DNA from: Rubrivirga marina
Lineage (GTDB): Bacteria; Bacteroidota; Rhodothermia; Rhodothermales; Rubricoccaceae
Length of the DNA: 64,000 bases
Assembly: GCF_002283365.1 (NCBI RefSeq)
Contig: NZ_MQWD01000001.1
Location: forward strand, 2,543,858 to 2,607,857
Reading direction: 5' to 3'
The notes beneath the pieces were generated by a model. That model saw only the letters and a list, made by a program, of their open reading frames with translations, did no database searches and was not told the origin of the DNA. Each line of letters opens with the position of its first letter. The stretch's first letter is position 1. Of this stretch, positions 1 to 64,000 are shown one piece after another. A program made the position numbers and the translations under genes.

Positions 1-192
1 GTCCGGGGGGTGGGTGGGCGTCGAATCGGGAACGGGCGGCCCTGTTCCATCCGTGCGGGGCGGTCGGGTGGATTCTCCGTGCGACCGGCGAGCCGTCGAG
101 CGCCCGCCCCGAACGGCCTCAAACTACGGCCCATCGGCACGCGGACCGGCGGAATTCGACGTGCGGAACGCGCCCCGCGTCATCCTTCCCCA

Positions 193-225
193 CGCGGACG
201 CCGAGGCGGGGGACGGCGTCACGCG
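193..225 (-). terminator. Hairpin terminator of the lamin-tail protein gene
   Basis: Inverted repeat just past the stop codon of the minus-strand gene ending at 238. Arms 193-203 and 214-225 pair as CGCG plus GACGCCG with CGGCGTC plus CGCG, with one bulged A at 221 and a 10-nt loop that contains a GAGGCGGGG run. There is no T-tract, which is usual for the hairpins in this window. The rest of 1-237 shows no gene I can support. Confidence 0.6.
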
Positions 226-237
226 AGCGACCTGACG

Positions 238-2979
238 CTACGGCCGCGCCAGAACGACCACGCCTCGGAGGGTCTCCGTCGTCCCGCCCTGCGCGTCGAC
301 GGCCTCCACGAGGACGACGTAGATGCCAGCGCGGAGCGGCCGACGGGCGTCGTCGGTGCCGTCCCAGGTCAGCGTCGCGGTGCTCCCGCTGAGCCGGCCC
401 GCCTCGACCTCACGCACGAAGCGCCCACCGCCGTCGTAGATCCGGGCGCGGACCAGGCCCGCCTCGGTCGAGAGCTGGTAGGTGATCTGCGCAGCCTCGC
501 CGCGCGTCGGGGCGAACGGGCTCGTGATCGTCAGCCCGGCCTCGCGCTCGACGGGGGTCTCGGAGAGGCCGACCGAGTTAGGAGCCGAGGGCGTCCCGCC
601 TCGCACGTCGAGCGACGACGACCAGTTGGCTGGATCGTTCGGCGGGCCTGCCGGGTCTCGGCGTTCGAGGCTGATCCCGGTCGCGTCGTCGAGCTCCACG
701 CGGTGCCAGTCGGGGTCGTACGCCACAGAGTCGAGGACGGCGCCGTCCGCGCGGAGGACGATGGCCTCGCCGCTGTTCGACAGGCTGATCCCGGTACCCT
801 CGACGAACGGCGCCTCCGGGAACGCGGCACGAAAGCCGGCCGCGTCGCGGACGACCGTGAGCGGTTCGCTAGGGAGCAGAATCGTGGCCTCACCAGAGAG
901 CACGTCGCCATTGCCCGATCCGTCGTCGAGTGTGATCCCGCGCAGGTCAAACACGCCATCCGCAGTCGCGTTGAGGAGCTCGAGGTACTCGCCATCGCTC
1001 CCGGTCTGCGGGTCAAACATGATCTCCGTCACCACCACGTCGCCGGGCCCCGGTGTGTCGGGCGTGCCGACGAGGAACCGGGCCTCGGCGCGGTCGGTCA
1101 CGTTGCCGGCGAGGTCGGTCAGTCCGGTCACCGAGAGTGTGTAGAGCGTCTGGTCGTCGAGGGGCTCGGCGAGGGCGAGCTCGACGCTCAGGATGCCCAC
1201 CTCGTTGGCCGTGTCGAGCTCCGTCACTGAGACCACGGGCTGGCCGAGGCCGACGACGTCGTAGGCGCCTGCGTCCGTCGCCGAGGCGTCTGTCACGGGC
1301 TCGGTGAACGTGACGCGGACCTGCCCCGGCGCGTCCGGAAGCGCGGAGGCCCGTACGATCCCCGGGGCCGTCGTGTCCGGGGTGAACTCGACCGTGGTCG
1401 ACGTCGAGGCCGTCGTGTTGCCCAAGAGATCGACGAGGGACGTTGCCGTGATCGTCGTGGTGCCAGCCGACAGCACGCTGGCGAGCGCCAGCGTCACGGT
1501 CGTGGCGCCGTCATAAGCCGCCTCGGTGACCGTGGGGCCGGACTCGAGCGAGAACGCTGACGCCGTCACCGAGGCGGGGTCGGCCGGCTCGTCGAGCGTG
1601 ACCGTGACCCTCCGCCCGTCGGGGCCGGCGGACGCCGAGACGAGTTGGGGGCCCGTCACGTCGGGTTCGTAGCGGCTGTTCTGCACGCCTGGGGTGCCGC
1701 CGCGGAGGTCCGTCGTCGTGGCGTAGTTCGAGGCGACCGACGATGGGCCGTCTGGGTCCTTCCGTTCGAGGCTCGCGTCCTCACCGCCCCAGGCGGGGTC
1801 GTAGAAGAGCGAGTCGACCGTCACGTCGCCGTATTTCAGGACAATCGCGTCGCCCGTGTTGTTGAGCGCGCTCCACGCCGGCTGCTCGACGAACGGGACA
1901 CTGGGGAAGACCGCCGCGAACAGCTCGCCGTCCTCGACGATCACGGCGTACTCGCCCGGCCCCACGAACGCGAGCTGGTCCGTCACCGGCTCGGGGTCGC
2001 CCGTCCCGTCGTTGAGCGTGAGGTCGCGGAGGTCGAACGCCTGGTCGGTCCGGTTCAACAGCTCGACGAACTCGCCGGGGGTATCGGAGGTCGGCTCGTC
2101 GTAAAGGAACTCGTTGATGACGAGATCGCGCGGGCCTGCCGTGCCCCCCTCTCCAAAGAAGAACGTCGTACTCGCCTCGGCGATCGCGTTGCCGCGGAGA
2201 TCGGCCACGTTGCGGACCGTGAGCGAGTACGACGCCGGTCCTTCGAGCGGAGCCGCAAGTGCGAGGACGACCTCGCTCGGCACGTCGCCACGCATCGCCA
2301 TCGCGGGCGTCCTGGCACCGCCGCCGATCGTGTAGTTCGATACGACTTCAGTTGTCGCGGGGTCCACGGGTTCGCCGAACGTCACGCGGACGGTCTGCGC
2401 GTCGAGCGCCTCGGCCGCGACGAGCGTCGGCGGAGTCGTGTCCTCGAAGAAGAGCGTGTTCTGTGCGCCGGGCGTCCCACCGTCGGGGCTCGTCGTCGTG
2501 CCGAAGTTGCCCGCCTCGGTGCTCGGGCCGAGCGGGTCGCGCCGTTCGAGCGACGCGTCCGAGCCGCCCCACGACGGGAGGTAGGGGACGGCGTCGATCT
2601 CGGTGCCGCCCATCAGCAGGGCCGGGCGGTCTCCTGTGTTGTTGAGGGAGGGAAACCCATCAAGATCGACGAAAGGCACCCCCGGGTACGCCTCTGCGAA
2701 CGCCTCGCCGTCGCGCGCGATGACGAGGTAGTCGCCGGCCGCGAGCGTCGTTCCACCGGGGATCGGGTCCGTGGCGCTGCCGTCGTCTGTGAGGAGGAGG
2801 CCCCCGAGGTCGAGTGGGCCGTCCGTCACGTTGAGGATCTCGACCCACTCGTTGCCCGACGGCTGCGGCGCCGGCGGGTCGTACATCACCTCGTTTATGA
2901 TCAGGTCTCCCGCCACAGGCGCCTGCGCAGAGGTGGACGTGGACACGAGGGCGAGACAGACGAGCGAAAGCCAGCGCAT
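238..2979 (-). CDS. Secreted lamin-tail-domain protein with Ig-like and FlgD-like C-terminal domain
   Basis: 913 aa with a Sec signal peptide (about residues 1-20, ending TSAQA). Three lamin-tail (LTD) modules start near residues 24, 285 and 705; each opens with a pattern like LIINEVMYDPP or VVVTEIMFDP followed by GNEWVEILN or DGEYLELLN. Between them are Ig-like modules of the type TPPTLVAAEALDAQTVRV. The last ~90 residues look like a FlgD-type Ig fold ending ARIYDGGGRFVREVEAG...AGIYVVLVEA, as used for anchoring or T9SS-linked export in this phylum. It is probably a surface or extracellular protein; LTD proteins are often near nucleases or calcium-binding enzymes, but no catalytic domain is visible. 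It appears monocistronic, with its own promoter box and terminator. Confidence 0.8.
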   Translation of the reverse strand: MRWLSLVCLALVSTSTSAQAPVAGDLIINEVMYDPPAPQPSGNEWVEILNVTDGPLDLGGLLLTDDGSATDPIPGGTTLAAGDYLVIARDGEAFAEAYPGVPFVDLDGFPSLNNTGDRPALLMGGTEIDAVPYLPSWGGSDASLERRDPLGPSTEAGNFGTTTSPDGGTPGAQNTLFFEDTTPPTLVAAEALDAQTVRVTFGEPVDPATTEVVSNYTIGGGARTPAMAMRGDVPSEVVLALAAPLEGPASYSLTVRNVADLRGNAIAEASTTFFFGEGGTAGPRDLVINEFLYDEPTSDTPGEFVELLNRTDQAFDLRDLTLNDGTGDPEPVTDQLAFVGPGEYAVIVEDGELFAAVFPSVPFVEQPAWSALNNTGDAIVLKYGDVTVDSLFYDPAWGGEDASLERKDPDGPSSVASNYATTTDLRGGTPGVQNSRYEPDVTGPQLVSASAGPDGRRVTVTLDEPADPASVTASAFSLESGPTVTEAAYDGATTVTLALASVLSAGTTTITATSLVDLLGNTTASTSTTVEFTPDTTAPGIVRASALPDAPGQVRVTFTEPVTDASATDAGAYDVVGLGQPVVSVTELDTANEVGILSVELALAEPLDDQTLYTLSVTGLTDLAGNVTDRAEARFLVGTPDTPGPGDVVVTEIMFDPQTGSDGEYLELLNATADGVFDLRGITLDDGSGNGDVLSGEATILLPSEPLTVVRDAAGFRAAFPEAPFVEGTGISLSNSGEAIVLRADGAVLDSVAYDPDWHRVELDDATGISLERRDPAGPPNDPANWSSSLDVRGGTPSAPNSVGLSETPVEREAGLTITSPFAPTRGEAAQITYQLSTEAGLVRARIYDGGGRFVREVEAGRLSGSTATLTWDGTDDARRPLRAGIYVVLVEAVDAQGGTTETLRGVVVLARP

Positions 2980-3007
2980 CGAGCGAGTGAAGAATCGCTC
3001 GAAGCTA
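2980..3007 (-). promoter_or_regulatory. TAGCTTCG promoter box plus leader hairpin for the lamin-tail gene
   Basis: On the minus strand TAGCTTCG (3007-3000) matches the Bacteroidota -7 element TAnnTTTG except for one T-to-C. The start codon is 21 nt downstream. The intervening leader is almost entirely a 7-bp hairpin, CGAGCGA (2980-2986) with TCGCTCG (2995-3001), loop of 8, so the box abuts the stem. The stem could affect initiation or translation. No -33 TTG is evident. Confidence 0.45.
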
Positions 3008-3040
3008 GGGTGGACCCGCCAATCGCCCGCCGCGGCCCCG

Positions 3041-3062
3041 TCCGCCTCGGCGCCGAGGTGGG
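3041..3062 (-). terminator. GCCTCGG-type palindrome after the M20 gene
   Basis: Core palindrome CCTCGGCGCCGAGG at 3045-3058 extends outward by a G-T and two C-G pairs. It lies 17 nt past the stop of the minus-strand amidohydrolase and belongs to the recurring GCCTCGG/CCGAGGC palindrome family of this window. A terminator role is inferred from position. Confidence 0.5.
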
Positions 3063-3078
3063 CCGAGCCGGTGGGTCG

Positions 3079-4323
3079 CTACGCCTCGGCCCGCGCGGCG
3101 AGGTCGCGGAGGCAGACCTCCGTCATCAGCCGGGCCGCGAGGGGGAGCGCGCTCTCGTCGAGGTCGAACCGGGCGTGGTGGAGCGGGTAGCGCGTCTCGG
3201 GGCCCGCCGCCGTCCCCACGCGGACCATGCACCCCGGCACCTCCTGGAGGTAGTACGCGAAGTCCTCGCCGCCCATACTCGGGAGCGGGATCCGCACGGC
3301 GGCCTCCGGCCCGAACAGGTCGGCCGCGGCCTGCCGCGCGCGCTCGACTTCGGCCCCGGTGTTGACGACGGCCGGGAGCGTCACGTCGAAGTCGACGTCG
3401 ACGTCGGCCTTGTAGACGGCGCCGAGGGCGCCGGCGACCCGGCGGATCTTCTCTCGGAGGAACCCGAGCGTCTCGCCGTCCGAGCACCGGATCGTCCCGC
3501 CGAACTCGACCTCCGACGGGATCACGTTGAGCGCGTCGCCGCCGCGGAACCGGCAGATCGTGAGGACGGACGCCTTTCGGGCGTCGGTCACGCGACCGGG
3601 GAGCTGGTACATCTCCGTCGCGATCTGATTCGCCACCCAGACCGTGTCGACCGCCTCGTGCGGTCGCGCCGAGTGGCCCGAGCGCTCGCTGCACACGGTC
3701 ACGCGGAACGGCGCGCAGGCGGCCGTCAGCGACCCGCGCCGGAAGCCGAACCGGCCGACGGCCTGCGACGGGTCCATGTGGACGGCGTAGATGGCGTCGA
3801 CGCCATCGATTGCGCCAGCCTCGATCATGGCCGGGGCGCCGGACGGGTTGATCTCCTCGGCCGGCTGGAACAGCACGCGGACCGTCCCGGCGAACTCGTC
3901 GCGCCGCGCGTGCGCGAGGGCGGCCACGCCGCAGGCGACCGTCATGTGGGCGTCGTGGCCGCAGGCGTGCATCACGCCCGGCGTCTGCGAGCGGTACGGC
4001 GCGTCCGTCGCTTCCAAAATGGGGAGGGCGTCCATGTCCGTCCGGTACGCGACCGTCGGCCCGGGCCGGGTGCCCACGACGTCGACCACGAAGCCGGTGC
4101 CGGCGAGGGGCGCCGACGGCGTGAGGCCGCGCGCTTCGAGCCACGCCCGGACGCGGCGCGACGTCTCGACCTCCTCGAACCCCAACTCGGGGTGCTGGTG
4201 GAGCTCGCGACGGAGCGAGACGAGGTCCGTGCGGAACGCGTCGGAAAGGGCGGGGTCGGCGGCGGGGGGCGCGTCGGCGAGCACAGAGACGAGGGTTGGG
4301 ACGTGTGATCGAATCGTGACCAA
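3079..4323 (-). CDS. M20-family amidohydrolase (N-acyl-amino-acid / IAA-amino-acid hydrolase type)
   Basis: 414 aa, the usual length for the M20D peptidase subfamily. These are metal-dependent enzymes that cleave N-acyl or aminoacyl amide bonds of small substrates in the cytoplasm. Visible motifs: LRRELHQHPELGFEE near residue 38, the metal-binding HACGHDAH at 119-126, the catalytic-glutamate motif LFQPAEE at 151-157, a histidine in YAVHMDPS near 182, and GGEDFAYYL plus LHHARFD toward the C-terminus. The inserted dimerisation domain lies roughly at 190-310. The substrate cannot be told from sequence; family members are annotated as hippurate hydrolase, IAA-amidohydrolase or N-acyl-L-amino acid amidohydrolase. 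No signal peptide is seen. Confidence 0.88.
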   Translation of the reverse strand: MVTIRSHVPTLVSVLADAPPAADPALSDAFRTDLVSLRRELHQHPELGFEEVETSRRVRAWLEARGLTPSAPLAGTGFVVDVVGTRPGPTVAYRTDMDALPILEATDAPYRSQTPGVMHACGHDAHMTVACGVAALAHARRDEFAGTVRVLFQPAEEINPSGAPAMIEAGAIDGVDAIYAVHMDPSQAVGRFGFRRGSLTAACAPFRVTVCSERSGHSARPHEAVDTVWVANQIATEMYQLPGRVTDARKASVLTICRFRGGDALNVIPSEVEFGGTIRCSDGETLGFLREKIRRVAGALGAVYKADVDVDFDVTLPAVVNTGAEVERARQAAADLFGPEAAVRIPLPSMGGEDFAYYLQEVPGCMVRVGTAAGPETRYPLHHARFDLDESALPLAARLMTEVCLRDLAARAEA

Positions 4324-4384
4324 CGTACCGACCTGTCGACTCGTTCGCCGTGGCTGCGAAGGGCCAGCGAGGAGCCCACGCAGG

Positions 4385-4402
4385 CCCCGCGAGTTTGCGG
4401 GG
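4385..4402 (-). terminator. Hairpin terminator of the carboxylate-amine ligase gene
   Basis: Perfect 6-bp stem CCCCGC (4385-4390) with GCGGGG (4397-4402), loop GAGTTT, directly after the minus-strand stop codon at 4406. There is no T-run. Confidence 0.5.
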
Positions 4403-4405
4403 GAC

Positions 4406-5593
4406 CTAGCCCGCCTCGGGCGTCGCCGCGGCCAGGACGCTCTCCCGGAGTTCGGTCGAGAGCGCCGCGACGACGTCCGGCAGCCGACTCGACCGTTCCA
4501 TCGTGCGGCGCTGGCGCTCGTACGACGCGCCTCCCTCGAGAACCCGGTGGAGGCCGCGGAGCTCCTCGAGGCAGTTCAGCTGCTCGGCGACCGGCTCCAG
4601 CTTCGCCACGAGGTCGGGGATCTGCTGGCGCAGCGGCGCGTGGTCGCCGTCGTTGTCGCAGATCACGTCGGCGTCGAGGCCGTGGCGGGCGGCGCGCCAC
4701 TTGTTCTCGCGCAGGATCCACGGCTTGAGGAGCTGGAGCGGCGACCCCTTCTCGTACCGCTCGCCGATGGCGACGACGAGGCACTGGACGAGCGCCACGA
4801 GCGACGCGACCTCGTGCATCGTCGAGGGCGCGTCACAGATCCGAATCTCGAGCGTCCCGAAATTGGGGTGCGGCCGGATGTCCCACCAGATCTCGCGGAT
4901 CGTCTCGATGGCCTTGGCCCGGACGAGCGTGTTCATGAACCGCTGGAACTCGCCGTAGTTGGCGAGCCGGTACGGGAGCCCAGCGGTCGGCATGCCCTCG
5001 AAGATCTTCGACCGCGTGCTCGCCAGGCCGGTGTCCTCGAAGTCGACGAACGGACTCGACGCCGACACGGCGAGCAGATGCGGGAGGTAGCTCGCGAGCG
5101 CGTTCGAGACGGCGATGGCCTTCTCGCCCGAGGAGATCCCGACGTGGACGTGGAGCCCGTAAATCAAGAGCCGCCGCGCCGGCCACTGGATCTTGTCGAC
5201 GAGGTTCTGATAGCGGTCGTTGGGGAAGATCTTCTGGTCTCGCCACTGCCCGAACGGGTGCGTCCCGGCAGAGGAGAACGCCAGGCCCAACTCGTCGCCG
5301 AGGTCGTACAGCTCGCGGAGCGACCCGCCGAGGTCGGTCACGCAGCCGGCGACGTTGTCGCAGATGCCCGTGATGACCTCGATGGTCGACTGGGTCAGCT
5401 CCTGCTTGATCTTCGGGTGCTCCCCGCCCAGCCGGTCCAGCAGTTCGACGGACCCCTGCTTGAGGTTGAATGTGACGGGGTCCACGATCTGGAGCTCAAT
5501 CTCGACTCCCAACGTCGGATTCGGCGACGGCGTGAACGGGATCGGGGCCAGGGCGTCGGCCGTGGAGAGGTCCATCTGGGCAAGAAGGGGCAT
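4406..5593 (-). CDS. YbdK-type carboxylate-amine ligase (glutamate-cysteine ligase family 2)
   Basis: 395 aa from the ATG at 5593. It belongs to the GCS2 family: PTLGVEIELQIVD near the N-terminus carries the conserved E-x-E ATP/metal residues, and YGLHVHVGI, SSPFVDFEDTGLASTRSKIFE, IRPHPNFGTLEIRICD and AARHGLDAD follow in family order. Such enzymes form amide bonds weakly with glutamate and cysteine in vitro; the physiological role is unsettled. The frame is open to an ATG at 5644, but family similarity begins only after MPLLAQ or MDLSTAD (5575), so the short start is preferred. It sits alone between two hairpins. Confidence 0.85.
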   Translation of the reverse strand: MPLLAQMDLSTADALAPIPFTPSPNPTLGVEIELQIVDPVTFNLKQGSVELLDRLGGEHPKIKQELTQSTIEVITGICDNVAGCVTDLGGSLRELYDLGDELGLAFSSAGTHPFGQWRDQKIFPNDRYQNLVDKIQWPARRLLIYGLHVHVGISSGEKAIAVSNALASYLPHLLAVSASSPFVDFEDTGLASTRSKIFEGMPTAGLPYRLANYGEFQRFMNTLVRAKAIETIREIWWDIRPHPNFGTLEIRICDAPSTMHEVASLVALVQCLVVAIGERYEKGSPLQLLKPWILRENKWRAARHGLDADVICDNDGDHAPLRQQIPDLVAKLEPVAEQLNCLEELRGLHRVLEGGASYERQRRTMERSSRLPDVVAALSTELRESVLAAATPEAG

Positions 5594-5661
5594 GGGAGGA
5601 AGAAACCGCCCGTGTGAAGGAATGGCAAACGAGTCGACGTGCACGCGGGTCCCAGACAGGA

Positions 5662-5692
5662 GCGCCCCGCCGACACGAGGCCGGCGGGGCGC
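5662..5692 (-). terminator. Strong 11-bp hairpin terminator after the Calx-beta/T9SS gene
   Basis: Perfect inverted repeat: GCGCCCCGCCG (5662-5672) pairs with CGGCGGGGCGC (5682-5692), loop ACACGAGGC. It is 26 nt downstream of the minus-strand stop at 5718 and upstream of the next gene's start. Stem strength supports intrinsic termination although no U-tract follows. Confidence 0.65.
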
Positions 5693-5717
5693 GGGGCAGA
5701 GGCTGCTGAGAGGTGCG

Positions 5718-8700
5718 CTAGCGCACGATCGTCAGCGCCCTCGTCTGCACGAGGCTCTCGCCCGCGGCCCGGACGAGGTAGGCGCCCGGCACGAGCTGGC
5801 CCGGCGCGATCGACGCCTCGAAGGTGCCGGCCACCGGCCCGTCGTGGAGCACCGCGACCTCACGGCCGAGCGCGTCGTAGATCGCGACGCGGACGTCGCC
5901 GGTCACGTCGGACAGGGCCACCGTGGCCCGCCCGGCGGACGGGTTCGGGTAGACCGACAGCGACGGCAGGGCCGGGCTGCCTTCCGACGCGACGCCGGCG
6001 CCCACGGAGAGCTGGATCGCGAAGCGGCCTGCGAGAACGCTGTCGCCCTCGGCCACCGTGAACGTGAACGGCGTCCCGGCCTCGAGCTCCGTCGGGGCCG
6101 TCCCATCGAACAGCTCGACGATGACCGGGCGGCCGTCGATCTGGCTCGGCATCTCGGTCAGCACGAACTCATAGGCGCCCGGCTCCGGCACCCGGAGGTA
6201 GATCGGCATCGCGATGAGCTGGCCGACCTCTGGCGCCGGCCACGAGAACGCGGCGTAGAGCGCGTCGGTGTCGACCGGGCCCGGCGTCGCGAGCGAGGCG
6301 CCGGGCGGGCTGACCACGTCGAAGCCGTCGAACTCGTCGAGGCCCTCGCCGCCCACGCCGAGGCGGAGCACGAGGACGTCGCCCGGCGCGTCGGCCACGA
6401 GGCTCGCGCCGCCGCCGCTGGCGGGGCGGACCTGCAGCACGACCGCCGACTCGTCGTCGGTCGGGGTGAAGTCGGCCTCGGTGATCGACTCGCCAGCGCC
6501 GCCGGCGGCGTCCTCGCCGATGGTCACGCTCACGTCGTCGGCGTCGCCGTCCGGCGTGACCTGGAGGATGACGGCCGCGTACGGGTAGAGGTACGGCGAC
6601 GCGGCGTCGCAGCAGTCCTCCGCCGCGAGCGAGATCGGCTCGAAGGCGCCCGACATCGGGTTGAACACGAGCGCCACGTCGGCGAGCGTGCCGCCCTCGA
6701 CGGTGATCGCCGAGAGCGAGACCGGCTCGTCGGACGGGTTGCCGATCGGGACGAGCACGCGGGAGGCGTCGTCGACCGCAATCGTCGTCTGGTCGTAGGC
6801 CGTCGCGCCCATCGGGGCCGAGCCCGTGAACGTCAGGTCCGAGCCCTCGGCGACGTCGATGAGGACCGGCTGGCCGGCCATCAGGACCGTCCCCGGCGCG
6901 GCCGGGACGAAGGCGCCCGTGGCCGCGTCGTAGATGAACACCTCGTCCGACCCGGCGGCGTCCGCGAGATCGGCAGCCGAGACGCCGTTGATGGGCAGCG
7001 AGAGGGCGCGGAGGCCGGGCTCGCCTACCGGGACCGTCGTCGTGACCGGGTCGCCGTCGTTGTCGACGACGACGAGCACCAGCGTCCCGCCGCCGACCTG
7101 GTTGGGCGGATTGACGGAGAGCTGGAACACGAACGGCTCGTTCTCCTCCGGGACGAAGTCGTCCGTGATCGGGATCACGACCGTGTACGGCGGCGAGGTG
7201 CCGAACCCGCCGATCGTCGTCGTGGTCGAGGTGAACCCGTCGAGGTCGGCCGGGTCGCCCGAGAGAAGCGAGACCGTCACGCGGACCGGGTTGTCGAGGT
7301 TGTCGGCCTCGAGCTCGACGATCGCCTCGCCGGCCCCCTCGCTCACGACCTGCTGGACGCGCGCGAAGCGGACGGTCGCGCCGCCCTGGACCACCGCCGT
7401 GCCCGTCAGGTTCACGCGGTAGCTGCCGGTGGAGCCGCCGTTGTCGGCCCAGTCGTCGAGGACGCCGGTGGCGCCGTTGTCGAACTCCTCGTCGTCGGCG
7501 TTGACGGCGTCGTTGTTGAAGCTCGAGACGCACAGGCTGTAAGTCCCGGCCATCCCGCCGGCATCGGTGAGATCACCCGCGCCGAACCGCGAGTTGAGCC
7601 CCTCGCCGCCGTCGTCGTCGAAGAGGACGAACGTGCCGTCGGCGCGGAAGAGGTGGAACTGCGAGTCGCCCAGCGGGAAGCTCTCGCCGCTCGTGAACAG
7701 CTCGGCGGAGAAGGCCGCCGGGTCGACCACGCGGAAGACGAAGCAATCGGCGTCGTTGGTCGGGTCGGCCTCGGGGCCGTTGCCGATGTAGCCGAAGAAC
7801 GACGTGCCGTCGCCGCCGACGAGGAAGGGCGCGTTGTCGACGATGTTGCCGGCGTCACCGGGCTGGCCGTCGTCGCCCTCAAACGGGTTCTCTTCGTCGT
7901 CCTCGATGGTCACCGACGCGATGCACGAGGCGCCCTCGCCCATGGCGAGCGCGCCGCCGAGGCCGGCGCGGTCGTCCTTCGAGGTCGTGATCTCGGGTCC
8001 GCCGCCGAGGCACATCGGGTCCTGCACGTTGCCCGAGACGTCGGAGATGTAGACGACCGCGTCCTCGACGGGCTCGAACTCGTCGTCGTCGAGGGCCGTG
8101 AGCGTGACGCTCCCGCTGGAGGTGCCCGAGCCGATGACGATCTGGACGCCGGCCGTCTCGCCGTCGTCGTCAGAGAGCGTGTAGTCGGAGCCGAGGACGG
8201 CGTCGCCGAAAGGCGCCGCGTCGATCGTGACCGTCACGTCGCCGTCGGCCGCTGAGGAGAGGAAGGCCGTCAGCGTCGAGGTCCCGCCGTTCTCGGAGAT
8301 CGACGACGGGCTGGCGATGAGCGAGACCGTGGGGTCCGCCGCGCCGATGTCGAACATGTTCGGTAGGTACGTGCTCGGCTCGAAGTTGATCGCGACGACG
8401 TAGTTCGAGAGCGCGTTGAACGCGGCGATGAGCTCCTCGACGGTCCCGGAGGTCGGCGCGTTGAGCCCGGTCGGGCGGGTGTCATAGGCGAACCCGTCGT
8501 TGTTGTCGAACTCGACGACGGCGTCGGGGCCGAGCGCGCTCGGCGCATCCGAGGTCGCGTCGACGAGGTCGACGTAGTAGAGGAACGTGCCGCCGGCCGG
8601 CGTCGTCCCGTCGGCCCCCTGGTAGGCGACGATGGAGTCGCCGGAGAACTCGGACAGGACGAACCCGGAGTTCGTCACGAGGACCGTGCCCTGGCTGGCG

Positions 8701-9029
8701 GTCTCGGGCGTCGAGTTGTTGACGTTGATCGTGACGACCGTCCCGGCGGGCAGCGCGTTGAGCGTGACCGAGACGACGCCGTCGTTGCCGTCGTCGGTGG
8801 CCGCGCCGCCGGCCGTCATGTCGAAGTCAGAGAACCGGACGACGGTCCCGGAGGAGACGTCCGTCAGGAGGACGAACGAGAACTGCTCGCCGCCCGTGGC
8901 GCCGGCGTCGACCGCCAGGATGGCGACGTCGCCTTGAGAGAGGATGGTCTGCGCGTGGGCCGTCGGGGCCAGCAGCAGGACCGAGAGGGCTGTGCCGAGG
9001 AGCGCGCGGGTGAGGGGTAGCAATCGCAT
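5718..9029 (-). CDS. Secreted Calx-beta-like protein with T9SS type A C-terminal sorting domain
   Basis: 1103 aa, strongly acidic. Signal peptide about residues 1-26 (LLLAPTAHAQ). The N-terminal ~230 residues resemble beta-rich domains of secreted cell-surface proteins. Two Calx-beta-like segments follow: one around PSSISENGGTSTLTAFLSS and EFEPVEDAVVYISDVSG, another around VSEGAGEAIVELEADNL and DDFVPEENEPFVFQLS. The last ~90 residues carry a type A sorting domain with VYPNPSAGRATVALSD, VRVAIYDALGREVAVL and PGAYLVRA. The protein is therefore predicted to cross the outer membrane by type IX secretion and be surface-attached or released. It has no enzymatic motif and probably acts in adhesion or as a matrix protein. 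It is transcribed alone. Confidence 0.82.
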   Translation of the reverse strand: MRLLPLTRALLGTALSVLLLAPTAHAQTILSQGDVAILAVDAGATGGEQFSFVLLTDVSSGTVVRFSDFDMTAGGAATDDGNDGVVSVTLNALPAGTVVTINVNNSTPETASQGTVLVTNSGFVLSEFSGDSIVAYQGADGTTPAGGTFLYYVDLVDATSDAPSALGPDAVVEFDNNDGFAYDTRPTGLNAPTSGTVEELIAAFNALSNYVVAINFEPSTYLPNMFDIGAADPTVSLIASPSSISENGGTSTLTAFLSSAADGDVTVTIDAAPFGDAVLGSDYTLSDDDGETAGVQIVIGSGTSSGSVTLTALDDDEFEPVEDAVVYISDVSGNVQDPMCLGGGPEITTSKDDRAGLGGALAMGEGASCIASVTIEDDEENPFEGDDGQPGDAGNIVDNAPFLVGGDGTSFFGYIGNGPEADPTNDADCFVFRVVDPAAFSAELFTSGESFPLGDSQFHLFRADGTFVLFDDDGGEGLNSRFGAGDLTDAGGMAGTYSLCVSSFNNDAVNADDEEFDNGATGVLDDWADNGGSTGSYRVNLTGTAVVQGGATVRFARVQQVVSEGAGEAIVELEADNLDNPVRVTVSLLSGDPADLDGFTSTTTTIGGFGTSPPYTVVIPITDDFVPEENEPFVFQLSVNPPNQVGGGTLVLVVVDNDGDPVTTTVPVGEPGLRALSLPINGVSAADLADAAGSDEVFIYDAATGAFVPAAPGTVLMAGQPVLIDVAEGSDLTFTGSAPMGATAYDQTTIAVDDASRVLVPIGNPSDEPVSLSAITVEGGTLADVALVFNPMSGAFEPISLAAEDCCDAASPYLYPYAAVILQVTPDGDADDVSVTIGEDAAGGAGESITEADFTPTDDESAVVLQVRPASGGGASLVADAPGDVLVLRLGVGGEGLDEFDGFDVVSPPGASLATPGPVDTDALYAAFSWPAPEVGQLIAMPIYLRVPEPGAYEFVLTEMPSQIDGRPVIVELFDGTAPTELEAGTPFTFTVAEGDSVLAGRFAIQLSVGAGVASEGSPALPSLSVYPNPSAGRATVALSDVTGDVRVAIYDALGREVAVLHDGPVAGTFEASIAPGQLVPGAYLVRAAGESLVQTRALTIVR

Positions 9030-9154
9030 GTGGGAGCGTGGAGGGGAAGAGGCATCCTATATACTGGAGACCGAGCTACCCGTGGTCAGGGGAGTCAGGA
9101 TTGAGGGGTCCGCCCCCGCTCGCCGCGACTCCAACCTGCTGTGTCGGGAGCCTT

Positions 9155-9176
9155 GCCCCGCCTGCTCTGTCGGGGC
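9155..9176 (-). terminator. Weak hairpin after the photolyase gene
   Basis: GCCCCG (9155-9160) pairs with CGGGGC (9171-9176), loop of 10, five nt past the minus-strand stop codon at 9181. The surrounding 9030-9180 also holds the 5' leader of the Calx-beta gene, with an AT-rich TATATA patch near 9059-9064, but no promoter box I would assign. Confidence 0.35.
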
Positions 9177-9180
9177 CTTG

Positions 9181-10626
9181 CTACCCGTTCACCGTATTCA
9201 GCGCCTCCAGCGCCTTGCCCCGCCGCTCGCTGTGGTCCACGATGGGCTCGGGATATGTGTCGCCGAGCACAACCCCGGCCGCCTCGAGCACGTCGTCGGG
9301 CGCCTCCCACGGGGCGTGGATGTGCTGTGCCGGGAGGTCGGCGAGCTCCGGCACCCAGCGGCGGATGTAGTCGCCGTCGGGGTCGTGCTTTCGGCTCTGC
9401 GAGACCGGGTTGAAGATGCGGAAGAACGGCTGGGCGTCGGCGCCGCAGCCGGCGGCCCATTGCCAGCCCATCGTGTTGTTGGCGAGGTCGCCGCCGCAGA
9501 GGGTGTCCCAGAACCACCGCGCGCCCTCCTGCCACGGCACGAGGAGGTCCTTCGTGAGGAAGCTGGCCGTCACCATCCGGACCCGGTTGTGCATCCACCC
9601 GATGTGCCACAGTTGCCGCATGCCGGCGTCGACGAGCGGGTAGCCCGTCTGGCCCCGCTGCCACGCTTCGAGGTACGATGGCGTCGCGCGCCACGGCATC
9701 GAGGCGTACTTCTCCTTGAGCGGCTCCGTCGGCGTGTCGGGGAAGTGGTGGAGGACGTGGTACGAGAACTCGCGCCAGCCGATCTCGGAGAGAAACACGT
9801 CGGCGTCCTCGCGCATGGCGCCGTTCGAGACCCAGTGCTCGACCCGGTTCCAGACCGTCCGCGGGGAGACCTCGCCCCAGTGGAGGTGCGGCGAGAGCAT
9901 CGACGTGTCGCGTGCGGCTGGGACATCGCGGCCCTCCGGGTAGTGCGAGAGCGCGCCGTCGAGGAACGCGTCGAGGCGGGCGAGGGCGCCGGCCTCGCCG
10001 GGCGTCCATTCGTCGCGCATCCCGCCGGCCCAGTCGACGCCGTCCTGGGCCTCGGGGGTGAGGCCGAGGTCGCCGAGGTCGACGGAGTCGGGCCACGAAC
10101 CGGGCGCCTTCGTCTCGCCCATCCGCGGCACGTCGAGCGGCTCGCCGACGTCGAGCTGGGCCTGGGCCTTCTTCCAGAACGGGGTGAACACCTTGTACGG
10201 CGTGCCCGAACCCGTCTCGACCCCCTCGGGGTCGTGGAGGATCCGGCCGGCGAACTGACGGACCTCGACCCCGGCCTCTTCCAGCCCGGCCTTCACGTCG
10301 GCGTCCCGCTGGCGGAGGGCGGGGGCGAGGCGCGACTGCCAGACCACGCGGTCGGCGCCGGTCGCCTCGCAGACGGACGTCAACTCAGCGAGGCTGTCTC
10401 CCCGTCGCAGGACGAGCCGACTTCCCTTGTCGCGGAGCGACGCGTCGAGGGCCTGGAGTGACTCGTGGAGCCACCAGCGGTGCGCGCCGCCGGGCGCCCA
10501 GTCGCCTTCCTCGTCGGGAGCCCACACGAAGACCGGGACGACGTCGCCGCGCTCGGCGGCGTGGGTCAGGGCGGCGTGGTCTCCGAGGCGGAGGTCGTTG
10601 CGAAACCAGACGACGGTGGCGGGCAT
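9181..10626 (-). CDS. phr: Deoxyribodipyrimidine photolyase (cryptochrome/photolyase family)
   Basis: 481 aa, typical for class I photolyases, which use FAD and blue light to split UV-induced pyrimidine dimers. The N-terminal antenna domain starts [13 protein letters not shown] (5-17) and runs to about residue 130. The FAD-binding domain carries [45 protein letters not shown], and the strongly conserved [18 protein letters not shown] and [10 protein letters not shown]. These support a CPD photolyase over a light-signalling cryptochrome, although that choice cannot be proved by eye. It starts at ATG, with an upstream TAGGCACG that is at best a weak promoter box. GNAT and hemolysin III-type genes follow upstream on the same strand, without tight spacing. 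Confidence 0.93.
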
Positions 10627-10680
10627 GGGCGTGGGGGTGGGGCGCCGTGCCTACCCCGCGACCGTCACCCGCCGTTCCGC

Positions 10681-10700
10681 CCGCCTCGGTCGTCAGGCGG
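10681..10700 (-). terminator. GCCTCGG-type hairpin overlapping the GNAT stop codon
   Basis: CCGCCT (10681-10686) pairs with AGGCGG (10695-10700) around an 8-nt loop that contains CGG. The right arm covers the last codons and stop of the minus-strand GNAT gene, so coding sequence and putative terminator overlap. Confidence 0.4.
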
Positions 10701-11271
10701 GCCCTGCCGTGTCGTCGTCGGCGTCGTCCTCTGCGTCCAGCGTGAGGACCTCCTCGGTCGGCTGGTAGCTCTCGCCGTAGAAGTCCTTGTCGCGCCAGGT
10801 GTGGATCTCCTCGTAGACCGCACGGACGAGGTCGAAGGCCTCCTCGTCCGTCGTGTCTGCGGGCGACCACAGCAGGATCTCGAGCTCGTTGATCTCCTTC
10901 GTGGCGAGCGAGCGGCGGCGGTAGCGGAGGCGCTCGACGTGGCGGAACCCCTCGCGCTCGTAGAACCGCTGGCGCTTGACCGTGTCGGTGTCGTCGTAGT
11001 CGGCGGGTTCGACCTCGAGGAGGATCGGCTTGCCCTTTTCCTTCAGCATGTCGAGCAGCTTCTTGCCGAGCCCCTGCCCGCGGGCCTCCTTCGCCACGAG
11101 GAGGTAGTCGACGAACACGAGCCGCTCGCCCTCGACGTAGAGCAGGACGTGGTGGTCGCCGTGGTCGACGTGGTAGACGTCGCCGCGGTCGTCGAGGAGC
11201 GCCTCCATGTGCTCGCGCGACTTCATCTCCTCGATCGGGAAGTAGCGCTTGAGCTTCTCGTACCAGTGCAT
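10693..11271 (-). CDS. GNAT-family N-acetyltransferase
   Basis: 192 aa. The acetyl-CoA-binding motif A is visible as LLVAKEARGQGLGKKLLDML around residues 77-96 (pattern R/Q-x-x-G-x-G/A), with preceding beta strands HHVLLYVEGERLVFVDYL typical of the GNAT fold. FYEREGFRHVERLRYRRRSL matches the usual C-terminal 'Y-x-x-x-G-F' segment. The final ~40 residues are acidic (LDAEDDADDDTAG). The acceptor substrate is unknown. It lies between the photolyase and a hemolysin III-type gene on the same strand with gaps of 66 and 108 bp; there is no evidence of a shared pathway. Confidence 0.82.
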   Translation of the reverse strand: MHWYEKLKRYFPIEEMKSREHMEALLDDRGDVYHVDHGDHHVLLYVEGERLVFVDYLLVAKEARGQGLGKKLLDMLKEKGKPILLEVEPADYDDTDTVKRQRFYEREGFRHVERLRYRRRSLATKEINELEILLWSPADTTDEEAFDLVRAVYEEIHTWRDKDFYGESYQPTEEVLTLDAEDDADDDTAGPA

Positions 11272-11379
11272 GGGCCTCGGGGGATGGGTCTCAGCCTACC
11301 CGCCGCCCCCGCGCGCGTTGTGGGCTGGGGATGAAAGCCGACGGTGAGCGGTCGAAAGCTCGGCTCCGACCGCCTCGGC

Positions 11380-12036
11380 CTAGATGCCGACGCGCAGGAC
11401 CTCGACCGTCACGGCGGCGAAGTGGCAGACGCTGCCGGCGAGAACGAACCCATGCCAGACGGCGTGGGCGTAGCGCCAGCGGGCGAGGTAGAACAACGTG
11501 CCGGCCGTGTAGGCGAGGCCGCCGCCGACGAGCCACGCCAGCGTCGTGCCCGGGAGGGCCTCCCGGAGCGGCCCGGTCGCGACGACCACGAGCCAGCCCA
11601 TCGCCACGTAGACGAGCGTCGAGAGCTTCTTGAACCGGCCGGTGAAGAACAGCTTGAACACGATGCCGACGAGGGCGAGGCCCCAGATGGTCGCGAACAG
11701 CGACCAGCCCCACGGCCCGCGGAGGCCGCCGAGAAGGAACGGCGTGTACGTCCCGGCGATGAGGCCGAAGATGGCGCAGTGGTCGAGCGTCTTGAGACGC
11801 CGCTTGGCCTGCTCGAACGGGATCGCGTGGTAGAGCGTCGACGAGACGTAGACGAGCACCATCGTCCCGACGAAGACCGACACCCCGACGATCGTCCACG
11901 GGTCGCCGGTGAGGACCGCCAGCGTGACGAGGACCGCGCCGGCGCCGACGCTCAGGAGCACGCCCAGCCCGTGCGTGATCGCGCTGGCGACCTCGTCGGC
12001 GAGGGAATACGTTGGACGGCGGGCGGACATCAGCAT
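11380..12036 (-). CDS. Hemolysin III / TrhA (PAQR-like) integral membrane protein
   Basis: 218 aa, predicted seven transmembrane helices. Family hallmarks: SLADEVASAITHGLG near the N-terminus (E and H conserved), SSTLYHAIPF in helix 2-3, LKTLDHCAIFGLIAGTYTPFLL, and the C-terminal AVWHGFVLAGSVCHF, whose histidines form the presumed metal site. YqfA/TrhA proteins are linked to membrane homeostasis; the name hemolysin is historical and gives no evidence of toxicity. The ORF starts at MLMSARRPTYS; the second Met (12030) is equally possible. The stop codon follows a GCCTCGG motif at 11372. Confidence 0.88.
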   Translation of the reverse strand: MLMSARRPTYSLADEVASAITHGLGVLLSVGAGAVLVTLAVLTGDPWTIVGVSVFVGTMVLVYVSSTLYHAIPFEQAKRRLKTLDHCAIFGLIAGTYTPFLLGGLRGPWGWSLFATIWGLALVGIVFKLFFTGRFKKLSTLVYVAMGWLVVVATGPLREALPGTTLAWLVGGGLAYTAGTLFYLARWRYAHAVWHGFVLAGSVCHFAAVTVEVLRVGI

Positions 12037-12105
12037 TGGCGGGGCTCGGGAGGCTACGGGCGACAGACCGAACGGTGCCCGACGCGCGCAGGCTGGGGTG
12101 TTTTC

Positions 12106-12690
12106 TTAGTCGCCGCTCGGGGTCCGGTCGGCGACGGGGGCCCAGACGGGCTCGGCGACGCCGGCGGCGTGGTTGACCCAACGGGCGAGCGTGAAGAGAA
12201 AGTCCGAGAGCCGGTTGAGGTAGTGGAGCGCGTCGGCGGAGATCTCCTCCAGGGCCGCCGTCTCGACGACGTGGCGCTCGGCGCGGCGGCAGATCGTCCG
12301 GGCGAGGTGGAGCGCGGCAGCGGCCGGCGTGCCACCCGGCAGGACGAAGTGCTTGAGCGGCGTGAGGTCGGACGTCAGCGCGTCGATGTCGGCCTCCAGC
12401 TGCTCAGTGTGCGCCGCGTCGATCCGGGGCACCGGGTATTTGACGTCGCCGGGCGAGGCGAGGTCGCCGCCGAGGACGAACAGCTCCTCCTGGATCCGGC
12501 CGAGGAGGGCGTCGGCCCGCTGGCGGAGCGCGTCGTCGGCGTCGGCGAGCGCGGCGCGGGCCATCCCGAGCGCGGCGTTGGCCTCGTCGACAGTGCCGTA
12601 GGCGGCGATGCGGGGGTGACTCTTGGCCACGCGGCCGCCGCCGAAGAGCGCCGTCGTGCCGTCGTCGCCGGTGCGGGTGTAGACCTTCAT
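12106..12690 (-). CDS. PduO-type cob(I)alamin adenosyltransferase
   Basis: 194 aa from the ATG at 12690. It transfers the adenosyl group of ATP to cob(I)alamin, making adenosylcobalamin in the cytoplasm. Motifs in order: MKVYTRTGDDGTTALFGG at the N-terminus (ATP-binding T-R-T-G-D-x-G-x-T), ERHVVETAA with the conserved R, and ALHYLNRLSDFLFTLARWVN. The frame is open to 12756, but the longer start lacks family similarity. It is immediately preceded by a 7-bp-period repeat and by an ABC ATPase gene on the same strand 69 nt upstream, which suggests joint corrinoid handling. Confidence 0.92.
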   Translation of the reverse strand: MKVYTRTGDDGTTALFGGGRVAKSHPRIAAYGTVDEANAALGMARAALADADDALRQRADALLGRIQEELFVLGGDLASPGDVKYPVPRIDAAHTEQLEADIDALTSDLTPLKHFVLPGGTPAAAALHLARTICRRAERHVVETAALEEISADALHYLNRLSDFLFTLARWVNHAAGVAEPVWAPVADRTPSGD

Positions 12691-12782
12691 CGTGGGGCGT
12701 CGGGCGTGAGTCGTGGGGGAGGGGAGCGGTGCCGCCGCGGTCCTCGAGAACCCCACGGACTACGCACCACGCGCCACGCCAA
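12691..12782. repeat. Inverted repeat of 7-bp-period units between the adenosyltransferase and ABC ATPase genes
   Basis: Positions 12691-12718 are four 7-bp units each beginning CGT (CGTGGGG, CGTCGGG, CGTGAGT, CGTGGGG). Positions 12755-12782 are four 7-bp units each beginning ACG (ACGGACT, ACGCACC, ACGCGCC, ACGCCAA). The second block is approximately the reverse complement of the first, so the pair forms a ~92-bp imperfect palindrome. Its right arm covers the last codons and stop of the ABC ATPase, and its left arm touches the adenosyltransferase start codon. Confidence 0.7.
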
Positions 12783-13566
12783 GGTACCGGACCCTCGGTG
12801 CAGATCCGGCCCATTCGACCTCGGCCTCGACGCCGAAGGCGTGGCGGAGCGTGGCGGAGGTGAGGACGTCGGCGGGCGCGCCATCGGCGGCGAGCGTGCC
12901 GTCCGACAGGACCCAGAGGCGGTCAGCGAAAGCCGCGGCGCGGTCGAGGTCGTGGAGCGCGGCGACGACGGTCTTGCCGGCCTCGGCGAGCGCGCCGAGG
13001 CGGTCGAGGAGGTCGAGTTGGTGGCGGACGTCGAGGTGGGCCGTCGGCTCGTCGAGGAGGAGGAGGGGGGCGTCCTGGGCGAGCGCCTGGGCGAGCGCCA
13101 CGCGCTGCTGCTCGCCGCCGGAGAGCTGCGTGACGGGGCGGCCGGCGAGGGCGCCGAGGTCGACGGCCTCGAGCGCGGCGTCGACGCGCTCGCAGTCGGC
13201 GTCGCGGAGCCGCTCGGCCCACCCGAGGTGCGGGGCCCGGCCGAGGGCGACGAGCTCGCGGGCCGTGAAGTCGACGGCGAGGTCCGACTGCTGGCGGACG
13301 AGGGCCACCTGGCGGGCGCGGTCCTTCGCGTTCCACTCGCGGACCTCGCGCCCGCGGAGCGCCAGCCGCCCGGCGTACGGGATCAGGCCCGCGACGGCCC
13401 GGAGGAGCGTCGTCTTGCCCGCGCCGTTCGCGCCGACGAGCGCGATCCGCTCGCCCTCGCGGACCGCGAACGCCACGTCGGACAGCACCGGCCGGCCGCC
13501 GAGGGACACGCCGAGGCCGTCGGCCGCGAGGACGTCGGGCACGGAGCGGGGGGACGGAGCGTTCAT
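12760..13566 (-). CDS. ABC transporter ATP-binding protein (cobalamin/haem/iron-siderophore type)
   Basis: 268 aa from the ATG at 13566. Complete nucleotide-binding domain: Walker A GANGAGKT (45-52), Q-loop VRQQSDLAVDF, signature LSGGEQQRVALAQAL, Walker B PLLLLDEPTAHLD, and switch histidine in VVAALHDL. The HmuV/FecE/BtuD subfamily powers uptake of B12, haem or siderophores with a permease and a binding protein, neither of which is next to it here. The adjacent PduO adenosyltransferase favours a corrinoid substrate; this is context inference. An in-frame ATG at 13578 is an alternative start. Its start is only 21 bp from that of the divergent lipoprotein gene, so control regions must overlap coding sequence. 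Confidence 0.85.
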   Translation of the reverse strand: MNAPSPRSVPDVLAADGLGVSLGGRPVLSDVAFAVREGERIALVGANGAGKTTLLRAVAGLIPYAGRLALRGREVREWNAKDRARQVALVRQQSDLAVDFTARELVALGRAPHLGWAERLRDADCERVDAALEAVDLGALAGRPVTQLSGGEQQRVALAQALAQDAPLLLLDEPTAHLDVRHQLDLLDRLGALAEAGKTVVAALHDLDRAAAFADRLWVLSDGTLAADGAPADVLTSATLRHAFGVEAEVEWAGSAPRVRYLGVARGA

Positions 13567-13587
13567 CGGGGCCACCACGGTCTTCCC

Positions 13588-14103
13588 ATGCTACGCCCGC
13601 TCACCGCTCTGACTGCCGTCCTCCTGCTCGCCGGCTGCGATTCCAACCGGGCCGCCGAGCAGGAGCTGTTCGAGGACGAGGCCCTGTTCTCGGCCGTCGC
13701 CGGCATCACCGAGACCGAGGAGGAGCCGTACACCGTCGGCGCCCGCGACGCGTCGGACTGGCGGATCGGGCCGGCGTACCTCAACCGCGTGACGCTCCTT
13801 CAGCTCCCGGCGCCCAACCCCGTCCGCCTCGGTCAGGCCGTCAGCTTCCTCGTCGACACGCAGGGCCTGCCCGGCGGGCTCCGGCTCTACGTGCTGCTGG
13901 AGGACCCGGACACGGGCAACGTCGACCTGTTTCCGATCGCCGACCCGAACGCGAACCAGCCCGGGGCTCAGCAGCCGGGGTTCTACCCGTTCTCGATCAG
14001 CGCGCGGCAGATCGCCCTCGGCGGCGTGGGGCTGTACCGCGTCGTGCTGCTGGACGGGACCTCCGGGATCGTGACCTTCGGCGACATCGAGGTCACGAAC
14101 TGA
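13588..14103 (+). CDS. Small predicted lipoprotein of unknown function
   Basis: 171 aa. The start MLRPLTALTAVLLLAGCDSN has a canonical lipobox (LLAGC, Cys at residue 17), so it should be lipidated and membrane-anchored. The mature part is acidic near the N-terminus (EQELFEDEALFSAVAGITETEEE). It then has a beta-rich segment: LNRVTLLQLPAPNPVRLGQAV, LRLYVLLEDPDTGNVDLFP, and GVGLYRVVLLDGTSGIVTFG. The AxNPVR...F / GLYRVVLLDG layout resembles a sorting-domain Ig fold seen elsewhere in the phylum, but I do not recognise a named family. A long frame continues upstream to 11344 antisense to three real genes; only this 3' part is credible. It converges with the DUF4175 gene 10 bp downstream. Confidence 0.72.
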   Translation: MLRPLTALTAVLLLAGCDSNRAAEQELFEDEALFSAVAGITETEEEPYTVGARDASDWRIGPAYLNRVTLLQLPAPNPVRLGQAVSFLVDTQGLPGGLRLYVLLEDPDTGNVDLFPIADPNANQPGAQQPGFYPFSISARQIALGGVGLYRVVLLDGTSGIVTFGDIEVTN

Positions 14104-14113
14104 CGACCGTCGG

Positions 14114-17100
14114 TCAGCCGCCGGCGGTGCGGGCCTGGAGGCGCTCGAAGTAGCGCTTGATGAGCTCCTGGTAGTCCGGCGCGTAGCCGCTTTCGAGGGC
14201 CCGGATGAGGTCGCCGCGGACGCGGTCGGCCGGGCGGCCCGGGCGGGGTGCCGAGGCGGGCGGGGCCGGTCGCTGCTGGGCCTGCTGGGCCTCGCGCTGC
14301 TGCTCGCGCCCGCGCTGGTTGACGGACTCCTCGGCCTGGAGGAGCCGTTCCAAGATCTGCTGCTGGCGCGGCGCGGTCCGCCGGTCGAGCCCGCCGCGCC
14401 GCATCTGCTCGGCCGACTGCCGCATCTCCTCGCCGACCCGCTGGAGCGCGCTCCGGTCGTTCGGGTTCATCCCCTCGCCGGCGCCCTCGACCGCCCGCTC
14501 GAGCTGGCGGCGGATGGCCTCCTGCTGCTCGGCCATCTGGCGGAGCCGCCGGCCCTGCTCGCCCGACAGCCGCTCGCCGGCCGACTCGTTCAGCATCTGC
14601 TGGATCCGCTGGTTGAGCTGCTGCTGCGCGCGACCGAGCTGCTGCATCTGCTGGGGCGACATGCCGCCGCTGCCGCCGCCCTGCCCGCCGCCGCCCTGGC
14701 CGCTCTGGTTCTGCTGGTTCTGGAGCTGGTCGAGGACGTCGGCGAGGAGGAGCGCGAGCTCGTTGAGGTGCGTCATGGCCGAGCGCTGGTGGCCGGCGGC
14801 CGGGCCGGAGCGGCGGTCGGCGAGTCGCGTCACGGCGAGGTCCATCTCGCGTCGGCCGTCGGCGGCGCGCTCCTCGATGCGCGGCCCGAGCGAGGGGACC
14901 GTCTGCGCCACGCGCTGGAGCGTGTCGGCGACCGTCCGGAGGGCGTCGCGGAGCTCGCTCTGCTTCCGGGCGGACGGGACGAGCGCTGGGCTCCCGTTGG
15001 GAAGCACGCCCGTGTCGGACGCCAGCGTCTCCTGGTCGCGGGAGATCGTGAGGACGTCCTCGAGCGCGCGGCGGAGCGCGGCCTGGTCGACCTGCCGCTG
15101 CTGGCCCTGCATCTGCTGGCTCTGCTGGCGCATCCGGCCCGCCATCTGGCGGAGTTGCTGCGACATGTTCTGCTGGCCCTCCTGCGCGTCTTGGAGCCGG
15201 TTCTGCTGGAGCTGCTGGGCGTTCTCCTCCATCTGCTGCGGGAGGCCGCCGTCCTGCTGCATCTGCTGGCGCATCTCCTCGACCGCCTCTTGCGGCGCGT
15301 TGCGGACATCCTCCAGCTGCTCCTGGAGGTCGTCAAGCTGTTCCTGGAGCGCCTCGGCATCCTCGCGGGCCTGACGCTGCTCCTCCGCGAGCCGCTCGCG
15401 CTCGGCCTGCGTCTGACGCTCGCTCCGCTGGGGTTGCTGCCCGTTCTGCGGGTTCTCCTGTCGCTCGCCGTTCCGCGGCTCCGAGTCCTGGCGCTCGCCG
15501 TCCTGGCGCTGCTCCTCGGCCCGACGCTCGGCGTCGGGGCGGTCCGCCTCGGTCTGCTCGCGGAGGGCCTCGGTCTGGCGGGCCAGCTCCTCCTCGGTCT
15601 CGGCGAGATTCTCCGCGCGGCGCGCGATCTCTTCCATCTCGACGGCCGCCTCGAGCCGCTTCATGAGCTCCATCGACCGCTCGAGGCGGCGGCGGAGCTC
15701 CTCCTCCGACGCCGCGGCCTCGTCGGCCTGCTGGAGCATGTCGCGGAGGTCGAGCTTTTCCATGGCCTCGCGGAGCCGTTCGAGCGCGTCGCGGACCTCC
15801 GGCGTGTCGAGCTCCTCCAGCACCCGCTGCATGTCGTCGAACTGACGCTGGAGGTCGTCTGAGCCAAGGTCCTCGTTCTGCATCTGCTCGCCGAGCTGGC
15901 GCATCTGCTCGCGGAGCTGCTGGGCCTGGTCGCGCAGCGCGTCCTGCTGGCGGAGGAGCTCCTCGACCTGCCGGCGGTCCTCCCAGTCGGGGTCGACGTT
16001 CTCGCGGAGCTCCTCGCGGAGCCGCCGGAACCGCTCGCCCGACTCCTCGGCGTCCTCCTGCAGTTCTTCCAGCGCGTCGACGGTCGAATCGCGGCGGGCG
16101 CCGAAGTCGTCGAGGCGGTCGGCCATCGACGGGTAGCGGAGGGTGAAGAGCGGCGTCCGCGCGGTCTTGCCGCCTGCGGCGTCGTTGTCGGTGATCTGGC
16201 CGTAGAACTCGACCGTGTCGCCGGGCCGTGCGCCGGGTACCCGCCAGTCGACGGCCACGTCCTGGTCGAGGGGCCGCGTCCGGACGCCGAGGCCGAGGGC
16301 CCGGGGCGCCGACGTCCCGCCGCCGCGCGTGACGCGGTACACGAGCCGGCCGCCGCGGAAGCCGAAGTCGTCGGTGACGCGGAAGACGAGGCGCCGGGCG
16401 CCGCCGTCGAGCGACCCGTCGGCGCCCTCGACGAGCGCGATCTGCGGCGGGCCGTCCGATAGGACGCCGAGCCGGTAGCGGGCGGGCTCGGTGTTCTCGA
16501 GGCCGTCGGCGGAGCGGAGGTGGACGGTGTACGTCCCGGCCGCCCGGAGGCGGAACTGGCCGAGCGCGGCCTCGCTGCTGAGGCGGAGCGGCACGCGCTG
16601 GCTCCGGCCGTCCTCCCACGCGACGCTCAGCCACGCCTCGACGGGCGCCGGCCCGCCGTGCTGGACCTGTACGCGGACGGCCGACCCCACGAGCCCCGTC
16701 GCGTCGCCGACGCCCTCGGGCAACTGGCGCGCGCTCCGCCCGCTGTAGCCCGGCGGGATGACGGCCACGCGGACGCCCCGCACGAGCGGCCGGTCGACGG
16801 CCCGGACTGTGTACCACGGCGTCCGCACGCCGTCGGCCTCGAGGCGGTAGCGGAGGTCGGCCCGGACGGCCTCGATGGTGTGCTGGAAGACGTCCCCCTC
16901 CGCCTGGATCCGGACCTCCTCGGTCGCGCGTTCGTCGTTCCGGCCGAACTCGAGGGTCGTCGTGAGTGGCAACTCACGGCCGACGGCGCGGGCCGTGACC
17001 TCGAACGCCGCGCCGCGCGTGACCTGGGCGTCGCCGGGGTCGACGACGAGTTGGAAGGGGGCGGGCGGGGCGAAGTAGACGCCCGGCGCCAGCAGCCGGC

Positions 17101-17653
17101 CTGCGGCGGCCGTCATCGGCTGAGGCCAGAGCGCGAAGCCGAGCACGAGGAGCGCGACCGGCACGAGCGCCCACCGCGCGGCGTTCCTGGCGGGCCCGAA
17201 CGCGTGGACCCGCTCGAACGGGATCTGGGCGACCTCCCGGCCGAGTGCGTCGAGCGCGGCCGCGTGGAGCTGCTGGTCGTCGCCAGAGTCGTGGCCGTCG
17301 GCGAGGTCGAGGAGCGTCGCCAGCCGGTCGTCGGCGCCGGGGTAGTCGCGGCCGGCGCGGCGGACGACCGACCGCTCGTCGAGGCCGGGCAGCACGCCCC
17401 ACCCACGCAGCAGCGGGATAAGCACGAGCGCGCCGACGAGCCCCGTCAGCGCCAGCACGATCATCCAGAAGAGCGCCGTGCGGAATTCGACGCCGAGCCA
17501 GACGGCGGCCTCCGCCCCGACCGCGAGCCCCGCGATCGCCCCGACGACACCGAGCGTCACGAGCGCCCCGTGCGCCACAGCCGCGCCCGTCAGCCGGCGG
17601 CGCGCGGCGCGGATCCGGCGGCGGAGCGAGTCGACGAGGGGAGAGGCAGTCAC
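14114..17653 (-). CDS. DUF4175-type large membrane protein with long coiled coil
   Basis: 1179 aa from the GTG at 17653. Two transmembrane helices lie near the N-terminus (VAHGALVTLGVVGAIAGLAV; FWMIVLALTGLVGALVLI), with a third at WALVPVALLVLGFALW. A beta-rich region of ~300 residues follows (PFQLVVDPGDAQVTRGAAF, VAVIPPGYSGR, LVFRVTDDFGFRGGRLVYRV). From about residue 560 onward the chain is a very long Q/E/R-rich coiled coil (DLREMLR-like, QQMQGQQRQVDQ, many MEELR/LEQ heptads) with a Gly-rich hinge SGQGGGGQGGGSGG. This layout matches DUF4175 proteins of Bacteroidota, whose function is unknown. The frame is open upstream to 17827, but the GTG directly after a promoter-like box is the better start. 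Confidence 0.78.
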   Translation of the reverse strand: MTASPLVDSLRRRIRAARRRLTGAAVAHGALVTLGVVGAIAGLAVGAEAAVWLGVEFRTALFWMIVLALTGLVGALVLIPLLRGWGVLPGLDERSVVRRAGRDYPGADDRLATLLDLADGHDSGDDQQLHAAALDALGREVAQIPFERVHAFGPARNAARWALVPVALLVLGFALWPQPMTAAAGRLLAPGVYFAPPAPFQLVVDPGDAQVTRGAAFEVTARAVGRELPLTTTLEFGRNDERATEEVRIQAEGDVFQHTIEAVRADLRYRLEADGVRTPWYTVRAVDRPLVRGVRVAVIPPGYSGRSARQLPEGVGDATGLVGSAVRVQVQHGGPAPVEAWLSVAWEDGRSQRVPLRLSSEAALGQFRLRAAGTYTVHLRSADGLENTEPARYRLGVLSDGPPQIALVEGADGSLDGGARRLVFRVTDDFGFRGGRLVYRVTRGGGTSAPRALGLGVRTRPLDQDVAVDWRVPGARPGDTVEFYGQITDNDAAGGKTARTPLFTLRYPSMADRLDDFGARRDSTVDALEELQEDAEESGERFRRLREELRENVDPDWEDRRQVEELLRQQDALRDQAQQLREQMRQLGEQMQNEDLGSDDLQRQFDDMQRVLEELDTPEVRDALERLREAMEKLDLRDMLQQADEAAASEEELRRRLERSMELMKRLEAAVEMEEIARRAENLAETEEELARQTEALREQTEADRPDAERRAEEQRQDGERQDSEPRNGERQENPQNGQQPQRSERQTQAERERLAEEQRQAREDAEALQEQLDDLQEQLEDVRNAPQEAVEEMRQQMQQDGGLPQQMEENAQQLQQNRLQDAQEGQQNMSQQLRQMAGRMRQQSQQMQGQQRQVDQAALRRALEDVLTISRDQETLASDTGVLPNGSPALVPSARKQSELRDALRTVADTLQRVAQTVPSLGPRIEERAADGRREMDLAVTRLADRRSGPAAGHQRSAMTHLNELALLLADVLDQLQNQQNQSGQGGGGQGGGSGGMSPQQMQQLGRAQQQLNQRIQQMLNESAGERLSGEQGRRLRQMAEQQEAIRRQLERAVEGAGEGMNPNDRSALQRVGEEMRQSAEQMRRGGLDRRTAPRQQQILERLLQAEESVNQRGREQQREAQQAQQRPAPPASAPRPGRPADRVRGDLIRALESGYAPDYQELIKRYFERLQARTAGG

Positions 17654-17668
17654 GGGCGAGGGGAGGCG

Positions 17669-17676
17669 GCAAGCTA
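17669..17676 (-). promoter_or_regulatory. TAGCTTGC promoter box for the DUF4175 gene
   Basis: TAGCTTGC on the minus strand lies 15 nt before the GTG at 17653, giving a very short predicted leader. It matches TAnnTTTG at the TA and the first two Ts only. It helps choose the GTG start. The rest of 17654-17907 is the divergent spacer with glgC; I see no further gene in it and no convincing glgC box (TTATCTAG at 17875-17882 is the closest). Confidence 0.35.
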
Positions 17677-17907
17677 GCGGGAGACAGGACGCCAACGAAC
17701 GCGAGGATCGCGGATTGCCCCGCCCCGCAGATCGTCGGCCCCCGGTCTGGCACCCGCGCGGCCGACTCCGCTGGCGTCGGCATCGAGGCGGGGCGGGCCC
17801 GCGGCCGCCGCCGGTCTCCGCCCCCATCGTTCCGGGAGCGCTTCCTGCGTACGGATCAATCTGGGGCGGCGGCCTTATCTAGCAGTCCCTCTCTCCCCTC
17901 TCATCCC

Positions 17908-19176
17908 ATGCGCGACACGCTGGCCGTCATCCTCGGGGGCGGCGCGGGCACGCGGCTCTTCCCGCTCACCCGCCACCGCTCGAAGCCCGCTGTCCCCCTC
18001 GCGGGGAAGTACCGGCTCATCGACATCCCGATCTCGAACTGCGTCAACAGCGAGCTCATGCGGATGTTCGTGGTCACGCAGTACAACTCGGCCAGCCTCA
18101 ACCGCCACGTCGCGCGGGCCTACCGGTTCGACCGGTTCGGCCACGGGTTCGTGACCATTCTCGCGGCGGAGCAGACGCCGGACTCCGACAAGTGGTACCA
18201 GGGCACGGCTGACGCCGTCCGCCAGTGCCTCCAGCACATCGACCCGTACCCGCACCGCCGGGTGCTCATCCTCTCGGGCGACCAGCTCTACCGGATGGAC
18301 TTCAACACGCTCTCGGCGCACCACCGGTCGAGCTGGGCCGACCTGACCGTCGCCACGATCCCGGTCACGGCCGACGAGGCCCCCGCCTTCGGCATCCTCA
18401 AGACCGACGCCGACGGGGTCATCACGGAGTTCCACGAGAAGCCGGCGCGCGACCAGCTCGACGGGCTGGACAGCCCGGTCTCGGCCAAGATGCGCGAGCA
18501 GGGCCGGATCTACCTCGCCTCGATGGGGATCTACATGTTCGAGCGGGACGTGCTCCGGGAGGTCCTGCTCTCGGACCCCTCGCAGGCCGACTTCGGCCAC
18601 CAGATCATCCCGGCCGCGATCCGCGAGCGCCGCGTGGTGAGCTACCCGTTCGACGGGTACTGGTCCGACATCGGGACCGTCCGGTCGTTCTACGACGCCA
18701 ACCTCGCGCTGGCCATGCCCGAGCCGGAGTTCGACCTCTACGACGAGGACGCGCCGATCTACACGAACGCGCGGACGCTCCCGCCGGCCAAGGTCCAGGG
18801 CTCGAACGTGCGCAACTCGATGATCTGCGAGGCCTCCGTGGTCGCCGACGCGACCGTCGAGCACTCTGTGATCGGCATCCGTTCGTTCATTTCGACCGGC
18901 GCCGAGATCCGACGGACGGTCATGTTGGGCGCCGACTACCTCCCGTGGCGGGACCCGTCGAGGCGGCCCGGCCTGAACCCGCCTCCTGCGCCCGGCATCG
19001 GCCCGAACAGTGTCGTCGAGGGGGCCATCATCGACAAGAACGTCCAGGTCGGCGCCAACTGTCGGATCACGAACGCGGAGGGCGTCCAAGAGGCCGACGG
19101 CGACGACTGGTACATCCGCGACGGGGTGATCGTACTGCCCAAGAACGCCATCATCCCGGACGGGACGGTCATCTGA
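17908..19176 (+). CDS. glgC: Glucose-1-phosphate adenylyltransferase (ADP-glucose pyrophosphorylase)
   Basis: 422 aa. It makes ADP-glucose from ATP and glucose-1-phosphate, the committed step of glycogen synthesis. The N-terminal nucleotidyltransferase domain shows AVILGGGAGTRLFPLT (residues 7-22), SKPAVPLAGKYRLIDIPISN, WYQGTADAVRQ and SGDQLYRMD. FHEKP and VSYPFDGYWSDIGT lie before the C-terminal left-handed beta-helix (IRNSMICEASVVADATVE, NVQVGANCRITN). All catalytic signatures are intact. No other glycogen gene is nearby. It ends in a large bidirectional hairpin shared with the convergent monooxygenase-fold gene. Confidence 0.95.
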   Translation: MRDTLAVILGGGAGTRLFPLTRHRSKPAVPLAGKYRLIDIPISNCVNSELMRMFVVTQYNSASLNRHVARAYRFDRFGHGFVTILAAEQTPDSDKWYQGTADAVRQCLQHIDPYPHRRVLILSGDQLYRMDFNTLSAHHRSSWADLTVATIPVTADEAPAFGILKTDADGVITEFHEKPARDQLDGLDSPVSAKMREQGRIYLASMGIYMFERDVLREVLLSDPSQADFGHQIIPAAIRERRVVSYPFDGYWSDIGTVRSFYDANLALAMPEPEFDLYDEDAPIYTNARTLPPAKVQGSNVRNSMICEASVVADATVEHSVIGIRSFISTGAEIRRTVMLGADYLPWRDPSRRPGLNPPPAPGIGPNSVVEGAIIDKNVQVGANCRITNAEGVQEADGDDWYIRDGVIVLPKNAIIPDGTVI

Positions 19177-19183
19177 CCCCCCT

Positions 19184-19223
19184 CTGACCCCGCCCGCCTC
19201 GGCGTCGAGGCGGGGGAGGTCAG
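19184..19223. terminator. Bidirectional 18-bp hairpin terminator between glgC and the monooxygenase-fold gene
   Basis: Arms 19184-19201 (CTGACCCCGCCCGCCTCG) and 19206-19223 pair over 16 of 18 positions with a GCGT tetraloop. The right arm includes the stop codon of the minus-strand gene. The inner part is the GCCTCG/CGAGGC palindrome typical of this genome. Confidence 0.75.
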
Positions 19224-19507
19224 TCCACTGCGTACTGGCTGTGCGCGACCGGCGCTGCCGCGAAGAACGGGACCGTCAGGGCCCACGTCTTGCGGAACAG
19301 GTCCGACTGGCGGTAGGCCTGGAGTGCCGCGTCGTCGTCCCAGCGGCTGAACGTCGTGAGGACGTTCGGGAAGCGGGCGTCGCGCCAGAGCTCGAGGTGC
19401 TGGCACCCCGGCACCCCCGCGATCTTCGGGCGGACCCGGGAGAACAGGTCGAGGAAGTCGTCGACGACGGCCGGGTCGAACGTCATGCGGACGGTGCGGA
19501 GGAGCAT
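19220..19507 (-). CDS. Antibiotic-biosynthesis-monooxygenase-fold (ABM/dimeric alpha-beta barrel) protein
   Basis: 95 aa, the full length of a single ABM domain. MLLRTVRMTFDPAVVDDFLDLF forms the first strand and helix, PGCQHLELWRDARFPNVLTTFSRWDD the central strands, and ALQAYRQSDLFRKTWALTVPFFAA the last helix. This is the typical F-x-x-W / Y-x-x-S-x-x-F-x-x-x-W arrangement. Such small dimeric proteins act as quinol or haem-type monooxygenases or have no known activity; the exact role is not predictable. The start codon follows a 7-bp-period repeat. Not evidently co-transcribed with moeA (74-bp gap). Confidence 0.75.
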   Translation of the reverse strand: MLLRTVRMTFDPAVVDDFLDLFSRVRPKIAGVPGCQHLELWRDARFPNVLTTFSRWDDDAALQAYRQSDLFRKTWALTVPFFAAAPVAHSQYAVD

Positions 19508-19512
19508 GGCGT

Positions 19513-19533
19513 GTTCGGAGTTCAGGGTTCAGA
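19513..19533. repeat. Three 7-bp-period units upstream of the monooxygenase-fold gene
   Basis: Three consecutive 7-bp units, GTTCGGA, GTTCAGG and GTTCAGA, sit 5 bp before the start codon of the minus-strand gene (19507). They have the same 7-bp period as the tracts at 12691, 42219, 48671 and 56806 but a different unit sequence. Confidence 0.6.
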
Positions 19534-19581
19534 GGTCGTGTCGCGCAGGAGCGCCGTTCGCCCGGGCTCCGGACGCCGAGG

Positions 19582-20787
19582 TCACCACCACGCCCAGCGC
19601 TCGAAGGCGACGACGGCGCCGGCCGGGGCGTCGTCCCAGTCGGCGGGGAGGTGGGCGAGGCCGTCGGAGAACGCGAGGGAGAGGGCGACGTGGGAGCCCT
19701 GGGCGCCGGCGGGGGAGGCGCAGAGGCGGCCGTCGGGGTCACGCCGGACGGCGACGCGGGCGAACGTGTGGAGCCCGGCCGGCGTGGCGATCGGCGCGTC
19801 GAGGGTGGCCGGCTCCGTGACCCGATCCGTCGGCCGCCCGAGGCCGGCCAGGAGGAGCGGCCGGACGTAGACCTCGAAGCACACGGCCGCGCTCACGGGG
19901 TTGCCGGGCAGCCCGACAACGGGCCGTCCGTCGAGCGTCCCGAACGCGAGCGGCTTGCCGGGCCGCTGGCGGACCTTCCAGAACGCCCACTCGGCGCCGC
20001 GCGCGTCGAGAGCCTCACGGACGAGGTCCCGCTCGCCCATCGACACGCCGCCGGCGAACACGAGAACGTCCGCCTCGGCGGTGGCATCGAGGACCCGGGC
20101 GAGGTCCTCGGCCGTGTCGCGCCCCCAGTGCGGGCCGCTGACGTCGCCGCCCGCGGCCTCGACCTGCGCGGCCAGCCCGGGGCCGTTGGAGTCGCGGATC
20201 TGCCCGGGGCCGGGCGTCCCCGTCGCGTCCACCAACTCGTCGCCGGTCGCGATCACCGCGACGCGCGGCTTGCGGCGGACCTCGACGGTCGCGGCGCCGA
20301 CCGAGGCGAGCAGGCCGAGCACTCCGGGCGTCACGAGGGAGCCCGCGCTGAGAACCTGCGCGCCGTTGGAGAGCCACTCGCCCGCGTGGCGGATGTGGGC
20401 GGCGGCCTCGGGGAGCCCGTGGAACCGGACCGTGTCGCCGGTGCGCGTCGCCCGCTCGACCGGGACCACGGCGTCGGCGCCGGCCGGAACGGGGGCGCCG
20501 GTCATGATGGCGACGGCGGTCCCGGGCGGCAGGGGGGAGGGCACCTCGCCCGCGTGGATCGTCGCGGCGACCGGGAGCTCCCCGGTGCCATCGCCGAGGT
20601 CCGCCCGGCGGACGGCAAATCCGTCCATGGCCGAGGTGTCGAACGGCGGCTGAGCGCCTCGGGCGACGACCGGTGCCGCCAGCGTCCGCCCGACGGCGCT
20701 GCGCAGGGCAACGGTTTCCTCCGGCATCGGCCGCGCCGCGTCAAGGACGGCGCGCCGGGCGTGCTCGACGGTGACGAACGTGTCCAT
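19582..20787 (-). CDS. moeA: Molybdopterin molybdenumtransferase
   Basis: 401 aa. It inserts molybdate into adenylylated molybdopterin to complete the molybdenum cofactor. Family signatures in order: RTLAAPVVARGAQPPFDTSAMDGFAV (residues ~28-53), GTAVAIMTGAPVPAGADAVVPVE, then the MoCF-biosynthesis domain with VAVIATGDELV, IRDSNGPGLAAQVEAAGG and VFAGGVSMGERDLV, and finally RPGKPLAFGTLDGRPVVGLPGNPVSA. The C-terminal domain IV is present. No other molybdenum-cofactor gene is in the window. The SCP2 gene lies 44 bp upstream on the same strand, separated by a hairpin. Confidence 0.94.
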   Translation of the reverse strand: MDTFVTVEHARRAVLDAARPMPEETVALRSAVGRTLAAPVVARGAQPPFDTSAMDGFAVRRADLGDGTGELPVAATIHAGEVPSPLPPGTAVAIMTGAPVPAGADAVVPVERATRTGDTVRFHGLPEAAAHIRHAGEWLSNGAQVLSAGSLVTPGVLGLLASVGAATVEVRRKPRVAVIATGDELVDATGTPGPGQIRDSNGPGLAAQVEAAGGDVSGPHWGRDTAEDLARVLDATAEADVLVFAGGVSMGERDLVREALDARGAEWAFWKVRQRPGKPLAFGTLDGRPVVGLPGNPVSAAVCFEVYVRPLLLAGLGRPTDRVTEPATLDAPIATPAGLHTFARVAVRRDPDGRLCASPAGAQGSHVALSLAFSDGLAHLPADWDDAPAGAVVAFERWAWW

Positions 20788-20805
20788 AGCCGGGGCGGTC
20801 CGCCG

Positions 20806-20828
20806 CGGCCCCGAGGCGGGCGGGGCCG
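20806..20828 (-). terminator. Hairpin terminator of the SCP2 gene
   Basis: Perfect 8-bp stem CGGCCCCG (20806-20813) with CGGGGCCG (20821-20828), loop AGGCGGG, directly past the stop codon of the minus-strand SCP2 gene and before the moeA start. The loop carries half of the GCCTC palindrome motif. Confidence 0.55.
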
Positions 20829-20831
20829 GCC

Positions 20832-21170
20832 TCAGCCGCCGTAGCCGAAGAGGCCCATGAACTTGGTCGCGAACGGGACCGAGCCCTTCATCTTGACCTT
20901 CCCCTGCATCATGGCCATCATCGGGTTGAGCTCGCCGTTCTCGATGGCGACCCAGTCCTCGGTCTTGGCCGTGAGCTTCAGCGTCGGGTCCTCCGGCACC
21001 TCGCCGTCGAGGATGTCGAGCTCGCCGTGGTGGACGTACAGCGTGACGTCGCGGGCGTTGTCACCGGTCAGGTTCATGTAGACCCGGTCGTCCATGGACT
21101 GGGCCTTGGCGCTGTTGAAGCGGTCGGGGTAGGAGGCGAGGACCTCGTCGAAGTCGGCGTAGCGGGCCAT
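20832..21170 (-). CDS. SCP2 sterol-binding-domain protein
   Basis: 112 aa, the length of one SCP2 domain. Recognisable pattern: FNSAKAQSMDDRVYMNLTGDNARDVTLYVHHGELDI, then DPTLKLTAKTEDWVAIENGELNPMMAMMQGKVKMKG and FMGLFG, matching the SCP2 core in which D-x-x-x-x-x-x-G-x-x-x-x-x-A-x-M-x-G-K-x-x-x-x-G is conserved. Members bind hydrophobic ligands such as acyl chains or quinone intermediates. The partner is unknown. It is divergent from the unknown ORF at 21263 with a 92-bp spacer. Confidence 0.82.
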   Translation of the reverse strand: MARYADFDEVLASYPDRFNSAKAQSMDDRVYMNLTGDNARDVTLYVHHGELDILDGEVPEDPTLKLTAKTEDWVAIENGELNPMMAMMQGKVKMKGSVPFATKFMGLFGYGG

Positions 21171-21262
21171 GTCCAGAAGGGGGGATGGAGAGGGGCCGGA
21201 GAAGATAGAGCGGTCGGAACAGCACGTACGGCCTCGCGTGGGCGGCGTTCTCCCCCGTCCCC

Positions 21263-21715
21263 ATGCCGCCCGAGTCGTCCGTCTCCGTCGCCACGCCGCG
21301 CGGGCTCGTCACGATCACCTCCCGGCCGCCGCCTTCGCGGCGGGCACGGTTGCGTGTCGAGGCCCACCGCGACTTCCTGGCCGGCCACTGGGCCGAGCTC
21401 TCGGCGGCGGCCTACGAGGGATACCGGCGGCACGGCGCCGGAGCCGTCGTCCTGTGGCGCAGCGAGACGCCCCGCCGGTTCCGGCCGCGCCCGTTCGAGC
21501 CGGAGCGGCTGTTCTACACGACGCAGATACACAATCTCCCTGGCACGACGGAGGCCGACTTCGACGGCTGGGAGGCCCGCCAGCTCGAGACCTACGACCC
21601 CGACGCCGAGGGCCTCGTCGTCTTCGTCGAGGGCAGTGGCGTGGTCGGGTACCGCGTGGCGGGGCAGCCCGCGCCCCCCGAGGCGCTCCGGGCCTCGCGG
21701 GCACGGGAGAACTGA
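21263..21715 (+). CDS. Hypothetical protein
   Basis: 150 aa, no family recognised. Visible features: a basic N-terminal segment (PPPSRRARLRVEAHRDFLAGH), ELSAAAYEGYRRHGAGAVVLWRSE, an ERLFYTTQIHNLPGT stretch, then an acidic segment LETYDPDAEGLVVFVEGSGVVGYRV. There is no signal peptide or transmembrane helix, so it is predicted to be cytoplasmic. The third-position GC bias is consistent with coding. It starts 92 bp from the divergent SCP2 gene and is followed by the promoter of the PorW-like gene. Confidence 0.55.
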   Translation: MPPESSVSVATPRGLVTITSRPPPSRRARLRVEAHRDFLAGHWAELSAAAYEGYRRHGAGAVVLWRSETPRRFRPRPFEPERLFYTTQIHNLPGTTEADFDGWEARQLETYDPDAEGLVVFVEGSGVVGYRVAGQPAPPEALRASRAREN

Positions 21716-21798
21716 AGGAGTCCGCCAGGGGCGCGCGTCATGGGCACGTTCGGCGGGGGCGCGCCGTTCGTGCCCTGTCGCCCCGTTCACGGTCGGCG

Positions 21799-21806
21799 TA
21801 GCTTCG
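21799..21806 (+). promoter_or_regulatory. TAGCTTCG promoter box for the PorW/SprE-like gene
   Basis: TAGCTTCG, identical to the box before the lamin-tail gene (3007-3000), lies 68 nt before the ATG at 21875. Because it falls inside the frame that is open upstream of that ATG, it supports starting the lipoprotein at 21875 rather than 21740. Confidence 0.45.
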
Positions 21807-21874
21807 TCCCGCACCCGACCCCCGACCGCCCGGCGTCTCCGCTACCCCGCTTTCCGTTTCCCCTCGTGGTCTCG

Positions 21875-24800
21875 ATGCGCCCCGCGTCGTCGGTTCGTTT
21901 GTCGTCTGTGCTCCTCGCCCTCGTCGGGCTGGGGATCGGTCTATCCGGGTGCAAGGCGGGGTCGCCGCTGCACAGCCGGTACAACAACTTCCGGGCGTAC
22001 TACAACACGTTCTACAACGCGGAGCGATCGCTGGAGGAGGGGGAGGGCGCCCTGGAGCGCTCGGCGGTCACCATCGACCGGAACCAGTTCGTCGCCGTCT
22101 TCCCCGTGACGACCGGCGCGGCCACCGCCGGCCCGTTCCAGGAGGCCATCGACAAGAGCGCCGACCTGCTCCGCGAGCGGCCCAGCTCGAAGTGGGCCGA
22201 CGACGCGCTCCTCGTCATCGGCAAGGCGTACTTCTACCAGCGCAACTTCGCCGGGGCGGACCAGAAGTTCCGCGAGACGATGGCCGCGGCCGAGGCCGTC
22301 GGCGACGACCGGCTGGAGGATGAGGCCCGGTTCTGGCTTGGCCGGACGTACGCGGCCTCGAACCGGTTCGACGAGGGCGTCGCCGTGCTCGAAGAGGGGC
22401 TGGCCGACGAGGAGGGCGACCAGCGGTGGCACCCGCAGATGCAGCTCGCGCTCGGCGAGCTCTACGCCCGCGCCGGTCGGTGGGACGAGGCGGCCGAGGA
22501 GCTCCGCCTCGGCGCGCCCGAGGAAGGGGACGCCGACGTCGCCGCGCGGGCCTACGTGCTGCTCGGGCAGGTCGAAGAGCAGGCGGAGCGGTGGGACGAG
22601 GCGGCCCAGGCGTACACCGAGGCGCTCCGCCGCAACCCCGCCTACGAGCTGGGCTACGCGGCCCGCCTCGGCCGCGCGCTCGTCATTGGGCTCCAAGCCG
22701 GCCGACCCCGGGAGGGGCTGGACATCATCCGCGCGATGCGGTCCGACGACAAGAACTACGACCGGCGCGGCGAGCTGGCGCTCGTCGAGGCCCGCCTCCG
22801 CGCCGCCGACGGGCAGGCCGACCGCGCGCTCGGCCTCTTCCGCGACGTCCTCTACGACGAGACGCTCGCGGGTCAGAACGTGCGCGGGCAGGCCCACTAC
22901 CGCCTCGCCGAGTTCTACCGCGACGCGCTCGACGACTACGTCCGCGCCTCGGCCCACTTCGACACGGCCGCCACGTCCCTCCGCGCGCCCTCCGGCGACG
23001 TCCGGCCGACGCGGGGCGCGATCCTCGACGTGTCGGGCGAGGCGCAGACGTACCGGGCGCTGGCCGAGACGGCCCGCCAGATCGCGGCGACCGACTCGCT
23101 CCTTGCCTTGGGAGACCTCTCCGAAGAGGCGTTCGAGGCGCGGATCGCAGAGATCGAGGCCCAGCGGCTTCGCCAGTACCGCGAGGAGCAGCGTCAGCTC
23201 CAAGAGGCTCGGACGGCCCAAGAGTTCAGCGGTGCCCCGGGCGTGATGGGTCAAGAGCGCGGGGCGGAGCGGGGCGGCGCCGCGCAGCCGACGCCGTCGG
23301 CCGACGCGGGCTTCCTTTCGTACCGTGCCCCGTCGTCGATCCAGGCCGGGCTCATCGCGTTCGAGCAGGCGTGGGGCGACCGACCGCTCGTGCCCAACTG
23401 GCGCCGCCGCGCGGCCATCCAGGCGGGCGACGTGGCCTCGGCACGCGGCGTGATCGAGGGCGAAGTCGAGGGTGGGTTCGGCATCAACGAGGGGCCGCCG
23501 CCGCTCGACCTCAGCGAGGTCCCCCGGACGCCGGCCAAGCGCGCCGAACTGGTGACGGAGATGGCCGGTCTCCGCTACGAGCTCGCCAACGCGTTCTTCC
23601 TCTCGCTCGGGCGCGCCGACACGGCCGCCGCGCTCTACCGCACGATCCTCACCGACACGCCGGACCTGCCGGTCGCCACCCGGGCCCGCTACGCGCTGGC
23701 CGAGATCGAGCGGGCGGCGGGCCGGGAGGACGCCGCGCGGCCGCTGTACGAGGCCGTCGTCGCCGCCGACTCGTCGGCCCTCCGGCGGGCGTCGCGCCTC
23801 CGCCTCGGTCTCGACGAGGAGGGGGGGGCGGCCGACACGAGCGTCGCGTCGTCGCCGGCCTACGACGCGATTCGCCAGCGATGGCGCCGGGGCGATCCGC
23901 TCGGCGCGACCGAGGCGTTCGTGGCCCTCGGCGACGCGGACCCCGATGCCGGCGTCGCACCGCGGGCCTACCTCGCGGCCGCCATCGCGTACGCAGAGTG
24001 GGCCGGTCGGGACTCGACGGCCCTGGTTCGACCGCTGCCCGACAGCCTGGTCTCGGCCGTCCTCTTCTCCGTCGCCGACTCGCTGTCGACGGTGGAGATG
24101 GCCGAGGCCGCGGCGGCCTACGAGGCCGAGCGCGCCGCCGAGGCGGACTCGCTCGCGGCCCCGGCCGATTCCGTCGCCGCTCCGGCCGCCCAGCCCGACG
24201 CGCCCCTGCGAGACGGCGTGCAGCCCGTGGGCCTCCCGGACGACGAGCGGCCGGTCCTCCGTCCCCCTGGAGACGACGACGAGCAGCCGATCCGGCCGAT
24301 TCGCGCCGAGCCCGATGACGTGGTCGACGAGATTCCCCCGGCTGACGACGACCGGCCTCTCGTGCGCCGTCCTGAGAGCCTCGGTGGTCCCGGCGCGCGT
24401 CGTCCGACCCCGGCCCCGGTCGCGCGCGCCACACCGGCCGCTCCGCTCGAGCCGCAGGGTCGGACCGCGCTCCCCCTCGTCGACTCGACATCGTTCACTC
24501 TGCGACACCACCTCCGGGCGATCACGTCCCGGTACGCTGGGACGCCGGCTGCCGTGCGGGCGGCTGAGCTCGTCGCCGCGCTCCCCGCGCTGCCGCCGTT
24601 CGACCCGTCCGAGCTTCGTCCCGAGGCCGACTCGGTCGATGCGGAGGGGCTCCTCGCTCGGGCTCTCGCTGCGCCACCGCCGCCGGTGCAGGCGGACTCG
24701 ACGGTCGCCGTGGACTCGACGGCGGCCCCCGACACGTCCGCGCCGGAGCCCAGGCCCGTGCCAGCCGATGACGAACCCGTGGCCCAGGTCTCGACCACCG

Positions 24801-25135
24801 CCCCGGCGCCCGCCACCGTCGGCGGACTTCGCGGCGAGGGCCCGCTCGATCCGAGCGCCGGTGGGTTCACGTGGCGCGTCCGGACACTCTCGATACCGGG
24901 TGAAGGCGAGCAGATGGTCGACGTGCTCACGCGCGCCGGTTTCAAAGCAGCGATCCTCCGAGAGACGGGCGGCGGGGCGTACGTCATCGCCATCGGTTGG
25001 TTCGAGGAGGAGGTGCAGGCCCGAGCCGCCCGCGACGCGCTGCCGGCCTGGGCTCAGCTTCGAGGCGAGATCGTTGCGCTCGCGGGCTATGAAGCTCTCC
25101 CGGAGTCCGAAACGTCGCGAGACGACGGGCCGTAA
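21875..25135 (+). CDS. PorW/SprE-like TPR lipoprotein with C-terminal SPOR-like domain
   Basis: 1086 aa. The N-terminus VLLALVGLGIGLSGCKAGSP has a lipobox (LSGC), so the mature protein is predicted to be a lipoprotein, probably outer-membrane. It is followed by LHSRYNNFRAYYNTFYNAERSL, which resembles the start of PorW/SprE gliding/type IX secretion lipoproteins (my recognition, not searched). Many tetratricopeptide units follow (DDALLVIGKAYFYQRNF, DEARFWLGRTYAASNRFDEG, AARAYVLLGQVEEQAERWDEA). A Pro/Asp/Ala-rich linker spans about residues 760-960. The last ~80 residues (FTWRVRTLSIPGEGEQMVDVL, AGFKAAILRE, GAYVIAIGWFEEEVQA) look SPOR-like, suggesting peptidoglycan contact. It would fit the T9SS cargo proteins in this window. 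Confidence 0.68.
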   Translation: MRPASSVRLSSVLLALVGLGIGLSGCKAGSPLHSRYNNFRAYYNTFYNAERSLEEGEGALERSAVTIDRNQFVAVFPVTTGAATAGPFQEAIDKSADLLRERPSSKWADDALLVIGKAYFYQRNFAGADQKFRETMAAAEAVGDDRLEDEARFWLGRTYAASNRFDEGVAVLEEGLADEEGDQRWHPQMQLALGELYARAGRWDEAAEELRLGAPEEGDADVAARAYVLLGQVEEQAERWDEAAQAYTEALRRNPAYELGYAARLGRALVIGLQAGRPREGLDIIRAMRSDDKNYDRRGELALVEARLRAADGQADRALGLFRDVLYDETLAGQNVRGQAHYRLAEFYRDALDDYVRASAHFDTAATSLRAPSGDVRPTRGAILDVSGEAQTYRALAETARQIAATDSLLALGDLSEEAFEARIAEIEAQRLRQYREEQRQLQEARTAQEFSGAPGVMGQERGAERGGAAQPTPSADAGFLSYRAPSSIQAGLIAFEQAWGDRPLVPNWRRRAAIQAGDVASARGVIEGEVEGGFGINEGPPPLDLSEVPRTPAKRAELVTEMAGLRYELANAFFLSLGRADTAAALYRTILTDTPDLPVATRARYALAEIERAAGREDAARPLYEAVVAADSSALRRASRLRLGLDEEGGAADTSVASSPAYDAIRQRWRRGDPLGATEAFVALGDADPDAGVAPRAYLAAAIAYAEWAGRDSTALVRPLPDSLVSAVLFSVADSLSTVEMAEAAAAYEAERAAEADSLAAPADSVAAPAAQPDAPLRDGVQPVGLPDDERPVLRPPGDDDEQPIRPIRAEPDDVVDEIPPADDDRPLVRRPESLGGPGARRPTPAPVARATPAAPLEPQGRTALPLVDSTSFTLRHHLRAITSRYAGTPAAVRAAELVAALPALPPFDPSELRPEADSVDAEGLLARALAAPPPPVQADSTVAVDSTAAPDTSAPEPRPVPADDEPVAQVSTTAPAPATVGGLRGEGPLDPSAGGFTWRVRTLSIPGEGEQMVDVLTRAGFKAAILRETGGGAYVIAIGWFEEEVQARAARDALPAWAQLRGEIVALAGYEALPESETSRDDGP

Positions 25136-25156
25136 TCCTCGCGTTACCGTCGTCCG

Positions 25157-25164
25157 TAGGTTTC
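25157..25164 (+). promoter_or_regulatory. TAGGTTTC box upstream of ftsH
   Basis: TAGGTTTC matches TAnnTTTG at seven of eight positions and lies 132 nt before the ftsH ATG. A hairpin (25168-25189) follows it directly, so it could drive ftsH with a structured leader. The stretch TTTGTATTGATC at 25239-25250 is another AT-rich candidate region nearer the start. Confidence 0.35.
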
Positions 25165-25167
25165 CAG

Positions 25168-25189
25168 CGGCGCCCGCTTGGGGGCGCCG
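25168..25189 (+). terminator. 8-bp hairpin between the PorW-like gene and ftsH
   Basis: CGGCGCCC (25168-25175) pairs perfectly with GGGCGCCG (25182-25189), loop GCTTGG. It is 32 nt after the stop of the PorW-like gene. A second hairpin, GCGCGG/CCGCGC with a GACT loop (25255-25270), stands just before ftsH. Either may be a terminator or part of the ftsH leader. Confidence 0.45.
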
Positions 25190-25295
25190 TGGCCTCACCC
25201 GGAGGAACCTCCCCCCAAGGGTCGTGTACCGGCCTCCTTTGTATTGATCCGACCGCGCGGGACTCCGCGCACGCGCCTCGCGCGCACGATTCCCT

Positions 25296-27413
<2,118 letters not shown>

Positions 27414-27445
27414 CCACCCGCCTCGGCGAACGGAGGGTCGAGGTG

Positions 27446-27465
27446 AGCGCAGGCTGAACTGCGCT
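27446..27465 (+). terminator. ftsH terminator hairpin
   Basis: AGCGCAG (27446-27452) pairs perfectly with CTGCGCT (27459-27465), loop GCTGAA, 32 nt after the ftsH stop. A GCCTCGG motif lies in between (27422-27428) without a good partner. Confidence 0.5.
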
Positions 27466-27607
27466 TGAGGGGGAGGTGGGTTCGCTTGGTCGATTGATAC
27501 AGACCAGTTGCCGGACTCCATCCAAGCTTCGCGGTCTGGGCGGTCGGATGGGCGGTCGGGGCGGGGAATGTGAAGGTCCGAACATGGGGATTCGGCGGGG
27601 AGCCCGG

Positions 27608-27615
27608 TATGTTGA
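27608..27615 (+). promoter_or_regulatory. Candidate promoter box of the str operon
   Basis: TATGTTGA resembles TAnnTTTG and lies 68 nt before the rpsL GTG in the 269-bp ftsH-rpsL gap, the longest gene-free stretch of the window. The gap also contains a 12-bp-spaced direct repeat of GGGCGGTCGG (from 27539 and 27551). No -33 TTG at the expected distance was seen, so this assignment is tentative. Confidence 0.3.
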
Positions 27616-27682
27616 GGGTTCCGAAACGCGCGCGAAGGCCGGTCGCCGATCGCGCACTCCTCAGACTCGAGACCGCACCGCA

Positions 27683-28057
27683 GTGCCTACGATCAACCAG
27701 CTCGTCCGCAAGGGCCGCACGCCGAAGCGCAAGACGTCGAAGTCGGCCGCGCTCCAGGGCAACCCGCAGCGCCGCGGCGTCTGCACCCGCGTCTACACGA
27801 CGACGCCGAAGAAGCCGAACTCGGCCCTCCGGAAGGTGGCCAAGGTCCGCCTGACGAACGGCTACGAGGTCATCGCCTACATCCCGGGCGAGGGCCACAA
27901 CCTCCAGGAGCACTCGATCGTGCTCGTCCGTGGCGGCCGCGTCAAGGACCTCCCGGGCGTGAAGTACCACATCGTTCGTGGCGCGCTCGACACGGCCGGC
28001 GTCGCCGACCGTCGCCAGAGCCGCTCGAAGTACGGCGCCAAGAAGCCGAAGGGCTGA
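27683..28057 (+). CDS. rpsL: 30S ribosomal protein S12
   Basis: 124 aa from a GTG start at 27683 ([20 protein letters not shown]), exactly the usual S12 length; the frame is open further upstream but without homology. S12 lies at the decoding site. The universally conserved [18 protein letters not shown] and [20 protein letters not shown] loops, where streptomycin-resistance changes occur in other species, are of wild-type form. First gene of the str-S10-spc-alpha supercluster; the rpsL-rpsG gap is 142 bp and holds a GCCTCGG palindrome. Confidence 0.97.
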
Positions 28058-28107
28058 GCCCCAGGCCGCGGAGCCTCCGGTCGTCGCCGACCGGCTCCGG
28101 GCCGCCT

Positions 28108-28129
28108 GCCTCGGCCGCCGCGCCGAGGC
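28108..28129 (+). repeat. GCCTCGGC/GCCGAGGC hairpin in the rpsL-rpsG gap
   Basis: GCCTCGGC (28108-28115) pairs perfectly with GCCGAGGC (28122-28129), loop CGCCGC. It lies inside the str operon, where a terminator would be counter-productive. It is more likely a REP-like element, an mRNA stability stem or an attenuator. Confidence 0.55.
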
Positions 28130-28199
28130 GCTCCGACCACTCCCGTCCACGCTGATCGCCGGCGCCCAGCGCCCGTGCGGATCGCCGACTGAAAACCCC

Positions 28200-28670
28200 A
28201 TGCGCAGGAAGCAAGCAGACAAGCGGATCCCCACCCCGGACCCGATCTACGGTGACGTCACCGTCGCCAAGTTCATCGCCGCCGTCATGCGCGACGGCAA
28301 GAAGTCCGTGGCCCAGGGCCTCGTCTACGGCGCCTTCGACCTCATCGAGGACCGGACCGGCGAGCCCGGCGTCGAGGTGTTCCGCCAGGCGCTCACGAAC
28401 GCGGCCCCGCTCGTCGAGGTCCGCAGCCGCCGCGTCGGCGGCGCGACCTACCAGGTCCCGATCGAGGTCCGCCCCGAGCGGCGGACGTCGCTCGCCTTCC
28501 GCTGGCTCCTCCAGTACGCCAAGGCTCGCGGCGACAAATCGATGGCCAACCGGCTCGCGGCCGAGCTCATCGCCGCCAGCCGCGGCGAGGGCGGTGCCGT
28601 CAAGAAGAAGGACGACACGCACCGGATGGCCGAGGCCAACAAGGCGTTCGCCCACTTCGCCCGCTTCTAA
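28200..28670 (+). CDS. rpsG: 30S ribosomal protein S7
   Basis: 156 aa from the ATG at 28200 ([19 protein letters not shown]), the usual S7 length. S7 nucleates assembly of the 30S head by binding 16S rRNA. Conserved [42 protein letters not shown] and [13 protein letters not shown] are present. Second gene of the str operon; fusA follows after 83 bp. Confidence 0.97.
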
Positions 28671-28753
28671 ACCGCATCGTCACGCGCGGGGCCGCCGACT
28701 GACGGCCCTCGCCCGTTCCACCTCGGTCCCCCCGACCACACCGAGACCCCACC

Positions 28754-30853
28754 ATGGCCGACCTCACCGGCAAGACTTTCTCGCTCGAGAACACCCGGAA
28801 CATCGGGATCTCTGCCCACATCGACGCGGGCAAGACCACGACCACCGAGCGCATCCTGTACTACACCGGCCGGACGCACCGGATCGGTGAGGTCCACGAG
28901 GGCGGCGCCACGATGGACTGGATGGAGCAGGAGAAGGAGCGCGGCATCACCATCACCTCGGCCGCCACGACGGCCGAGTGGAAGGACCACCGCATCAACA
29001 TCATCGACACGCCCGGCCACGTCGACTTCACGGTCGAGGTCGAGCGTGCGCTTCGCGTCCTCGATGGCGCGGTCGCCCTGTTCTGCGCCGTCGGCGGCGT
29101 CGAGCCCCAGTCCGAGACGGTCTGGCGGCAGATGGACAAGTACAACGTCCCCCGCATCGCGTTCGTCAACAAGATGGACCGGACGGGCGCCGACTTCCAG
29201 AACGCCGTCGCGATGATGAAGGACCGGCTCGGCGCCAACGCCGTGCCCGTCCAGATCCCGATCGGCGACGGCGACATGTTCCGGGGGGTCATCGACCTCA
29301 TCGAGAACAAGGCCATCGTCTGGGACGACACGACGCAGGGCGCGACCTGGGACGAGATCGACATCCCGGAGGACCTCAAGCCGACGGCCAAGAAGGCCCG
29401 GATCAACCTCCTCGAGGCCGTCGCCGAGCACAACGACGACCTCCTCATGATGTACCTCGAGGGCGAGACGCTCCCCGTCGAGGACGTCAAGGCGACCGTC
29501 CGCGAGGCGACCATCGCCATGCACATCACGCCGGTCTTCTGCGGCTCGGCGTTCAAGAACAAGGGCGTCCAGCGGCTCCTCGACGGCGTCCTCGACTACC
29601 TCCCGAGCCCGCTCGACGTCCCGCCGATCGAGGGCCACAAGCCCCGGACGGAGGACATGGTCACGCGCGTCCCGGACCCCGACGGCCCGTTCGCGGCCAT
29701 CGCCTTCAAGATCGCGACCGACCCCTACGTTGGCCGCCTGACGTTCGCGCGGGTCTACTCGGGCACGCTCAACAAGGGCGACTCGATCATCAACGCCAAC
29801 ACCGAGAAGAAGGAGCGGGCCGGTCGCCTCCTGTTCATGCACGCGAACACGCGTGAGGACATCGACCAGGTCAAGGCCGGCGACATCTGCGCCATCGTCG
29901 GGCTGAAGGACACGAAGACCGGCGACACGCTGTGCGACCCCGACTCCCCGGTCGTCCTCGAGTCGATGGACTTCCCGGAGCCCGTCATCAAGATCGCCAT
30001 CGAGCCGAAGACGAAGGCCGACATCGACAAGCTCGGGACCGGCCTCCAGAAGCTCGCCGAGGAGGACCCGACCTTCAAGGTGTCGACGGACGACGAGACC
30101 GGCCAGACCCTCATCGCGGGGATGGGCGAGCTCCACCTCGAGATCATCGTGGACCGCCTCAAGCGCGAGTTCAAGGTCGAGGCCAACGTCGGCGAGCCCC
30201 AGGTCTCGTACCGCGAGGCGATCCGGTCGAGCATCGACCACAAGTACACGCATAAGAAGCAGTCGGGTGGCCGCGGCCAGTTCGCCCACGTCGAGATCGA
30301 GTTCTCGCCGGCCGAGCCGGGCACCGAGGGCCTCGAGTTCATCGACGAGATCAAGGGCGGGTCGATCCCGCGCGAGTTCATCTCGTCGGTCCAGAAGGGG
30401 ATCGAGAGCGCGCTCGATCAGGGCCCGCTCGCCGGCTTCCCGATGGAGGCCATCAAGGCCCGGCTCTATGACGGCAAGTTCCACAACGTCGACTCCGACC
30501 AGCTCTCGTTCGAGATCGCCGGCCGGATGGCGCTCCGCGAGGCCGCGCGCCGCGCGAACCCCGTCATCATGGAGCCGATCATGCACGTCGAGGTCATCAC
30601 GCCCGAGGAGTACATGGGCGACGTGATCGGTGACCTCTCCTCGCGGCGCGGCCGGATCGAGGGGATGGGCCAGCGCGGCGACGCCCAGGTCGTCAACGCG
30701 TTCGTCCCGCTCTCCGAGATGTTCGGCTACTCGACCGACCTCCGCTCGAACACGCAGGGCCGGGCCATCTACTCGATGCAGTTCGACCACTACGAGGAGG
30801 TCCCGACCTCCATCGCGGAGGAGATCTCGGCGGCCGGCAAGGCCGCCGCATAG
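28754..30853 (+). CDS. fusA: Elongation factor G
   Basis: 699 aa GTPase that drives ribosomal translocation. G1 is [19 protein letters not shown] (residues ~17-35), then [20 protein letters not shown] (switch I/II), [11 protein letters not shown] (G3), and FVNKMDR (G4). Domains II-V follow, with [31 protein letters not shown] (domain IV) and [32 protein letters not shown] (domain V). Glycine is mostly encoded by GGC, unlike tuf immediately downstream. A perfect 11-bp hairpin separates it from tuf. Confidence 0.97.
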
Positions 30854-30863
30854 TGCCCCACTC

Positions 30864-30889
30864 GGCCCGCCTCGGCAGCGAGGCGGGCC
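30864..30889 (+). terminator. 11-bp GCCTCG-type hairpin between fusA and tuf
   Basis: GGCCCGCCTCG (30864-30874) pairs perfectly with CGAGGCGGGCC (30879-30889), loop GCAG. It starts 10 nt after the fusA stop. It is strong enough to be an intrinsic terminator or attenuator; the absence of a T-run and its place inside an operon leave this open. Confidence 0.55.
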
Positions 30890-30932
30890 ACCCCACTCTC
30901 TCAGACAAGACTCAACCCAGACCAACAGAATC

Positions 30933-32120
30933 ATGGCGAAGGAGCAATTCCAGCGGACGAAGCCGCACGTGAACGTCGGGACGATCGGCCACGTCGACCA
31001 CGGCAAGACGACGCTGACGGCGGCGATCACGAAGGTGCTCGCCGAGGCGTCGGGCGGCGAGGCGAAGAACTTCGAGGACATCGACAACGCCCCGGAGGAG
31101 CGGGAGCGGGGGATCACGATCGCCACGGCCCACGTCGAGTACGAGACGGCCGAGCGGCACTACGCCCACGTCGACTGCCCGGGCCACGCGGACTACGTCA
31201 AGAACATGGTGACGGGGGCGGCCCAGATGGACGGGGCGATCCTCGTCGTCGCGGCGACCGACGGGCCGATGCCCCAGACCCGCGAGCACATCCTCCTGGC
31301 CCGCCAGGTCGGCGTGCCCTACATCGTCGTGTTCATGAACAAGGCGGACCTCGTCGACGACGAGGAGCTCCTGGAGCTCGTCGAGATGGAGGTCCGCGAG
31401 CTCCTCTCGAGCTACGAGTTCCCGGGCGACGACCTCCCGGTGATCCAGGGGTCGGCGCTGGGGGCCCTGAACGGGGAGCCGGAGTGGGTGGCGAAGGTCG
31501 ACGAGCTCATGTCGGCCGTCGACGCGTACATCCCGACGCCGGAGCGGGCGGTCGACCGGCCGTTCCTCATGCCGGTCGAGGACGTGTTCTCGATCACGGG
31601 CCGGGGGACCGTCGTGACGGGCCGGGTCGAGCGGGGGTCGATCAAGGTGGGGGACCCCGTCGAGATCGTCGGGATGCAGGAGGAGAAGATGACGTCGACG
31701 GTGACGGGCGTCGAGATGTTCAGGAAGCTCCTGGACTCGGCCCAGGCCGGGGACAACGCGGGGATCCTCCTCCGGGGGATCGAGAAGACGGCGGTCGAGC
31801 GGGGGATGGTCCTGACGAAGCCGGGGGCCGTCACGCCGCACAAGCGGTTCGAGTGCGAGGTGTACATCCTGTCGAAGGACGAGGGGGGCCGGCACACCCC
31901 GTTCTTCAAGGGGTACCGTCCCCAGTTCTACTTCCGGACGACGGACGTGACGGGGGACATCGAGCTGGCCGAGGGGGTCGAGATGGTCATGCCGGGGGAC
32001 AACACGCAGTTCACGGTGGACCTCATCGTCCCGGTGGCGATGGAGGAGGGGCTCCGGTTCGCGATCCGCGAGGGCGGGCGGACCGTGGGGGCCGGCGTCG
32101 TCTCCAAGATCCTCGACTAG
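30933..32120 (+). CDS. tuf: Elongation factor Tu
   Basis: 395 aa from the ATG at 30933 ([21 protein letters not shown]), standard EF-Tu. G1 [14 protein letters not shown], switch [18 protein letters not shown]3 [12 protein letters not shown] and G4 NKADLVDD are intact; domains II/III end with the conserved [17 protein letters not shown]. Codon use is odd: I count about 25 GGG against 13 GGC glycine codons, and arginine is mainly CGG, whereas neighbouring genes prefer GGC. It is bracketed by perfect 11-bp hairpins at 30864-30889 and 32137-32167. These suggest a separately evolving or gene-converted unit, possibly with a second tuf elsewhere. Confidence 0.97.
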
Positions 32121-32136
32121 AACACACACACGCGGG

Positions 32137-32167
32137 GGGCGGCCGGTCCCATCTTGACCGGCCGCCC
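32137..32167 (+). terminator. 11-bp hairpin between tuf and rpsJ
   Basis: GGGCGGCCGGT (32137-32147) pairs perfectly with ACCGGCCGCCC (32157-32167), loop CCCATCTTG. It lies at the str/S10 boundary, where many bacteria separate transcription units. It may terminate tuf or act as an S10-operon leader element. No promoter-like box follows it before rpsJ at 32188, which argues for read-through. Confidence 0.6.
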
Positions 32168-32187
32168 GCACGCCTCACCCAGCCACA

Positions 32188-32496
32188 ATGGCGAACCAGA
32201 AGATCCGGATCAAGCTCAAGTCCTTCGACCACACGCTGGTCGACAAGAGCGCCGAGAAGATCATCCGCACGGTCAAGTCGACTGGCGCGGTCGTGAGCGG
32301 GCCGATCCCGCTGCCGACGCGCAAGAAGATCTTCACCGTGCTCTCGGGCCCGCACGTCGACAAGAAGGCGCGCGACCAGTTCGAGACGCGCGACCACAAG
32401 CGGCTGATCGACATCCTGTCGACCTCGTCGAAGACCGTCGACGCGCTCATGAAGCTCGAGCTTCCGAGCGGCGTCCACGTCGAGATCAAGGTCTGA
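32188..32496 (+). CDS. rpsJ: 30S ribosomal protein S10
   Basis: 102 aa, the normal length. [43 protein letters not shown] is canonical, as is [25 protein letters not shown]10 is in the 30S head and, as NusE, joins antitermination complexes. The start has no purine-rich Shine-Dalgarno (preceding bases CAGCCACA). It opens the S10 gene group; a 9-bp hairpin follows immediately. Confidence 0.97.
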
Positions 32497-32499
32497 CCC

Positions 32500-32520
32500 C
32501 GCTGGCGATCGTCGCCAGCG
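32500..32520 (+). repeat. CGCTGGCGA/TCGCCAGCG hairpin in the rpsJ-rplC gap
   Basis: CGCTGGCGA (32500-32508) pairs perfectly with TCGCCAGCG (32512-32520), three-nt loop TCG, beginning 4 nt after the rpsJ stop. The same CTGGCG...CGCCAG core recurs at 40035-40053 and 49551-49567. Confidence 0.6.
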
Positions 32521-32554
32521 TTCCTACTTCCCGCTTAACTAACCACACGGTTCA

Positions 32555-33175
32555 ATGAGCGCCATCCTCGGCCGCAAGGTCGGAATGACAAGCGTCTTCG
32601 ATGAGTCCGGCCGCCAGACGGTCGTGACGGTCATCGAGGCCGGCCCCTGCGCCGTCACGCAGGTCAAGACGCCCGACACGGACGGCTACTCCGCCATCCA
32701 GCTCGGCTTCCAGGACAAGAAGGCCAAGCGGACCACGAAGGCCCTCCAAGGTCACTTCGAGGCCGCCGGCGTGTCCCCCAAGAAGCATGTCGTCGAGTTC
32801 CGCGACGTCGACCTCGACGTCGCGCTGGGCGACGAGGTGACCGTCGACGTGTTCGCCGAGGGCGACCGCGTGGCCGTCTCCGGCACGTCGAAGGGCAAGG
32901 GGTTCCAGGGCGTCGTTAAGCGCCACGGGTTCCGCGGCGTCAACGACGCCACGCACGGCCAGCACAACCGCCAGCGGGCGCCGGGCTCCATCGGCCAGGC
33001 CTCCGACCCGAGCCGCGTGTTCAAGGGCACGCGGATGGGTGGGCGGACCGGCGGCGAACGCGTGACCGTCAAGAACGTCCGCGTCGTCCGCACGCTCCCC
33101 GACAACAACCTGATCCTGGTCAAGGGCGCCGTGCCCGGCCACAAGAACGGGATCGTCGAGATCCGCAAGGCCTAG
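32555..33175 (+). CDS. rplC: 50S ribosomal protein L3
   Basis: 206 aa. N-terminal ILGRKVGMTSVFDESGRQTVVTVIEAGPC is typical, and the central loop THGQHNRQRAPGSIGQASDP...VFKGTRMGGR includes the glutamine that is methylated in E. coli L3. L3 reaches the peptidyl-transferase centre. rplD starts only 4 nt after the stop, indicating tight coupling. Confidence 0.96.
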   Translation: MSAILGRKVGMTSVFDESGRQTVVTVIEAGPCAVTQVKTPDTDGYSAIQLGFQDKKAKRTTKALQGHFEAAGVSPKKHVVEFRDVDLDVALGDEVTVDVFAEGDRVAVSGTSKGKGFQGVVKRHGFRGVNDATHGQHNRQRAPGSIGQASDPSRVFKGTRMGGRTGGERVTVKNVRVVRTLPDNNLILVKGAVPGHKNGIVEIRKA

Positions 33176-33179
33176 AACG

Positions 33180-33866
33180 ATGAAACTGACTGTCTACACC
33201 CGCGAAGGCGCCGAGGCCGGCCGCGAGGTCGAGCTCGACGACGCCGTCTTCGGCCTCGAGCCGAACGACCACGCCATCTGGCTCGACGTCCGCGCCATCC
33301 AGGCCAACAAGCGCCAGGGCACGCACAAGACGAAGGAGCGGAGCGAGGTCTCGAAGTCCCGCCGCAAGCTCTACCGCCAGAAGGGCACGGGCAACGCCCG
33401 CGCCGGCGACGCCAAGAGCCCGCTCCGCAAGGGCGGCGGCACGATCTTCGGGCCCAAGCCGCACGAGTACCGGCTCCGCGTCAACCAGAAGACGAAGCAG
33501 CTCGCTCGCCGGAGCGCCCTGAAGTACAAGCTCGACGGCGACGCGCTCCGCGTGGTCGAGGCCCTCGAGCTCGACGTGCCCAAGACCCGCGAGGTCGTCG
33601 GCATGCTCACGGGCAACGGCGTCGAGGGCAAGGCCCTCGTGCTGACGGCCGGCCGCGACGACGTGTTCTACCGCTCGGCCCGCAACCTCAAGGGCGTCCG
33701 CGTGCTCCCGGCCGACCAGGCCTCGACGCTCGACCTCCTCAACGCCAAGACGATCGTGCTCCAGGAGGGCGCCGTCGAGGCGCTGACCGAGGCGCTCCGC
33801 CCGGCCCAGAAGGCCACGGTCGCCGCGGACACGACCGACGCCCCCGAGGGCGACGACAACGCCTAG
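33180..33866 (+). CDS. rplD: 50S ribosomal protein L4
   Basis: 228 aa. Conserved loop region [56 protein letters not shown], which lines the exit tunnel. The C-terminal globular part ends [19 protein letters not shown], with a short acidic tail ([10 protein letters not shown]). In E. coli L4 represses the S10 operon; nothing in this sequence shows the same here. Five-nt gap to rplW. Confidence 0.96.
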
Positions 33867-33871
33867 GACCC

Positions 33872-34165
33872 ATGAGCCAGATCATCATCACCCCCGTCCT
33901 GACCGAGAAGTCGACGCGCCTGGCCGACGAGGGCCGGCACTACAGCTTCCGGGTCGCGAAGGACGCCAACAAGCTCGAGATCCGGAAGGCCATCGAGGAC
34001 CGCTACCCCGACGTCACCGTCAAGGAGGTCCGCACGATGGTCGTCCGCGGCAAGCGCCGCCGCCAGTTCACCAAGCGCGGGCTGGTCCAGGGCCGCCAGG
34101 CCGCTTGGAAGAAGGCCGTCGTGACGCTGGCCACCGGCGAGATCGACTTCTACGAATCCGTTTAA
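33872..34165 (+). CDS. rplW: 50S ribosomal protein L23
   Basis: 97 aa, normal length. [61 protein letters not shown] is typical L23, which sits at the tunnel exit and docks trigger factor and SRP. rplB follows after 53 bp. Confidence 0.95.
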
Positions 34166-34218
34166 CCCACCAGGGCGCAAAGCCGGCGGTCGCCGTCGGC
34201 AGGTAAGCCCTCCTCACT

Positions 34219-35049
34219 ATGGCTATCCGTAAGCTCAAGCCGACCACGCCCGGTCAGCGGCACCGCTCGGTCTCGGCCTTCGACACGATCACGAAGTCGG
34301 AGCCGGAGAAGAGCCTGCTCGCCCCGCTGAAGCGGAAGGGCGGTCGCAACAACAACGGCCGCATCACGACGCGCCACCAGGGCGGCGGCCACAAGCGGCG
34401 CTACCGCATCATCGACTTTAAGCGGACCAAGGACGGCATCCCCGCCCGCGTCTCCGCCATCGAGTACGACCCGAACCGGAGCGCCCGCATCGCCCTCCTC
34501 GTCTACGCCGACGGTGAGAAGCGCTACATCATCGCGCCGGACAAGCTCGAGGTCGGCCAGACCGTCGCGTCTGGCCCGGACGCGTCGCCGGACCTCGGCA
34601 ACTGCCTCCCGCTCCAGAACATCCCGCTCGGCACGCAGGTGCACGCGATCGAGATGAAGCCGGGCAAGGGCGCCCAGCTGGCCCGCTCGGCCGGCACGTA
34701 CGCCCAGCTCACGGCGCGGGAGGGCAAATACGCCAACCTCAAGCTCCCCTCCGGCGAAGTCCGCCGCGTCCCGGTCGAGTGCCGGGCCACGATCGGCCAG
34801 ACCTCGAACCCGGACCACTTCAACATCGACATCGGCAAGGCCGGCCGGAAGCGCTGGCTCGGCGTCCGTCCGAAGACCCGCGGCGTCGCCATGAACCCGG
34901 TCGACCACCCGATGGGCGGCGGCGAGGGCAAGGCGTCCGGCGGCCACCCCAAGTCCCCGACCGGCGTCTACGCCAAGGGGTTCAAGACGCGCAAGAAGAA
35001 GAAGGCGTCGAACAAGCTCATCGTCCGTCGCCGCAACGCGAAGAAGTAA
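34219..35049 (+). CDS. rplB: 50S ribosomal protein L2
   Basis: 276 aa. Conserved [28 protein letters not shown] near the N-terminus, [19 protein letters not shown] and the C-terminal [22 protein letters not shown] that carries the histidine required for peptidyl transfer in E. coli. The tail is basic ([16 protein letters not shown]). Five bp upstream of rpsS. Confidence 0.97.
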
Positions 35050-35054
35050 CCCCT

Positions 35055-35333
35055 ATGGCACGCTCGCTCAAGAAAGGACCCTTCGTCCACTACAAGCTCC
35101 GCCAGAAGGTGGAGGAGATGAACGAGGGCGGCAAGAAGCGCGTCGTCAAGACGTGGAGCCGCGGCTCGATGATCACCCCGGACATGCTCGGCCACACGTT
35201 CGCCGTGCACAACGGAAAGCAGTTCATCCCGGTCTACGTGACGGAGAACATGATCGGGCACAAGCTCGGCGAGTTCGCTCCGACGCGCACCTTCCGGGGC
35301 CACGCCGGCGCCAAGAAGGACCGCCGCCGCTAA
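35055..35333 (+). CDS. rpsS: 30S ribosomal protein S19
   Basis: 92 aa from the ATG at 35055 ([15 protein letters not shown]). [50 protein letters not shown] is the canonical S19 core, which contacts S13 and the A-site finger. A longer upstream frame exists but lies within rplB. Confidence 0.97.
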
Positions 35334-35353
35334 CGACCTAGAACACCGAACCA

Positions 35354-35743
35354 ATGGAAGCACGCGCCAAGCGGAAGTACCTCCGCATCAGCCCGCGCAA
35401 GATGCGGATCGTGGCCGACGTCGTCCGCGGCAAGAACGCGCAGCAGGCGATCGACACGCTCGAGTTCATGCCGCAGAAGGCCGCCGCGATGGTCCGCCGG
35501 GCCATCCAGGACGCCTACGGCAACCTGATCGACCAGAACCAGGACGAGCGGATCGACGACGAGCGTCTCATCGTCAAGACCATCATGGTCGACCAGGCGC
35601 CGGTCATCAAGCGGTTCCGCCCCGTCTCGCGCGGCCGGGCCCACCCGATCCTCAAGCGCTCCAGCCACCTTACCGTCGTCGTCGGCACGCCCGATGAGAA
35701 GGAGCCCCGCTCCATCCGTCAGGGCGAGCGCGTCGAGGACTAA
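35354..35743 (+). CDS. rplV: 50S ribosomal protein L22
   Basis: 129 aa. RISPRKMRIVADVVRGKNAQQAIDTLEFMPQKAA at the N-terminus, and the beta-hairpin that lines the exit tunnel around DQAPVIKRFRPVSRGRAHPILKRSSHLTVVV. Normal length with a short acidic C-terminus. Start context ACCGAACCA has no Shine-Dalgarno. Confidence 0.96.
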   Translation: MEARAKRKYLRISPRKMRIVADVVRGKNAQQAIDTLEFMPQKAAAMVRRAIQDAYGNLIDQNQDERIDDERLIVKTIMVDQAPVIKRFRPVSRGRAHPILKRSSHLTVVVGTPDEKEPRSIRQGERVED

Positions 35744-35767
35744 CTCTTACACCCAGACAACAAGACC

Positions 35768-36577
35768 ATGGGTCAGAAAACCAACCCCGTCGGCTTCCGT
35801 CTCGGTGTGATCCGAGGCTGGGACTCCAACTGGTACGCCGACGGCTCGTACTCCGACAAGATCGTCGAGGACCACGAGATCCGTCGCTACCTCGAGGCGC
35901 GCCTTAAGCGCGCCGGCCTCTCCCGGACCGTCATCGAGCGGACGCCGAAGCGGATCATCCTCACGCTCCACACCTCGCGCCCGGGCGTCATCATCGGCCG
36001 CGGCGGCTCCGAGGTCGAGAAGCTCCGCGAGGAGCTCAAGGCGCTGACGGCGAAGGACATCCAGATCAACATCAACGAGATCAAGCGTCCCGAGTTGGAC
36101 GCCTCGCTGGTGGCGCAGAACATCGCGCAGCAGCTGGAGGGCCGCGTGTCCTACCGCCGCGCGATGAAGCAGGCGCTCGGCGCCGCGATGCGCATGGGCG
36201 CCCAGGGCATCCGCATCAAGCTGGCCGGCCGCCTCGGTGGTTCCGAGATGGGCCGCGTCGAGCAGTACCTCGAGGGCCGCGTCCCGCTCCACACGATGCG
36301 GGCCGACATCGACTACGCGCAGGCCACGGCCTTCACCATCCAAGGCACGGCCGGCGTCAAGGTCTGGATCTTCCACGGCGAGGTCATCGGCACGCCCGAC
36401 CTCTCGCCCAACGCGACCGCCCAGCGCCAGCAGAACGCGGCGCCGAGCGTCCCCGAGCGCCGTCGTCGCGACGGTCGCGGCGGCGGGCGTGACGACCGCC
36501 GTGGCGGTCGGGACAGCGGCGGACGTGGCCGGGGCGGCAGCGGCGGTGGCGGTGGCGGTGGCGGCGGCCGACGCTAA
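35768..36577 (+). CDS. rpsC: 30S ribosomal protein S3 with RG/G-rich tail
   Basis: 269 aa, longer than usual. The first ~215 residues are ordinary S3: [23 protein letters not shown], the KH motif [20 protein letters not shown], and the C-terminal domain with [31 protein letters not shown]. The last ~40 residues form an extension of [17 protein letters not shown] type that ends in a run of glycines. S3 sits at the mRNA entry channel with helicase activity, so a flexible basic RGG-like tail there may contact RNA. rplP follows after 41 bp. Confidence 0.95.
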
Positions 36578-36618
36578 CCGAACCCTTCGCAGCAGCACAC
36601 ACATAGACTGAATTTGCC

Positions 36619-37455
<837 letters not shown>

Positions 37456-37474
37456 ACCCGACTCTATAGCACCT

Positions 37475-37498
37475 GGCCCCGGGCTCCGGCTCGGGGCC
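37475..37498 (+). repeat. GGCCCCG/CGGGGCC hairpin directly before rpmC
   Basis: GGCCCCG (37475-37481) pairs with CGGGGCC (37492-37498), loop of 10, followed by TTTCC and the rpmC ATG. The stem plus TTT looks terminator-like, yet it lies 5 bp before a start codon inside an operon, so it may sequester or expose the start region. Confidence 0.45.
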
Positions 37499-37503
37499 TT
37501 TCC

Positions 37504-37713
37504 ATGACCGATATGAAAGCCAACGAGATCCGCGACCTCAACGAGGCCGAGATCCGCCAGCGGATCGCCGAGGAGGAGCGGGACATCACCGACCTCCGCT
37601 TCCGGCGCTCCGTGACCGGGCTCGAGAACCCGATCGTGCTCCGCCAGAAGCGGCGCGAGATCGCCCGCATGAAGACCATCCTCCGGGAGAAGTCCGAGGA
37701 GGCCGGCGCCTAG
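37504..37713 (+). CDS. rpmC: 50S ribosomal protein L29
   Basis: 69 aa. ANEIRDLNEAEIRQRIAEEERDITDLRFRRSVTGLENPIVLRQKRREIARMKTILRE is typical L29, a two-helix protein at the tunnel exit. The ATG at 37513 (MKANEIRDL) would give the family's usual N-terminus and is an equally good start. A 201-bp gap rich in hairpins separates it from rpsQ. Confidence 0.94.
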   Translation: MTDMKANEIRDLNEAEIRQRIAEEERDITDLRFRRSVTGLENPIVLRQKRREIARMKTILREKSEEAGA

Positions 37714-37812
37714 CGCGCCGCGCGCCACCGCGTGAAGCTTCGGTGGGGGAGGGGGCGCTGCCCCGGCTCTGACTGAACCTTCACCGGGTGCGTGCCTATC
37801 CTCACTTTTCCC

Positions 37813-37862
37813 GCCGGGCGCAGTGCCCGGCCCGCGCTCCGGCGCACCAACCGTAGTTGGTG
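37813..37862 (+). promoter_or_regulatory. Two perfect 7-bp hairpins in the long rpmC-rpsQ gap
   Basis: GCCGGGC (37813-37819) pairs with GCCCGGC (37825-37831), loop GCAGT. CACCAAC (37845-37851) pairs with GTTGGTG (37856-37862), loop CGTA. The upstream part of the gap also has GGGGC/GCCCC around GCT and a GTGAAG/CTTCAC pair (near 37731 and 37780). The 201-bp spacer is exceptional between two genes that usually almost touch; a structured leader for rpsQ and the spc genes is possible. No convincing promoter box is seen. Confidence 0.4.
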
Positions 37863-37914
37863 GGGTCCCGGCCCACCAAGCGAATAGCAACCCGCCCGCG
37901 AGGGCACCCAGGCT

Positions 37915-38202
37915 ATGGCAGACACCCAGCAGACCGCCGAGGCGGTCGCCGAGCGCGGCGCGCGCAAGTTCCGCGTCGGCCTCGTCGTCTCCGACAAGAT
38001 GGACAAGACGATCACCGTGGCCATCGCGCGCCAGGTGAAGCACCCCGTCTACGGCAAGTTCGTCAAGCAGACGACGAAGCTGAAGGCCCACGACGAGACG
38101 AACGACGCCAACGAGGGCGACACCGTTCGCATCCAGGAGACCCGCCCGCTGTCGAAGACGAAGCGGTGGCGGCTCGTGGAGGTCGTCGAGCGCGCCCGAT
38201 AA
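37915..38202 (+). CDS. rpsQ: 30S ribosomal protein S17
   Basis: 95 aa. [73 protein letters not shown] is canonical. The N-terminus has an extra ~18-residue Glu/Ala/Gln-rich lead ([19 protein letters not shown]). OB-fold protein binding 16S rRNA helices 7 and 11. Confidence 0.96.
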
Positions 38203-38260
38203 CTCTCTTCCCGCACGGGACCGCCCGGCCTTGTCGGTCGGTCCGCACTCGGCACCACCC

Positions 38261-38629
38261 ATGATTCAGCAAGAGTCCCGACTCAACGTCGCCGACAACA
38301 GCGGGGCCAAGGAGGTCCTCTGCATCCGCGTCCTCGGCGGCTCCGGCCGCCGCTACGCCCGCGTCGGCGACATCATCGTCGTCTCGGTCAAGAACGCCAT
38401 CCCCGGCGGCAACGTGAAGAAGGGCGACGTCTCCCGCGCCGTCGTCGTTCGGACCAAGAAGGAGCTCCGCCGGCCGGACGGCTCCTACATCCGCTTCGAC
38501 GAGAACGCCGCCGTCCTCCTCAACGACGCCGACGAGCCCCGCGGCACGCGCATCTTCGGGCCCGTGGCCCGCGAGCTCCGCGACCGCCAGTTCATGCGGA
38601 TCGTCTCCCTCGCCCCCGAAGTCCTCTAG
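38261..38629 (+). CDS. rplN: 50S ribosomal protein L14
   Basis: 122 aa from the ATG at 38261 ([21 protein letters not shown]), standard length. [61 protein letters not shown] completes the family profile. L14 forms an inter-subunit bridge. The upstream in-frame GTG at 38231 adds residues without homology. Four-nt gap to rplX. Confidence 0.97.
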
Positions 38630-38633
38630 AGCG

Positions 38634-39020
38634 ATGCCGCGCACGACCAACAAGCAGAAGAAGCTCCACGTCAAGAAGGGCGACACCGTCGCCCTGACGA
38701 AGCGGATCACGGCCCACGGCGGCGGTCAGAACGACCGGCCGAAGGGCTACCAGGCCCGCGTGCTCGAGGTCTACCCGGAGAAGCAGACCGTCCTCGTCGA
38801 GGGCGTCAACCTCCGGCTCAAGCACACCAAGCCGAACCAGACCTACCCCAACGGCGGGCGCATCGAGGCCGAGCGGCCCATCCACGTCTCGAACGTGATG
38901 CCCACCGACGGCAACGGCGCCCCCACCCGAATCGGTCGCAAGCGCGTCGAGGACCCCAACACGGGCAAGGCCCGCTGGGTCCGCTACGCCAAGACGACCG
39001 GCGAGGAGCTCGACAGCTAA
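38634..39020 (+). CDS. rplX: 50S ribosomal protein L24
   Basis: 128 aa. KLHVKKGDTVALTKRITAHGGGQNDRPKGYQARVLEVYPEKQTVLVEGVNLRLKHTKPNQ is a KOW-domain L24, slightly long at the C-terminus (NGGRIEAERPIHVSNVMPT, then RIGRKRVEDPNTGKARWVRYAKTTGEEL), which is usual in this lineage. It initiates 50S assembly. rplE follows after 97 bp. Confidence 0.96.
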   Translation: MPRTTNKQKKLHVKKGDTVALTKRITAHGGGQNDRPKGYQARVLEVYPEKQTVLVEGVNLRLKHTKPNQTYPNGGRIEAERPIHVSNVMPTDGNGAPTRIGRKRVEDPNTGKARWVRYAKTTGEELDS

Positions 39021-39117
39021 CACCGGCGGCCCCGAGCCGCCCTTCCCGTCCACGAGGCCGCCCGCCTAGGCCGACCCTCCCGGGTCCACGAACGGCCGGC
39101 TTGACGACGACAATACC

Positions 39118-39687
39118 ATGGAGAACTACGTCCCCCGCCTGAAGGAGCGCTACCGCTCCGAGGTCGCGCCGGCGCTCACCGAGCAGTTCGGCTACGAGAA
39201 CCGCATGCAGGTGCCCCGACTGCTCAAGGTGGTCGTGAACAAGGGCATCGGCGAGGCGTCCCAGAACAAGAAGGTCCTCGACGACGCCGTCGAGGAGCTC
39301 CGCAAGATCACCGGCCAGCAGCCGACCGTCCGCAACGCGCGGAAGTCGATCTCGAACTTCAAGCTGCGGGAGGGCATGCCCGTCGGCGCGGCCGTCACGC
39401 TCCGGGGCGACCGGATGTGGGAGTTCGTCGACCGCCTGGTCACGCTCGCCCTCCCGGCCGTCCGCGACTTCCGCGGCATCCCGGACCGGAGCTTCGACGG
39501 CCGCGGCAACTACACGCTCGGCGTCAAGGAGCAGATCATCTTCCCGGAGATCGACATCGACAAGACGCCGCAGATCTCGGGCCTCGACATCACCTTCGTG
39601 ACGACGGCCGACACCGATGAGGAGGCCTTCGCCCTCCTGAAGGGCCTCGGGATGCCGTTCGTCCGGCGTCAAACCCAGGAGGCGTAA
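39118..39687 (+). CDS. rplE: 50S ribosomal protein L5
   Basis: 189 aa. [78 protein letters not shown], and the C-terminal [40 protein letters not shown]. Binds 5S rRNA in the central protuberance. The 97-bp spacer before it carries a direct repeat GTCCACGA (near 39049 and 39085). Confidence 0.96.
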
Positions 39688-39709
39688 CCCCTAGCAACCC
39701 AGAGATCCC

Positions 39710-40027
39710 ATGGCCAAGACCAGCGTCATCGCCCGCGAGAAGAAGCGCCGGAAGGCGGTCCAGAAGTACGCCAAGAAGCGCGCCGAGCTCAAGGAGCAGC
39801 TCCGCCAGCTCAAGTCGTCGGAGGACTTCAACCCGGCCGAGGCCCAGGCCATCGCGGAGGAGCTCCAGAAGCTCCCGCGCGACGCCAGCCCGGTCCGCCT
39901 CCACAACCGGTGCGCCCTGACGGGCCGCCCGCGTGGTTACCTCCGCACGTTCGGCGTCTGCCGAAACGTGTTCCGCGAACTGGCCGTCGAGGGCAAGATC
40001 CCCGGCGTCCGCAAGTCGAGCTGGTAA
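39710..40027 (+). CDS. rpsN: 30S ribosomal protein S14 (long form)
   Basis: 105 aa, the long version without the zinc-ribbon spacing. [30 protein letters not shown] at the N-terminus and [42 protein letters not shown] at the C-terminus. Only two cysteines are present, so no zinc site. Head protein needed for late 30S assembly. Followed by a CTGGCG-type hairpin. Confidence 0.96.
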
Positions 40028-40034
40028 CGCGACC

Positions 40035-40053
40035 GCTGGCGCTTGCCGCCAGC
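40035..40053 (+). repeat. GCTGGCG/CGCCAGC hairpin in the rpsN-rpsH gap
   Basis: GCTGGCG (40035-40041) pairs perfectly with CGCCAGC (40047-40053), loop CTTGC, eight nt after the rpsN stop. Second member of the CTGGCG hairpin family. Confidence 0.55.
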
Positions 40054-40125
40054 CGCGCCGACCGGCACCGAATTCCACCCCTCTAGCGGTCAGGTGGGGG
40101 CGACCCCAAACCGACCGAAGACACC

Positions 40126-40527
40126 ATGAGCGCAATTAGCGACCCCGTCGCGGACTACCTCACCCGGATCCGCAACGCCCAGAAGGCCCGCCACCCCTAC
40201 GTGGACGTGCCGGCCTCGAACCTCAAGCGGGCCATCACCCAGATCCTCGTCGACAAGGGCTACGTCGCCGACTACGTCAACGTCGAGGACAACAAGCAGG
40301 GCCTGATCCGGATCTACCTCAAGTACCTCCGGGGCGGGAAGCCGGTCATCCAGCGGCTCGAGCGCGTCTCGAAGCCGGGCCTCCGCCGCTACGTGGGCGC
40401 GGAGAAGCTCCCGCGCGTGATGAACGGCCTCGGCGTGGCGCTCGTCTCGACGAGCCGCGGCGTGATGACCGACAAGGAGGCGCGGCGCGCCGGCATCGGC
40501 GGCGAAGTGCTCGCCTACGTCAGCTAA
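40126..40527 (+). CDS. rpsH: 30S ribosomal protein S8
   Basis: 133 aa. [42 protein letters not shown] and the C-terminal [24 protein letters not shown] are canonical. In E. coli S8 binds its own spc mRNA to repress translation; the target site is not obvious here. Gap to rplF is 54 bp. Confidence 0.96.
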
Positions 40528-40581
40528 CCCGATTCTCTCACCGCGAGGCGCCGGCGGGGCGGCCTCACACCCCAGACTCCC

Positions 40582-41148
40582 ATGTCCCGAATCGGAAACC
40601 TTCCTATCCCGGTCGTCGACGGCGTCACCGTCGACGTGGCCGACAACAACCACGTCACGGTCAAGGGCCCCAAGGGGCAACTGGGTCTCGACGTGGACCC
40701 CGACATCATCGTCGAGCAGAAGGACGGCGAACTCATCGTCTCGCGCCCGACGGAGCAGAAGCGGCACAAGGCGCTTCACGGCCTCACGCGCTCGCTCCTG
40801 GGCAACATGGTCCAGGGCGTGACCGAGGGCTACTCGAAGGACCTCGAGGTCATCGGGGTCGGCTTCCGGGCCGAGGCCAAGAAGATGGCCGGCCTCGACG
40901 TGCTCGAGCTCGCGCTCGGCTTCTCGCACCCGATCTACTTCGTCCCGCCGGACGGCATCGAGATCGAGGCCGAGACGGTCCGTGGCCAGAACCCGAAGGT
41001 CAAGGTCTCGGGCATCGACAAGCAGCTCGTCGGGCAGGTCGCGGCCAAGATCCGCGCCCTCCGTCCGCCGGAGCCCTACAAGGGCAAGGGCGTCCGCTAC
41101 GCCGACGAGTTCGTCCGCCGGAAGGCCGGCAAGACCGCCGCTCGCTAA
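40582..41148 (+). CDS. rplF: 50S ribosomal protein L6
   Basis: 188 aa. [62 protein letters not shown], and [42 protein letters not shown] give both L6 domains. Sits near the factor-binding site. A GCCTCGG palindrome follows 15 nt after the stop. Confidence 0.96.
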
Positions 41149-41163
41149 TCCACTCCTCGGCCG

Positions 41164-41185
41164 GCCTCGGGATCACGCCCGAGGC
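41164..41185 (+). repeat. GCCTCGGG/CCCGAGGC hairpin in the rplF-rplR gap
   Basis: GCCTCGGG (41164-41171) pairs perfectly with CCCGAGGC (41178-41185), loop ATCACG. GGCCGG sequences flank both arms and may extend the structure. It sits in a 104-bp gap inside the spc group. Confidence 0.55.
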
Positions 41186-41252
41186 GGCCGGACTCACCAC
41201 CTCTGTGCGTGGCCGGACGGCCAACCCGTCGGCCCGAAGCGCACCCCGAATC

Positions 41253-41603
41253 ATGGCAAAGACCGCCCATAAGGTCACGCAGCGCCAGCGCATCCGCCGA
41301 CGCATCCGCTCGAAGATCTCCGGCACGCCGGAGCGCCCGCGCCTCGCCGTGTTCCGCTCGAACAAGCACATTTACGCCCAGCTCATCGACGACTTGGCCG
41401 GCCACACGCTGGCCGCCGCGTCGACACAGGAAGGCGAGGGCACGATCGGCGTCGACGCCTCGAAGGCCGTCGGGCAGCGGATCGCCGAGCGGGCTAAGGA
41501 GGCCGGCATCGAGCGGGCCGTGTTCGACCGCGGCGGCTACCGCTACCACGGCAACGTCCAGGCGGTCGCCGAGGGCGCCCGGGACGGCGGCCTCCAGCTC
41601 TAA
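41253..41603 (+). CDS. rplR: 50S ribosomal protein L18
   Basis: 116 aa from the ATG at 41253 ([21 protein letters not shown]). [80 protein letters not shown] are canonical. Binds 5S rRNA. Upstream in-frame start at 41205 lacks homology. rpsE follows after 20 bp. Confidence 0.97.
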
Positions 41604-41623
41604 ACCCCCACACCACTCCATTC

Positions 41624-42184
41624 ATGGCACAGCAGCAGAACCGAGGCGGTCGCGGGGGCCGTGGCCGCCGGAACGACGGCCGCGACAACGAGGCGAACCG
41701 TTCGAACCTCATCGAGAAGCTCGTCGCGGTCAACCGCGTCGCGAAGGTCGTCAAGGGCGGCCGGCGCTTCTCGTTCAACGCCGTCGTCGTCGTCGGCGAC
41801 GGGAACGGGCGCGTCGGGCAGGGCCTCGGCAAGGCCAACGAGGTCGCCGACGCGATCTCGAAGGGCACCGAGGACGCCAAGAAGAACATGATCGCGGTCC
41901 CGGTCACGGGCACGAGCTCGATCCCGCACGCCGTCCGCGGCGTCCACGACGCGGGCATCGTTCTCCTGAAGCCGGCCACCGAGGGTACCGGCGTCATCGC
42001 CGGCGGTGGCGTCCGCGCCGTCCTCGAGTGCGCCGGCATCTCGAACGTGCTCTCGAAGAGCCAGGGCTCGTCGAACCCGCACAACCAGGTCTCGGCCACC
42101 ATGGAGGCGCTCAAGCAACTCCAGGACCCGGCCGAAGTCGCCGCCCGCCGCGGCGTCACCATCAAGCAGGTCTTCGAGGGGTAG
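41624..42184 (+). CDS. rpsE: 30S ribosomal protein S5 with RGG-like N-terminus
   Basis: 186 aa. The first ~25 residues are RG-rich and disordered ([19 protein letters not shown]), then the normal S5: [98 protein letters not shown]5 is opposite S3 at the mRNA entry, where S3 also carries an RG-rich tail here. Confidence 0.96.
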
Positions 42185-42218
42185 AACGGGGAGAGGGGGC
42201 TCGCGCCGCCTCGCCCTG

Positions 42219-42246
42219 ACGCCTCACGCACCACGCAGTACGAATC
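42219..42246. repeat. Four 7-bp-period units directly before rpmD
   Basis: Four consecutive 7-bp units each beginning ACG (ACGCCTC, ACGCACC, ACGCAGT, ACGAATC) end 2 bp before the rpmD ATG. They share the ACGCACC unit with the tract at 12755-12782. No inverted partner is found nearby. Confidence 0.6.
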
Positions 42247-42248
42247 CC

Positions 42249-42428
42249 ATGGCGCAGATCAAGATCACCCAGACGCGGAGCCAAATCCGCCGGCCGGGCG
42301 ACCAGAAGAAGACGCTCACCGCCCTCGGCCTCGGCCGGATCGGCAAGACGAACACGGTCGAGGAGACGGACCAGATCAAGGGCATGGTTGCCAAGGTCCG
42401 GCACCTCGTCACGGTGGAGGCGGCGTGA
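42249..42428 (+). CDS. rpmD: 50S ribosomal protein L30
   Basis: 59 aa from the ATG at 42249 (MAQIKITQTRSQIRRPGDQKK), normal L30 length; TLTALGLGRIGKTNTVEETDQIKGMVAKVRHLVTVE is typical. The start lies against a 7-bp-period repeat. The 193-bp gap to rplO contains a promoter-like box. Confidence 0.96.
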   Translation: MAQIKITQTRSQIRRPGDQKKTLTALGLGRIGKTNTVEETDQIKGMVAKVRHLVTVEAA

Positions 42429-42518
42429 GCCCGCGCCGGCCCGCTGGCAGACGCCGGCGGATCGGGCCTTTCACCAAAAACCGAACCGAGGTCGGCCCGG
42501 CTCCCTGCCTGGCCGGCC

Positions 42519-42547
42519 TATCTTTTACGGGCGCCGCCATCGGCGCC
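42519..42547 (+). promoter_or_regulatory. TATCTTTT promoter box and leader hairpin upstream of rplO-secY
   Basis: TATCTTTT (42519-42526) fits TAnnTTTG at seven of eight positions in an otherwise GC-rich gap. A perfect 7-bp stem, GGCGCCG (42530-42536) with CGGCGCC (42541-42547) and loop CCAT, lies at the predicted transcript start. The rplO ATG is at 42622. This suggests an internal promoter for rplO, secY, map and the alpha genes. No -33 TTG was found at 19-21 bp. Confidence 0.45.
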
Positions 42548-42621
42548 GCGCCCGCCTCGGGCGCCTCGCGAGTCGGCCCGCCTGGAAGGGCGTCCGCCGG
42601 CGTCTCTAGCCACACCATACG

Positions 42622-43083
42622 ATGGACCTCAGCAACCTGAAGCCCGCCAAGGGCTCGACGAAGAACCGCAAGCGCGTCGGCCGCGGCGAGGGCTCCGGCC
42701 ACGGCGACACCGCCACGCGTGGCCACAAGGGCCAGAAGAGCCGCTCGGGCGGCAAGATCCCGACCTGGTTCGAGGGCGGCCAGATGCCGCTCCAGCGGCG
42801 CGTTCCGAAATTCGGGTTCAAGAACCGCAACCGCGTCGCCTACGACCCGATCAACATCGGCCGCCTCGCGGCGCTGGTGGAGGAGGGGCGGCTGGAGGCC
42901 GGCGCCACCGTCTCGCCCGAGACGCTCCGCGCGCTCGGCATCGGCGGGAAGAACGGCCGCTACAAGATCCTCGGCGGTGGCGACTTCGACGTCAAGCTCG
43001 ACGTCCACGCCCACGCGTTCTCGGCCACGGCCAAGGAGAAGATCGAGGCGGCCGGCGGCTCGGCCACCGTCGTCGAGGCCTAG
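42622..43083 (+). CDS. rplO: 50S ribosomal protein L15
   Basis: 153 aa. MDLSNLKPAKGSTKNRKRVGRGEGSGHGDTATRGHKGQKSRSGGKIPTWFEGGQMPLQRRVPKFGF is the standard L15 N-terminal half. The C-terminal globular domain has YKILGGGDFDVKLDVHAHAFSATAKEKIEAAGGSATVVE. Late-assembly protein. 59 bp before secY. Confidence 0.96.
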   Translation: MDLSNLKPAKGSTKNRKRVGRGEGSGHGDTATRGHKGQKSRSGGKIPTWFEGGQMPLQRRVPKFGFKNRNRVAYDPINIGRLAALVEEGRLEAGATVSPETLRALGIGGKNGRYKILGGGDFDVKLDVHAHAFSATAKEKIEAAGGSATVVEA

Positions 43084-43142
43084 GGGAGAGGTCGGGGCCC
43101 CGCCCCACCCTCAGTCCCCATCCCCTGAACCCCCATCGAAAC

Positions 43143-44480
43143 ATGGCCTCCGTCGCCGAATCGATCCGCAACATCTGGAAGATCCACGAGCTCCGGCAGC
43201 GGATCCTCTACACGCTCGGGCTCCTCGTCGTCTACCGGCTCGGGTCGTACGTGACGCTCCCGGGCGTCGACGCCATCGCGCTCCAGGAGCTCGCCAACGC
43301 CAACCCGAACCAGGGCGGCCTGTTCGGCCTGTTCGACCTGTTCGTGGGTGGCGCGTTCTTCCGGGCTGGCGTGTTCGCGCTGGGCATCATGCCCTACATC
43401 ACCGCGAGCATCATTATCCAGCTGCTCGGGGCCGTGTGGGCGCCGATCCAGAAGCTGCAGCGTGAGGGGGAAGACGGCCGGCGGAAGATCACGCAGTGGA
43501 CCCGCTATGGGACCATCGGAATCACGGCGCTCCAGTCGATCGGCTACGCGATCAACCTCCAGGCCACGAGCGGACAGGCCATCGTGATCCCGGAGTGGGC
43601 GTTTACCGTCGTCTGTGTGATCTGCCTCACGGCGGGCACGACGTTCGTGATGTGGCTTGGTGAACGGATCACCGAGAAGGGCATCGGCAACGGTATCTCG
43701 CTCGTCATCATGATCGGGATCATCGCCTTCCTGCCGCAGTCGTTGCTCAACGAGCTGCCGCAGATCGGGGGCGTTGGCCGGGCCGACACGAACATCTTCA
43801 TCTTCCTGATCGAGATCGCGGCCCTGTTCATCGTGACGGCGGGCGTCGTCTTCGTGACGCAGGGGACGCGGCGGATCCCGGTCCAGTACGCCAAGCGCGT
43901 GGTCGGCCGGAAGCAGTTCGGCGGGACCACGCAGTACCTCCCGCTCCGCGTCAACGCGGCGGGCGTCATGCCGATCATCTTCGCGCAGTCGATCATGTTC
44001 ATCCCGAGCACGATCGCCTCGTTCTTCCAGGAGAGCACGTTCTGGCAGACGGTGGGCACGGCGACAGGCGACATCTTCGGGTTCTGGTACTCGGCGATCT
44101 TCTTCGTCATCTGCGTCTTCTTTACGTACTTCTACACGGCCATCGCGGTGAACCCGCAGGAGATGGCGGACACGATGAAGCGCCAGGGCGGCTTCATCCC
44201 GGGCGTCCGCCCGGGTCGCCAGACCAGCGAGTTCATCGACACGATCCTGACGCGGATCACGCTGCCGGGCGCGCTCTTCATCGGCTTCGTCGCCATCCTG
44301 CCGGCGATCGCCGCGCAGTTCGGCGTCCAGCAGGGCTTCGCCCAGTTCTTCGGCGGGACGAGCCTGCTCATCCTCGTCGGCGTGACGCTCGACACGCTCC
44401 AGCAGATCGAGAGCCACCTCCTCATGCGGCACTACGACGGGTTCATGAAGACGGGTCGCGTCCGCGGCCGGCGCCGGTAA
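43143..44480 (+). CDS. secY: Protein translocase subunit SecY
   Basis: 445 aa, ten predicted transmembrane helices. KIHELRQRILYTLGLLVVYRLGSYVTLPGV at the start, the plug and lateral-gate region GGAFFRAGVFALGIMPYITASIIIQLL, GERITEKGIGNGISLVIMIGI, and the cytoplasmic loops with QGTRRIPVQYAKR and GFIPGVRPGRQTSEFIDTILTRITLPGA that bind SecA and ribosomes. The stop TAA overlaps the next ATG by one base (TAATG at 44478-44482), coupling it to map. adk, often found between secY and map, is absent. Confidence 0.97.
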   Translation: MASVAESIRNIWKIHELRQRILYTLGLLVVYRLGSYVTLPGVDAIALQELANANPNQGGLFGLFDLFVGGAFFRAGVFALGIMPYITASIIIQLLGAVWAPIQKLQREGEDGRRKITQWTRYGTIGITALQSIGYAINLQATSGQAIVIPEWAFTVVCVICLTAGTTFVMWLGERITEKGIGNGISLVIMIGIIAFLPQSLLNELPQIGGVGRADTNIFIFLIEIAALFIVTAGVVFVTQGTRRIPVQYAKRVVGRKQFGGTTQYLPLRVNAAGVMPIIFAQSIMFIPSTIASFFQESTFWQTVGTATGDIFGFWYSAIFFVICVFFTYFYTAIAVNPQEMADTMKRQGGFIPGVRPGRQTSEFIDTILTRITLPGALFIGFVAILPAIAAQFGVQQGFAQFFGGTSLLILVGVTLDTLQQIESHLLMRHYDGFMKTGRVRGRRR

Positions 44481-45322
44481 TGGCCGTCGGGCGCATCCAA
44501 CTCAAGACCGACGCCGACGTCGCGGGCATCCGCGAGGCGGCGAAGGTCGTGGAGCGCGCCCTCGCGGCCGCGGCCGCCGAGATCCGCCCGGGCGTCCAGA
44601 CCCTCCGCCTCGACGAGGCCGCCGAGGCGGTCATCCGCGACGCGCACGGTCGGCCGGCGTTCAAGGGCTACCGGCAGGGGAACGACACACCGCCGTTCCC
44701 GGGCAGCCTCTGCATCTCGGTGAACGACGTGGTCGTCCACGGCATTCCGAGCGAGTACGAGCTCCGCGAGGGTGACGTCGTGACGGTCGATTGCGGCGTC
44801 GAACTCGACGGGTACTTCGGCGACTTCGCGTACACGTTCGAGGTCGGCGAGGTGGCGCCCGAGGCGAAGGCGCTCCTCGAGGCCACGCGCCAGTCGCTCT
44901 ACGAGGGCATCGGGCAGGCGACGGCGGGCAACCGGATCGGCGACATCGGCCACGCCGTCCAGAGCTACTGCGAGAGCCGCGGCTACGGGGTCGTCCGCGA
45001 CCTCGTGGGGCACGGCGTCGGGAAAAGACTCCACGAACCGCCCAACGTCCCGAACCTCGGGCGGCGGGGTGTGGGTAAGAAACTGCGCGAGGGCCTGACG
45101 ATCTGCATCGAGCCGATGATCAACGGCGGCACGGGCGACGTCACGGTCGACGCCGACGGCTGGACCGTCCGCACGGCGGACGGCGCGCCGAGCGCCCACT
45201 TCGAGCACATGGTGCTCGTGAAGCGCGGCGGCGCCGAGATCCTCTCGTCCTGGGCCCTCGTTGAGGCCGCGCTCGCGGCCAACGCCGAGGCGCCCACGCC
45301 GGCCGCCGCCGGCACCCCCTAA
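44480..45322 (+). CDS. map: Type I methionine aminopeptidase
   Basis: 280 aa. It removes N-terminal Met from nascent proteins. Metal ligands are visible in VTVDCGVELDGYFGDFAYTF (two Asp), DLVGHGVGKRLHEPPNVPN (His), TICIEPMIN (Glu) and HFEHMVLVKR (Glu); GNDTPPFPGSLCISVNDVVVHGIP supplies the conserved substrate-side His. A short Ala/Pro-rich tail extends the C-terminus. Translationally coupled to secY by the TAATG overlap; infA follows after 36 bp. Confidence 0.96.
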   Translation: MAVGRIQLKTDADVAGIREAAKVVERALAAAAAEIRPGVQTLRLDEAAEAVIRDAHGRPAFKGYRQGNDTPPFPGSLCISVNDVVVHGIPSEYELREGDVVTVDCGVELDGYFGDFAYTFEVGEVAPEAKALLEATRQSLYEGIGQATAGNRIGDIGHAVQSYCESRGYGVVRDLVGHGVGKRLHEPPNVPNLGRRGVGKKLREGLTICIEPMINGGTGDVTVDADGWTVRTADGAPSAHFEHMVLVKRGGAEILSSWALVEAALAANAEAPTPAAAGTP

Positions 45323-45358
45323 CCGACAGCATCACCCCCCGCGCTCCGGCGCTCCCGC

Positions 45359-45577
45359 ATGGCGAAGCAGCCCGCGATCCGACAAGACGGCAAAGTCACC
45401 GAGGCCCTCCCGAACGCCCAGTTCCGCGTGGAACTGGAGAACGGACACGAGATCCTGGGTCTCCTCTCCGGCAAGATGCGGAAGTTCTACATCCGCATCC
45501 TCCCGGGCGACCGCGTGACGGTCGAGATGTCGCCCTACGACCTGTCGAAGGGCCGGATCGTCTACCGCTACAAGTAG
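45359..45577 (+). CDS. infA: Translation initiation factor IF-1
   Basis: 72 aa, one OB fold: [63 protein letters not shown]. Binds the 30S A-site. Normal position between map and rpmJ. A 166-bp hairpin-rich gap separates it from rpmJ. Confidence 0.97.
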
Positions 45578-45600
45578 CGGCCCCCTCGGGCTGACTCGCT

Positions 45601-45676
45601 CCACCTCGGCACCGAGGCGGACGGGCTCGGCGCGGGATGGGCGGGCTTTTCACGCCATCTGGGGCACATCTGCCCC
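45601..45676 (+). promoter_or_regulatory. Structured leader between infA and rpmJ
   Basis: A GCCTCGG-type stem, CCTCG/CGAGG with a GCAC loop flanked by two more pairs (45601-45620), and a perfect stem GGGGCA (45661-45666) with TGCCCC (45671-45676), loop CATC, lie in a 166-bp spacer. It precedes rpmJ-rpsM-rpsK-rpsD-rpoA-rplQ, the alpha genes. In E. coli the corresponding leader binds S4; whether this one does is unknown. No promoter box was assigned. Confidence 0.35.
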
Positions 45677-45743
45677 CGCGCGGAGCGTTCTTCCAGGCCG
45701 GCCTCTCCCGGCCGACCCCGACACTCATCGACTCAGACGACCC

Positions 45744-45860
45744 ATGAAGGTTCGCGCCAGCGTCAAGAAGCGGTCGGCCGACGACAAGATCGTCCGCCGC
45801 AAGGGCCGCATCTACATCATCAACAAGAAGAACCCCAAGCACAAGCAGCGCCAGGGGTAG
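45744..45860 (+). CDS. rpmJ: 50S ribosomal protein L36 (cysteine-free)
   Basis: 38 aa: starts [20 protein letters not shown] and ends [12 protein letters not shown], the right length and pattern for L36. The usual zinc-ligating cysteines are all absent, so this is a zinc-independent version. It lies between infA and rpsM as in many bacteria, after a 166-bp gap; a palindrome GCCTCCC/GGGAGGC follows directly. Confidence 0.95.
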
Positions 45861-45861
45861 A

Positions 45862-45894
45862 GCCTCCCGGGAGGCGCGAGCGCGGAGTGCTCGC
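45862..45894 (+). repeat. Tandem hairpins in the rpmJ-rpsM gap
   Basis: GCCTCCCGGGAGGC (45862-45875) is a perfect palindrome immediately after the rpmJ stop. It abuts GCGAGC (45876-45881) paired with GCTCGC (45889-45894), loop of 7. The gap is 73 bp. Confidence 0.45.
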
Positions 45895-45933
45895 CGGCCC
45901 TCCCGGAGCTCCCAGTTCAACACACTCAAGACT

Positions 45934-46314
45934 ATGCCTCGAATCGCAGGAGTCGACGTCCCGGGCCGCAAGCGTGGCGAGATCGCGCTGATGTCCATCT
46001 ACGGCGTCGGCCAGAGCCGGGCCAACGAGATCCTGGAGCGGGCCGGCCTCGACGCCGACACGTACCCGGACGAGTGGTCCGAGGACGAGACGCGCCGCGT
46101 CCGCACCCTCATCGAAGACAACTACGTCGTCGAGGGGTCGCTCCGGACGGAGACCCAGCTCAACATCAAGCGGCTGATGGACATCGGCTGCTACCGCGGG
46201 CTCCGGCACCGCCGCAGCCTCCCGGTCCGCGGCCAGCGGACGAAGACGAACGCCCGCACCCGGAAGGGCCGCAAGAAGACGGTCGCCGGGAAGAAGAAGG
46301 CGCCGCGCAAGTAG
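45934..46314 (+). CDS. rpsM: 30S ribosomal protein S13
   Basis: 126 aa. [36 protein letters not shown] (helix-two-turns-helix), [42 protein letters not shown] are canonical. Contacts tRNA in the P site through its basic tail. First of the alpha genes proper. Confidence 0.97.
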
Positions 46315-46374
46315 CGCCCCGCCGGTCGCACCGCGGCCGCCGGTACCTCCTTTCGGGAGCGCACGCACGCAGGC

Positions 46375-46390
46375 ACCGCCGCTCGGCGGT
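46375..46390 (+). repeat. ACCGCC/GGCGGT hairpin in the rpsM-rpsK gap
   Basis: ACCGCC (46375-46380) pairs perfectly with GGCGGT (46385-46390), loop GCTC, within a 142-bp intergenic stretch that otherwise shows no gene or promoter box. Confidence 0.4.
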
Positions 46391-46456
46391 CACCCCTGAC
46401 GCGCTCGCACCGCACTCCGAACACCTCCGAGCTCTCGGGCTCTCACCCTCAGCACC

Positions 46457-46870
46457 ATGGCGAAGCAGCAAGGCGGCGACCGCCGCCGCAACCAGCGCAC
46501 CGCTCGCAAGAAGAAGGTCCAGGTCGAGTCGAACGGCAACGCCTACATCAAGGCGTCGTTCAACAACGTCCTCATCACCATCACCGACGCCTACGGCAAC
46601 ACGATCTCGTGGAGCTCGTCGGGCAAGATGGGCTTCCGCGGCTCGCGGAAGAACACCCCGTACGCGGCCCAGGTCGCGGGCACCGAGGCGGCCAAGGAGG
46701 CCTACGACCTCGGGCTCCGCCGCGTCGACTGCTACGTGAAGGGCCCCGGCTCCGGCCGCGAGGGCGCCATCCGCGCGCTCGCCATCGCCGGCCTCGAGGT
46801 CCTCTCGATCCGCGACACCACCCCGATCCCCCACAACGGCTGCCGGCCCCCGAAGCGCCGCCGCGTCTGA
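46457..46870 (+). CDS. rpsK: 30S ribosomal protein S11
   Basis: 137 aa. [88 protein letters not shown] and the C-terminal [18 protein letters not shown], including the N-G site that forms isoaspartate in E. coli. Basic N-terminal lead. rpsD follows after 140 bp. Confidence 0.97.
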
Positions 46871-47010
46871 CGCACGGTGCCGGGCATAACCGTCCGGCTG
46901 CGCCCGCCTCGGTCGCCCGCTCTGCGGAGTGGCCGGGGGCGGACCGCACGTAGTTCCTCCGCCGCCCCGCAGCCTCGGGGCGAGCGAACTCACGAGACAT
47001 CACAGAAGCA

Positions 47011-47613
47011 ATGGCCCGTTACCGCGGACCCAAGCAGAAGGTCGCCCGCCGCTTCGGCGAGCCCATCTTCGGCCCCTCGAAGGCCCTCGATCGCAAGCCC
47101 TACGGCCCCGGTCAGCACGGCAACGCCCGCCGCCGCCGCGAGTCCGAGTACTCCGTCCAGCTTAAGGAGAAGCAGAAGGCGAAGTACACCTACGGCCTCC
47201 TCGAGCGCCAGTTCAGGAACCTCTTCGAGAAGGCGGCCCGGAAGAAGGGCGTCACCGGCGAGAACCTCCTCCAGTTCCTCGAGGCCCGCCTCGACAACGT
47301 CGTCTTCCGCCTCGGCTTTGCGCGGACGCGCCGCCAGGCCCGCCAGCTGGTGACGCACGGTCACGTGATGGTCAACGACCGCGTCTCGGCCATCCCGAGC
47401 CACGGGCTCCGCCCCGGCGACATCGTCGAGGTCCGGCCCAAGTCGAAGAACCTCGACGTGATCCGCGACGCGGCCAACGTGAACCGCCGGAGCTACCCGT
47501 TCCTGGAGGTCGACCGCGACGGGCTCAAAGGCAAGTTCCTGGATTACCCGGCGCGTGAGGACGTCCCGGAGAACATCCGGGAGCAGCTCATCGTCGAGCT
47601 CTACTCGAAGTAA
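47011..47613 (+). CDS. rpsD: 30S ribosomal protein S4
   Basis: 200 aa, entirely without cysteine (zinc-independent form). [71 protein letters not shown], then the S4 RNA-binding motif [32 protein letters not shown]. Primary 16S binder; feedback regulator of the alpha operon in E. coli. Confidence 0.97.
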
Positions 47614-47616
47614 CCC

Positions 47617-47630
47617 GCCCGGCGCCGGGC
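47617..47630 (+). repeat. GCCCGGCGCCGGGC palindrome after rpsD
   Basis: Perfect 14-bp palindrome starting 4 nt after the rpsD stop in the 76-bp gap before rpoA. Confidence 0.4.
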
Positions 47631-47689
47631 CGGCGGATCTCGCCGGTTCTGGGGCCGACGCTCTCATTCAGACAACGACAAGCCTCATT

Positions 47690-48667
47690 ATGGCACAGAT
47701 TCAGCTCCAGATGCCCGACGGCGTTCAGGTCGAGGAGATGAACGAGACGTATGGGCGGTTCGTCGTCCAGCCGCTCGAGCGCGGCTACGGCGTGACCATC
47801 GGGAACGCGTTTCGGCGCGTTCTTCTCTCGTCCCTCTCCGGCACGGCCATCACGGCCGTCCGCATCGACGGCGTCCAGCACGAGTTCTCGACGATCCCCG
47901 GCGTGACCGAGGACGTGACCGACATCATCCTCAACCTCAAGGGCGTCCGGTTCCGGGCCGAGGAGGAGGACGAGGGCTCGGTCTCGATCCACCTCGAGGG
48001 CCAGGGCGACTGGACCGCGAAGGACATCGCCGACAACACGGCGGACTTCGAGGTCCTCAACCCCGACCACCACATCGCCACGCTCGCCGAGGACGCCGAC
48101 GTCCGGATCGACCTCCGCATCGAGCAGGGCCGCGGCTACGTCGGCGCCGAGGAGAACAAGCGGGCCGACGACCCGATCGGCGTGGTGGCCATCGACGCCA
48201 TCTTCACCCCCATCCTCAACGTCCGCTACAACGTCACGCCGACCCGCGTTGGCGACAAGATCGACTACGAGCGGCTGACGCTCGAGGTCGAGACGGACGG
48301 GTCGCTCTCGGCCGAGGACGCCCTCACGAACGCGGCGGCCATCCTCCGCGATCACATCGGCCTCTTCGTCGAGGTCGACACGTCGGCTGGCGAGGACGAG
48401 GAGGAGACGGAGGTCGACGCCGAGGTCCAGCGCGTCCGGGCCATCCTGGGCCAGTCGGTCGACGACCTCGACCTCTCGGTCCGCGCCCAGAACTGCCTCC
48501 GCGCCGCCTCGATCAAGACGATCGGCGACCTCGTGCGCCGGGAGGAGAGCGAGATGCTCAAGTTCCGGAACTTCGGCCGCAAGAGCCTCCTCGAGCTCGT
48601 CCAGGTCCTCGACGAGCGGGGCCTCCGCTTCGGCATGGACGTCGAGCGCTACGGCGAGTTGAACTAG
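47690..48667 (+). CDS. rpoA: DNA-directed RNA polymerase subunit alpha
   Basis: 325 aa from the ATG at 47690. The N-terminal dimerisation domain has [65 protein letters not shown]. The C-terminal domain, after an acidic linker ([14 protein letters not shown]), has [56 protein letters not shown], which binds UP elements and activators. Followed by the largest palindrome of the cluster. Confidence 0.97.
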
Positions 48668-48670
48668 ATC

Positions 48671-48732
48671 GGTACGGGGTACACGGTACGGGACGCGTCC
48701 CGGCCGGTCCCCAGTACCCTGTACCAAGTACC
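48671..48732. repeat. 62-bp palindrome built of 7-bp GGTAC/GTACC units between rpoA and rplQ
   Basis: The left arm (48671-48692) has GGTAC at 48671, 48678 and 48685. The right arm (48711-48732) has GTACC at 48714, 48721 and 48728. Both have an exact 7-bp period, so three 5-bp pairs alternate with 2x2 internal loops when the strand folds. The centre contains the perfect palindrome GGGACGCGTCCC (48690-48701). The element nearly fills the 68-bp gap and ends 3 bp before the rplQ ATG. Confidence 0.8.
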
Positions 48733-48735
48733 GAA

Positions 48736-49533
48736 ATGAAACACGGAAAGAAGATCCTCAAGATCGGCCGGACCGCCTCCCACCGGAAGGCCACGCTCCA
48801 GTCGATGTCGGCCGCGCTCCTCGAGCACAAGCGGATCACGACCACGTTCGGCAAGGCCAAGGCGCTCCGCCGGTTCGTCGAGCCCATCATCACGCACGGC
48901 AAGGACGACTCGACGCACTCGCGTCGCCAGGCCTTCCGGAAGCTCAACGACAAGGCGGCCGTCAAGCGGCTCTACGACGAGGTGGCTCCCGAGGTCGGCG
49001 ACCGGCCCGGCGGCTACGTCCGGATCGTGAAGCTCGGCCAGCGGGCCGGCGACGCGGCCGAGATGGCCGTCGTCGAGCTCGTCGACTTCAACGACGTCCA
49101 GCCGGAGGGCACGGGCGGTTCCAAGAAGCGGACGCGTCGCGGTGGCGGCGGCGGTCGCCGGCGGAGCAAGTCCTCGACCCCGGCCGCCTCGACCCCGGCC
49201 GCCTCGACGCCGACGGAGGCCGCCCCGGCCCCGTCGACCGAGCCCGCCGAGGCGGAGCCGGTCGAGGAGACGCCCGCAGACGAGACGACGGCGGAGGCCC
49301 CGGCCTCCGAGGAGTCGCCCGTCACGGACGCTCCCGCCGAGGACGCGCCTGAGAACCCGAAGGCCGAGGCCGCCGGCAGCGACGCTGCCACGCCCGACCC
49401 GGCCGGCGCCGTCCAGGTCCCGCCGCACGCCGACGAGCACCCGGACGCCGCCCAGGGCGCACCGACCCAGACCGGCGAGCCCGGCCCGGGCGCCGACGCC
49501 GAGAACCTCGGCCGGAGCCACGACAACCGCTAA
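48736..49533 (+). CDS. rplQ: 50S ribosomal protein L17 with long low-complexity tail
   Basis: 265 aa. Residues 1-~118 are normal L17 ([99 protein letters not shown]). Then comes a basic Gly/Arg patch ([16 protein letters not shown]) and about 125 residues of Ala/Pro/Glu/Thr-rich sequence that includes the tandem [18 protein letters not shown]. The tail is presumably disordered and surface exposed near the tunnel exit. Last gene of the supercluster. Confidence 0.93.
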
Positions 49534-49550
49534 GGCGATCGCCTGACGCG

Positions 49551-49567
49551 CTGGCGTTCGCCGCCAG
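49551..49567 (+). repeat. CTGGCG/CGCCAG hairpin after rplQ
   Basis: CTGGCG (49551-49556) pairs with CGCCAG (49562-49567), loop TTCGC, with flanking GCG/CGC that may extend it. Third copy of the family seen at 32500 and 40035; here it precedes the main terminator. Confidence 0.5.
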
Positions 49568-49578
49568 GCGCACGGTCC

Positions 49579-49612
49579 CGCGGGGCCCCGTTCTTCGGAG
49601 CGGGGCCCCGCG
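49579..49612 (+). terminator. Strong terminator of the ribosomal supercluster
   Basis: CGCGGGGCCCCG (49579-49590) pairs perfectly over 12 bp with CGGGGCCCCGCG (49601-49612), loop TTCTTCGGAG, followed by TTCGTTCGT. It lies 46 bp after rplQ and before the relA promoter box. Clearest intrinsic terminator of the window. Confidence 0.8.
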
Positions 49613-49681
49613 TTCGTTCGTGTCCGCCACGGGAACGCCGCCGAGGTGGGCGGGGTGGGGGAGGGACGCGCGGGCTCTTCC

Positions 49682-49688
49682 TACTTTG
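49682..49688 (+). promoter_or_regulatory. TACTTTG promoter box for relA/spoT
   Basis: TACTTTG resembles TAnnTTTG with one base less and lies 52 nt before the ATG at 49740, downstream of the supercluster terminator. It suggests a separate promoter for the stringent-response gene. Confidence 0.35.
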
Positions 49689-49739
49689 CGGGCCCGATCG
49701 CTCGTCCCTGGGGCGTTCTCACCGGACGCCGCCGCCCCC

Positions 49740-52022
49740 ATGATCCAGGCCTCCGCCGACCTCCACCGCCAGCTCGACGGCCTCGTCGTCGCGCCCGACT
49801 ACGAGCGCCGCCTCCGCGTGCTCTTGGAGCACTGCCAGCGGAATCTCCCCTCGGTCGACGAGGCCATGATCCGCCGCGCCTTCCGCGTGGCCTACTGGGC
49901 CCACCGCGACGACCGCCGCGCCTCCGGTGAGCTCTACATCTCGCACCCCCTGGAGGTCGCGCTCATCGCGGCCAAGGACATCCGGATGGACGACGTGACC
50001 GTGGCGGCGGCGCTCCTCCACGACACGGTCGAGGACACGGACCTGTCGCTCGACCTCCTGGAGAGCGAGTTCGGCACCGAGGTCGCGCGGATCACCGATG
50101 GCGTGACCAAGATCGGGAGCGTGTTCGAGAACCGGGCGCTCGGCCGGGCCGAGAACGTCCGGAAGCTCATGCTCTCGATGGCGTCGGACGTCCGCGTCAT
50201 CCTGGTCAAGTTCGCCGACCGGCTCCACAACATGCGGACGCTCGTGGCGATGCCGACCGAGAAGCAGCTCCGCATCGCGGCCGAGACCGCGGACCTGTTC
50301 GCGCCGCTGGCGCACCGGTTCGGGCTCCACGAGGTCAAGACGGAGCTCGAAGACCTCTCGCTGAAGTACCTCCAGCCCGAGGCCTACCGCGAGATCGCCG
50401 ACGGGCTCAACGCCAAGCGCCGCCAGCGCGAGCGGTTCATCGAGCGGTTCATCGAGCCGCTCCGCGAGGAGCTGAAGGAAGCCGGGTTCGCCTTCGACAT
50501 CTACGGCCGGCCGAAAAGCATCACGTCGATCTACAGCAAGATGAAGCGGCAGGGCGTCGGCCTCGACGAGGTCTACGACCTGTTCGCGATCCGCGTGATC
50601 CTTCACACGACGGGCAAGCAGGGCCGCGAGGACTGTTGGCGCGTCTACTCGACCGTCACGGCCAACTACCCCCCGGTCGACGGGCGGCACCGCGACTTCA
50701 TCTCCAAGCCCAAGTCGAACGGGTACCAGAGCCTCCACGCGACGGTCATGACGCCGGAGGGCCGGCCGGTCGAGGTCCAGATCCGGACGCAGGAGATGCA
50801 CGAGGTCGCCGAGCGCGGCGTCGCGGCCCACTGGAAGTACAAGGAGACGCCGGGAGGCGACGGCGCGGCCCCGGCCGGCGCCGGTGATGCCCGCGTGGAC
50901 GAGCTCTACGCGTGGGTCCGCGACCTCCTCGAAAACCCCTCGCCCGACGACGCCGGCGAGTTCGTCCGCCAGTTCCAGCTCAACCTCTACGACGAGGAGA
51001 TCTACGTCTTCACGCCGGCCGGCGAGCTGGTCACGCTCCCGACCGGCGCCACGCCCGTCGACTTCGCCTTCCAGATCCACTCCGAGGTCGGGTTCCACTG
51101 CATCGGGGCGAAGGCCGATGGGAAGATGGTCCCGCTCAGCTACCGGCTCCAGTCGGGCGAGCAGGTCGAGATCCTGACGTCGAAGCGCCAGACGCCCAAC
51201 CCCGACTGGGCCACGTTCGTCGTCACCCACAAGGCGCAGGCGCGGATCCGCCACTGGATCAACGAGCGTCGGCGGAAGACGTCGGCGCACGGCCGGGACC
51301 TGCTAGACAAGAAGCTCGCCCGCGCCCACCTCGAGCCCGACGAGCAGGCCATCAACCGCCTCGCCGCCGACCTCAAGTTCGCCTCGACCCAGCAGCTGTT
51401 CTACGAGATCGGCTCCGGCAAGTACGACCCGGCCGACTTCGTGGCGGCGCTCAAGAAGGGCCTCCCCCCGGAGGCGCCCGAGTCGGACGTCCCCGAGGGC
51501 GTCTCGCCCGCCCTCCTGGAGGTCGACGAGATCGACTTCCGCGAGGACGCCCGCGAGCGCGTCGGCGGCCGGACGGCCCTCGTCATCGAGGGCGAGCGCC
51601 ACACCGACCTCGCCGTCGAGTACGCTGCGTGCTGCGGTCCCATCCCCGGCGACGACGTGTTCGGGTTTCTCTCGCGGACCGGCGTCGTCAAGATCCACCG
51701 GAAGGGGTGCAAGAACGCGAACCACCTGTTCTCGGACCACGGCGAGCGCGTGATCCCGGTCGAGTGGAGCCGCCAAAAGGACGTCCAGTTCTCGGCCACG
51801 CTCCGCGTCGTCGGCGAGGACCGCGTCGGGATCGTGAGCGACATGACGGCCGTGATCTCGAAGAGCCTCAAGACCAACATCCGCTCGATCACCGTGACGT
51901 CCGAGGACGGGATGTTCGAGGGGACCATCGTGCTCTACGTCAGCGACGTGAAGCAACTCCGGCGGATCATGAAGCGGCTGGGGCGGCTCGATGGGATCTA
52001 CGGCGTGTACCGCGAGGAGTAG
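49740..52022 (+). CDS. Bifunctional (p)ppGpp synthetase/hydrolase, RelA/SpoT family
   Basis: 760 aa from the ATG at 49740. The HD hydrolase domain is intact (ELYISHPLEVALIAAKDI, AALLHDTVEDTDLSLDLLESEFG), so it is expected to degrade as well as make the alarmone. The synthetase domain has YGRPKSITSIYSKMKRQGVGLDEVYDLFAIRVIL and PKSNGYQSLHATVMTPEGRPVEVQIRTQEMHEVAERGVAAHWKYK. A TGS domain follows (EIYVFTPAGELVTLPTGATPVDFAFQIHSEVG), then a CC/zinc-finger-like segment (AACCGPIPGDDVFGF, HRKGCKNA) and a C-terminal ACT domain. Its place right after the ribosomal supercluster is suggestive, but it has its own promoter. Confidence 0.95.
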   Translation: MIQASADLHRQLDGLVVAPDYERRLRVLLEHCQRNLPSVDEAMIRRAFRVAYWAHRDDRRASGELYISHPLEVALIAAKDIRMDDVTVAAALLHDTVEDTDLSLDLLESEFGTEVARITDGVTKIGSVFENRALGRAENVRKLMLSMASDVRVILVKFADRLHNMRTLVAMPTEKQLRIAAETADLFAPLAHRFGLHEVKTELEDLSLKYLQPEAYREIADGLNAKRRQRERFIERFIEPLREELKEAGFAFDIYGRPKSITSIYSKMKRQGVGLDEVYDLFAIRVILHTTGKQGREDCWRVYSTVTANYPPVDGRHRDFISKPKSNGYQSLHATVMTPEGRPVEVQIRTQEMHEVAERGVAAHWKYKETPGGDGAAPAGAGDARVDELYAWVRDLLENPSPDDAGEFVRQFQLNLYDEEIYVFTPAGELVTLPTGATPVDFAFQIHSEVGFHCIGAKADGKMVPLSYRLQSGEQVEILTSKRQTPNPDWATFVVTHKAQARIRHWINERRRKTSAHGRDLLDKKLARAHLEPDEQAINRLAADLKFASTQQLFYEIGSGKYDPADFVAALKKGLPPEAPESDVPEGVSPALLEVDEIDFREDARERVGGRTALVIEGERHTDLAVEYAACCGPIPGDDVFGFLSRTGVVKIHRKGCKNANHLFSDHGERVIPVEWSRQKDVQFSATLRVVGEDRVGIVSDMTAVISKSLKTNIRSITVTSEDGMFEGTIVLYVSDVKQLRRIMKRLGRLDGIYGVYREE

Positions 52023-52125
52023 GGGAATCCTTGGGTCTCGCGGTGGTATGTGCGTTATCGGCGCCTGGGGCGCTGGGGGAGGGGTGAAACTTTGACTCTG
52101 ACCCGACGCAGTTCGTTGATCGGCG

Positions 52126-52133
52126 TAGGTTTG
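52126..52133 (+). promoter_or_regulatory. TAGGTTTG promoter box of the HU gene with structured leader
   Basis: TAGGTTTG is an exact match to TAnnTTTG. The predicted transcript starts near 52139, giving a ~108-nt leader to the ATG at 52247. That leader holds two perfect hairpins: AGGCTCC (52154-52160) with GGAGCCT (52171-52177), and GGCCTCGC (52194-52201) with GCGAGGCC (52225-52232). The remainder of the 224-bp relA-HU gap (52023-52246) has no gene. Confidence 0.55.
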
Positions 52134-52246
52134 TGACTCTATTCCCCGATTCCAGGCTCCCCGTGCGGGCGGAGCCTATTCCCTGTGACAACCGGCCTCG
52201 CGCCCGCGTCGGTATGTGCGCGGTGCGAGGCCACCTTCCCACCACG

Positions 52247-52636
52247 ATGGCTTCCAATTCCAACCGCACGCCGACCCTCACGAAGAAAGACGTCGCTCGC
52301 GAGGTCGCCGCGGCGTCCGGCGAACCGCTGTACAAGTGTGAGCCGTGGGTCCAGGCGACGATCGACGCCCTCCGAGACCTCATGGCCGGGGCCGACCCCG
52401 AGCTCCGCATCGAGCTCCGCGACTTCGGCGTCTTCGAGGTCAAGAAGACGAAGGCCAAGCCGAAGGCCCGCAACCCGAAGACGAACGAGACGGTCTTCAT
52501 CCCGGCCCGCCGCAAGACGCACTTCAAGCCGGGCAAGAAGCTCCGCGAGACGCTCCAGGAGCCGCTCCAGGAACTCGGCTACGCGATCCCCGAGGGCAGC
52601 GCTGATCACCCCGCCAACCGGAAGCAGGCGGCCTGA
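52247..52636 (+). CDS. HU/IHF-family DNA-binding protein
   Basis: 129 aa from the ATG at 52247 (MASNSNRTPTLTKKDVAREVA). LYKCEPWVQATIDALRDLMAGADPELRIELRDFGVFEVKKTKAKPKARNPKTNETVFIPARRKTHFKPGKKLRE is the HU/IHF fold; NPKTNETVFIPARR is the minor-groove arm with the usual N-P-x-T. The C-terminus is ~30 residues longer than typical HU. An in-frame ATG at 52214 is an alternative start but lies inside the leader hairpin. It bends and compacts DNA. Confidence 0.9.
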   Translation: MASNSNRTPTLTKKDVAREVAAASGEPLYKCEPWVQATIDALRDLMAGADPELRIELRDFGVFEVKKTKAKPKARNPKTNETVFIPARRKTHFKPGKKLRETLQEPLQELGYAIPEGSADHPANRKQAA

Positions 52637-52680
52637 CCACGACGCGACGGCGAGGCCACCCCGCCCGCCTCGGTGACCCC

Positions 52681-52716
52681 GCGGCCCGCCAGCGAGACGC
52701 GTCGCCGGCGGGCCGC
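52681..52716 (+). terminator. HU terminator abutting the ruvX promoter
   Basis: GCGGCCCGCC (52681-52690) pairs perfectly with GGCGGGCCGC (52707-52716). An inner GCGA/TCGC stem (52692-52695, 52702-52705) extends it across a one-base mismatch. The next base starts TAGCTTTC, the ruvX promoter box. Confidence 0.7.
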
Positions 52717-52724
52717 TAGCTTTC
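52717..52724 (+). promoter_or_regulatory. TAGCTTTC promoter box of ruvX, predicted leaderless
   Basis: TAGCTTTC matches TAnnTTTG at seven of eight positions and ends only 4 nt before the ruvX ATG (52729). If transcription starts 5-7 nt after the box, as in Bacteroidota promoters, the mRNA would begin at or next to the start codon. Confidence 0.5.
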
Positions 52725-52728
52725 CGGC

Positions 52729-53163
52729 ATGGACCTCCCGCCCCGCGTGGCCGGGGTCGACTACGGCGCCCGTCGCGTCGGCGTCGCCCTGGCCGACCCG
52801 CTCCGTCTCGTCGCCCGCCCGCACGGGACGTTCGCGCCGGGCGCGGCGCTCGCTGAGCTGGCCCGGCTGGTGGACGAGGACGGCGTCGGCGTCATCGTCG
52901 TCGGGTGGCCGCTGACGGACGACGGGGCGGAGGGGCACGCCGTCGACCGCGTCCGGCCCTTTCTCGGGCGGCTTAAGAAGGCCGCGCCCAGCGCCGAGGT
53001 CGTCGTCCAGGACGAGCGGGAGTCGTCGCGCCGCGCGCTCCGTGACCTCGTCGAGGCGGGCGTGTCGAAAAAGCGCCGCCGCCACAAAGGGACGCTCGAC
53101 GCGGCCGCGGCGTGCGTCATCCTCCAGGACTGGCTGGATGAGCAGCGCTCTCCGTTCGGGTGA
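52729..53163 (+). CDS. ruvX: RuvX/YqgF Holliday-junction resolvase-like nuclease
   Basis: 144 aa, normal length. VAGVDYGARRVGVALADPLRLVARPHGTF carries the first catalytic Asp, IVVGWPLTDDGAEG the next motif, VQDERESSRRAL the Glu, and HKGTLDAAAACVILQDWLDE the last Asp. YqgF proteins process the 16S rRNA 5' end; a recombination role is also proposed. Start fits a possibly leaderless mRNA. Hairpin terminator at 53169. Confidence 0.9.
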   Translation: MDLPPRVAGVDYGARRVGVALADPLRLVARPHGTFAPGAALAELARLVDEDGVGVIVVGWPLTDDGAEGHAVDRVRPFLGRLKKAAPSAEVVVQDERESSRRALRDLVEAGVSKKRRRHKGTLDAAAACVILQDWLDEQRSPFG

Positions 53164-53168
53164 AGGGT

Positions 53169-53203
53169 GGGCTGAGACCCCGTCCGGCCGGGATCCTCAG
53201 CCC
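53169..53203 (+). terminator. ruvX terminator hairpin
   Basis: GGGCTGAG (53169-53176) pairs perfectly with CTCAGCCC (53196-53203) with a smaller CCCG/CGGG stem inside. It begins 6 nt after the ruvX stop and 11 bp before the def promoter box. Confidence 0.6.
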
Positions 53204-53213
53204 CGCACTGGGC

Positions 53214-53222
53214 TATCCTTTG
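53214..53222 (+). promoter_or_regulatory. TATCCTTTG promoter box of def
   Basis: TATCCTTTG equals TAnnTTTG with one extra base in the spacer and lies 21 nt before the def ATG (53243). Confidence 0.4.
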
Positions 53223-53242
53223 CACCCGAACCGCGACACCCG

Positions 53243-53830
53243 ATGGTCCTCCCGATCTACGCCTACGGCCAACCCGTCCTCCGCGAGCGCGCGGCTGAGA
53301 TCGAGTCTGACAGCCCCGAGCTTCAGGCGCTCATCGACGACATGATCGAGACGATGTCCGTAGCGCACGGCGCCGGCCTCGCCGCGCCCCAGGTCGGGCA
53401 GTCGATCCGCCTCTTCGTGGCCGACCTCACGTCGTACGCCGAGGACCTGGCCGAAGACAACGACGGGGAGGTGCCGGACTACGCGACGGGCCCGCTTGTC
53501 TTCATCAACCCGGAACTGGTCGTGGAGGAGGGGGCGCCGGAGATCGACATGGAGGAGGGGTGTCTCTCGATCCCGGACCTCCGGGAGACCATCTCCCGCC
53601 CGGACGCGTTGCGGATCCGGTTTCTGGACCGCCACTTCCAGCCGCACGAGTGGCCGGTCGAGGGGCCGCTCGCGCGCGTGATCCAGCACGAGACGGACCA
53701 CCTCGACGGCGTCCTCTACCTCGACTACCTCTCGCCGCTCCGGCGCAAGTTCCTGGGCCGCCGGCTCAAGGCCATCGCCCGTGGGGAGTGCGAGGCCGAG
53801 TACCCGATGGCGTTCCGCGACGACGCCTGA
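53243..53830 (+). CDS. def: Peptide deformylase
   Basis: 195 aa from the ATG at 53243 (MVLPIYAYGQPVLRERAAEI). The three metal-site motifs are intact: GAGLAAPQVGQ, EEGCLSIPD and QHETDHLDG (the Cys and two His bind Fe/Zn, Glu is catalytic). It removes the formyl group from initiator Met before methionine aminopeptidase acts. The upstream frame is open to 53042 but overlaps ruvX without homology. The C-terminal tail is slightly longer than usual. Confidence 0.96.
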   Translation: MVLPIYAYGQPVLRERAAEIESDSPELQALIDDMIETMSVAHGAGLAAPQVGQSIRLFVADLTSYAEDLAEDNDGEVPDYATGPLVFINPELVVEEGAPEIDMEEGCLSIPDLRETISRPDALRIRFLDRHFQPHEWPVEGPLARVIQHETDHLDGVLYLDYLSPLRRKFLGRRLKAIARGECEAEYPMAFRDDA

Positions 53831-53926
53831 CGCGTCGGTTCGCTCGGTCGGCCCCGGCCCCGGCCCCGAGACCCTGGACCCCGCGCGGCGGGCCGGAGTA
53901 GGAGCGGCTCCCACCCCTCAACCCCG

Positions 53927-54163
53927 ATGGCCGACTCCGAAAACATGGACGATCCCAAGGACCTCCGCGACCAGCGCCCCGATTACGTCGAGGACAAGTC
54001 GGGCTCCGGCGACGTCGACGGGGAGGACCATTCCGAGGAGGAACAGCCGACCGTCGGGACCGACCCCCAGGACACCGGCGACACGGATGTGCAGAAGCCG
54101 CACGTGGAGCTCGACGAGGACGCCGTGCGGGAGGCCGAGCGGGAGGGGAAGGGCTATCGGTAA
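53927..54163 (+). CDS. Small acidic hypothetical protein
   Basis: 78 aa, strongly acidic and low complexity (PDYVEDKSGSGDVDGEDHSEEEQP, DPQDTGDTDV), without signal peptide or membrane segment, so likely disordered. No family recognised. The end HVELDEDAVREAEREGKGYR is the most structured part. Coding is supported only by the open frame and an ATG at the right distance between two real genes. Confidence 0.4.
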   Translation: MADSENMDDPKDLRDQRPDYVEDKSGSGDVDGEDHSEEEQPTVGTDPQDTGDTDVQKPHVELDEDAVREAEREGKGYR

Positions 54164-54209
54164 GCGCGACCGTCGGCGCCGCGTCCGTCGGGCCCCTTAG
54201 ACTCCGCCC

Positions 54210-55037
54210 GTGTCCGCACCGGTCGCCGCGCTCCTCTCCGTCCTCGCGATCTCGCTGGCCTCACTGGCCGGCGCGCTCACGCTGTCGCTCGGCCGCGCCC
54301 GGCTGGAGCGCGTGATCTTCCTCCTCGTGGCGTTCGCCGTCGGCGCGATGCTGGGGGGCGCGTTGCTCCACCTCATCCCGGAGAGCTACGAGGCGCTCGG
54401 TGGCGGGCCGAAGACCGGTCTGCTCGTGCTCGCGGGCGTCGTCGCGTTCTTCGTACTCGAGAAGTTCCTCCACTGGCGCCATCAGCACGGGGCGCCGGAG
54501 GCGCTCGAGGGCGCGAGCGGCCACGTCCATCACGGGCACCATCACCACGGGCACGCCCACCTCGGCGCCGAGGCGGGGGGGGGCGCGGCGCCGTTCGCGC
54601 TCGTCAACCTCGTCGGGAGCGTGGCCCACAACGTGATCGACGGGGCCATCGTCGCGGCGGCCTACCTCGTCTCGATCCAGACCGGCGTGGTGACGACGCT
54701 GGCCGTGATGCTCCACGAGATCCCCCAGGAGATCGGCAACTTCGGCGTGCTCGTCTATGGCGGGTACCCGCCCCGGAAGGCGCTGATGTACAACTTCATC
54801 GCCGGGCTCGGCGGGCTGGTCGGCGCCGGCCTCGTGCTCCTGCTCGGGAGCGGCGTCGACGGCCTTGCCGACTACCTCCTCCCGATCACGGCGGGCGCGT
54901 TCCTCTACATCGCCGGCAGCGACCTCATCCCGGAGCTCAACCGCCGCCACAGCTACCCCGCCACGAAGGCCGTCGGCCAACTCGTGATGATGCTGCTCGG
55001 GATCGCGATCATGGCGCTGCCGTTGCTCTGGGAGTAG
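54210..55037 (+). CDS. ZIP-family metal transporter
   Basis: 275 aa, GTG start at 54210. About eight transmembrane helices. LLVAFAVGAMLGGALLHLIPES (TM2-3), a His-rich cytoplasmic loop (HVHHGHHHHGHAHLG), the metal-path motif VAHNVIDGAIVAAAYLV, LHEIPQEIGNFGVLVYGG (the defining HEIPQEIGDF-type motif), and LYIAGSDLIPEL. It imports or moves Zn/Fe/Mn. A GCCTCGG palindrome (54560-54573) is embedded in the codons just after the His-rich loop. A weak TAGACTCC lies 11 bp before the start. Confidence 0.9.
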   Translation: MSAPVAALLSVLAISLASLAGALTLSLGRARLERVIFLLVAFAVGAMLGGALLHLIPESYEALGGGPKTGLLVLAGVVAFFVLEKFLHWRHQHGAPEALEGASGHVHHGHHHHGHAHLGAEAGGGAAPFALVNLVGSVAHNVIDGAIVAAAYLVSIQTGVVTTLAVMLHEIPQEIGNFGVLVYGGYPPRKALMYNFIAGLGGLVGAGLVLLLGSGVDGLADYLLPITAGAFLYIAGSDLIPELNRRHSYPATKAVGQLVMMLLGIAIMALPLLWE

Positions 55038-55064
55038 GGGCGCTCGTCAGGCGGCTCACGGGCC

Positions 55065-55721
55065 GTGAGGCGGGCGCGCCGCGTCCCATGCCACCGACTC
55101 CGCGAGCCCATCCTCACGCCCGACCTCCTGCTGGCCGCGTACCAGATCGGCGTCTTCCCGATGGCCGACGCCGACGGGTCGATCGCGTGGTATGCGCCGG
55201 ACCCGCGCGCCGTCCTCCCGCTCGACGCGTTCCACGTGCCGAAAACGCTCGCCAAGACGGTCCGCCGTGGGGAGTTCGAGGTGGTGGTGGACCGGGACTT
55301 CGAGGGGACCATGCGCGCGTGCGGGGCGCCGGCGCCGGACCGACCGGAGACGTGGATCTCGGAGGAGATGGTCGAGGCCTACGTCGCGCTCCACGACCTC
55401 GGGTACGCCCACTCCGTGGAGTGCTGGCAGGACGGGGCGTTCGCGGGCGGGCTCTACGGCGTCGCGCTGCGGGGCGCGTTCTTCGGCGAGAGCATGGTGA
55501 CGCGCGTCCGGGACGCGTCGAAGGTGGCACTCGTGCACCTCGTCGAGCGGCTACGGGCGGGCGGGTACCAGCTCCTCGACACCCAGATGGCGACGCCTCA
55601 CCTCGAGCGGTTCGGCGTGGTCGAGATCCCGCGCGAGACGTTCGAGCGCCGCCTCGGCCTCGCCCTCGCCGCCGAGGCCGACTGGGCCGCCATTGAGCGG
55701 ACCGAGGGGGCGGACCGGTAA
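55065..55721 (+). CDS. aat: Leucyl/phenylalanyl-tRNA-protein transferase
   Basis: 218 aa from a GTG at 55065. LTPDLLLAAYQIGVFPMADADGSIAWYAPDPRAVLPLDAFHVPKTLAK is canonical, followed by TWISEEMVEAYVALHDLGYAHSVECW, GGLYGVALRGAFFGESMVTRVRDASKVALVHLV and LLDTQMATPHLERFG. It adds Leu/Phe to N-terminal Arg/Lys for ClpAP degradation (N-degron pathway). The start codon lies in the right arm of a small CTCAC/GTGAG hairpin (55055-55069) that follows the ZIP gene. No nearer ATG exists before the conserved region. Confidence 0.92.
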   Translation: MRRARRVPCHRLREPILTPDLLLAAYQIGVFPMADADGSIAWYAPDPRAVLPLDAFHVPKTLAKTVRRGEFEVVVDRDFEGTMRACGAPAPDRPETWISEEMVEAYVALHDLGYAHSVECWQDGAFAGGLYGVALRGAFFGESMVTRVRDASKVALVHLVERLRAGGYQLLDTQMATPHLERFGVVEIPRETFERRLGLALAAEADWAAIERTEGADR

Positions 55722-55769
55722 CACTCGGGCGCGTCGGGCGTTCACCCCTCCCGTCGCCCCGTCGCCCCG

Positions 55770-56753
55770 ATGCTCCGTCTCGTCCTCGCCCTCAGCCTGA
55801 CCGCCCTCGGCGCAGCGTGCAGCTCCCGCCAGTCCGAGCCCGGGTTGCCCGCCTCGGTCGAGCGCGCGCCCGAGGCGGAGGTCCTCCCGGCGACGCCGCC
55901 GGTCTCGAACGCCGCCCCCGTGGTCGCGGCCGCTGCGGCCGACGCGCCCGCCGACACCGTCGAGGCCGCCGAGCAGGCGACGCGGGCCACCTTCCGGCAG
56001 ATCCTGGACGACGCGGCGGCGCAGGACGTGGCCTCGCGGCCGTACGGCGAGATCGTCCAGTGGGTCGGCGAGCAACTCCTCGGCGTCCCGTACCGCGCCG
56101 GGATGCTCGACGCGCCCGCGTCCGAGACGCTCGTCGTTGACCTCACGGCGTTCGACTGTGTGCTCTACATCGAGAACGTCCTGTCGCTGGCGACGGCCAT
56201 CGCGACGGGCGAGACTAGCTACCAGGCCTACACCGACGGCGTCCGCACGCTGCGGTACCGCGACGGCGCGCTCGACGGCTACTGCTCACGGCTCCACTAC
56301 TTCTCGGACTGGATCCGCGACAACGAGCGCCGCGGCACCCTCCAGAACGTGACGCAGGCGATCGGCGGCCAGCCGTTCGAGAAGCGGCTGACGTTCATGG
56401 GCGAGCACCGCGACGCGTACCCCAAGCTGGCCTCGGACTCGACCTACGCCTGCATCCTCGACATGGAGGCCTCGCTCGCCGGCACCGAACTGTTCTACGT
56501 CCCCCAGGATCGGATCTCGACGGTCTACGACTCGCTCCGACCCGGCGACATCATCGCGACGGCCACGAGCATCGGCGGGCTCGACGTGACGCACACCGGG
56601 TTCGTTCACAAGACGGACGCCCACACCGGGTTCATGCACGCCTCGCTCTCGTCGGACCGCGTCAAGATCTCCGACGACCTCCAGAGCTACGTCCAGGGGA
56701 TTTCGAGCCAGGTCGGCGTCGTCGTCGTCCGCCCGCTGGACCCGCGGGGGTGA
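55770..56753 (+). CDS. DUF1460 (N-acetylmuramoyl-L-alanine amidase-like) lipoprotein
   Basis: 327 aa. MLRLVLALSLTALGAACSSRQ is a lipoprotein signal (lipobox GAAC). A Pro/Ala/Glu-rich linker to about residue 70 contains a GCCTCGG inverted repeat at DNA level (55849-55878). The DUF1460 domain follows: WVGEQLLGVPYRAGMLD, VVDLTAFDCVLYIENVLSLA (the likely catalytic Cys), YCSRLHYFSDWIRDN, RPGDIIATATSIGGLDVTHTGFVHK and GFMHASLSSDRVKISDDLQSYVQG (His). Papain-like NlpC/P60-related hydrolases of this family act on cell-wall peptides. Confidence 0.85.
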   Translation: MLRLVLALSLTALGAACSSRQSEPGLPASVERAPEAEVLPATPPVSNAAPVVAAAAADAPADTVEAAEQATRATFRQILDDAAAQDVASRPYGEIVQWVGEQLLGVPYRAGMLDAPASETLVVDLTAFDCVLYIENVLSLATAIATGETSYQAYTDGVRTLRYRDGALDGYCSRLHYFSDWIRDNERRGTLQNVTQAIGGQPFEKRLTFMGEHRDAYPKLASDSTYACILDMEASLAGTELFYVPQDRISTVYDSLRPGDIIATATSIGGLDVTHTGFVHKTDAHTGFMHASLSSDRVKISDDLQSYVQGISSQVGVVVVRPLDPRG

Positions 56754-56805
56754 AGGAGCGAGAGGATCGGGAGCGGGGCGGTGCGGTCTGAGTCGAGCGC
56801 GTCTG

Positions 56806-56826
56806 CCAGTTCCCGGTTCCCCTTTC
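56806..56826. repeat. Three 7-bp-period units upstream of pfkA
   Basis: Three 7-bp units of the form CCnnTTC (CCAGTTC, CCGGTTC, CCCTTTC), followed by CCATCGC in the same phase, lie in the 167-bp gap between the DUF1460 gene and pfkA. No inverted partner was found. A perfect palindrome ACGGCCGGCCGT lies at 56873-56884; otherwise 56754-56920 shows no gene. Confidence 0.5.
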
Positions 56827-56920
56827 CCATCGCCGGCGAGCGCCGCGAGCCTCACGCTGTCTTCGTCGCGCACGGCCGGCCGTCTCGCCCGATCTTCGGG
56901 TGTCTCCCCACACCACTGGC

Positions 56921-57901
56921 ATGGACCTCAAGCGCATCGGCGTGTTCACCTCGGGCGGCGACTCGCCCGGCATGAACGCGTGCATCCGGGCCTCGACGCG
57001 GCGCGCCATCGCCGAGGGCCTCGAGGTCATCGGGATCAAGCGGGGCTATGCGGGGATGATCGACGGCGACTACGTTGAGATGGACCGGCAGTCGGTCTCG
57101 AACATCCTCCAGCAGGGGGGCACGATCCTCAAGAGCGCGCGCTCGGAGCGGTTCCGGACGCCGGAGGGCCGCGCCGAGGCGGCCGCCAAGCTCCGCGAGG
57201 CCGGCATCGACGCGCTCGTCGCGATCGGCGGCGACGGGACGCTCCAGGGCGCGACGCACCTCGCCAACGAACACGGGATCGCCGTCGTCGGCTGCCCCGG
57301 GACGATCGACAACGACCTGTTCGGGACGGACGAGACGATCGGGTTCGACACGGCGCTCAACACGGCGCTCGACTCGATCGACAAGATCCGCGACACGGCC
57401 GACGCCCACGACCGGCTGTTCCTCGTGGAGGTGATGGGCCGCGACACCGGGTTCATCGCGCTCGCGTGCGGCATCGGCGGCGGCGCCGAGCTCGTCCTCA
57501 TCCCGGAGATGATGACCGACGTCATCTCGATCAAGGACCGGATCCTGTCGCTGATGGCGGCCCAGAGCCGGTCGAGCATCGTGGTCGTGGCCGAGGGCGA
57601 CGAGCTTGGCGGGGCCCACCGGATCCGCCAGGCGCTCGCCGAGGACCCGGCGTTCGACCGGATCGACACGCGCGTGTCGGTCCTCGGCCACATCCAGCGC
57701 GGCGGCTCGCCGACGGCCCGCGACCGCGTCCTGGCCTCCCGCCTCGGCGCAGCGGCCGTCGAGGCGCTCCTCGAAGGCCACGACGGTGTGATGGTCGGCA
57801 TCGTGAACAACGACCTCAAGCTGACGCCGATGCGCAACGTGTGGGCGCGGAAGAAGGACGTCGACTACGACCTCCTCCAACTCACGGCGCTCCTCAGCTA
57901 G
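56921..57901 (+). CDS. pfkA: ATP-dependent 6-phosphofructokinase
   Basis: 326 aa from the ATG at 56921 (MDLKRIGVFTSGGDSPGMNACIRA). IGGDGTLQGA near residue 102 has Gly after the Asp, the residue of ATP-dependent rather than PPi-dependent enzymes. CPGTIDNDLFGTDETIGFDTA contains the catalytic Asp. EVMGRDTGFIAL, ILGHIQRGGSPTA-type (LGHIQRGGSPTARDR) and the C-terminal allosteric half are present. It phosphorylates fructose-6-phosphate. A GTG at 56900 gives a slightly longer, less likely start. Confidence 0.95.
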   Translation: MDLKRIGVFTSGGDSPGMNACIRASTRRAIAEGLEVIGIKRGYAGMIDGDYVEMDRQSVSNILQQGGTILKSARSERFRTPEGRAEAAAKLREAGIDALVAIGGDGTLQGATHLANEHGIAVVGCPGTIDNDLFGTDETIGFDTALNTALDSIDKIRDTADAHDRLFLVEVMGRDTGFIALACGIGGGAELVLIPEMMTDVISIKDRILSLMAAQSRSSIVVVAEGDELGGAHRIRQALAEDPAFDRIDTRVSVLGHIQRGGSPTARDRVLASRLGAAAVEALLEGHDGVMVGIVNNDLKLTPMRNVWARKKDVDYDLLQLTALLS

Positions 57902-57907
57902 CGGCCC

Positions 57908-57943
57908 GACCTCGTCGGCCTCGGCGCCGAGGCCGGCGGGGTC
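57908..57943. terminator. Bidirectional palindrome between pfkA and the serine-hydrolase-like gene
   Basis: CGGCCTCGGCGCCGAGGCCG (57916-57935) is a perfect 20-bp palindrome, extended by GACC (57908-57911) with GGTC (57940-57943) across a small internal loop. It sits exactly between two convergent genes and is the longest perfect GCCTCGG palindrome of the window. Confidence 0.7.
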
Positions 57944-59267
57944 ACCGGACGACCACGAGCGGTCGGGCGGTGCGCTCCGTCCCGGCCGTCAGCACGATCC
58001 GGTACGCGCCGGGCGCGAGGGCGGAGACGTCGAACACCGCACGGGTCTCGCCGCGCGGGCGGGGCCCCTCGACGAGCACCGCCACGCGTCGGCCAAGAGC
58101 GTCGACGACCGTGAGGGCGACCGCCTCGGGCGCGTCGAGGGCAAAGCCGACGGAGACGAGGGAACGGGCCGGGTTCGGGGCGGGAGGATGGAGGCGAAGG
58201 GCCGGAGCGGGAGATGCGCCAGTGGCGACGGGCGCCGCGAACGCCTCGCGGACGAGTCCACGGAGCGCGACGTAGGTCGGCACGACGTCGGCGAGCGTGC
58301 CGCGGGTGATCAGGACGCCCCCGAGGCCCGCCTCCAGGTCGATCCACGGCGCGACGCCGGTCTCGCTAAGTGCACTGGCCACTCGCAGCGAGCTGTCGAG
58401 GCGGAGGTCCTCACGCCACACGCCGAGGCCGTAGCGGATCACCTCCGACGGGGCTCGCTCGGGGTAGGCGTCCATCACCGGCCCGTACGGTGTCGCGACG
58501 AACGCGGCGCCGGCGGTCTGGTCAGAGAGGATCGTCTCGACGGTTTCTGAGGCGAGGATCTGCTCGCCGTCGGAGAGGCCGCCACCGAGCATCATCTCGA
58601 GGAAGGCGGCGAGGTCGTCGGCCGTGCCGCTCGCGCCGCGGGCGATGCCGGGGTTGCGGGAGCTGTCGTAGGCCGTGCCGACGAGCCCGAGCGGGCCGGC
58701 GAGGACGTCTCCGAAGAGGGCCGTCCACCGCCGCCCGGTCTGGAGCTCGGCCATCCGCGCCGCGAGGTGGAGCGAGGCGTCGCCGTGGGCGAACGCGGCG
58801 CCCGGCTCCGCGACGAGGTCGAGCGTCACGACGTCGTCGACGCACGCCGGGAGCGTCGTCGCCGGGTCATTCAGGCAGGCGGGGGCGTCGACGCCCAGGC
58901 CGGTGGGGAAGCCGGAGACGTGGGCGGCGAGCTGGCGGACCGTCACACCGCGCTTGTCCCCCTCGGTGTCCGGAAAGAAGCTGGCGAGCGGGGTGTCGAG
59001 GTCGAGCGTCCGGTTCGCGTCGAGGGCCGCGAGGACGGCGCCGGACAGCCACGACGTCGTGGTCCCGAGCGGGACGACCTCTCCGAGGGCGCCGTCGCCG
59101 TACGCCGCGCGGTAGCGGACCGTGTCGGCGTCGACCACCACGAGGACGGCGCCGCCGCCGAGCGCCACCAGGGAGTCGGTGAGGAGCGCGTCGATGGCGC
59201 TCGCGTCCTGCGCCGCGCTTGGGCCAGCACCGAACCACAGAGCGAGGAGGGCGGAGGCGAGGCGCAT
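57942..59267 (-). CDS. Secreted beta-lactamase-fold protein lacking catalytic motifs, with T9SS type A sorting domain
   Basis: 441 aa from the ATG at 59267. Signal peptide about residues 1-19 (ALWFGAGPSAAQ). Residues ~25-340 follow the PF00144 serine-hydrolase/beta-lactamase pattern (DANRTLDLDTPLASFFPDTEGDKRGVTVRQLAAHVSGFP, GTADDLAAFLEMMLGGG). The nucleophile motif SxxK is replaced by TTTS (69-72), no lysine is available in any nearby register, and the Y-x-N position reads FAH (159-161). This suggests an inactive, binding-type relative. The C-terminal ~85 residues are a type A sorting domain (LHPPAPNPARSLVSVGFAL, VDALGRRVAVL, PGAYRIVLTAG). It may be co-transcribed with the RsbW-like gene 44 bp upstream. 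Confidence 0.78.
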   Translation of the reverse strand: MRLASALLALWFGAGPSAAQDASAIDALLTDSLVALGGGAVLVVVDADTVRYRAAYGDGALGEVVPLGTTTSWLSGAVLAALDANRTLDLDTPLASFFPDTEGDKRGVTVRQLAAHVSGFPTGLGVDAPACLNDPATTLPACVDDVVTLDLVAEPGAAFAHGDASLHLAARMAELQTGRRWTALFGDVLAGPLGLVGTAYDSSRNPGIARGASGTADDLAAFLEMMLGGGLSDGEQILASETVETILSDQTAGAAFVATPYGPVMDAYPERAPSEVIRYGLGVWREDLRLDSSLRVASALSETGVAPWIDLEAGLGGVLITRGTLADVVPTYVALRGLVREAFAAPVATGASPAPALRLHPPAPNPARSLVSVGFALDAPEAVALTVVDALGRRVAVLVEGPRPRGETRAVFDVSALAPGAYRIVLTAGTERTARPLVVVR

Positions 59268-59311
59268 GGCGGGCGGGGGCTGGCCGGTGGACGCGGTTCC
59301 CGCCCTCGGGC

Positions 59312-59725
59312 TTACTCCCGTTCGACCGTCATCCGGACCTCGTTCGTCCCGCGGTCCCAGCGGTAGGCCAGGTCGTCGACGAGCCGGCGGATGAGGTGGA
59401 GGCCGTAGCCGTGCTCGGAGTGCTTCTGAACGACCTCCTGGGCCGGCGTCGCCGGCGCCGACGTCGGGTCGAACCGGATGCCGCGGTAGCGGATCACGAC
59501 GGTCAGCCGGCCTCGGCCGGGCGCGCCGCGGACGACGACGTGCCCGCCGTCGGTCATCCCGTGCTCGATGGCGTTTGCCACCGCCTCGTCGACGGCGAGC
59601 TGGAGGCGGCGCGCGCGCGCGTCGCCGAGGCCGGCCGCCTCGGCCCACACGCCGACGCGGCGCCGCACCCGGGCCAGCTCGGCCGTGTCGCCGCGCACGC
59701 GCATGCTATGGGCCTCCGCGCCCAT
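59312..59725 (-). CDS. RsbW-like anti-sigma-type histidine-kinase-fold ATPase
   Basis: 137 aa. HATPase_c_2 domain: LQLAVDEAVANAIEHGMTDGG is the N-box (Glu, Asn), VVIRYRGIRFDP the G1-like region, and HGYGLHLIRRLVDDLAYRWD the G2-like region. In partner switching such kinases phosphorylate the STAS antagonist and bind a sigma factor or other target. Its ATG overlaps the STAS stop by one base (TAATG on the minus strand, 59727-59723), so the two are translationally coupled. No sigma factor is nearby. Confidence 0.86.
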   Translation of the reverse strand: MGAEAHSMRVRGDTAELARVRRRVGVWAEAAGLGDARARRLQLAVDEAVANAIEHGMTDGGHVVVRGAPGRGRLTVVIRYRGIRFDPTSAPATPAQEVVQKHSEHGYGLHLIRRLVDDLAYRWDRGTNEVRMTVERE

Positions 59726-60090
59726 TAGGCGCCCTCGAAGGACGTGACGGCGCCCTCGACCGTCTCGTGCATGTCGAACACCGTCGGGAAGCCGAGGAGG
59801 TCGAACACCTCGAACACCCGCTCCGGGAGGGCCGCGATCTTGAGGTCACCGCCCCCGTCGCGCGCCGGCTCCACGAACGCCATGAACACGCCGAGGCCGG
59901 CCGACGACACGTAGTCGAGCCCGGACCCGTCGGCGACGAGCCGGGCGTCGCCGTCGTCGAGGCAGGCCTGGAGCGCGGCCTCGAAGTCGGGCGCCGTGTG
60001 GGCGTCGAGCTCGCCGCGGAGGGCGAGGACGCGGACGGGCGCCTCGGGCGTGCCGGTGCGGCGGTCGAAGGAGACGGAGAAATGGCTCAT
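59725..60090 (-). CDS. STAS-domain anti-sigma factor antagonist
   Basis: 121 aa, one STAS domain: VRVLALRGELDAHTAPDFEAALQACLDDGDARLVADGSGLDYVSSAGLGVFMAF. The Ser in DYVSSAGLG is the expected phosphorylation site for the coupled RsbW-like kinase, and the upstream PP2C phosphatase would reverse it. C-terminal LGFPTVFDMHETVEGAV is also typical. It lies 24 bp downstream of the phosphatase gene, within one operon. Confidence 0.9.
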   Translation of the reverse strand: MSHFSVSFDRRTGTPEAPVRVLALRGELDAHTAPDFEAALQACLDDGDARLVADGSGLDYVSSAGLGVFMAFVEPARDGGGDLKIAALPERVFEVFDLLGFPTVFDMHETVEGAVTSFEGA

Positions 60091-60114
60091 CGGGTCGGGT
60101 GTAGTCGGGCGAAG

Positions 60115-62316
60115 TCAGACCGGGAGGTCGGGGTCGGCGGGGAAGGCCGCGCGCTCCGTGACCGGCGGGCCGTCGGAGACGTCGGCGGGCTCGACGGGCT
60201 CGCCGCGGCCGGTCCACCGGAGCAAGACGAACGTCGTGTCGTCGTCGGGCTCGTCGCTGCCGGACCACGCGCGGTGCTCGGCCAGGAGGAGGTCGCGGAG
60301 GTCGAGCGCGCCGACGTGGGCGTGCTGCTCCACGAACGCCGCGAGGCGGTCGTAGCCATACTCCTGGCCTTGGGCGTCGCGGGCTTCGGTGAGGCCGTCG
60401 GTGTAGAGGAGGAGCGTGTCGCCGGGGGCCAGCTTCACGCACTGCTCGCGGAGCGTCTTGCGGAACGTGGCCCCGGCCCGGTCGAGGCCGATGGCGAGCC
60501 CGTCGCCGCGGAGGAGCCAGCGCCCGCCGTCGGGCCGCTGGCGGTCGCGGACGAGCACGGCCGGCGTGTGCCCTGCGCGGGCGAGGGCGAGCGTCCCCTC
60601 GCGGGCGTCGACGACGGCGTAGACGGCGCTCGCGAACACGCCGCGGCCGAGCGACGGCGCGAGCGCGTCGTTGGCGCCGGCCAGGAGCTCGCCCGGCGAC
60701 CGCGTGAGGCGGCTGCCGGCCTGGAACACCCCTTTCAACTCGGCCATGTAGAACGCGGCCGGCGTGCCCTTGCCCGAGACGTCGGCCACCATCACCCCGA
60801 CGCAGTCGTCGCCGATCCGGACGACGTCGTAGTAGTCGCCGCCGACCTCGCGGGCCGGGCGTTCGGCCGCGGCCAGCTCCAGGCCCTCGACCTCGGGGAG
60901 CGACTGGGGGAAGAGCCGTTTCTGCACCTCCCTCGCCAGCGACAGCTCGCGGGCGAGGCGCTCGCGCTCGAGCGCGTCGGCGAACAGGTCGGCGTGGGAG
61001 AGCGAGAGGGCGGCCTGGCCGGCGAACGTCTCGAGCGCGGCGAGGTCGTCAGGTTCGAAGGCGTCGGCGGTCGTGCGGGCCACGAGCAGGACGCCTCGCG
61101 TGAGCCCGCCGGGGCCGTCGATGGACGAGGCGCCGAGCGGGAGCGTGACGAGGCTGGCGACGCCATCGCCTGGCCGAGCGCGGACGCGGTGGTCGGCCTC
61201 GGCGTGGGAGAGGACGAGCGCGCCGTCGGCCTCAGCCGCGGCGCGGTACAGGGCGTCCGCGTCGGCGGCCCGCGTCGCGGCGTCCAGCGTCAGTCCCGAG
61301 GCGGCCACGACCGTCGGCCGGATGTTGCCGTGGGAGGGGTCCGTCAGCGCGACCCACGCCGCGTCGCCGAGCCGGGCGTCGACGGGGCCGCGGGCGATGG
61401 CGGCCGCCAGTTCCGCCCGGTCGAGGACGCGGCCGGAAAGGTCGGCGAGCGAGCGGAGCGCCCGGCGCTCGCCGGCCCGCTGGTCTTGGGCCGCCGCCGT
61501 CGAGAGCCCGAACAGGAGCGAGAGGGCCGTCGCCAAGCCGTACAGCGCGCCGAAGACGGTGACGGACAGCACGAGCGCCGCGAGCGACCGGCTCAGCACG
61601 GCGGTGTACGGGAAGTCCGGGATCCGCCCGGTCCCGTCGCCGACGGGCAGCGCGCCCGGTCCACCGAACTGAACGTAGAGGAGGGCCACCATCGTGGCCG
61701 ACAACCCCAACGCGAGGGCGCCGGCGGCGACCCGGTGCCGGCGCGCGAGGTCGCTGATCCATCGCTGTCGGAGAGCGAGCGCGACGCCCGCCAACACGGA
61801 CGCGGCCCCGAACACGGCCATCGCCGTCGGCACGTAGACCACCAGCGGCCGCCCGGCGACCGTCAGCGCGGTGAGGACGGTGAGGCCGAGGAAAGTGGCC
61901 CACAGGAGGAGCGTCGACCGGCGGCGGCCGTGGAGCGCGAGCGGCCGGAGTGAGGCCAGGAGCGTCGCTCCGAGCGCGGCCTCGGAGGTCCCGAGGACCG
62001 CGGCCCAGACGACCGTAAGGGTCCGGTCGGGGAGCCCGGTCTTGGGGTCGATGTACCCGTCGAACCCCGCGCCGACCGCGAGGGTCAGGACGAGGACGCC
62101 GAGCCCGAGGCCGAACGGGACGGCGAGGCTCCGAAGCGGGCCCGTTCGGCCGCCGGTCCCGGCAAGCGCGAAGTACAGCGCCGCGGCCGCTCCAACGGCG
62201 AGCACGTCGAGGCCGATCGCGGCGGCCAGCCCGGCCGCGGCCCCGCCGGTGACGGCCGCCCCCCGGGCGGCGGCCACCACGGCCAGGCCGAGGACCGCGC
62301 CGACGCCCAGCGACAC
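60115..62316 (-). CDS. Membrane-bound SpoIIE-type PP2C phosphatase with GAF domain
   Basis: About 733 aa from the GTG at 62316. N-terminal half: roughly eight hydrophobic helices (AVLGLAVVAAARGAAVTGGA through VLSVTVFGALYGLATALSLL). Then a GAF-like domain (~350-520; LADLSGRVLDRAELAAAIA, FEPDDLAALETFAGQAALSL), a linker helix LARELSLAREVQKRLFPQSLP, and the PP2C domain with EVGGDYYDVVR, VADVSGKGTPAAFYMAEL, RAGHTPAVLV, LLLYTDGLTEARDAQG and DDDTTFVLLRW. All metal-binding Asp are present. Predicted to dephosphorylate the STAS partner on an unknown signal. There is no ATG near the start: CTG codons upstream or a TTG at 62466 are alternatives. Confidence 0.85.
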   Translation of the reverse strand: MSLGVGAVLGLAVVAAARGAAVTGGAAAGLAAAIGLDVLAVGAAAALYFALAGTGGRTGPLRSLAVPFGLGLGVLVLTLAVGAGFDGYIDPKTGLPDRTLTVVWAAVLGTSEAALGATLLASLRPLALHGRRRSTLLLWATFLGLTVLTALTVAGRPLVVYVPTAMAVFGAASVLAGVALALRQRWISDLARRHRVAAGALALGLSATMVALLYVQFGGPGALPVGDGTGRIPDFPYTAVLSRSLAALVLSVTVFGALYGLATALSLLFGLSTAAAQDQRAGERRALRSLADLSGRVLDRAELAAAIARGPVDARLGDAAWVALTDPSHGNIRPTVVAASGLTLDAATRAADADALYRAAAEADGALVLSHAEADHRVRARPGDGVASLVTLPLGASSIDGPGGLTRGVLLVARTTADAFEPDDLAALETFAGQAALSLSHADLFADALERERLARELSLAREVQKRLFPQSLPEVEGLELAAAERPAREVGGDYYDVVRIGDDCVGVMVADVSGKGTPAAFYMAELKGVFQAGSRLTRSPGELLAGANDALAPSLGRGVFASAVYAVVDAREGTLALARAGHTPAVLVRDRQRPDGGRWLLRGDGLAIGLDRAGATFRKTLREQCVKLAPGDTLLLYTDGLTEARDAQGQEYGYDRLAAFVEQHAHVGALDLRDLLLAEHRAWSGSDEPDDDTTFVLLRWTGRGEPVEPADVSDGPPVTERAAFPADPDLPV

Positions 62317-62432
62317 GCGCCGGGGGGCGGTGGCCAGCAGGGCGCGGAACGCGCGTCGGGTGGTGGGCAGCGGGGAGGACAGGGCGGGGCGGGCGGCGAA
62401 CCGCTGTGTTCGGTCGCGGGAGCGCGGGGTTG

Positions 62433-62440
62433 CGAATATA
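62433..62440 (-). promoter_or_regulatory. TATATTCG promoter box for the phosphatase operon
   Basis: TATATTCG on the minus strand (62440-62433) matches TAnnTTTG except one T-to-C. It lies ~117 nt before the GTG at 62316, in the divergent spacer with the plus-strand gene at 62512. If real, it excludes the upstream TTG (62466) as start of the phosphatase. Confidence 0.4.
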
Positions 62441-62511
62441 TCCGGGCTGCGGACAGCCCCGGGCAACCCCGACGGCTGCCTCCCGTAGCGCCCGAACTCC
62501 CCCGGATTCCC

Positions 62512-64000
62512 GTGCGCACTGTCCTCTCCCGCCTCTTCCTCGTCGGCCTCCTCGGGGTCGCCATCTTCGCCGTCATCCGCTTCGCGGACGGGACCGGCCG
62601 CGCCGTGGTCGATCTCACGAGCCCCGACGTCGACGACCTCGAGCACGAGGCCTTCCGGATCGATGCGCCGGGGACGTTCGCCGTCGACGCGGCGGGGTCT
62701 TACGAAGAGGTGTCGGGCGGCCCGTCCGACACGACGCTCGCGGCCTACGGCTGGCTCGTCCGCCGCTCCGACGGCGCCATCGTGTGGAAGCTTTCCGGGC
62801 GGCGGCCCGAGCGGGGGACCCTCGTCACGGTCAACGACACGATCCGACTCGGGCCCGGGACCTACGACGCGTACTTCACCGCCTACGGCGACCCGCTCGT
62901 CCGCCAGCCCGGCCCGCGCGACGGGTCGCTCGGCGAGCGGATCCGGGCGTTCCTCAGCCGCGGCGGGCGGTCCTGGGTGGGCGACGCCGGACGCTGGCGG
63001 CTCATCCTGCGCGGCCTCGACGCGCCCGCCCGCGAGGCCGAGACTGGCGGCCTCGGCGACCCCGCCGAGGCGGACGCCCCCGAGGACTCGACCTTCCTGT
63101 GGCAGGCCCTCGGCGTCCGCAGCCGCCAGCGGCGGGAGGAGATCCTCCACGTCACGGCGCCCGCCCGCGTCGCCGTCCGCACCGTGACCGAGATCACCGA
63201 CGGCGTCGTGGCCGACCGCGCGTCGATCGTCCGGCTCGGGGGCCGCGACACCGTGTGGACCGTCCCCGCCCGGGGCACCTGGGCTGGCGGATCGCTCAAG
63301 AATCGGATCGTTGAGGACGAGGTCGAGCTCCAGCCGGGCCTGTACCGCGTCGCCTTCGAGGCCGACCGGTCGCACGCCTACGGCGACTGGACGGCGAACC
63401 CGCCGCTCGTCCCGTGGTCCTGGGGGGTGTCGGTCCGCCGCGCCACGCCCGATCAGGCCGTCGCCCGGCTCGACCCCTCGGCGCTCGACCTCCCACAGAT
63501 CGCCGCGTTCGACTGCGTCGGTTCGGACCAAGAGTTAGAGGCCGTGTTCACGACGGCCCAGCCGCTCGACGTCCTCCTCGTGGCCGTCGGCGAGATCACG
63601 TCGGGGTCGCGCTACGACTACGCCACGCTTGAGGTCGAGGGGGAAGACGGCGACTGGGACGAGGTCTGGGAGATGCGCGACGACCTCGAGCCGGCCGGCG
63701 GCGACGACAAGAACAAGCGGGCGACCGCCGCGCTCTCGCTCGACCCGGGCACGTATCGGCTCCTCTACGAGACCGACGGGTCGCACGACTGCAGCGACGG
63801 CTACAACGGCGGCGGCGGCCCCGACGAGCCGCTGTGGGGCGCCGTGCTCTACGCCCTCGACCCCGATCTCGACGTCGCGTCCCTCGACGTCCAGGTCGTC
63901 GAACCCTCGGAGCCGGTCTCCAGCGGTGGCGCCCTCGCCCTGCCCGACGCGGGCCGGCTTCTCGCGCGGATCGACTCGGTGGGCAACGATGAGGACCACC
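62512..64000 (+). CDS. Partial gene: membrane-anchored or secreted protein with repeated beta-rich modules, unknown
   Basis: Open from a GTG at 62512 to the window edge (496 codons, no stop), so the 3' end is missing. Residues ~4-22 (VLSRLFLVGLLGVAIFAVI) form one hydrophobic anchor or signal. After that come three similar segments that each end in a PGTY/PGLY strand and a Tyr-Gly/Asp-rich turn: LGPGTYDAYFTAYGDP, LQPGLYRVAFEADRSHAYGDW and LDPGTYRLLYETDGSHDCSDGY. A GCCTCGGCG/CGCCGAGGC hairpin lies in the coding linker at 63050-63071. No family recognised; the modules look like carbohydrate-binding or sensory beta-sandwiches, by inference only. It is divergent from the phosphatase operon. Confidence 0.7.
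   Translation, partial: MRTVLSRLFLVGLLGVAIFAVIRFADGTGRAVVDLTSPDVDDLEHEAFRIDAPGTFAVDAAGSYEEVSGGPSDTTLAAYGWLVRRSDGAIVWKLSGRRPERGTLVTVNDTIRLGPGTYDAYFTAYGDPLVRQPGPRDGSLGERIRAFLSRGGRSWVGDAGRWRLILRGLDAPAREAETGGLGDPAEADAPEDSTFLWQALGVRSRQRREEILHVTAPARVAVRTVTEITDGVVADRASIVRLGGRDTVWTVPARGTWAGGSLKNRIVEDEVELQPGLYRVAFEADRSHAYGDWTANPPLVPWSWGVSVRRATPDQAVARLDPSALDLPQIAAFDCVGSDQELEAVFTTAQPLDVLLVAVGEITSGSRYDYATLEVEGEDGDWDEVWEMRDDLEPAGGDDKNKRATAALSLDPGTYRLLYETDGSHDCSDGYNGGGGPDEPLWGAVLYALDPDLDVASLDVQVVEPSEPVSSGGALALPDAGRLLARIDSVGNDEDH

Follow-up and report, generated by a model that had tools for sequence, protein, structure and literature searches.

The window, that is, the whole 64,000-nucleotide stretch of the Rubrivirga marina genome analysed here, carries rpoA at positions 47690 to 48667 of the plus strand (assigned from its open reading frame and alignment with relatives; 99% identical to that of Rubrivirga sp. 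SW42617_bin_3, the nearest named record) and rplQ at 48736 to 49533 of the same strand (an open reading frame with matches in 100 of 103 genomes of the order). The 68 nt between them lack a Shine-Dalgarno-like sequence and are filled by a repetitive element, as the preliminary description had proposed. In order, the gap reads GGTACGG GGTACAC GGTAC - GGGACGCGTCCCGGCCG - GTCCCCA GTACCCT GTACCAA GTACC. The left heptad array (48671 to 48689, plus strand; from the sequence and pattern matches) begins 3 nt after rpoA and comprises three cores at a 7-bp pitch. It is followed by an inter-array loop (48690 to 48706), 17 nt by arm parsing and containing off-centre GGGACGCGTCCC at 48690-48701, and then by GTCCCCA (48707 to 48713), a degenerate fourth right-hand heptad recognized from a minus-strand match and from the fold, in which it is the predicted partner of GGGAC. 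The right array (48714 to 48732, minus strand; from the sequence and the minus-strand pattern) is convergent to the left one and ends 3 nt before rplQ.

The exact 7-bp spacing reported earlier was confirmed, with GGTAC at 48671, 48678 and 48685 and GTACC at 48714, 48721 and 48728; on the minus strand, the triple GGTAC pattern also matches 48707-48725 at one mismatch. The description of the locus as a 62-bp palindrome stands in that the array is inverted, but not in the sense of perfect symmetry, as the best arms (48669-48692 and 48711-48734, 18 nt apart) are 24 nt long and 83% complementary, and GGGACGCGTCCC, previously taken as the centre, lies about 6 nt away from the centre of symmetry. The bases between the cores are unpaired across the arms, being GG and AC on the left and TT and AG in the reverse complement of the right arm. 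With up to three mismatches allowed, the triple GGTAC pattern has seven matches in the window, all within this element, whereas 0.9 are expected and none of 100 shuffles reached seven. A period-7 palindrome score that is blind to the unit sequence was 30 for the gap, compared with a mean of 18.2 and a maximum of 25 among 60 shuffles. Because of these shuffle results, chance can be ruled out. The predicted fold of the element has an energy of -39.7 kcal/mol (z of about -3.6 to -4.4). Rfam gave zero matches to the gap at E values up to 1, and a known structured RNA was rejected as a candidate, the sole nearby match being sub-threshold, irrelevant and outside the gap.

The preliminary description also proposed a repeat family present on both arms, and its members were indeed found in the genome of the window and beyond it, both among congeners and across other families of the order; the element is thus neither unique nor absent from sister species. 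The triple GGTAC pattern occurs at additional loci of the same genome, two of which are inverted pairs as well. Across the genus and family, up to 89 triple-pattern matches per genome were found at one mismatch, compared with 0-1 for the reversed control, and exact triple-GGTAC matches occurred in 11 of 198 genomes of a phylum-wide sample. The window itself contains a second period-7 inverted array at 12690 to 12779, CGTG-type on the left and CACG-type on the right, detected by unit-blind scans, and a period-7 scan found an array with a right arm only, ACGCCTC ACGCACC ACGCAGT ACG, in the S5-L30 gap (42214 to 42244), of a type shared with a congener according to gap comparison. Two other gaps in the window hold conserved sequence of a different appearance. 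In the L29-S17 gap (about 37714-37914), GTAGTTGGTGGGGTCCCGGCCCACCAAGCGAATAGCAACCC is near-identical across three congeners within an otherwise variable gap and resembles a conserved leader or an RNA element; in the infA-L36 gap (about 45578-45743), GGGCTTTTCACGCC with a GAGCGTTCTTCCAG stretch behind it is kept in three congeners and is possibly a promoter or leader. The same genome also carries two neighbouring Y1-type transposase genes (G000:C10:79065-79787), unlinked to heptad elements.

The class is broader than the GGTAC unit. A unit-blind scan with arms fixed at 24 nt, which replaced a looser scan that gave many coding false positives at high GC, detected 34 period-7 inverted arrays in a 1.3-Mb set and none in shuffled sequence; control periods of 4, 5, 8, 10 and 11 yielded 0, 0, 4, 3 and 4 arrays, respectively. 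Over about 2 Mb from seven genomes there were 74 such arrays at period 7, compared with 0, 11, 3 and 8 at periods 5, 8, 10 and 11. Periods 6, 9 and 12 were excluded as controls because codons inflate them. Element density ranged from 7 per Mb in the genome of the window (G000) to about 91 per Mb in G008, although these figures are rough because parts of the sample were picked for carrying the ribosomal operon and some G008 contigs for pattern hits. There is therefore little doubt that the rpoA-rplQ element belongs to a class of inverted heptad arrays dispersed among intergenic gaps.

Several genomes showed further peculiarities of repeat content. Heptad arrays are very dense in G008, G039, G112, G116 and G207, and in G008 even CTTGGNNCTTGGNNCTTGG, the reversed control pattern, finds 42 matches, as it coincides with a unit of that genome. 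G004 holds long perfect direct heptad arrays (L052, L053, L060, L061, L065, L072 and L074) with units such as (GGATGAG)n, (TAATGCG)n, (CTACTGG)n, (CAGTAGC)n and (CCCAGTA)n, some of which have flanks in common, for example GACAGCTTTA ahead of (CCCAGTA)n. A very abundant short palindrome, GCCTCTGGCGCCAGAGGC, with its half GCCAGAGGC, lies in gaps and genes of one related genus (G004, L051-L078 and L127) and recalls HIP1-like highly iterated palindromes.

The elements share one architecture, a loop of about 19 nt (the median of 79 elements) between two convergent arrays that number about four heptads each. Exactly four units make up the right array of 48 of these elements; the left array has four units in 30, three in 29 and 3-5 in 72. 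All 14 GGTAC elements are convergent with GGTAC first, 10 of them are 4+4, and their loops are mostly 15-27 nt. Within a heptad, a core of 4-6 nt is kept and 1-3 positions are free, and one genome uses many different cores. The variance of mismatches among heptad columns was 2.23, compared with 1.06 under uniform decay, and the unevenness was individually significant (P<0.05) in 34 of 80 elements. As mismatches cluster in certain columns, the arrays are more than decaying perfect repeats; growth by plain duplication of whole units, which the preliminary description had offered, is accordingly insufficient, because the decay of perfect repeats would not spare identical core positions. In the GGTAC elements, 10-11 of 38 free positions are complementary across the arms, whereas 14.3-14.6 are expected. 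For the two most variable columns, arm-to-arm matches show a slight excess (269/640 versus 228 expected), and some inter-arm pairing or copying therefore occurs. Transition-type mismatches (G-T or A-C) make up 45% of the mismatches between arms. A separate asymmetry is that 5' arms tend to hold more G and T than 3' arms on either strand (36/46; 43 vs 15); this polarity was seen in all seven sampled genomes and is explained by none of the models considered here.

Orthologous gaps show that the layout stays constant while the unit differs between gaps and between species. At rpoA-rplQ, the congener G003 has GGTTCGG GGTTCGG GGCTCTG GGTTC ... GAACCCA GAACCCC GAACCCT GAACTC, an architecture identical to that in the window with the core A-T replaced by T-A in both arms. 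Decayed GGTAC forms occupy this gap in G001 and G002, the units CGGTTNN, GATTNNN, GCTTNNA, GCTNTTG and GTTTCTG were found in G004, G008, G006, G017 and G039, respectively, and the gap holds no element in many other members of the order. Elsewhere in the ribosomal protein operon, GCNGTCA units lie in the L36-S13 gap of G001 and G003 and are absent from G000; the L3-L4 gap is 7 bp in G000 and G001 and 82 bp, with CACGCAT-type heptads, in G003; and in the comparison of operon gaps CCTGATN heptads were found at S11-S4 in G003 only. These differences indicate that elements of the operon have been gained and lost gap by gap, each with its own unit. No target-site duplication was seen in the single empty-site comparison, that at L3-L4. 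Homologous loops in two species would mean that a single inherited element had changed its units in concert, not that a new one had been inserted; loop likeness gave P=0.19 at rpoA-rplQ (G000 versus G003) and P=0.07 at L36-S13 (G001 versus G003).

Placement relative to genes was assessed with a simple purpose-made gene caller. By it, 60 of 68 intergenic elements lie in co-directional gaps, 6 in divergent and 2 in convergent ones, against a background of 782, 163 and 108 gaps, respectively. The co-directional enrichment (P=0.004) is modest, at 60 elements compared with 52.5 under a genome-weighted expectation, and convergent gaps are depleted (2 compared with about 6-7 expected; P=0.025). Most of the co-directional elements (48 of 60) come to within 10 nt of a gene end, and 25 of the 60 have genes no more than 12 nt away on both sides. 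The distance to the stop codon is 1-3 nt in the window and has a median of about 5 nt across elements, the latter resting on a codon model trained on the longest open reading frames that miscalled the strand of rpoA.

We tentatively prefer the reading that the array is recognized at the DNA level, at odds somewhat below even. The multi-site DNA target that the preliminary description had given as its alternative is favoured because the cores are kept, 1-3 positions per heptad are free, and the free positions of GGTAC elements are non-complementary between arms. A putative DNA-binding or DNA-processing factor would step along the array in units of 7 bp, thereby keeping core and pitch, while the arrays would turn over through gain, loss and replacement of 7-bp units; such turnover could leave different units in one gap across species with the 4+4 convergent layout retained, and the predicted transcript hairpin would be a by-product. 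Several points weigh against this model: no protein for the arrays has emerged, several specificities or one loosely specific factor would be required because one genome uses many cores, and the two most variable columns show the slight excess of arm-to-arm matches noted above. A bolder version, which we consider doubtful, is that a cellular or selfish agent both writes and rewrites the inverted 4+4 arrays, with their 7-bp sites, in intergenic gaps. If so, the agent would alter unit sequence while keeping pitch, number and polarity, and orthologous gaps across the order would present the same architecture with unrelated units.

The strongest rival, unlikely in our judgement but deserving serious weight, is that the arrays are mutational products without function. 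Replication slippage favouring 7 nt would generate them, template switching at hairpins would supply the inverted partner, and they would persist wherever gaps tolerate them. This suits units that vary by gap and species and that come and go as at L3-L4, the long perfect direct arrays present in a related genus, the share of transition-type arm mismatches and the report, as given in citing accounts, that the long simple repeats of many bacteria are most often heptads, with polymerase slippage as the proposed cause (Mrazek 2007, cited in PMC4679880 and PMC4692102). Against it stand conserved core positions beside free ones, free positions in GGTAC elements that are uncopied between arms and a narrow array number of about four; moreover, neutral convergent gaps would be expected to carry arrays, yet are depleted of them.

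It is rather improbable that the element acts as an intercistronic RNA hairpin that, between the rpoA stop and the rplQ start, tunes translation coupling, mRNA stability or processing. The strong predicted fold is in its favour, as are the rpoA-rplQ gaps of most heptad-bearing genomes, which outfold their shuffles, and the mostly co-directional placement close to gene ends; any palindrome, however, folds well. Selection on a sense-strand hairpin would be expected to leave more G-U pairs than A-C mismatches, but in 61 oriented elements there were 63 G-U and 82 A-C, a comparison whose power is limited by the mixed ages and units of the elements. A function for the transcript hairpin suggested earlier is therefore unsupported by comparison, and the lack of a G-U excess indicates a feature at the DNA level. 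The many relatives without an element at rpoA-rplQ and the wholesale unit replacement tolerated there also speak against an RNA role. That the element is a palindrome mobilized by a transposase, like REPs or MITEs, is very improbable. The elements are dispersed, palindromic and present or absent at orthologous gaps, but loops are no more alike within a genome than between genomes (mean scores of 9.3 and 9.4), so copy-and-paste of whole elements is unsupported; matches to a Y1-type transposase (PF01797) are absent from the element-bearing G001 and G006, and the rpoA-rplQ sequence has no GTAG or CGTC head at the foot of the palindrome. Least probable of all is an intrinsic terminator or attenuator, which a GC-rich stem-loop right behind a stop codon might suggest and which the preliminary description had considered, as the gap has no U-tract or terminator-like site, an essential gene of the same operon begins within 3 nt downstream and the class, depleted between convergent genes, is not positioned as terminators are.

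Among known systems, REP and REPIN palindromes are short, dispersed and intergenic, have a conserved head and a linked RAYT transposase, and lack a 7-nt period. The present elements are likewise short dispersed intergenic palindromes, but the REP head and linked transposase were not found here. The cyanobacterial STRR heptads, which Mazel is said to have described in 1990, are reportedly 7-nt tandem units in gaps; they resemble our arrays in this respect and differ in being direct and built from few fixed units. The TAACTGA repeats of Beggiatoaceae and some Bacteroidetes and Cyanobacteria (MacGregor 2015, PMC4679880) are also heptads in gaps, including those of ribosomal protein operons, and often lie a few nucleotides from a start codon; they differ in consisting of one unit in direct orientation, with a single inverted case reported. 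The repeats of Mrazek (2007) share period 7 and a mostly intergenic location with ours; as described in the accounts that cite them (PMC4679880, PMC4692102), they are direct, and those accounts mention neither an inverted 4+4 layout nor the core and free pattern. Why the long simple repeats of many bacterial genomes are most often 7-nt ones has long been asked. At rpoA-rplQ, a single gap that shows one layout but six or more different units can be compared between species. The comparison tells constrained features (the 7-nt pitch, the number of units at about four, the convergent polarity and the core) from free ones (the sequence of the unit and 1-3 of its bases), and slippage, RNA hairpin and protein-target models therefore become mutually testable.

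The closest counterparts are the inverted heptameric intergenic repeats (GGGANTN)n of Xanthomonas (Rehm et al. 2015, PMC4692102). There are 183-186 GGGANTN arrays per genome, most commonly four units long and with 70-75 convergent inverted pairs; they lie near the stop codon of the gene upstream, in gaps that mostly separate aligned genes, and usually at the same positions in Xcc and Xac (PMC4692102). Both sets have tandem 7-nt units with conserved and free positions, close convergent pairs of arrays, a preference for four units and proximity to the upstream stop. In contrast to the one G-rich unit studied per Xanthomonas genome, whose G-tracts can form G-quadruplexes, many units are used here per genome and per operon, GGTACNN or others, without a general G-quadruplex pattern; the unit is replaced at orthologous gaps, and the phylum differs. 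The elements of the Rubrivirga type are the same kind of object as the Xanthomonas repeats but a different repeat family. As far as the literature was searched, their novelty lies in the phylum, in the variety of units that a single genome and operon hold and in the exchange of one unit for another at orthologous gaps.
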